DNA from: a virus
Virus record (IMG/VR): IMGVR_UViG_3300025141_000900
Location: 1-21,673 of that record
Direction: 5' to 3' (one strand)
Length of the DNA stretch: 21,673 bases
In this document: positions 1-21,673 of the stretch, piece after piece
Layout: the number at the start of each line of letters is the position of its first letter
Position numbering within the stretch: the stretch's first letter is position 1
Notes under the pieces: model-generated
What the model was told of the DNA's origin: nothing
Seen by the model: only the letters and a program-made list of their open reading frames with translations
Database searches by the model: none
Made by a program: the position numbers and the translations under genes

Positions 1-158
1 GCGAGTTTGGAGAGGTGCATACGGACTTTTCAAGTCCAAAGGCGGTAGCGAACATGTTTGTATACATCATAGGTGACAGAAACATCTATGACTTGGTTCA
101 ACAATATATAGACGATAACAATGTGGTCTTCGACTTAGAAGATATGGAAGAGGAGTAA
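1..158 (+). CDS. C-terminal end of an unrecognised protein (5' truncated)
   Basis: An open frame (codons beginning at position 3) enters from the left edge and stops at TAA 156-158. About 51 residues are visible, including AVANMFVYIIGDRNIYDLVQ and an acidic end, DLEDMEEE. The acidic tail and lack of internal stops support real coding. The next gene starts only three bases after the stop, and its Shine-Dalgarno (AGAGGAG) lies inside the last codons here, so the two are probably co-transcribed and translationally linked. I do not recognise the family; the fragment is too short to assign a function. Confidence 0.65.
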   Translation, partial: EFGEVHTDFSSPKAVANMFVYIIGDRNIYDLVQQYIDDNNVVFDLEDMEEE

Positions 159-161
159 CGA

Positions 162-614
162 ATGTCTGAGAACAATGAAAAAATATATAAAACAACAAGC
201 CAAAGAGCGTTAGCCCAACACTGGAAAGATGGTAACAACGCAACATTAAGGAACATAGTCAGTGTAGAGAACGGATTAGTCATAGGGAACGCACTTACAT
301 ATTCGAATATAAATGGCCAATATACAACGACTAGAGTTATATTAGGTTATACAGATGATAACGGTGATAGAGTTGTTTACAACTATACAGCACAGAACCT
401 AGCGGATAGTTATCTCTGGGCTCAAAGACCTAAAAAGTGGAACAACAACCAACCCCGCCATCCCAAGCTGCTATTCGCAGAGGTAGGGAAGGGAAGAGCA
501 CTTAACTCCGTTGGACTAAGCACACAGCTTATATGTAAGTTGATAGAAGATGGACATGCCTCTAAGATACTACTACCCCCAGAGGAAGGACATCCCCACT
601 ATGTAGAGTTATAG
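162..614 (+). CDS. Hypothetical protein, 150 aa
   Basis: The ATG is preceded by AGAGGAG at about 7 bases, inside the end of the upstream gene. The product is soluble-looking, without signal peptide or membrane segment. The middle (residues 45-85) is rich in Asn, Tyr and Thr and alternates in a beta-like pattern (TTRVILGYTDDNGDRVVYNY). It is followed by a Trp/Pro/basic stretch (LWAQRPKKWNNNQPRHPK) and a C-terminal part with an apparent helix (STQLICKLIEDGHASKILL). I do not recognise it. It ends in a C-rich G-free tract that may mark transcript termination. A small phage accessory protein is the best general description. Confidence 0.7.
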   Translation: MSENNEKIYKTTSQRALAQHWKDGNNATLRNIVSVENGLVIGNALTYSNINGQYTTTRVILGYTDDNGDRVVYNYTAQNLADSYLWAQRPKKWNNNQPRHPKLLFAEVGKGRALNSVGLSTQLICKLIEDGHASKILLPPEEGHPHYVEL

Positions 615-789
615 CCTTCTACCCTACCACCCCCCTATGGGGCTTCAGAAAGAAAACTTTGAGGTTTTATTATGTGCATGGGGGTGTAGAGGCATTTAAG
701 CAAGAGGAAGGTTTTAACAGGCATTTCCGAGCGATCTAGCACCCACATAGCACCACTCTTTAACTAGAACCAACAACGAGAAAACGACA
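615..789 (+). other. Intergenic leader with C-rich tract and 8-bp direct repeat
   Basis: This 175-base gap begins with a G-free, C-rich stretch (615-636), then CCCC-CTAT-GGGG, which could form only a four-pair hairpin. AGGCATTT occurs twice (690-697 and 719-726). A GTGC/GGGTG-containing segment (674-686) can pair imperfectly with CACCCACATAGCAC (739-752). I find no convincing -35/-10 pair. The gap probably holds the end of one transcript and the untranslated leader of the next gene. Confidence 0.35.
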
Positions 790-1011
790 ATGAAAAATCA
801 ACAATCATTATTCGGCAGAGAGATTACCAGCGTTACAGACGCTATACTCACGATTGAGTGTGACGAGGACGCTAGCGAAACAGACCAGATAGCTGCTTGG
901 CAGTACCTCATAGACACAGGTGCGGTCTGGCAGCTACAAGGCACTTACGGGAGAACCGCAGCTTACCTCATAGACGAGGGCATATGCTCAGCACCTGACA
1001 GTGACACATAA
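790..1011 (+). CDS. Small conserved phage-type protein, 73 aa
   Basis: The start is set by ATG at 790 after AACGAGAAAACGACA, a weak ribosome site (GAG about 11 bases upstream). The product is acidic. Its second half, [20 protein letters not shown] followed by [11 protein letters not shown], resembles a small helical family that I recall being widespread in phages, with the pattern (L/F)QxLIDTGLxWxLQGxYGR, of unknown function. This recognition is by pattern only. The N-terminal part, [20 protein letters not shown], fits the same family (an opening helix and an acidic turn). It is alone between two noncoding leaders, so it is probably a single-gene unit. Confidence 0.75.
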
Positions 1012-1109
1012 AACTCTTGACAGAGTTTCGTTCACGCTTAGGGACATGCGAAACACACATACGAGCGGGCACGCGGTTACGGATTTACGCGTAACTCTTG
1101 ACACACACG

Positions 1110-1126
1110 ATGTTTCGTAGAAACAT
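1110..1126. repeat. 17-bp inverted repeat ATGTTTC-GTA-GAAACAT
   Basis: The arms are seven bases and perfectly complementary, with a three-base centre. It differs in sequence from the GGACA-type repeat found at three other leaders, so it may bind a different regulator. Related TTTCG strings occur nearby at 1026 and 1159. Confidence 0.45.
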
Positions 1127-1133
1127 TCAAAAC

Positions 1134-1186
1134 AAAAACTTAACAAAACTATACTTTGTTTCGCAAAAAACTTAACAAAACTATAC
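1134..1186. repeat. Two direct copies of a 21-bp repeat containing ACTTAACAAAACTATA
   Basis: Copies lie at 1134-1154 and 1166-1186, identical over 21 bases and 32 bases apart start to start (about three helical turns). A third, 16-base copy lies at 2175-2190 in the same relative place, upstream of the next operator and promoter. The shared placement suggests a protein-binding or leader element. Confidence 0.6.
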
Positions 1187-1210
1187 GCACCTCATTTCCT
1201 ACGGAAAAGC

Positions 1211-1227
1211 CGGACATATTCTGTCCG
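1211..1227. promoter_or_regulatory. Operator-like inverted repeat CGGACATATTCTGTCCG
   Basis: This is a perfect inverted repeat with six-base arms around a five-base centre, and one further pair outside (C1210/G1228). It lies 16 bases upstream of a -35 box. Near-identical 17-mers occur at 2234-2250 and 2871-2887, also just upstream of promoters. The shared sequence and placement point to a common regulator, probably a dimeric repressor or activator encoded outside the window. A transcription terminator is less likely because no T-run follows. Confidence 0.6.
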
Positions 1228-1243
1228 GAGCTTATAAAAAGAT

Positions 1244-1271
1244 TTGACAGATCTCCAGAACCGGTTATATT
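1244..1271 (+). promoter_or_regulatory. Sigma70-like promoter TTGACA-N16-TATATT
   Basis: The -35 is a perfect TTGACA (1244-1249); the -10 is TATATT (1266-1271) after a 16-base spacer. It should start transcription near 1278, about 20 bases before the ATG at 1300, and drive the 109-residue gene and possibly the membrane protein after it. Confidence 0.7.
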
Positions 1272-1299
1272 ACCAATACATTCAAACAACGAGGTCTTA

Positions 1300-1629
1300 A
1301 TGAACACCAATCCTATCCTTAATCTTGAAGAGCAACTCCTTAACAGCCGACTATGGGATGCTCGCATGCTGTTGAAGGATCAACAAGAGATGCACCGTTG
1401 CACTATAGATACATGGGACACGATCCTTCAGATCATTGACGCTCTCGAAGCTCTCCAGCCTCAACCAGAGACTGGCTATCTCACCAGAGATCAGGCTGCT
1501 GACTTGTTGGGTAATGACGCTTACATTCATGTCGATGACTATGAAGATCTCGAAGCGGTATCTCACTCAATGAGGCGAGTCTATTATATCGTGGGCCGCA
1601 ATGGTCACAGCGATATGTATCTCGGCTAG
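1300..1629 (+). CDS. Hypothetical protein, 109 aa
   Basis: I place the start at ATG 1300 because it has a GAGG six bases upstream and follows a good promoter. A longer in-frame reading from 1156 would begin upstream of the promoter and run through the repeats and operator. The product starts MNTNPILNLEEQLLNSRLWD, is mostly helical (residues 6-50), and has an acidic middle (LGNDAYIHVDDYEDLEAV) and a short C-terminal segment SMRRVYYIVGRNGHSDMYLG. No membrane segment or known motif is visible. It is not recognised. The stop is followed by a 43-base G-free tract, then the next gene. Confidence 0.75.
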   Translation: MNTNPILNLEEQLLNSRLWDARMLLKDQQEMHRCTIDTWDTILQIIDALEALQPQPETGYLTRDQAADLLGNDAYIHVDDYEDLEAVSHSMRRVYYIVGRNGHSDMYLG

Positions 1630-1672
1630 TCCCTACCTCCCTACTCCCCTACACCCCTTAACACTTACCTAC
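1630..1672 (+). other. G-free C-rich tract after a stop codon
   Basis: No G occurs in these 43 bases, and roughly half are C. Comparable tracts follow the stops at 614, 2155 and 3658. C-rich, G-poor unstructured RNA is the known signature of Rho loading sites, so this may be a Rho-dependent terminator; as the next gene follows with no visible promoter, it may equally be only an unstructured leader. CCTACGGAAA (1668-1677) repeats 1198-1207. Confidence 0.35.
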
Positions 1673-1681
1673 GGAAACTTT

Positions 1682-2155
1682 ATGTCCACATTTGATACTC
1701 TCACCATTCTCTTCTTCTCCTTCTCAAACCTTGTTGCTCTTGGTTTTGGCCTTGCACTCTTTAAGGACGGTATCCACCACCTTGTGGTTCAGCGTGACGC
1801 TGAGGGCCTGTTCCCTCTCCTAGCTGGCTTCCTCTGCTTGGTTATGGTCGCTTGCACCCTTGGACTGGGCTATGGAGTTCTTGCAACTCCTGCTCTGCTT
1901 GGAGCTACTATCTGCGACTGGGACATGAAGATGAAAGTCAAGCAGCTTCTCAAAGAGGGCAAGATCTATGACTACTCTCTTAGAGAGGCCACAAACGACG
2001 CTCATCAGATGGCCAACGAGTTTCATTGCCGAGCTTTCGTTATCGATGTTGATGGCACTGGTGATTTTGATGTAGTGCTTGCAGCCCCAGACGATAACAC
2101 GCTCATTATGCGAGTCGTATGGCCTTACAAGTGGGTTACAGATGCAAAGAGCTAA
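1682..2155 (+). CDS. Small membrane protein with two or three TM segments and a cytosolic C-domain, 157 aa
   Basis: The start is ATG 1682; a weak GGA (ACGGAAAC) precedes it. An in-frame upstream ATG at 1601 lies inside the previous gene and has no ribosome site. Residues 5-27 (LTILFFSFSNLVALGFGLAL) and about 42-74 (FPLLAGFLCLVMVACTLGLG, then more hydrophobic residues) look like membrane helices. The C-terminal 80 residues are soluble and acidic-basic mixed, with helix DWDMKMKVKQLLKEGKIYDY and a beta-like end (CRAFVIDVDGTGDFDVVLAA). The function is unknown. An inner-membrane accessory protein acting during infection is possible, but this is inference. Confidence 0.75.
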   Translation: MSTFDTLTILFFSFSNLVALGFGLALFKDGIHHLVVQRDAEGLFPLLAGFLCLVMVACTLGLGYGVLATPALLGATICDWDMKMKVKQLLKEGKIYDYSLREATNDAHQMANEFHCRAFVIDVDGTGDFDVVLAAPDDNTLIMRVVWPYKWVTDAKS

Positions 2156-2174
2156 CCCACTCTTTCACACCATT

Positions 2175-2190
2175 ACTTAACAAAACTATA
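2175..2190. repeat. Third copy of ACTTAACAAAACTATA
   Basis: It matches 16 bases of the pair at 1134-1186 exactly. It lies in the gap after the membrane-protein gene, 43 bases before the operator-like repeat at 2234. Confidence 0.6.
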
Positions 2191-2233
2191 TGACTCTCAC
2201 AACCGAGCAGGCGAGAAAGAAAAAAAGTTTGTT

Positions 2234-2250
2234 TGGACATTTTATGTCCG
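2234..2250. promoter_or_regulatory. Operator-like inverted repeat TGGACATTTTATGTCCG
   Basis: GGACAT-TTT-ATGTCC is a perfect inverted repeat. Over 17 bases it shares the GGACA/TGTCC arms and spacing of the element at 1211-1227. It ends eight bases before the -35 box at 2259, so a bound protein would touch or neighbour RNA polymerase. Confidence 0.65.
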
Positions 2251-2258
2251 TTTTAAAA

Positions 2259-2287
2259 TTGACAATCTCCTCAAAATCGATTATATT
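2259..2287 (+). promoter_or_regulatory. Sigma70-like promoter TTGACA-N17-TATATT
   Basis: TTGACA (2259-2264) and TATATT (2282-2287) are separated by the ideal 17 bases. The expected start is near 2294, giving a leader of about 19 bases that contains the ribosome site AAGGAG before ATG 2313. Confidence 0.8.
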
Positions 2288-2312
2288 ATATACATCAAGC
2301 AAGGAGCTTACT

Positions 2313-2879
2313 ATGAAAAACGACTTTTCAATCACCATCAATCCTCTCTTTATCGGTTTCGTCACAGAGCGTTCAGTGTTTCGTGAGAGCCCAGTCAAGG
2401 GCCGCAGAGGCTATAAGTATGTCGCAATCTGGGAAACCCCATGGGGAAAGAAGCATGGTGTCTATGATGCAACCCCAGATTGCGAAGAGGAGCTTGAGCG
2501 ATTGAGAGCAAAGCCTCTAGCTCGGGCTATGGTTGCACTTGAGAAAGCACAAGCTCGATATGACGCTATGTATGACGGTATGACCTATGAAGAGGAGGTT
2601 ATCAAGTATGAGACTCCTTATCCTCAGATCCCAACCGCTCGACGAGCTATTATGTCACCACGATATGAGCGAGCAAAGCGTGAGAGATTAATCTTAGAAC
2701 AGGCTCTTCAGCAGGTTAGAGGCAAGATCCACAATGTTGTATCAGCTTATCAAGAGAGAGACTACAAGACAGCTACCGGTTGTCTATTCGATCTCAATCA
2801 GTGGTATCTCTCTCTTTGCTCGGTAGCTCGTCCAGAGCACCACAAGGTAGAACTTAAAAAAAATAAAAAGCGGTCATAA
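2313..2879 (+). CDS. Hypothetical protein, 188 aa
   Basis: The start is ATG 2313, with AAGGAG about seven bases upstream and a strong promoter before it. The in-frame ATG at 2190 is upstream of that promoter and operator and has no ribosome site. The N-terminal 55 residues look beta-rich (FSITINPLFIGFVTERSVF, then RRGYKYVAIWETPWGKKHGV). Residues about 60-150 are helical and charged, likely coiled coil (ARAMVALEKAQARYDAMYDG, RAKRERLILEQALQQVRGKI). The end is strongly basic (KVELKKNKKRS). No known domain is evident. The basic tail could bind nucleic acid, but that is a guess. Confidence 0.8.
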   Translation: MKNDFSITINPLFIGFVTERSVFRESPVKGRRGYKYVAIWETPWGKKHGVYDATPDCEEELERLRAKPLARAMVALEKAQARYDAMYDGMTYEEEVIKYETPYPQIPTARRAIMSPRYERAKRERLILEQALQQVRGKIHNVVSAYQERDYKTATGCLFDLNQWYLSLCSVARPEHHKVELKKNKKRS

Positions 2880-2887
2880 TCTGTCCG
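2871..2887. promoter_or_regulatory. Operator-like inverted repeat CGGTCATAATCTGTCCG
   Basis: This is the third and least perfect copy (five of six arm pairs; T2874/T2884 is the mismatch). It overlaps the stop codon of the preceding gene and ends seven bases before a -35-like TAGACG, almost the same distance as at 2234-2259. Confidence 0.5.
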
Positions 2888-2894
2888 ATAAAAA

Positions 2895-2923
2895 TAGACG
2901 ATTACTTTAAACTATGTTATATT
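2895..2923 (+). promoter_or_regulatory. Sigma70-like promoter TAGACG-N17-TATATT
   Basis: The -10 TATATT (2918-2923) is identical to those of the two other operator-linked promoters. The -35 (2895-2900) matches four of six bases of TTGACA at the ideal 17-base spacing. It leads to ATG 2953 through AAGGAG. Confidence 0.55.
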
Positions 2924-2952
2924 ATAGTATAACAAACAGCCAAGGAGCTAAA

Positions 2953-3261
2953 ATGAAAGCAAGGAACTTTATGCGAAAGCGAGTAGCCGCTAAGACATCC
3001 CAAGAAATGACCGCATCTGCGTGTCGTCTCGACCGCTTAGGCGGACAACGGTTTCCAACCGACACCGGCAATGAGAAGCTTAATAATCTCAACGCCCGAT
3101 TGAACACACTCAACGAAGGACTTGAGGAGCTAGCAGTTGAGCTTCTTGACAATACAACCGACCAGCCAGCGAGCTATTACAACGGCTCTCTGAAGCAGCT
3201 TAACGCTGAGGAAGCTGCTCTTATCAAGGCAGAGATTGAGGCAGAGATGCCCAATGCCTAG
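2953..3261 (+). CDS. Hypothetical protein, 102 aa
   Basis: ATG 2953 follows AAGGAG (2942-2947) at five bases. An upstream in-frame ATG at 2914 overlaps the promoter and is rejected. The N-terminus is strongly basic (MKARNFMRKRVAAKTSQ). Residues 35-65 form a likely amphipathic or coiled-coil helix (KLNNLNARLNTLNEGLEELA). The C-terminus is an acidic helix (LNAEEAALIKAEIEAEMPNA). The function is unknown. The family is not recognised. The basic-to-acidic layout would fit a small nucleic-acid or protein-binding factor, without direct proof. Confidence 0.75.
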   Translation: MKARNFMRKRVAAKTSQEMTASACRLDRLGGQRFPTDTGNEKLNNLNARLNTLNEGLEELAVELLDNTTDQPASYYNGSLKQLNAEEAALIKAEIEAEMPNA

Positions 3262-3287
3262 TATCTTTATCTCTTCATTTATCATAT

Positions 3288-3301
3288 ACACGCTAGCGTG
3301 T
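3288..3301. repeat. Perfect 14-bp palindrome ACACGCTAGCGTGT
   Basis: It lies in the leader of the next gene, about 40 bases before its ATG. It has no central spacer and is unrelated to the GGACA-type repeat. It could be an operator half-site pair for another regulator. No clear promoter can be placed beside it. Confidence 0.5.
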
Positions 3302-3340
3302 TTCACTATTCATATTTTATTCAACAACAACGGAGCTTAT

Positions 3341-3658
3341 ATGCCTTCAACAATCACTAACTCAACCGCTCACAATGGAGCTTTCATTGTCACTCATTCA
3401 GATGGTGCTCAAGTATCCTGTCACAACCTCCCCACTGCTCAGGTAGAAGCTGGGGTTCTAGTTCTCTCTTCTTATCAAGACTCGGAGCCAGAGCAGTTGA
3501 CCATTGAAGAATATTATGGCTGTGAGCTTGGTGGCTTTGGTCGTCACACTCCAGCTATCACTTGGACTATCACCGGCAGAGTAGAACGCTGTCACAACTG
3601 GGCAACCGCTCGGACAATCGTTAACGAAAATGAAAAGTTTCGTTCCAAGCTGAGTTAG
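3341..3658 (+). CDS. Hypothetical protein, 105 aa
   Basis: I choose ATG 3341 because CGGAGCTTAT directly precedes it, matching the ribosome-site context of its neighbours (GGAGCTTA or GGAGCTAA before ATG). An alternative in-frame ATG at 3254 would add a hydrophobic 23-residue leader (MPSIFISSFIIYTLACFTIH), which could act as a signal or anchor, but it has no good ribosome site and overlaps the previous stop. The mature-looking part is beta-rich (NGAFIVTHSDGAQVSCHNLP) with an acidic centre (YQDSEPEQLTIEEYYGCELG) and ends WATARTIVNENEKFRSKLS. Three cysteines are present. The family is not recognised. Confidence 0.7.
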   Translation: MPSTITNSTAHNGAFIVTHSDGAQVSCHNLPTAQVEAGVLVLSSYQDSEPEQLTIEEYYGCELGGFGRHTPAITWTITGRVERCHNWATARTIVNENEKFRSKLS

Positions 3659-3840
3659 CTAAAAGGGGAGCTACCCCCTCCCCCTACCCTCCACACCGGC
3701 CCAAATAAGTACTGCTAATCGATGGGCGGCGGCGATGGCCGGCCTGATACGTCGTACACACCCAGCAAATTTCCCAGATTAAAAAACCGCCCCAAAAATT
3801 TTTACAGATTTAAGGACTATTTACTTCCGAGGTGTAAATC
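3659..3840 (+). other. Intergenic region between the small-gene block and the late block
   Basis: This 182-base gap begins with a G-free C-rich tract (3671-3697). It then has an unusually GC-rich patch (about 3721-3746) including the palindrome GGCCGGCC, and TACG-T-CGTA (3750-3758), in an otherwise AT-rich window. GGGG-AGCTA-CCCC (3665-3677) could form a short hairpin but has no T-run on this strand. CAGATT occurs twice (3775 and 3804). Near the end is ACTATTTACTT, related to elements before 6175 and 12953. It marks a boundary; I see no gene in it. Confidence 0.5.
3817..3824 (+). promoter_or_regulatory. CTATTTAC element, possible late promoter
   Basis: It lies 24 bases before ATG 3841. CTATTTAT occurs at 6152 (23 bases before ATG) and 12925 (28 bases before ATG). 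No -35 box is shared, as expected for T4-type late promoters, but the sequence is not the T4 TATAAATA on the coding strand. Confidence 0.4.
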
Positions 3841-4524
3841 ATGAAACTTACTAGTAAAATGCTAAAACATATGATAAGAGAGGCATTTAGAGATAGAGAC
3901 TTCCCGTCAATGACAGATAAAAGATCTAGAGCGCAGATGAGGGCAGACGCAGGTGTACATATACCAGATAGCCTAGCAGGGGAGCCAGAGGTGGCTACAT
4001 CCCTAGCACAGGCGATGGGTTCAGAAGAACCAGATGCCGCAGATCGCCTAGAAGGTGGTGTTGTGGAGGTGGATGTCCAAAAGATGACAGACGAATACCC
4101 TAAAATTAAAGCCGCCTTTCAATATCTAAGAGATCAGGACACCGAAGAAGCAAGCATGTATGGTTGGAATGAACTAAAGAAATTTCTGATCGACGGCGAG
4201 TACACTATAGATTTACAGGATTCTCCGATTCCTTACTATGCAAAAAGGGTGATGAGAGCTTTATACGACGCCATAGAACATGCCGGATGGGAAAAGGGCG
4301 TTGATTACGAAGAGGAGGGGGATATATCTCCATATGGCGATGCCAGATATCAAATTGATAAAACTCCAATATTGATGCGTCACAATTTTACTAGATATAA
4401 GAACTTATTGCCAAAAATAACAAAAGCAGGAGACAACAGAGCATATAATTGGTTCTATCCCCGGCTAGAAGAAAGCGCTGCTGTGCCAAGGTTGCCCGAA
4501 AAGACTTCCAATAAACAACGGTAA
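3841..4524 (+). CDS. Putative virion or packaged protein, 227 aa, with T4-type targeting-like N-terminus
   Basis: The start ATG follows GAGGTG at nine bases. The N-terminus, MKLTSKMLKHMIREAFRDRD, is a short basic amphipathic helix ending in I-R-E before A (residues 12-15). This fits the cleavage rule of the T4 prohead protease and resembles the capsid-targeting peptides of T4 internal proteins (established for T4; inferred here). An acidic low-complexity region follows (residues 38-82), then a folded-looking domain (about 85-215) with FQYLRDQDTEEASMYGWNEL, IPYYAKRVMRALYDAIEHAG and a Tyr/Arg-rich segment near YKNLLPKITKAGDNRAYNWF. No known catalytic motif is visible. It opens the late block. 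Confidence 0.75.
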   Translation: MKLTSKMLKHMIREAFRDRDFPSMTDKRSRAQMRADAGVHIPDSLAGEPEVATSLAQAMGSEEPDAADRLEGGVVEVDVQKMTDEYPKIKAAFQYLRDQDTEEASMYGWNELKKFLIDGEYTIDLQDSPIPYYAKRVMRALYDAIEHAGWEKGVDYEEEGDISPYGDARYQIDKTPILMRHNFTRYKNLLPKITKAGDNRAYNWFYPRLEESAAVPRLPEKTSNKQR

Positions 4525-4555
4525 ATAAACGATTTAACGACATAGTTATCTATAG

Positions 4556-4570
4556 AGGGGTATTACCCCT
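4556..4570 (+). repeat. Hairpin AGGGGTATTACCCCT next to a ribosome site
   Basis: The six-base arms are perfect with a three-base loop. AGGGAGG, the ribosome site of the thioredoxin-like gene, starts at the next base (4571). It could stabilise or gate the 5' end of that message. It is not a terminator because no T-run follows. Confidence 0.45.
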
Positions 4571-4584
4571 AGGGAGGATTATGA

Positions 4585-5148
4585 ATGTTAATTTTATCAT
4601 TATTATGGGGGTGTTTCAACCTAGGATTGGATGATTCCGGGCCCACTGTAAAGGCGATGAAGCCAATTCCGGAACCAAGCCCAATTTATTGGGAAGCTTG
4701 CTCATATCAGCTAGGCGATCACATATGTGATTTTACATATGCCAACGCAGACAACACCACGACAACACTCTACGATCATTATGGAAAGATTGTTGTTATA
4801 GATTACTTTACAGAGTGGTGTCCATACTGTCGTCAGGCAGCAGAAAACGTCGACTATTATATCGACGAAGACACAGACATGCTGTCTGTGATGCTTCAAA
4901 ACCAATGGGGTAATGCCCCAAGAATTGAAGACACCGAACGGTGGGCTTCTGTTTTCGAGCTTGAGCCTGAAACAGTGTTAGCCGCTGGGGATTACATCAA
5001 GGATCCCAACGCCGAGTGGGGTCCGGACTTGCAAGCATATCCAAGTTTCATTATCATTGACAAGGATATGATAATAAGAGAGAAAGTCATGGGGTGGTCG
5101 TTAGACATAATGCAAGATCTTCTTGCCGATATAAAATCTGAGGAATAG
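4585..5148 (+). CDS. Thioredoxin-fold (TlpA/ResA-like) lipoprotein, 187 aa
   Basis: Residues 66-95 (GKIVVIDYFTEWCPYCRQAA) carry the redox motif W78-C79-P80-Y81-C82 of thioredoxin-like proteins. The matching cis-proline is P153 in QAYPSFIIIDKD. The domain is complete for the family (about 140 residues). The N-terminus, MLILSLLWGC, reads as a lipobox with acylated C10, giving an exported, membrane-anchored thiol oxidoreductase. The signal is unusually short and lacks a basic n-region. Two further cysteines (C39, C48) precede the core. The start at 4585 has AGGGAGG seven bases upstream; ATG 4581 is out of frame and gives 17 codons. The neighbour downstream has the same LWGC lipobox style. A role in disulphide chemistry at the cell surface is likely; why a phage carries it is unknown. 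Confidence 0.85.
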   Translation: MLILSLLWGCFNLGLDDSGPTVKAMKPIPEPSPIYWEACSYQLGDHICDFTYANADNTTTTLYDHYGKIVVIDYFTEWCPYCRQAAENVDYYIDEDTDMLSVMLQNQWGNAPRIEDTERWASVFELEPETVLAAGDYIKDPNAEWGPDLQAYPSFIIIDKDMIIREKVMGWSLDIMQDLLADIKSEE

Positions 5149-5170
5149 TTATTAATGGAGGGTGTGGTGG

Positions 5171-6145
5171 ATGTTCATTGTTTTGTTTTTATGGGGGTGT
5201 TGGTCTGACCAAGGTCTGACTCACGAAGTTATTAAAGAAGTTGAGGTTGTTGTTTACGATACCGCCTACGTCGAAGTCGAAGTGGAAGTTGAGGTGGAGG
5301 TTGAAGTAGAGGTGGAAGTCCTTGTGCCTGAACGATATCCACTCTGGGTTCAATCGATCGTCCAACCGAAGCTTGTGAATGGAATCGATATTCTCTGGAT
5401 TGTCGACCCTTCTGGGTCAATGATGAACGATATGCCTCGTGTTGCTGATGGCGTAGCACAAATGATGAACGCTTTGCCTGTTGATGTATTTTGGAGACTT
5501 GAGATCCTTTCCACCGATTACGTTCAAGCGATCAATATGGCATCTTTTCCTTTGTTGCCGGGGGATTCCGATCTTGATGCGCAAAACCAATTAAACAATA
5601 ATGTTTCGGGCTATCGCGAAGGAGGTCTTGAAGCTGCTAACTTCTTTATGTCGCAAAACATTGATGCCTATCAATGGTTACGAAGTGACGCGGCGCTGTT
5701 GATTGTGTTTGTTTCGGACGAAGATGACCGAAGCACCGGATTAAATTCTCAAGCATTTATCGATTGGGTTCGCTTAATGAGAGAAACAATTTATGTTACG
5801 GCGATCGTAAATCAAGATATTACCATAAGTGAATGCCCGGGAACCTTTAGTGCCGTTAATGATGTAGGTAATGAGTACATGGATGTTGCAAATTTTTTTG
5901 GCGGCGTTATAATCGACATATGTTCCGAGGATTGGACTCAAGGTGTAGCTCAAGCATCAAGCCAACTGCAACTGGTTGAGGAAATCAAACTCGATTATGT
6001 TCCTGTTTCCGATCAACACATTGAAGTGTTCGTCGATGGCACAATATGGACCGATTGGACTTTTGATGTTCTAACAAATATTATAACCTTCACTGTGGTC
6101 CCTCCGGAAGAATCTCTGATAGAAGTGGTATACAATTACCTGTAG
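5171..6145 (+). CDS. vWA-domain lipoprotein with (Val-Glu)8 repeat, 324 aa
   Basis: ATG 5171 follows GGAGGG by eight bases; a GTG at 5162 is in frame but overlaps that site. The N-terminus MFIVLFLWGC is a lipobox (C10). Residues 34-49 are eight Val-Glu pairs, probably a rigid strand-like spacer. A von Willebrand A domain follows (about 68-260): IDILWIVDPSGSM carries the MIDAS DxSGS motif (D79, S81, S83), and VFVSDEDD (around 181-186) is typical of vWA lipoproteins in Myxococcota and relatives. The last 50 residues form a beta-type domain (HIEVFVDGTIWTDWTFDV, ending EVVYNYL) that also accompanies those bacterial proteins. It should bind a divalent metal and a protein or surface ligand outside the inner membrane. 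The family resemblance suggests capture from a bacterial host. Confidence 0.85.
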   Translation: MFIVLFLWGCWSDQGLTHEVIKEVEVVVYDTAYVEVEVEVEVEVEVEVEVLVPERYPLWVQSIVQPKLVNGIDILWIVDPSGSMMNDMPRVADGVAQMMNALPVDVFWRLEILSTDYVQAINMASFPLLPGDSDLDAQNQLNNNVSGYREGGLEAANFFMSQNIDAYQWLRSDAALLIVFVSDEDDRSTGLNSQAFIDWVRLMRETIYVTAIVNQDITISECPGTFSAVNDVGNEYMDVANFFGGVIIDICSEDWTQGVAQASSQLQLVEEIKLDYVPVSDQHIEVFVDGTIWTDWTFDVLTNIITFTVVPPEESLIEVVYNYL

Positions 6146-6151
6146 TGGATA

Positions 6152-6160
6152 CTATTTATT
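6152..6160 (+). promoter_or_regulatory. CTATTTATT element, possible late promoter
   Basis: It lies in the 29-base gap before the kinase gene, 23 bases upstream of the ATG. It matches the elements at 3817 and 12925 over CTATTTA. Confidence 0.4.
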
Positions 6161-6174
6161 GCGGGTGAATTGCA

Positions 6175-7458
6175 ATGAAAATAAAAATTATAAAGACCAT
6201 CAATGAATCGAATGATCCTTTTGCTGCGGCAATGAGGCATTTGGGTGGCGATGAGGGGCTTAGCGATCCTGACTTGAGTGATGACGGTAGTGTCGATGCT
6301 ACGATGCCTCTAGCAGGCTCAGAGGGTGCCCCTAAGACAGCAGGACAGCTAGCAAGAGAAAAGGCAGAAGAGCTTGGGTTCAAACTTGTGAAGCCTCTTG
6401 GAGAGGGAAAATACGGAAAGGTATATCTGATATCGAAACCAAATCATAACTTAGCTCTTAAAGTTGTTTCTCACATGGCCCAAAGAGAAGTCGAAAATTA
6501 CGAAACAGTTTCGAATGCAAGAAGTCAGAGTGAAAACATAGCAAAACATTTTCCGAAAGTATTTCATACATCTTTAGATGGCGATAATGGTTTCATAGTT
6601 ATGGAGTTGTTAACAGATTCTGGTGTTGAGTCAATGGTTATATCAGACCTAGTAGGTGATGGTGAAATGATTGTTCCACTAGAGCAAGATCAACCTTACA
6701 AAAACCTCAGAAAGAGGATGTATATGTATTTGAGAAACACCTCTGTGAGACGAAGACTACTAAGCAACATGTTTTCATTAACATTTGCAAACGATGATGT
6801 TCGTGACAAGATAGGTGATGCTCTAGAGTATAGACTTGGACCAGATTTTGGGGTTGAGTTCTTGAAAAGCCGTTCAATTGCTGGGAAGTTTAATCAAATT
6901 AAACAACTGGAAGATAAGGCTTCTTCTTTATTGGATTCTAATACTTTAAGCTATGTCTTTGATCGCAGTGGTTCTTTGAAAGATGAGTTCATTGCTAATC
7001 CCGGAGCCCTTACTTTTCTTTTGATCGCATTAGAGACTGCTAAGGAAGCAGATCCTTACGCTGGTACATACCAAAGCTGGTATGAAAGGACCGTAGTTGA
7101 CGCTACAAATCAGTTTATGAGTTTCTATAGGAGGGCTACACCAGTACCATACCATTACGGAGAGCAGAGACCCCAATATGCGGGCGCAATGCCCCAAGAT
7201 GCTGATGTTTATTCAGATGCAACTTCATTAAGAACCGCTATGCAAGAGCTAGTCGAAATAACTGGGTTATTTGCGAGAGATGTACATGGTGGAAACGTTA
7301 TGGTAAGACCTGAGACTGGAGATCTAGTGATCGTTGACTTAGGACTTTTCAAAAAACGAAAAGAAATGACTTATGAAGAGAAGAAAAGGACACGGAAGAA
7401 GACAAAAGGTTCCAAGCCAGTGAAATATCTTAGGCTGTTTACTAAGAAACGATCCTAA
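6175..7458 (+). CDS. Atypical protein kinase with a large insertion, possibly packaged, 427 aa
   Basis: The N-lobe is clear: glycine loop LGEGKYGKVY (G76, G78, G81), lysine in LALKVV (K96), glutamate in REVENYE (E105 or E107) and hinge FIVMELL (E144). The catalytic loop ARDVHGGNVMV (D369, N374, with the normal five-residue spacing) and VIVDLG (D388) come only about 220 residues later. All catalytic positions are present, so it is probably active. Between hinge and loop lies a long helical insertion (about 150-360), while only some 37 basic residues follow the DLG. The C-lobe is thus rearranged or reduced. MKIKIIKTINE before S12 fits a T4-type prohead-protease site (I-N-E/S), which would fit packaging and injection, as with T4 Alt. 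Substrate is unknown; an aminoglycoside-kinase-like relative is an alternative. Confidence 0.8.
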   Translation: MKIKIIKTINESNDPFAAAMRHLGGDEGLSDPDLSDDGSVDATMPLAGSEGAPKTAGQLAREKAEELGFKLVKPLGEGKYGKVYLISKPNHNLALKVVSHMAQREVENYETVSNARSQSENIAKHFPKVFHTSLDGDNGFIVMELLTDSGVESMVISDLVGDGEMIVPLEQDQPYKNLRKRMYMYLRNTSVRRRLLSNMFSLTFANDDVRDKIGDALEYRLGPDFGVEFLKSRSIAGKFNQIKQLEDKASSLLDSNTLSYVFDRSGSLKDEFIANPGALTFLLIALETAKEADPYAGTYQSWYERTVVDATNQFMSFYRRATPVPYHYGEQRPQYAGAMPQDADVYSDATSLRTAMQELVEITGLFARDVHGGNVMVRPETGDLVIVDLGLFKKRKEMTYEEKKRTRKKTKGSKPVKYLRLFTKKRS

Positions 7459-7489
7459 TTACATAATGATCACGGAGGTCACATGAAAA

Positions 7490-7732
7490 ATGGAAATTTT
7501 AATAGAATCACTAGCTCAGTATGGACCTCTCGGTCTTTGGACTGCTTCGCTACTGTATGCTAACTACCAAACTAAGAAAGATGCCAAGGAGGAAGAGCGT
7601 CTACTGCAAGATAAGGTGATAGATAAGTTAGAAAAACAACATAGAATGTTAGAAAAGGCCTTAGATAAGCTTGATATAGGTTTAGATAAGATGAAAGAAC
7701 AAAGAATAAGAGAGTTTAATACTAAAACTTAA
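7490..7732 (+). CDS. Holin-like small protein with one TM segment and coiled coil, 80 aa
   Basis: Residues 1-24 (MEILIESLAQYGPLGLWTAS, then LLYA) form a short hydrophobic helix; residues 28-75 are a charged coiled coil (ERLLQDKVIDKLEKQHRMLE). This layout resembles BhlA/UviB-type holin-like proteins (N-terminal membrane segment, then a Lys/Glu coil). It would insert in the inner membrane and could take part in lysis. GGAGG lies 11 bases upstream, somewhat far, with an out-of-frame ATG at 7483 nearer to it that opens a 26-codon reading. No endolysin gene is seen next to it, so the holin call is tentative; a membrane-anchored coiled-coil protein is what can be seen. Confidence 0.65.
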   Translation: MEILIESLAQYGPLGLWTASLLYANYQTKKDAKEEERLLQDKVIDKLEKQHRMLEKALDKLDIGLDKMKEQRIREFNTKT

Positions 7733-7791
7733 TATAATAATGATTGTATTATAATATATTAATATAAAAGAAAATTAATAAAAGAAAAAGC

Positions 7792-7820
7792 TTGACATTT
7801 TAACCTCCAGATGCTATAAT
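7792..7820 (+). promoter_or_regulatory. Consensus extended promoter TTGACA-N17-TGC-TATAAT
   Basis: Both boxes are perfect (7792-7797 and 7815-7820), the spacer is 17 bases, and TG precedes the -10 by one base. The region upstream (7733-7790) is very A/T-rich and may act as an UP element. Transcription should start near 7827, leaving about 60 bases of AT-rich leader before ATG 7887. Confidence 0.85.
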
Positions 7821-7886
7821 TAAGTTGTAAGTGATAGAATAATAAACGATATACTATAATATAACATATTTTGAGGGGATTTGCAA

Positions 7887-9086
7887 ATGAAAAATGGAAA
7901 AAAAAGAATTAGTTTTGACTTTGATAATACAATAGCAATAACGTATGTTGATTTTCCGAAGCAATCAGACCCAAAGCCAGTTTTTATTGAATATAATCCC
8001 AAGATCATCTCTCTAATCAGAGAATATATTGATAATGGGGATGAAGTATTCATTGTAACCTCCAGATATAGACATTTGGAGCAACAATATCCTCAACAAG
8101 ACGTACCTTATCATCTAAACAAGCTCGGATTAACAGAATATTTCTGGCCTGATAGGGTCTTCTACATGGATGGCGGCCTTAAACATGAAAAATTGACTGA
8201 ATTAAACATAGATTTGCATCATGATGACTCCATGGAAGAACTTTTAGCTTGTAAATCAGCAGGAATTCCTTGTAATAACCCATATGATCACTATAAAGAT
8301 GCCAATGTAGTTGGCAAAGCAGTGATATATGATGGCTCAGATAAGATTTTGGTCTTAAAGAGAGGCGATAAAGGCACAAAGTGGGACCTTCCGGGTGGTC
8401 ACATCAAGAAAATAGAGCTTAAGAGAGGACAATTTGGTCTCCAGAAGGGTTTAGAGAGAGAAGTAGCTGAAGAAACGGGCATTGTATTGCCCAATGAAAC
8501 CTTTTATTATGACTTTAGCAACACATTTAACGGTAAAACTAATCAAATTCACATTTATATGAGCAGATTAGATGAAATAGAGCCGGATGTTGACCTAGAA
8601 GTACAAGATTTTCAAGAAAATATCGACTATAAGTGGGTGCCGATGTCTAAAATCGACCCATTTCTTGATAATGCAACCAGTGTACTCAGAGAAGTGATGC
8701 AAAAAATACAAAAAGAGGGTAAAACTATGACGAATGAAGACGTATATCTCGCTGCACAACACAAAAATTGGCGAAAAATGAAGACAAAGCTCATCGGAAC
8801 AGGAAAAAACAAGCATAAAGGCGGTGGTAAGGGTCACGAAGAGACAGATATGGGCCCATCCAAGAACGTTTTAGCCTTGGATGAAGAGAAAGATAAAAAA
8901 AAACATAAAATTAAGGTAAAAATCGTCAAAAAAGACGAAAATCTTGACGAAAAAAAGAAAAAACGTCGAAAAAAACGAAAAAAGACAAAAAAACGACGTT
9001 CAAAAGCCGGATATGGCGGACATTACCCCTATTATGACCTGTATGATGGTGATTCTGGTGGTGGAGACGGAGGAGGTGGTGAATAA
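7887..9086 (+). CDS. HAD-like hydrolase fused to Nudix domain with polybasic and glycine tail, 399 aa
   Basis: ATG 7887 follows GAGGGG by eight bases. Residues 7-135 look like a HAD-type phosphatase: FDFDNT (D11, D13), VTSR (57-60) and an acidic HHDDS (111-115). Residues 142-265 are a Nudix domain: WDLPGGH (166-172) and REVAEETGI (191-199). The usual Glu after the Gly is Gln or shifted in GQFGLQKGL, and about six residues are inserted after GGH, so catalysis should be tested. From residue 281 the protein is very different: KNKHKGGGKGHEE, then runs of Lys/Arg (about 335-372), then a Tyr/Asp/Gly end (YDLYDGDSGGGDGGGGE). M281 (8727) has its own GAGGG seven bases upstream, so a separate basic protein may also be made. 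The enzymes would act on nucleotides or related phosphates; the tail suggests nucleic-acid binding. Confidence 0.8.
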   Translation: MKNGKKRISFDFDNTIAITYVDFPKQSDPKPVFIEYNPKIISLIREYIDNGDEVFIVTSRYRHLEQQYPQQDVPYHLNKLGLTEYFWPDRVFYMDGGLKHEKLTELNIDLHHDDSMEELLACKSAGIPCNNPYDHYKDANVVGKAVIYDGSDKILVLKRGDKGTKWDLPGGHIKKIELKRGQFGLQKGLEREVAEETGIVLPNETFYYDFSNTFNGKTNQIHIYMSRLDEIEPDVDLEVQDFQENIDYKWVPMSKIDPFLDNATSVLREVMQKIQKEGKTMTNEDVYLAAQHKNWRKMKTKLIGTGKNKHKGGGKGHEETDMGPSKNVLALDEEKDKKKHKIKVKIVKKDENLDEKKKKRRKKRKKTKKRRSKAGYGGHYPYYDLYDGDSGGGDGGGGE

Positions 9087-9239
9087 ATGGACAATTTTAT
9101 TGAAAAATGGCTTAAATTTGCTCTTTCTTATGTATTTTTTATGATTTTTTGGTCGGTTTGTGGCTTTGAAAGCACTATAGTAACCATTTTATTGGTGATT
9201 TTAGCGTATATCGCAGACTCTGAGAACAACAGGGATTGA
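9087..9239 (+). CDS. Small membrane protein with two TM segments, 50 aa
   Basis: ATG 9087 comes right after the previous stop; its ribosome site GGAGGAGG lies in the codons of the upstream glycine tail. The product begins MDNFIEKWLKFALSYVFFMI and has two hydrophobic stretches (about 9-25 and 30-43) before a polar end, YIADSENNRD. The stop is one base before the next ATG. Size and topology recall small phage holin-like or membrane proteins, but no family can be named. The tight packing and well-placed ribosome site support it as a real gene. Confidence 0.65.
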   Translation: MDNFIEKWLKFALSYVFFMIFWSVCGFESTIVTILLVILAYIADSENNRD

Positions 9240-9240
9240 T

Positions 9241-9474
9241 ATGTCTTTAGGTGCAGCATACTTAGATAAGTTTAAAATAGGAGATTATGTGACTTGGAGA
9301 ACCCTTTCAATTGACAAAGATAGGCATTATAATGAATTTTATGGCTTAATTGTCGATCTAATCTATTATGAGGATGAAATAAGACCCGTTCATTACGCTA
9401 GAGTGCGAGAAAACAAAGCTGGAGACACATTTTATGTTGTTTTGTCTTGTTTAAAGAAAGTGGAAACTAATTAG
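9241..9474 (+). CDS. Small beta-rich hypothetical protein, 77 aa
   Basis: The ATG follows the preceding TGA by one base, with a weak AGGGAT site. FKIGDYVTWRTLSIDKD, then NEFYGLIVDLIYYEDE, then VHYARVRENKAGDTFYVVLS suggest five or so strands, SH3-like, ending in LKKVETN. Such small SH3-like proteins (IGDYV at the start, a tight barrel) are frequent in phage virion gene clusters. The function is not known. It lies between a small membrane protein and a metallopeptidase, all with the same spacing style, so they probably share a transcript. Confidence 0.75.
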   Translation: MSLGAAYLDKFKIGDYVTWRTLSIDKDRHYNEFYGLIVDLIYYEDEIRPVHYARVRENKAGDTFYVVLSCLKKVETN

Positions 9475-9477
9475 AAT

Positions 9478-10353
9478 ATGACCTGTGCAATACAAAACAA
9501 TTCGTCTTATGACACGTCAGAAATAGAACCATTGATTCAAGATTTGTTTCAATTTGCTGACAAGAGGTTTGGTTTCAACCGACCTCCTTCTATTAAATTC
9601 ATTTCTGATTCTAACAATCATCATCTTTTGGGAAAAACGGGCCACTACAGCCCAAGTGAAATGGAAATAACCATATTTGTGGATGGTCGCCACCCAAAAG
9701 ATATGATGAGATCTATTTCTCATGAGTTCATTCACCACATGCAGAATGAGAATGGAATGTTTGATCAACCATCAACCGCAGGAGCGCAATATGCTCAAAA
9801 AGATCCCCATTTGAGAAAAATGGAAGCAGAAGCCTATTTAAAAGGTAACCTCTGTTTCAGAGATTGGGAAGATGGTTATAAAGCACAAAATAAAGATATT
9901 TTTTACGAAAGGAGAATTTACAAAATGTCAACTAAAAAATGGAAAAACAAAGAGCTTAACGGGCTTTTAAACGAACGTTGGGGTTTTGAGATGAACCTTG
10001 AGAAGTTAAGTGAAATTAACATCAAGAGTGCCCTTTCTGATATGGATCGTCCAGCGGATGCTCCAATGGGACAACCAGCACAAGAACCTGCAACCTTAGA
10101 GCTTGCCGCTGATGAACACCCAGACAACCTTATGGCTCTCCTACAGGATATTGTAGGGTCACAAGCACCTAATATTGATATCGAACAACTAGCAGCGTCT
10201 ATTCGACAGTCTTTAGGTATGGAGCCTGTAGAAAGCGGTTGTGCTGCTCCTCTCGAACCAGAATCAACAGCATTGAGTCCTATGATGGAAAGCAAAATCC
10301 GCAAAGCAGCGAAAGAAGCGCTAAGAAGAATAGCATCACAAAAGAGAAAGTAA
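9478..10353 (+). CDS. Zinc metallopeptidase fused to a second structural-type domain, 291 aa
   Basis: The HEXXH motif is SHEFIHHMQ (H82, E83, H86), which binds zinc and supplies the catalytic Glu. A candidate third ligand is E116 or E118 in LRKMEAEAYLKGN. The peptidase part covers about residues 10-145. Immediately after it comes M150, MSTKKWKNKELNGLLNERWG, which looks like a new protein N-terminus and has AAAGGAG ten bases upstream (ATG 9925). A Pro/Ala/Glu-rich spacer follows (185-260) and a basic helix closes the protein (KIRKAAKEALRRIASQKRK). Thus one gene may give both a long protease and a short 142-residue protein. The peptidase might process virion proteins or host wall or protein targets; this is not shown by sequence. 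The start at 9478 has only a weak ribosome site. Confidence 0.8.
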   Translation: MTCAIQNNSSYDTSEIEPLIQDLFQFADKRFGFNRPPSIKFISDSNNHHLLGKTGHYSPSEMEITIFVDGRHPKDMMRSISHEFIHHMQNENGMFDQPSTAGAQYAQKDPHLRKMEAEAYLKGNLCFRDWEDGYKAQNKDIFYERRIYKMSTKKWKNKELNGLLNERWGFEMNLEKLSEINIKSALSDMDRPADAPMGQPAQEPATLELAADEHPDNLMALLQDIVGSQAPNIDIEQLAASIRQSLGMEPVESGCAAPLEPESTALSPMMESKIRKAAKEALRRIASQKRK

Positions 10354-10354
10354 A

Positions 10355-11251
10355 ATGAAAGTTAAAATAACGTCTATTGAGCAGTTAGAAGAAATCTCTG
10401 GTGTTGGAGCCGGAGTGGGACAACCTATCGAGGGTACTGTTGTTGATAAAAAAGAATGTCAAACAGAAACGCTACTTAGAACCCACATTAGAAACCGAAT
10501 TACAGAGATTAAAAGACAACAACATCTTAAAGAACAGCAATTAAGGACTGTCATTAAAAAGTATATTAAGGAAGCTAAAGATGTCGCTAATCCTCATCCA
10601 AGTACTGGTATCAACAAGCTTCGAGATGCTTTTCGGAAAGCTAAGCCAACAATTAAAAGTCTTTTCCAACAACTAACAACATCAGAAGAACAAAGGTCTT
10701 CATTCGTTGCTCACTTACTAGCAGCGTTTGTAAGGTTGTTTGATCAACTTGATGCTATGAATGCTAGTGGTGCCACACCAGCCGAAGCAGCAGACGCTGT
10801 TGAGTCAGGAGCGGAAGAACTAGCCGCACCAGAAGCAGGTGTTGCTGATGAGATAGAAGCAGAGCTTAAGGACTTACTCGAAGCAATCGATGTTGAAATA
10901 GAGGACAATGAAGAAGATGAGATGGATATCGTCACAGCAGATGAAGAAGCAGAGAAGCCCAAGTCTCAAATTGAAAAAGACATAGCGAAGAAGAAAGACC
11001 AAGATAGTGAACGGTCTGCCTTTGCAGCAGGATTAGAAGGAGAGACGACTGGTAGAAACCAAGCGTTCGATGCCTTTAGGCTGACACAATCTTATTTTTC
11101 AGATGCATATCTAGATTTAGCAGATCCAAGTGATAAGCAAATGTTTAAAGACTGGTGTTTATATAACTTGGACCTTCTTCTCAAGTCTTTCGATGAAGAG
11201 ATCAAACCAGACATACAAAAGCCAGAGATTCACTCACCTGAAGGTGCCTAA
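10355..11251 (+). CDS. Conserved acidic virion-type protein, 298 aa
   Basis: It starts one base after the previous stop and ends overlapping the next start (TAATG). Residues 40-75 are a basic helix (RNRITEIKRQQHLKEQQLR) ending YIKE before A, a T4-type prohead-protease-like site. NPHPSTGINKLRDAFRKAKP (from about 79) and the segment GLEGETTGRNQAFDAF (about 229-244) match patterns that I recall from marine T4-like phage proteins of unknown function; this is memory, not a search. A long acidic, Ala/Glu-rich linker (about 138-205) separates the two. No enzyme motif is visible. A head-internal or core-like structural role is the best guess. Confidence 0.75.
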   Translation: MKVKITSIEQLEEISGVGAGVGQPIEGTVVDKKECQTETLLRTHIRNRITEIKRQQHLKEQQLRTVIKKYIKEAKDVANPHPSTGINKLRDAFRKAKPTIKSLFQQLTTSEEQRSSFVAHLLAAFVRLFDQLDAMNASGATPAEAADAVESGAEELAAPEAGVADEIEAELKDLLEAIDVEIEDNEEDEMDIVTADEEAEKPKSQIEKDIAKKKDQDSERSAFAAGLEGETTGRNQAFDAFRLTQSYFSDAYLDLADPSDKQMFKDWCLYNLDLLLKSFDEEIKPDIQKPEIHSPEGA

Positions 11252-11598
11252 TGTGGCAGAAGAAAAATCAAGAATATAAAGGCAAATCATACCACTACTC
11301 TTTCATCAACAAATTGAAGAAAGAAAAGAAGATAACTGGTGAATTTGAGGTCATGATGTCAACATTGACTTTAGAAGAAATAATTGCCATTAAGCTGGAG
11401 TTGTCGTCTCGATATATCAACAATCGATTGTACAACTTTCCCATCTGGTCTTCATTAAACAATATAATAAAAGAAGCCGTTTTGAATTATGCCCTTACAG
11501 CGTGTCGGTCGTATGCAGATGCTGCTTCTTTTTTAGGTATGAATAAGAGAGAATTTAAAACAACAATAAAAAAATACGACATAAAGCTTGACAACTAA
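11251..11598 (+). CDS. Fis-like helix-turn-helix protein, 115 aa
   Basis: ATG 11251 shares its A with the preceding TAA, so translation is coupled. The C-terminal part (about 76-112) reads as a Fis/NtrC-type HTH: NYALTACRSYADAASFLGMN, then KREFKTTIKKYDI, matching the pattern of an (A)xxLG(I/M) turn before the recognition helix. The N-terminal 75 residues are helical and basic-hydrophobic (TLEEIIAIKLELSSRYINNR, then PIWSSLNNIIKE). I recall similar proteins in marine T4-like phages. It probably binds DNA as a dimer and may act in phage transcription or DNA organisation. The position among structural-type genes suggests late expression. Confidence 0.75.
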   Translation: MWQKKNQEYKGKSYHYSFINKLKKEKKITGEFEVMMSTLTLEEIIAIKLELSSRYINNRLYNFPIWSSLNNIIKEAVLNYALTACRSYADAASFLGMNKREFKTTIKKYDIKLDN

Positions 11599-11616
11599 TA
11601 ACTTGTGTGTTATAAT
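11588..11616 (+). promoter_or_regulatory. Consensus extended promoter TTGACA-N17-TGT-TATAAT
   Basis: Both boxes are perfect and TG stands one base before the -10. It overlaps the last codons and stop of the HTH gene, so the next gene can be transcribed independently. GTGTGTTATA around the -10 recurs at 17721-17730. Confidence 0.85.
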
Positions 11617-11638
11617 ATCTTTATAACTTGGAGGAAAT

Positions 11639-11908
11639 ATGTTAAACGATCAAATAGATAAAATTATTGCTAAATTCAAAGGTAAAGGCGGCGACGAAGA
11701 AGCCGAATGCATCCTTATTGATAACAATACGGACAGGAAAGAAGGATACGTCTCAGTATGGGGATGTAATCATAATATTGCAAAAATTGCCGAAAGATGT
11801 AGGAAGAACATAATTAAGATAGAAGAGAATTGCGACGGAGTATCGCTATATATCGACAGAAAGGCGTTCCGAGGTGTCGTCTATGCCTTTCGAAACACTA
11901 AGGGGTAA
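11639..11908 (+). CDS. Small hypothetical protein with four cysteines, 89 aa
   Basis: ATG 11639 follows GGAGG by four bases and lies about 16 bases after the expected transcription start of a strong promoter. The protein is basic with a short acidic patch (GGDEEAE) and four Cys (C24, C43, C54, C65), whose spacing (10-19 residues) does not match a familiar zinc motif. The core looks like alternating helix and strand (CILIDNNTDRKEGYVSVWGC; VSLYIDRKAFRGVVYAF). Strong independent transcription suggests it is needed early or in quantity. It is not recognised. Confidence 0.8.
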   Translation: MLNDQIDKIIAKFKGKGGDEEAECILIDNNTDRKEGYVSVWGCNHNIAKIAERCRKNIIKIEENCDGVSLYIDRKAFRGVVYAFRNTKG

Positions 11909-11912
11909 CACA

Positions 11913-12317
11913 ATGTCTGATAATAAAACCACAGTCATGTCGACGGAAGAGATGATTGGAACCATCACTAGTATATTAAAAAATGGTATGAAGCTAGGAG
12001 ATATGACCGAAGATGAACAAAGAGCATATCAAGCTAGTCTGATAGAACATGTTACAACAAGTCAGTACTACACTGCTTTTTATGATCATGAAACGAAAAC
12101 AATAATGGTAGAGACAAGCTATTTTGATCCTTTATTATGCGTTGATGTGACACATGATTCTATTTACTTCTTACCGTTGTCTGAAAATGGCTATTATCCT
12201 GCCTTTATGAAGATTATCGAATTCATCATGCTTGACAGAAAAAAGAAGAAAGCAATGATGGAGGAACAAAAAGAGGAAGAGAAACCAAAAGAGATACCAA
12301 ACTTTGATTTCTTATAA
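11913..12317 (+). CDS. Hypothetical protein with charged C-terminal tail, 134 aa
   Basis: I place the start at ATG 11913, with AAGGGG seven bases upstream, four bases after the previous stop; an in-frame ATG at 11874 would overlap that gene and lacks a ribosome site. The first 50 residues are helical (STEEMIGTITSILKNGMKLG). A middle part is strand-rich (AFYDHETKTIMVETSYFDPL). A helix with a Lys/Glu-rich end follows (MLDRKKKKAMMEEQKEEEKP), then KEIPNFDFL. Ending in a short Phe/Asp peptide after a flexible charged linker is typical of a docking tail, but the partner is unknown. The family is not recognised. Confidence 0.8.
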   Translation: MSDNKTTVMSTEEMIGTITSILKNGMKLGDMTEDEQRAYQASLIEHVTTSQYYTAFYDHETKTIMVETSYFDPLLCVDVTHDSIYFLPLSENGYYPAFMKIIEFIMLDRKKKKAMMEEQKEEEKPKEIPNFDFL

Positions 12318-12325
12318 AAAAAATT

Positions 12326-12656
12326 ATGAAAGCATTTTATTTTAAATCGCCTTGAAGATGAATCCGGCATATCAGGTACTGGCCGTGTTGCCCAAGGTTT
12401 TATTTTTGACAATGGGAAGGTTGCTTTGACTTGGCTGTCGGAGCATCCTTCCGTTACTATTTATGATAATATTGGAGAAGTAAGGGCGATCCACTCTCAT
12501 GATGGAAAGACTGAGATCGAAATGATCCCCGATTACAAGAGAGCATTCAATGAGATGAAAGCTTTCGTTGAGAACTTCTCCCTCGCTGACGCGTTCTCTT
12601 CCAAAGTACCAATGGACTCCCCAGCAGCAAAAATGATTAACAACAAGGATAACTAA
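12326..12656 (+). CDS. Small conserved protein with a shifted or broken start (about 108 aa)
   Basis: From 12330 to the stop at 12654-12656 one frame stays open: HFILNRLEDESGISGTGRVA, then QGFIFDNGKVALTWLSEHPS, then VTIYDNIGEVRAIHSHDGKT. This matches a small family that I recall in phages and bacteria, RxEDxSGxSGTGxVAEGxxF with xxIHGHxGKT. No ATG, GTG or TTG lies in this frame before TTG 12426, which would remove the conserved first third. An ATG at 12326 lies in the next frame and stops after nine codons; removing one A from AAA (12329-12331) would give MKHFILNRLEDESG. So there is a one-base insertion, a sequencing error, an ATT start (12339), or a programmed shift. No Shine-Dalgarno is seen. 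Its 3' end overlaps the next start by one base. Confidence 0.65.
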
Positions 12657-12904
12657 TGGAAAATATATCAGAAAACTTAATGTCTCTTACGAAAAAGCTA
12701 CAAGACAGTGATAAAGAGACGCAAATCATGTTCGCCCAACTCTTTGAGCTTTCTAGAAAGATGGCTGAAAAAGGACTTTCGGTCCAAGAGCTTCAAATGA
12801 TTTCAATCATGGGTCACCAAGTGTCTCAAAATCCCGATATGAAGCAAATGTATCAATATCTTTTCAATTTAACTAAATTTAATCCAAACGATACATTTCA
12901 TTAG
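12656..12904 (+). CDS. Small helical hypothetical protein, 82 aa
   Basis: TAATG joins it to the previous gene, so translation is coupled. The protein is Met-, Gln- and Lys-rich and almost entirely helical (LMSLTKKLQDSDKETQIMFA, then LFELSRKMAEKGLSVQEL), ending in FNPNDTFH. No membrane segment, signal peptide or known motif is visible. It may be a small adaptor or structural protein. Function is unknown. It is the last gene before the large 1122-residue protein. Confidence 0.75.
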   Translation: MENISENLMSLTKKLQDSDKETQIMFAQLFELSRKMAEKGLSVQELQMISIMGHQVSQNPDMKQMYQYLFNLTKFNPNDTFH

Positions 12905-12924
12905 GTTTAATCCGAGTCTTTTTG

Positions 12925-12933
12925 CTATTTATA
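12925..12933 (+). promoter_or_regulatory. CTATTTATA element, possible late promoter
   Basis: It lies in the 48-base gap before the largest gene, 28 bases before its ATG, and matches the elements at 3817 and 6152. A ribosome site (AAAAGGAA) follows it. Confidence 0.4.
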
Positions 12934-12952
12934 GTGAAAAGGAATACATCTT

Positions 12953-15900
12953 ATGAATAAAAAATCAATAGCCCTCGGTGTTATCAAGCATCCTCTTATC
13001 AAAAAGATACTAGAGGCTAACATAGCTTCGTCAAGCGTCGTTAATCGCTTGATTGTTGAAGAGATCATGTCGGATCTCGAAGAAGCAGCAGTTGGCGACC
13101 AAGGAATATATCAGTCCGTTACTGGTGGAATTAGAAGAATAACAAATCCTGCTCTACCTCCTGACAAGCTAAAAACAAACGTTGACAAGATCCTTGCTTC
13201 TTTAGAGAAAGGAGAAGTTCCACATTCAAGGTTTAAAGATGCCTCTGAGCCTGTTCAACAAAAGCTCATTGCATACACTAGAGGTCGTGTAAAAGCAGCC
13301 CAAGCCAAGCTTGGAGATGATGGTGGAGAAGCCGCCGAACCTTCTGACGAACCCAGCGCATCCGCTGAAGAACCTGCTGCTGCCCCACAGCTACCAGCAG
13401 AGCAAGAGATTACACTTGCCACATATGAGCCGCTATACAACCTACTTAAATCTGGGGAGTTTGACAACGAGAAACTAAAGGCTGTCTTCGATGCTATGCC
13501 CAAGCAGGCATACATGCCTAATCTCAATGAAAGCTTGAATAGGATCAAGAAGCTTATTCCAGCGATCATCGCTAGATTTGAAAACCTCGGAACAAACTTT
13601 GAAACAGGACTATTCAGAGAGTTTGTTATTGCTGTAAAGTCTCTATACAAATTTACATTTGGAACAGAAGGCGGTGAAGTCACCGACGAACAAATGACAG
13701 CCTTCAGTGCAGAACTGAAACAAAAAGCCGCTGAGTTAGGTCAAGAAATTGACGACCAACAGGCACAACAAGTAGCCCGAAAGATGCTGACTGACAAAGA
13801 AGTCACCACTCTTGTGGCAAACATTGACACACCTCAAGACGCTGAGAAAGCAGTTGATAGCATAGAAGGTGTCCTACAGAGAATGCTTCAAGATCCTGAT
13901 GCAGCCGACCAAAGAGTCGAAGATACATCTGTTAACGTACCATCTGAAGCGTATTCAAAAGCCTTTCTGAACTTTCAGAAGTACTTCTTGAAGGTTCGAA
14001 CCTTGAAGCAACAAACAGACGTTCTTGAGCCTTACTTTACCATCATCAAGCAGATGGCAGGTAAGCAAAAACCAGAATGGGATCAAGAAGCAGCCGCCTA
14101 CACAGATCAAGTGGGACAGCTACAAGAAGCAGTAGTGGAGAAACTAGATAAAGAGGTCATCAATGCTTCCAATGTTATATTGAGAGACATGGATAAGCTC
14201 GAAGAAATCCTAGACGAATACAGTAAAGTAGCAGGAGAGGGTATCAAAGGCTCTATGTGGTTATATAGGAAGTATGGTGAGGGAGACCCTCAGAAGCTAT
14301 TAAAAAGCTTTACACAATCAATCCTTGAAAACATCAATGATCTAGACGATGTGATGGAGGCCCTCTTAACAGCCCCAGAACCAGAAGAAGAAACCGAACC
14401 CGAGCCGGTCACAGAGCAGAAAGAGGAACAAGAGGAGCTATCGACTCAAGATATCATTGCTCTCGTTAAGGGTGTATATACAAATGTCGCAGACCTAGGT
14501 TCTAAACTGAATGACGTGTTAACCAATACACAGCCAAAAGAACCCGGTGGTCGTCAAGTTAGAGACCTGCAGGAAGAAGAGCCTGAAGCACAACCAGAGC
14601 CACAATCTGCCACTGCACAAGGTGAAGTTGCTTCTTCAATTAAAGAACAAGCATCAAAGATCTATGATGAGCTTAAGAAGATTGATAAATTCTTCCCAAG
14701 AATTAGTCCATTTGGAAACGATTATTCAATAGACGAATCACTAAGATTCTTTCACGCAATTGTAAAAGGCTTCATTGGTCTCGTATCTCAGATTAATCAA
14801 TTTGCAAGAGATAAGGCTATTCCTCCACAATTAGCCAGAGAGGTTAGGCAAAAACTCCAAGACATCAAAGTGTTTCTTTTGGATACATTTGGCCTCTCTG
14901 ATCGAACAAAGAAGTCTTCGAGCAAAGGTTCTTTGACCAAGATAGGCGGAGGTGAAGGATACAATCCAGAAACAGATATTGCCAAGCCTTTAGAGGTTAG
15001 CAGCTTCAAACTCTTAGGCATGGACCCTAATTTTGGAGGAGATCAAGGAACGCCAAAAGCATTACAGTTTGGTGAGAATGATTACCGAGGAATCATACGA
15101 GCATTGAAGAACAAGTTCATCAAGCCATCTGATTTTAATAAACATTTGGGAATAAAAGACCCAGATAAGGGAATGAAACTTTACAGAGCATTTGTGCTTC
15201 TATATATCTTTGCCATTGCACAACATAGAGATACCGAAGAGACCCTACAGGAACAAGTAATAAAAAGGATCATTACTCTTCTGCGAGAAGCACCAGAAGG
15301 TCTATCGGCTGTTGGACCTTTAGCAGCAGCTTTTATGAGTAAATTACCAATGTTAAATATGGATAAGGACAATTTAGCCGCTGCACTGAACAGTCTTATC
15401 AAATATGAACCTACCCTTGTCCCCCTGTATCAAGAGTTAGCTAAAAATACTCTGCTTAAAAACTTAGCTAGCAAAATCAAACAAGCTGAGATAAGAAATG
15501 GCGAGTTGAAGATTAGCACTATAGGCAATCCAAGTGTGTTTCTTACAAATTTCAAATACGAAAGCTTCAGTTCTGATCGAGAAGATGCACCTTCGTTTGA
15601 TCCTGAGCAAGAAGAAAAGGTTGAGGATGCTGTTGAGCAAGAGATTGAAATAAAGCAAACTGAGATGAGTGACATCGACGATAAAGAAAAAGAGGAAATC
15701 GCCACAGCCGTTGCAGAAAAGCTCTTAGGTGATAAGGGAGCATCCCAAGAGGCCGAAGAGGCTCTAAAAGATCTAGCAATTGATGTTCTCAATCAAATGG
15801 CAGTGGAAATAATGGACACAACTTATCCCGATAAGAAAATACAGCCATCTCGTATGAAACTTGTTGACTTTGAAAAACTTTTAAGCACTGATTTCGTAAA

Positions 15901-16321
15901 AGAATATTTCAAAAATGCTGAAAAAATAGAAGAGATAGTAGGCAAAGCCGAGACCAGAGCACGAGCCGGAGAAACACAACTAGTAACAGAGGAAGAATTC
16001 AATTTACTCAAAAGTGTTTTGTCGCAAAGGATTGATGAAGGTGAAGAGCATCTAAATATGAATGTGCCGATCTTTCATGCTCTTGGAGACTTGCTTGGCT
16101 ACTCGTATGAACAGCTTGTTAAAACGCCCAACCTCTTTCAGCCCCTCCTCAGTGAGATTTCTAATTTAAAAGTCTTTCAGAGAATAAAGAAAGCAGTAGA
16201 ACAAAGAGACCTTGAGCAAGCAAGAGAATCGTTGAAAGATATCGATTTTGACGATCCGGATCTCTACGACGATAGCCTTGGGCTTCCGGACGATTATGAC
16301 TCTATGTTATCGAATGATTAA
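12953..16321 (+). CDS. Very large acidic helical virion-type protein, 1122 aa
   Basis: The start has AAAAGGAA about 11 bases upstream. The protein is almost all helical, acidic and split by low-complexity Pro/Glu/Ala linkers at about 121-151, 473-493, 537-558 and 872-915, so it seems to have four or five separate helical domains. A hydrophobic helix (ALGVIKHPLIKKILEA) opens it, and SDLEE before A45 fits a T4-type prohead-protease site. The end is rich in Asp (DIDFDDPDLYDDSLGLPDDY). There is no transmembrane helix array as in tape-measure proteins, and no catalytic motif. An internal head protein, perhaps ejected with the DNA, is a reasonable guess. Its family is not recognised. It seems a single intact frame. 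Confidence 0.8.
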   Translation: MNKKSIALGVIKHPLIKKILEANIASSSVVNRLIVEEIMSDLEEAAVGDQGIYQSVTGGIRRITNPALPPDKLKTNVDKILASLEKGEVPHSRFKDASEPVQQKLIAYTRGRVKAAQAKLGDDGGEAAEPSDEPSASAEEPAAAPQLPAEQEITLATYEPLYNLLKSGEFDNEKLKAVFDAMPKQAYMPNLNESLNRIKKLIPAIIARFENLGTNFETGLFREFVIAVKSLYKFTFGTEGGEVTDEQMTAFSAELKQKAAELGQEIDDQQAQQVARKMLTDKEVTTLVANIDTPQDAEKAVDSIEGVLQRMLQDPDAADQRVEDTSVNVPSEAYSKAFLNFQKYFLKVRTLKQQTDVLEPYFTIIKQMAGKQKPEWDQEAAAYTDQVGQLQEAVVEKLDKEVINASNVILRDMDKLEEILDEYSKVAGEGIKGSMWLYRKYGEGDPQKLLKSFTQSILENINDLDDVMEALLTAPEPEEETEPEPVTEQKEEQEELSTQDIIALVKGVYTNVADLGSKLNDVLTNTQPKEPGGRQVRDLQEEEPEAQPEPQSATAQGEVASSIKEQASKIYDELKKIDKFFPRISPFGNDYSIDESLRFFHAIVKGFIGLVSQINQFARDKAIPPQLAREVRQKLQDIKVFLLDTFGLSDRTKKSSSKGSLTKIGGGEGYNPETDIAKPLEVSSFKLLGMDPNFGGDQGTPKALQFGENDYRGIIRALKNKFIKPSDFNKHLGIKDPDKGMKLYRAFVLLYIFAIAQHRDTEETLQEQVIKRIITLLREAPEGLSAVGPLAAAFMSKLPMLNMDKDNLAAALNSLIKYEPTLVPLYQELAKNTLLKNLASKIKQAEIRNGELKISTIGNPSVFLTNFKYESFSSDREDAPSFDPEQEEKVEDAVEQEIEIKQTEMSDIDDKEKEEIATAVAEKLLGDKGASQEAEEALKDLAIDVLNQMAVEIMDTTYPDKKIQPSRMKLVDFEKLLSTDFVKEYFKNAEKIEEIVGKAETRARAGETQLVTEEEFNLLKSVLSQRIDEGEEHLNMNVPIFHALGDLLGYSYEQLVKTPNLFQPLLSEISNLKVFQRIKKAVEQRDLEQARESLKDIDFDDPDLYDDSLGLPDDYDSMLSND

Positions 16322-16346
16322 GACCAATTAATGCAAAGGAGCAAAA

Positions 16347-17678
16347 ATGGCTAAAAAAAATTATGTGATCGACACGTCGGTCTTTCTATCTGACTCAGGT
16401 TGTATTAACAAATTTGGAAATGCCGACTTATTCATAGCGTATAAAGTTCTTGAGGAAATCGATAAACATAAGAAACGACAGGACTCTGTCGGTTTTCATG
16501 CTCGTCAAATCATCAAGACTTTGGATGAGCTTCGTTCCAAAGGTTCTCTTGCTAAAGGTGTTCGCCTAGGTAAGGGCAAAGGTATATTCAAGGTAGAAGA
16601 GGGACAGGCGACCTTGCCTGATGGTCTTTCAATGAAAGTACCAGACCATCAGATTTTAGCCACTGCACTGTTTGTCAAAGAGGCACATGCCAATCGTAAG
16701 ACGATTGTTGTATCTCGTGACATAAACATGCGAGTTATTGCCGACGCTGTTGGTATCCAAGCAGAAGAATATCAGACAGCCCAAGCTGTCGAAAGCACCG
16801 ACAAGATATATACAGGATTTGTAGAAGTTGTTGTTGATGATGAACTTGTTGAACAATTCTATAATGAAGAAGAGATCAGAATAGATCCGGATCTTTTGAA
16901 ATCACAAAAGGCAACACTGTATCCAAATCAGTTTGTTATGCTCATTTCTTCCTCTAATCCGAAGAAAACTGCACTTGCAAGGTGCATAGAGGGGGTAAGA
17001 CCCCTTGAGAAGATTAGAGACCGAAAACATGAGGTATCTTGGGGAGTTTTACCAAGAAACAAGGAACAAGGCTTTGCCTTTGATCTCCTATTTGACGAAG
17101 AAATTCCATTTGTCTCTCTAATTGGTCGAGCAGGTTCAGGAAAGACACTTATGGCTATAGCTGCTGGAATGGAACAGACACTGGGTATGCATAATAACAA
17201 ATACAGAAAACTGGTAGTCTCAAGACCAGTTCAACCAATGGGAAAGGATATTGGATTCCTGCCCGGCGATCTTAAAGAAAAGATGATGCCTTGGCTTATG
17301 CCCATTAAGGATAATATGGAGATGATCTTAGGTCAGGACAAGATCATTTTTGAACAATTTCTAGAGCAAGGAAAGATCGAGATCGAAGCACTGACGTATA
17401 TACGTGGTAGATCGATTAACAACGCTTTTATGATTATTGATGAAGCACAGAATCTCACCGCTCATGAAGTTAAGACGATCATTACCAGAGTCGGAGAAAA
17501 CACAAAGGTAGTTTTAACCGGTGATATCGAGCAGATAGATAACATCTATACAAATGAGACCTCAAATGGCCTCACATACGCAGTCGAAAGATTTAAAGAA
17601 TATGATGTCGCTGGACACGTTACATTCACAAAAGGTGAACGTTCCAGAATCGCAACATTAGCCTCAAAGATTCTCTGA
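16347..17678 (+). CDS. phoH: PIN-PhoH ATPase (YlaK/PhoH2 type), 443 aa
   Basis: AAAGGAG lies seven bases before ATG 16347. Residues 1-150 form a PIN nuclease domain with the acidic residues D9 (VIDTSVFL), E37, D100 (VPDHQILA) and D125 (SRDINM). Residues about 235-443 are a PhoH ATPase: Walker A GRAGSGKT (260-267, K266), the strongly conserved PVQPMGKDIGFLPGDLKEKM (about 294-313), YIRGRS (351-356), Walker B FMIIDEAQN (D365, E366) and LTGDIEQID (390-398). The length is right for the two-domain family. In bacteria such proteins couple RNA cleavage with ATP-driven unwinding; many marine phages carry PhoH, with an unsettled role in infection. It acts in the cytoplasm on RNA. It follows the large structural gene with 25 bases between. 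Confidence 0.95.
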   Translation: MAKKNYVIDTSVFLSDSGCINKFGNADLFIAYKVLEEIDKHKKRQDSVGFHARQIIKTLDELRSKGSLAKGVRLGKGKGIFKVEEGQATLPDGLSMKVPDHQILATALFVKEAHANRKTIVVSRDINMRVIADAVGIQAEEYQTAQAVESTDKIYTGFVEVVVDDELVEQFYNEEEIRIDPDLLKSQKATLYPNQFVMLISSSNPKKTALARCIEGVRPLEKIRDRKHEVSWGVLPRNKEQGFAFDLLFDEEIPFVSLIGRAGSGKTLMAIAAGMEQTLGMHNNKYRKLVVSRPVQPMGKDIGFLPGDLKEKMMPWLMPIKDNMEMILGQDKIIFEQFLEQGKIEIEALTYIRGRSINNAFMIIDEAQNLTAHEVKTIITRVGENTKVVLTGDIEQIDNIYTNETSNGLTYAVERFKEYDVAGHVTFTKGERSRIATLASKIL

Positions 17679-17703
17679 AACTGCTATTGCAATATATTTA
17701 TAC

Positions 17704-17732
17704 TTGACAATCATACGATTGTGTGTTATATT
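17704..17732 (+). promoter_or_regulatory. Extended promoter TTGACA-N17-TGT-TATATT
   Basis: The -35 is perfect, the -10 differs from consensus at one base, and TG stands one base before it. The GTGTGT before the -10 also occurs at 11605-11610. It should drive the peptidase and nuclease genes from about 17739. Confidence 0.85.
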
Positions 17733-17755
17733 ATTAACATAACGATGGAGACATT

Positions 17756-18427
17756 ATGAAATGGATTTCAAATTCAATTGATGAATCAAGAACTCTAAAG
17801 GATCACTATAAATTGCACAGTATAGATATAATCATAAAGGAACAGGTGCCCGAGAATGTGGATATTGATTTTGTTATAAAATACATTGCCGCAAGAGTAC
17901 CGGAGTATTTGATTTCTGGTATTGATATAATCTACGTAGGACAGTTTGATTTTTTAATAGTAAAAGGGGTCAATGCATTATACGAAGATGGTGCAATTTA
18001 CTTAACAAATGACCAAACAGATGAGATGGACATGATCGATGATATTGTTCACGAGATTGCTCACGCTGTTGAGAATAGTTTTGTAGAGTTGGTTTATGGT
18101 GATGGTAAGCTCGAGATAGAGTTTTATAACAAAAGGAACCAATTGTATGCTGTCTTAGACAATGTAGGTATAACACCTCCTCCTCAATTTATAGTAACTA
18201 CCTCTTACGATAAAGGGGTAGATGATTTCTTATACAAACAGGTAGGTTACACTGCACTTTGGAACTATGTTGTGGGAATTTTTCCATCACCATATGCTGC
18301 TACGAGTTTAAGAGAATATTTCGCACGCGGCTTCGAAGAATACTATATAGGAGACAGAAAAAGCTTGACAAAAAGTAATATCGTGTTATATTCTAAGCTA
18401 CAAGAACTTGCTGACTTGGAGGAATAA
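17756..18427 (+). CDS. HEXXH zinc metallopeptidase, 223 aa
   Basis: DIVHEIAHAVE gives the zinc motif (H99, E100, H103). A likely third ligand sits in SLREYFARGFEEYYIGD (E187, or E194/E195), a pattern like EYFAxxFEEY in anthrax-lethal-factor-like and related peptidases. The N-terminal half is a mixed alpha/beta region that may serve for substrate binding (IAARVPEYLISGIDIIYVGQ). No signal peptide is present, so it should act in the cytoplasm or be packaged. ATG 17756 follows ATGGAG at five bases and a strong promoter. The next gene overlaps its stop by one base. Substrate is unknown; unlike the peptidase at 9478 it has no fused second domain and is under its own promoter. Confidence 0.85.
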   Translation: MKWISNSIDESRTLKDHYKLHSIDIIIKEQVPENVDIDFVIKYIAARVPEYLISGIDIIYVGQFDFLIVKGVNALYEDGAIYLTNDQTDEMDMIDDIVHEIAHAVENSFVELVYGDGKLEIEFYNKRNQLYAVLDNVGITPPPQFIVTTSYDKGVDDFLYKQVGYTALWNYVVGIFPSPYAATSLREYFARGFEEYYIGDRKSLTKSNIVLYSKLQELADLEE

Positions 18428-19203
18428 TGCATATATCTTTTTCAGAACTTAAAATGTGGGCTGAGTGCCCATGGAAACACCGGCTTGTCTATATTGATAA
18501 AATAAAGAAGTTTGTTGGTAACGAATTCACAGCCTTTGGCTCTGCTCTTCACACTCTGTGTGAACATGCGATTGTCGACAAGATTCAGGATGATGAGTTT
18601 GATGAATTCTTCGAACATGTTTTCGAAAAGGAGATAGCTAGGCTTCTCGTCAGAGGAGCAGAGTTTGATCAAAAGCTTGTTGACGATATGCTCGACCAAG
18701 CAAGACTCTTAGCACCTCAAATCATACCACAAGTTGTAAAGCACTTTGAAGGCTACGAAGTCTATTCAGTAGAAGAGATGTTGTACGAAGACATCAAAGA
18801 TTTTGAAACGGACCTTAAGTTCAAAGGTTATATCGATCTTGTTCTAAAAACACCAGACAACAAATACCATATCATTGATTGGAAGACCTGCTCATGGGGC
18901 TGGGATGCTAAAAAGAAGTCTGATAAGCTTGTAACATACCAGTTGACATTGTATAAAAAGTTCTTCTGCCAAAAGCACAACATCGATCCATTGCTTGTTG
19001 AAACACACTTCGCTCTCTTAAAGAGAACAGCTAAGAAAGACAACGTTGAGATATTCAGAGTCACCTCTGGATCAAGAAAGACTCAAAACGCAGTTGATTT
19101 ATTAACAAGAGGGATCAAGACGATCAAAAGTGGGTTAAAAATAAAGAATAGAAACTCATGCACATACTGTGAATTTCGCCACACAACCGATTGTCCCAGA
19201 TAA
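18427..19203 (+). CDS. PD-(D/E)XK nuclease of the Cas4/RecB type, 258 aa
   Basis: The N-terminus ISFSELKMWAECPWKHRL is the typical start of RecB/Cas4-like nucleases. GSALHTLCEHA carries a conserved His (H42). GYIDLVL (D137), IIDWKT (D151, K153) and VTYQLTLY (170-176) form the active site. Four cysteines, C14 and C245, C248 and C256 (CTYCEFRHTTDC), are placed as in Cas4/AddB for an Fe-S cluster. The protein is full length. Translation is coupled to the peptidase gene (TAATG overlap) with GGAGG upstream. It probably resects DNA ends in phage recombination or degrades host DNA. No CRISPR array or other Cas gene is visible, so a CRISPR spacer-uptake role is unsupported. Confidence 0.92.
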   Translation: MHISFSELKMWAECPWKHRLVYIDKIKKFVGNEFTAFGSALHTLCEHAIVDKIQDDEFDEFFEHVFEKEIARLLVRGAEFDQKLVDDMLDQARLLAPQIIPQVVKHFEGYEVYSVEEMLYEDIKDFETDLKFKGYIDLVLKTPDNKYHIIDWKTCSWGWDAKKKSDKLVTYQLTLYKKFFCQKHNIDPLLVETHFALLKRTAKKDNVEIFRVTSGSRKTQNAVDLLTRGIKTIKSGLKIKNRNSCTYCEFRHTTDCPR

Positions 19204-19219
19204 AAAAAATATTTTTTTT
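19202..19219 (+). promoter_or_regulatory. 18-bp A/T palindrome, likely UP element
   Basis: A8-TA-T8 overlaps the stop of the nuclease gene and ends nine bases before the TTGACA at 19229. It contains AAAAATATTTT, which fits the UP-element pattern AAAWWTWTTTT at about the right distance. With no GC arm it is a poor intrinsic terminator, although a weak terminating effect is possible. Confidence 0.6.
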
Positions 19220-19228
19220 ACTTTTTCC

Positions 19229-19257
19229 TTGACAACACCGATAAAGCATGTTATAAT
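19229..19257 (+). promoter_or_regulatory. Consensus extended promoter TTGACA-N17-TGT-TATAAT
   Basis: Both boxes are perfect with the ideal spacer, TG precedes the -10, and an UP-like A/T tract lies upstream. Expected start is about 19264, leading to the TTG start at 19281. It should drive both glycosyltransferases strongly. Confidence 0.9.
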
Positions 19258-19280
19258 ATAATAAACAAGCGAGGTATTAC

Positions 19281-20543
19281 TTGTCAAAGAAAAAAATATT
19301 AACACTTTCCGATCATCCTCTCTCACCGTCTGGTGTTGGAACCCAAACAAGATATATTTGTGAGGCTCTTCTCAACACTGGGCGGTACTCTATTTTGAGT
19401 TTGGGTGGCGCAATAAAACACCAGAACTATTCTCCGATCCAAGTCGACCCTTATGGAGAAGACTGGAGAATAGTTCCTGTAGATGGTTATGGAAACCATG
19501 AGATGATTCGCTCTATTCTTAGAGCAGAGAAGCCAGATGTTATCTGGTTTATGACTGATCCCCGATTTTGGGGTTGGTTATGGGAGATTGAAAATGAAAT
19601 TAGGCCGCTTTGCTCAATGGTGTATTACCATGTATGGGACAACTATCCTTATCCTCATTTCAACCGGAACTTTTATCTTTCTAACGACCATGTTGTCACT
19701 ATTTCTAAAGTTACTGATGACATTGTTAGAAATGTAGCTCCGGAAGTTGCATGCACTTATATTCCGCATGCAGTTAATCCCGATGTGTTCAAACTGTATG
19801 AACCTGAACAAATCCAGCTACTTCGTGAAGAAAACTTTCAAGAAGAGGATTTGGGCAAGGTGGTTTTCTTTTGGAACAATCGTAACGCCAGAAGAAAACA
19901 ATCAGGCACTCTTATTTGGTGGTTCAAAGAGTGGTTAGATGCAAAAGGGTTGAGAGACAAAGCTCAACTCATAATGCACACAGACCCTAAAGATCCTCAC
20001 GGTCAAAACCTTGAGCACATTATAAACCATCTGGGATTAGACCAAAGAGAGATTCTTCTATCAACGAAGAAGATCCAACCGGAGCACTTAGCAGCTATGT
20101 ACAACATGGCTGATTGCACCATCAATGTTTCAGACGCCGAAGGTTTTGGGCTCGCTACTCTTGAGTCGCTTTCTTGCGGCACGCCTATTATTGCCACTAT
20201 GACAGGAGGGCTTCAAGAGCAAGTAACAGATGGTCAAGAGTGGTTCGGTATTGGTCTATATCCCTCCTCTAAGACAATCATTGGATCACAACAAGTTCCC
20301 TATATCTATGAAGATAGGATTGATAGGGCCCAGTTCCACTCTGCTTTGACAAAGATGTATTCTATGACCAAAGAGAAGAGAGCCGAGATGGGTCGAATGG
20401 GAAGAAAACACGTTATTGATAATTATAATTTTATTTCTTTTGAAAAACAATGGGTTAATCTTATGGACGGAGTCATCGAAGAGAATGGCTCATGGTCAAC
20501 AAGAGAGCATTATAACGGTATAAGATTCAAGGAGGTAGCGTGA
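19281..20543 (+). CDS. Glycosyltransferase, GT-B fold (GT4-like), 420 aa
   Basis: GAGG lies six bases before a TTG start codon, which is the first start after the promoter and gives MSKKKILTLSDHPLSPSGVG, the usual first strand and loop of GT-B enzymes. The C-terminal donor-binding domain has SDAEGFGLATLESLSCGTPI, the EX7E motif of family 4 enzymes. The middle has GKVVFFWNNRNARRKQSG, a typical linker to that domain. It transfers a sugar from a nucleotide donor; acceptor unknown. Phages use such enzymes to modify their DNA, virion proteins or the host envelope. It overlaps the second glycosyltransferase by four bases. No membrane segment or signal is visible. Confidence 0.92.
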   Translation: MSKKKILTLSDHPLSPSGVGTQTRYICEALLNTGRYSILSLGGAIKHQNYSPIQVDPYGEDWRIVPVDGYGNHEMIRSILRAEKPDVIWFMTDPRFWGWLWEIENEIRPLCSMVYYHVWDNYPYPHFNRNFYLSNDHVVTISKVTDDIVRNVAPEVACTYIPHAVNPDVFKLYEPEQIQLLREENFQEEDLGKVVFFWNNRNARRKQSGTLIWWFKEWLDAKGLRDKAQLIMHTDPKDPHGQNLEHIINHLGLDQREILLSTKKIQPEHLAAMYNMADCTINVSDAEGFGLATLESLSCGTPIIATMTGGLQEQVTDGQEWFGIGLYPSSKTIIGSQQVPYIYEDRIDRAQFHSALTKMYSMTKEKRAEMGRMGRKHVIDNYNFISFEKQWVNLMDGVIEENGSWSTREHYNGIRFKEVA

Positions 20544-21673
20544 AAAAGAAAATATTTGTAAAAGGACCAGTACTATCACAGAGTGGATATGGAGAGCAAG
20601 CTCGCTTTGCTCTTCGAGCCCTAAGAAGCAGAGAAGATTTATTTGATATCTATGTTGCTCCTATAAAGTGGGGACAAACTGGCTGGCTTTGGGAAGAATC
20701 AGAATTTAGAGAATGGATGGATGAGAGAATAACTCGCACCCAAATCATGCTTGAAAAAAAGGAACTGATGCCGGATATCTCGCTTCAAATAACTATACCA
20801 AACGAATTTGAAAAAATGTGTCAAACCAACATCGGATACACAGCGGGTATTGAAACTACCAAATGCTCCCCACAGTGGCTTGTTAAAGGCAACGAGATGG
20901 ATAAGATTTTGGTAGTATCTGAGCATGCTAAAATGTCATATGCTGATACAACTGTCCAAGCATCGATGGGAGAAGGCCAAGAGCCATTTGACTATAAGCT
21001 ACAGACGCCTATAGACGTTGTTCATGAGACTACTCCAACAGCCCCAGCCGAACCCATTGAAGGGTTCGAACTAGGCTGCAAGGATAACTTCTTAATGGTC
21101 TCACAGCTAGGTCCAAGGAAGAATTTTGAAAATGCACTGTCTTGGTTCGTAGAGGAGTTTTTTGATAAAGATGTTGGCTTGGTTATCAAGACCAATTTTA
21201 AATCAAATAGTCTAACAGACTTTGATGCTATAGAGAACCACTTATCATCTCTCCTTCGTAGATATGAGAATAGAAAGTGCAAAGTGTACATACTCCATGG
21301 TGACTTGACTAGAGGTCAAATGCAATGGCTATATGAACATGAGAAAATAAACGCTCTTGTCAATATAGCACACGGAGAAGGCTTTGGATTACCAATGTTT
21401 GAAGCCGCTAGAGCAGGCATGCCGATAGTTACTGTGCCTTGGTCTGGTCAAATGGATTTTCTGTCTCACAATGGAAAGAGCTATTTCCAAGAAGTAGATT
21501 ATACAATCCGACCCGTACAGCCGCAAGCAGTTTGGGATGGCGTTGTTCAACAAGACTCCATGTGGGCCTTTGCCGATCAAGGTTCATACAAGATGACTTT
21601 AAGAAAGACCTTGAAAAGTAAAAACCGAGTGAAAGAAACAGCAGAAGAATTGAAGGCTCTCATCGAACAGAAG
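20540..21673 (+). CDS. Second glycosyltransferase, GT-B fold, truncated by window end (378 aa seen)
   Basis: A GTG start at 20540 overlaps the previous TGA (GTGA) and follows GGAGG by five bases. The frame stays open to the last base, so the 3' end is missing. The start MKKKIFVKGPVLSQSGYGEQ is a GT-B opening with a Gly loop. The donor domain carries IAHGEGFGLPMFEAARAGMP (EX7E motif), preceded by QLGPRKNFENALSWF. It is related in type, not closely in sequence, to the gene before it. The two together probably build a disaccharide or modify two positions on one acceptor. The acceptor is unknown. Confidence 0.9.
   Translation, partial: MKKKIFVKGPVLSQSGYGEQARFALRALRSREDLFDIYVAPIKWGQTGWLWEESEFREWMDERITRTQIMLEKKELMPDISLQITIPNEFEKMCQTNIGYTAGIETTKCSPQWLVKGNEMDKILVVSEHAKMSYADTTVQASMGEGQEPFDYKLQTPIDVVHETTPTAPAEPIEGFELGCKDNFLMVSQLGPRKNFENALSWFVEEFFDKDVGLVIKTNFKSNSLTDFDAIENHLSSLLRRYENRKCKVYILHGDLTRGQMQWLYEHEKINALVNIAHGEGFGLPMFEAARAGMPIVTVPWSGQMDFLSHNGKSYFQEVDYTIRPVQPQAVWDGVVQQDSMWAFADQGSYKMTLRKTLKSKNRVKETAEELKALIEQK

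Follow-up and report, generated by a model that had tools for sequence, protein, structure and literature searches.

A series of 17-bp palindromes, each placed just upstream of an early-type sigma70 promoter, fairly probably represents the operators of one dimeric activator in an uncultured marine clade of the T4 superfamily. The window, i.e. the whole stretch of 21,673 bases that was analysed, is an IMG/VR virus record from which the bulk of the phage genome is absent. It contains three of the palindromes, which a sequence-only reading of this DNA had already noticed. Judged from the sequences of related phages, the pattern is far larger than first noted and takes the form of arrays of up to ~28 copies across a phage branch. 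The array points to a protein that would switch on (or off) a large set of small phage genes in concert.

The three 17-bp sites in the window were located by a sequence scan at positions 1211 - 1227, 2234 - 2250 and 2871 - 2887, in agreement with the sequence-only reading, and each precedes a sigma70-type promoter. The entire record contains no other exact core sites than those at 1212, 2235 and 2872. A search for YGGWCATWWTMTGTCCG that allowed up to three mismatches gave eight strand-matches, comprising the three sites on both strands and a degenerate site at 1672, again on both strands. Shuffled sequence gave a mean of 0.65 matches and 3 in the highest shuffle, so that a chance origin is very unlikely. 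The earlier claim that each repeat lies upstream of a -35 box, with TATATT as the -10 box, was borne out, the gaps between operator and -35 box being 16, 8 and 7 nt for sites 1, 2 and 3, respectively.

Operator 1, CGGACATATTCTGTCCG (1211 - 1227), is centred ~59 bp before the start predicted from the -10 box. It is followed by promoter 1 (TTGACA-16-TATATT, 1244 - 1271), by a 109-aa ORF (1300 - 1629) and by a 157-aa ORF (1682 - 2155), which is probably the second gene of the same unit because no operator is present between the two ORFs. Operator 2, TGGACATTTTATGTCCG (2234 - 2250; predicted centre ~-52), precedes promoter 2 (TTGACA-17-TATATT, 2259 - 2287) and a 188-aa ORF (2313 - 2879), for which a pattern search plus tblastn found no relatives in IMG/VR. 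Operator 3, CGGTCATAATCTGTCCG (2871 - 2887; predicted centre ~-51), overlaps the 3' end of this ORF. Its palindrome is imperfect, with one mismatched arm pair (T-T at the fourth arm position). Promoter 3 (TAGACG-17-TATATT with TG before the -10 box, 2895 - 2923) is followed by a 102-aa ORF (2953 - 3261) and a 105-aa ORF (3341 - 3658), which are probably co-transcribed. All these promoters and ORFs are on the + strand. The genes behind the operators had been described as unrecognised, and most have indeed no family match (Pfam, PHROG), including all the ORFs listed here. The 105-aa ORF is the final gene ahead of a region conserved among relatives. The window holds the last three units of a larger operator array.

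Positions 790 - 1011, closely upstream of operator unit 1, encode a short protein with a DUF7417 match that is related to genes within the arrays of four other records. An AhpC/TSA thioredoxin-like protein (4585 - 5148) and a (VE)n-repeat protein (5162 - 6145) each have a lipoprotein-like N-terminus ending in WGC.

Scanning IMG/VR for GGACA-N5-TGTCC followed by TTGACA matched many contigs, among which a group of large records shares the layout of the window; several of these records contain more than one copy. Whole-record counts of GGWCA-N5-TGWCC are 17 in G001, 22 in G004, 18 in G006, 20 in G007, 28 in G010, 18 in G011 and 17 in G012, compared to 2, 0, 0, 1, 0, 0 and 0, respectively, for the reversed pattern. 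The sites of the large relatives are packed in one ~20-kb region of small unrecognised genes. In G007 (191 kb) they occupy 6.8 - 24.9 kb, apart from one isolated site at 111.8 kb, and in G011 they form a block at 151.3 - 165.3 kb. A ribosome-binding site and an ORF of at least 40 aa are found within 200 nt of the -10 box at 146 of 154 oriented sites (median distance 36 nt). The arrangement shown by these predicted units is one operator per transcription unit, nearly always directly before the promoter and start codon. The sequence-only reading had staked its regulon on the motif not being scattered at random in the genome and on related phages conserving it before their promoters. The motif is clustered before promoters and start codons and is also conserved, with 206 core sites in 15 records, so that the idea survived. 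The literature searched contained no match to the operator motif strings, and the T4 late promoter, TATAAATA, showed no enrichment over its reversed pattern. The early regions of the arrays L122-L133 contain numerous paralogues of two kinds, CCHC zinc-knuckle proteins and short MKVGDLV-type proteins, as well as an AAA ATPase beside a DUF2201 metallopeptidase/VWA-like protein.

A T4 gp23-type capsid protein is encoded by G001, G006, G007, G009, G011 and G012, and a match to a late sigma factor (E 2e-4) was obtained for G007; together, these features place the array phages in the T4 superfamily. The nearest isolates by capsid (~42-45% identity) are Flavobacterium phage immuto, Microcystis phage Mel-JY01 and Rhodothermus phage RM378, and these three genomes contain zero operator sites. 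In a midpoint-rooted tree of a single gene, PhoH, the window falls inside a clade of 14 rows with support 100/100, and 12 of the 14 rows carry the array. The two array-less rows, G025 and G026, stand for fragments that resemble the window only from ~4521 and ~5449 onwards, past the array. Thus the array is present in 12 of the 12 records of the clade that reach the region. On the opposite side of the tree, comprising 12 rows, more than one site is found in G009 only (5 sites). The array-less relatives include the long records G045 (185 kb), G038 (183 kb), G043 (172 kb), G056 (166 kb) and G032 (163 kb).

The consensus of 169 sites is C-GG-W-CA-(A/T)5-TG-W-CC-[T/G], in which GG, CA, TG and CC were imposed by the search pattern and the remaining positions were free. 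The spacing between the 17-mer and the -10 box has three peaks, at 21/22, 30/31 and 41/42 bp, each roughly a helical turn from the next. If the -10 box is taken as -12 to -7, the operators would be centred at ~-42, -52 and -62 relative to the predicted starts. In a stricter set of 85 sites, for which the two strands together offer a single -10 candidate, the Rayleigh R at a 10-bp period is 0.78. Because copies within one genome are not independent and may inflate the raw statistics, the data were reduced to 41 distinct genome-distance pairs, for which R is 0.615 (p ~2e-7). Some sites are off the peaks, namely operator 1 of the window (~-59) and several sites of G010 (L127).

The quality of the -35 box varies with the position of the operator. 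The match averages 4.25/6 at -42 compared to 6.0/6 at -62, and the -42 class differs from the other two classes with a Mann-Whitney p of 8e-5. The -35 box of the -42 promoters is often degraded, e.g. to TTGACT, TCGACA or TGGACT, whereas TTGACA is present in 11 of 11 promoters of the -62 class. At ~14 array promoters of G011 (L128), TACCCA is found in the -35 place, directly after the operator. The operators are thus helically phased upstream of the -35 and -10 boxes, and the -35 box is weaker where the operator abuts it, as at class I and class II operators. Such phasing and weakening would be expected of an activator that contacts RNA polymerase on one face of the helix.

We suggest that one sequence-specific dimeric factor binds the operators and controls the early-type sigma70 promoters across the clade. 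The factor would occupy the same face of the DNA as RNA polymerase and activate it. At ~-42, it would overlap the edge of the -35 box in a class II-like manner and compensate for a poor -35 sequence. At ~-52 and -62, it may act through the alpha-CTD or another surface of the polymerase, in a class I-like manner. The factor itself might be encoded by the phage, as a product that escaped recognition, or belong to the host, as a regulator exploited by the phage.

Apart from activation, the operators might bind a repressor, of phage or host origin, that sits beside the -35 box and shuts the early promoters off during infection or holds a latent state. This is unlikely, but by no means negligible. 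Many promoters of the -52 and -62 classes are close to the consensus and would be active on their own; their perfect TTGACA means that they may need no activator. The A-tract centre of the site is positioned where the alpha-CTD would bind, and a bound repressor could compete with this domain. In its form, a 17-bp palindrome around a centre of 5 bp, the site is similar to lambda-type operators. However, the sites are upstream of the -35 box and not over the core promoter, and helical phasing out to -62 combined with a weaker abutted -35 box is a signature of activation.

A 115-aa protein encoded by the phage itself (11251 - 11598, + strand) was considered as the reader of the operators. The top 25 PDB matches of its predicted fold (pLDDT 73) are all Fis or Fis-type DNA-binding domains, although the E-values are weak, and its profile finds Fis at E 0.17. 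It could act in the same way as Fis does at class I and class II promoters. Fis-type dimer sites are 15 bp long, with G/C edges and an A/T-rich centre of 5-7 bp (PMC3711457), and the logo of the 169 sites has the same form. The protein is encoded by all large array-bearing relatives, and its middle part is strongly conserved (LTLEEIIALKLE...NNKLYNFP). Its recognition helix, however, is variable, while the operator is conserved: the residue aligned by eye to Arg85 of Fis is K, E, P, T, Q, I or Y. Furthermore, the gene is equally present in array-less relatives of 150-185 kb. The protein is therefore a weak candidate, and we infer, if only weakly from these comparisons, that it is unlikely to read the operator; as an explanation of the arrays it is quite improbable.

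Other candidate regulators were sought in both phage and host. None of 2054 ORFs encodes a clade-wide classical HTH protein, which is a weak negative because the weight matrix was crude. Among the tested genes that distinguish array-bearing from array-less genomes (tblastn, Pfam), there is no DNA-binding family except an HNH endonuclease. A protein at the array edge, G007_6369_6776, was considered as an Arc-like ribbon-helix-helix protein and rejected on its full sequence and homologues. A scan of the genomes of 84,980 species for the operator with a sigma70 promoter found no coherent host regulon. It gave 20 scattered matches before unrelated genes against ~4 expected from a rough uniform-base estimate, and it is blind to a host activator that acts at weak promoters. 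The sequence-only reading had proposed a phage-encoded regulon of small genes under one regulator. The regulon and its single regulator are supported, but the phage origin of that regulator is no more than a possibility, given that no clade-specific classical HTH gene was found and the Fis-fold protein fits poorly. The reader may come from the phage or from the host.

The palindrome could also act as RNA. PeSLs (promoter-early stem-loops), as described for T4-like phages (cited in PMC4503421), combine a stem-loop repeat with an early promoter where small ORFs are shuffled. In such a cassette, the palindrome would be a stem-loop that terminates the preceding gene, and the whole would serve as a recombination module. 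Here too, a repeat capable of forming a stem-loop directly precedes a strong sigma70-like promoter of early type among shuffled small ORFs; the 17-mers fold at ~-5 kcal/mol, and site 1 of the window folds well. The base pairing, however, is not that of an RNA stem. The W positions of the two arms pair at a frequency of 0.675 compared to 0.639 expected if they were independent, and this near independence is seen in every distance class. An A-A or T-T mismatch interrupts the stem in one third of the sites, and in every distance class the rate is close to what independence predicts. The centre is anti-complementary (0.11 against 0.31 expected, and 0.20 against 0.49 expected). Independent choices of W and an anti-complementary centre indicate that a DNA shape, an A- or T-tract, is kept rather than an RNA stem. 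A run of T, with at least six T among the 9 nt that follow, is present at 32 of 169 sites only, the scanner called no + strand terminator at the window sites, and in the commonest distance class the -35 box follows directly. The helical phasing of the distances is a further argument against this reading, which is already largely refuted by the mismatch statistics and must be considered very improbable. It is scarcely credible that the A-tracts at -42, -52 and -62 merely attract the alpha-CTD as UP elements, with the GC arms incidental, since the recurring and phased part of the site is the arms GG-CA/TG-CC, which the alpha-CTD is not known to read, and the early-type promoters of array-less relatives lack these arms. 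What speaks for it is the A5/T5 tract at the centre and the description of T4 early promoters as UP/-35/TGn/-10 promoters (PMC2988021).

Related elements are found in other lineages. In twelve contigs of a different marine phage type, CGGACA-N5-TGTCCA is positioned at a fixed 17 nt before TTGACA, upstream of a gene for a YqaJ-type recombinase; the arms are kept and the flanks partly changed. The operator precedes a YqaJ-type recombinase gene in L013, L035, L055, L066, L083 and others. The array-less G051 (L443, L444) has eight copies of CTTGAC-N5-CTTGAC, compared to 0.03 expected, just before early-type promoters, and the array-less G043 (L436) has two. These tandem repeats have an 11-bp period and are reminiscent of OmpR/PhoB-type boxes. 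Another element, ATCATTGA, is found 12-15 nt before TTGACA at five promoters in G056 and four in G045 (e.g. L432, L433, L434), the raw counts of 6 and 5 each including one likely coding match. G035 (L441) contains four copies of TGAGAATNNTTCTCA, at 6298, 6333, 6484 and 8212, which looks like a Fur-box-type 7-1-7 palindrome. Given these small counts, and because the boxes were picked out by eye, the replacement of operators between lineages is put forward as a hypothesis. Tentatively, the whole early accessory region might be one activator-dependent regulon of ~10-28 promoters, in which related lineages have swapped the upstream element for others. If so, lineages would differ in the wiring of their entire early programme, which perhaps was changed to suit the regulators of different hosts.

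The clade-wide operator array provides a testable handle on the possible joint switching of dozens of small early-type genes and a way to delimit the early-type gene set in uncultured phages. It possibly provides a link to a host signalling protein as well. The tri-modal helical phasing makes the mechanism of activation testable.

Several known systems share some of these features. Lambda CI at OR2/PRM, CRP and Fis at class I and class II promoters bind palindromic dimer sites near -42 or whole helical turns upstream. The operators described here are similar in position and form, but they occur as arrays of 10-28 promoters in large phages of the T4 superfamily. Cyanophage Pho boxes, which are read by the host PhoB and demonstrate that phages can exploit host regulators (PMC10976474), are likewise operators on phage promoters; they match a known host box, whereas the motif of the arrays had no counterpart regulon in the scan of 84,980 species. 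The PeSLs of T4-like phages have in common with the arrays an inverted repeat and an early promoter in a region of gene shuffling, but the mismatch pattern and the phasing suggest a DNA operator here and not a terminator hairpin. T4 early promoters are also strong sigma70 promoters before small ORFs with A-tracts upstream, but conserved palindromic arms are not described in T4. Furthermore, T4 early promoters require no viral factor (PMC6024815), and the activator proposed here would depart from this model of early promoters that need no added factor. The T4 middle promoters, which depend on the MotA box and AsiA, are similar in that one element is repeated before tens of sigma70 -10 promoters in a phage of the same superfamily and can substitute for a poor -35 box. 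The MotA box, with its centre at -30, takes the place of the -35 box (PMC2988021), whereas the element of the arrays is a 15-17-bp palindrome at -42, -52 or -62 that ends at or upstream of the -35 box, which is usually kept.
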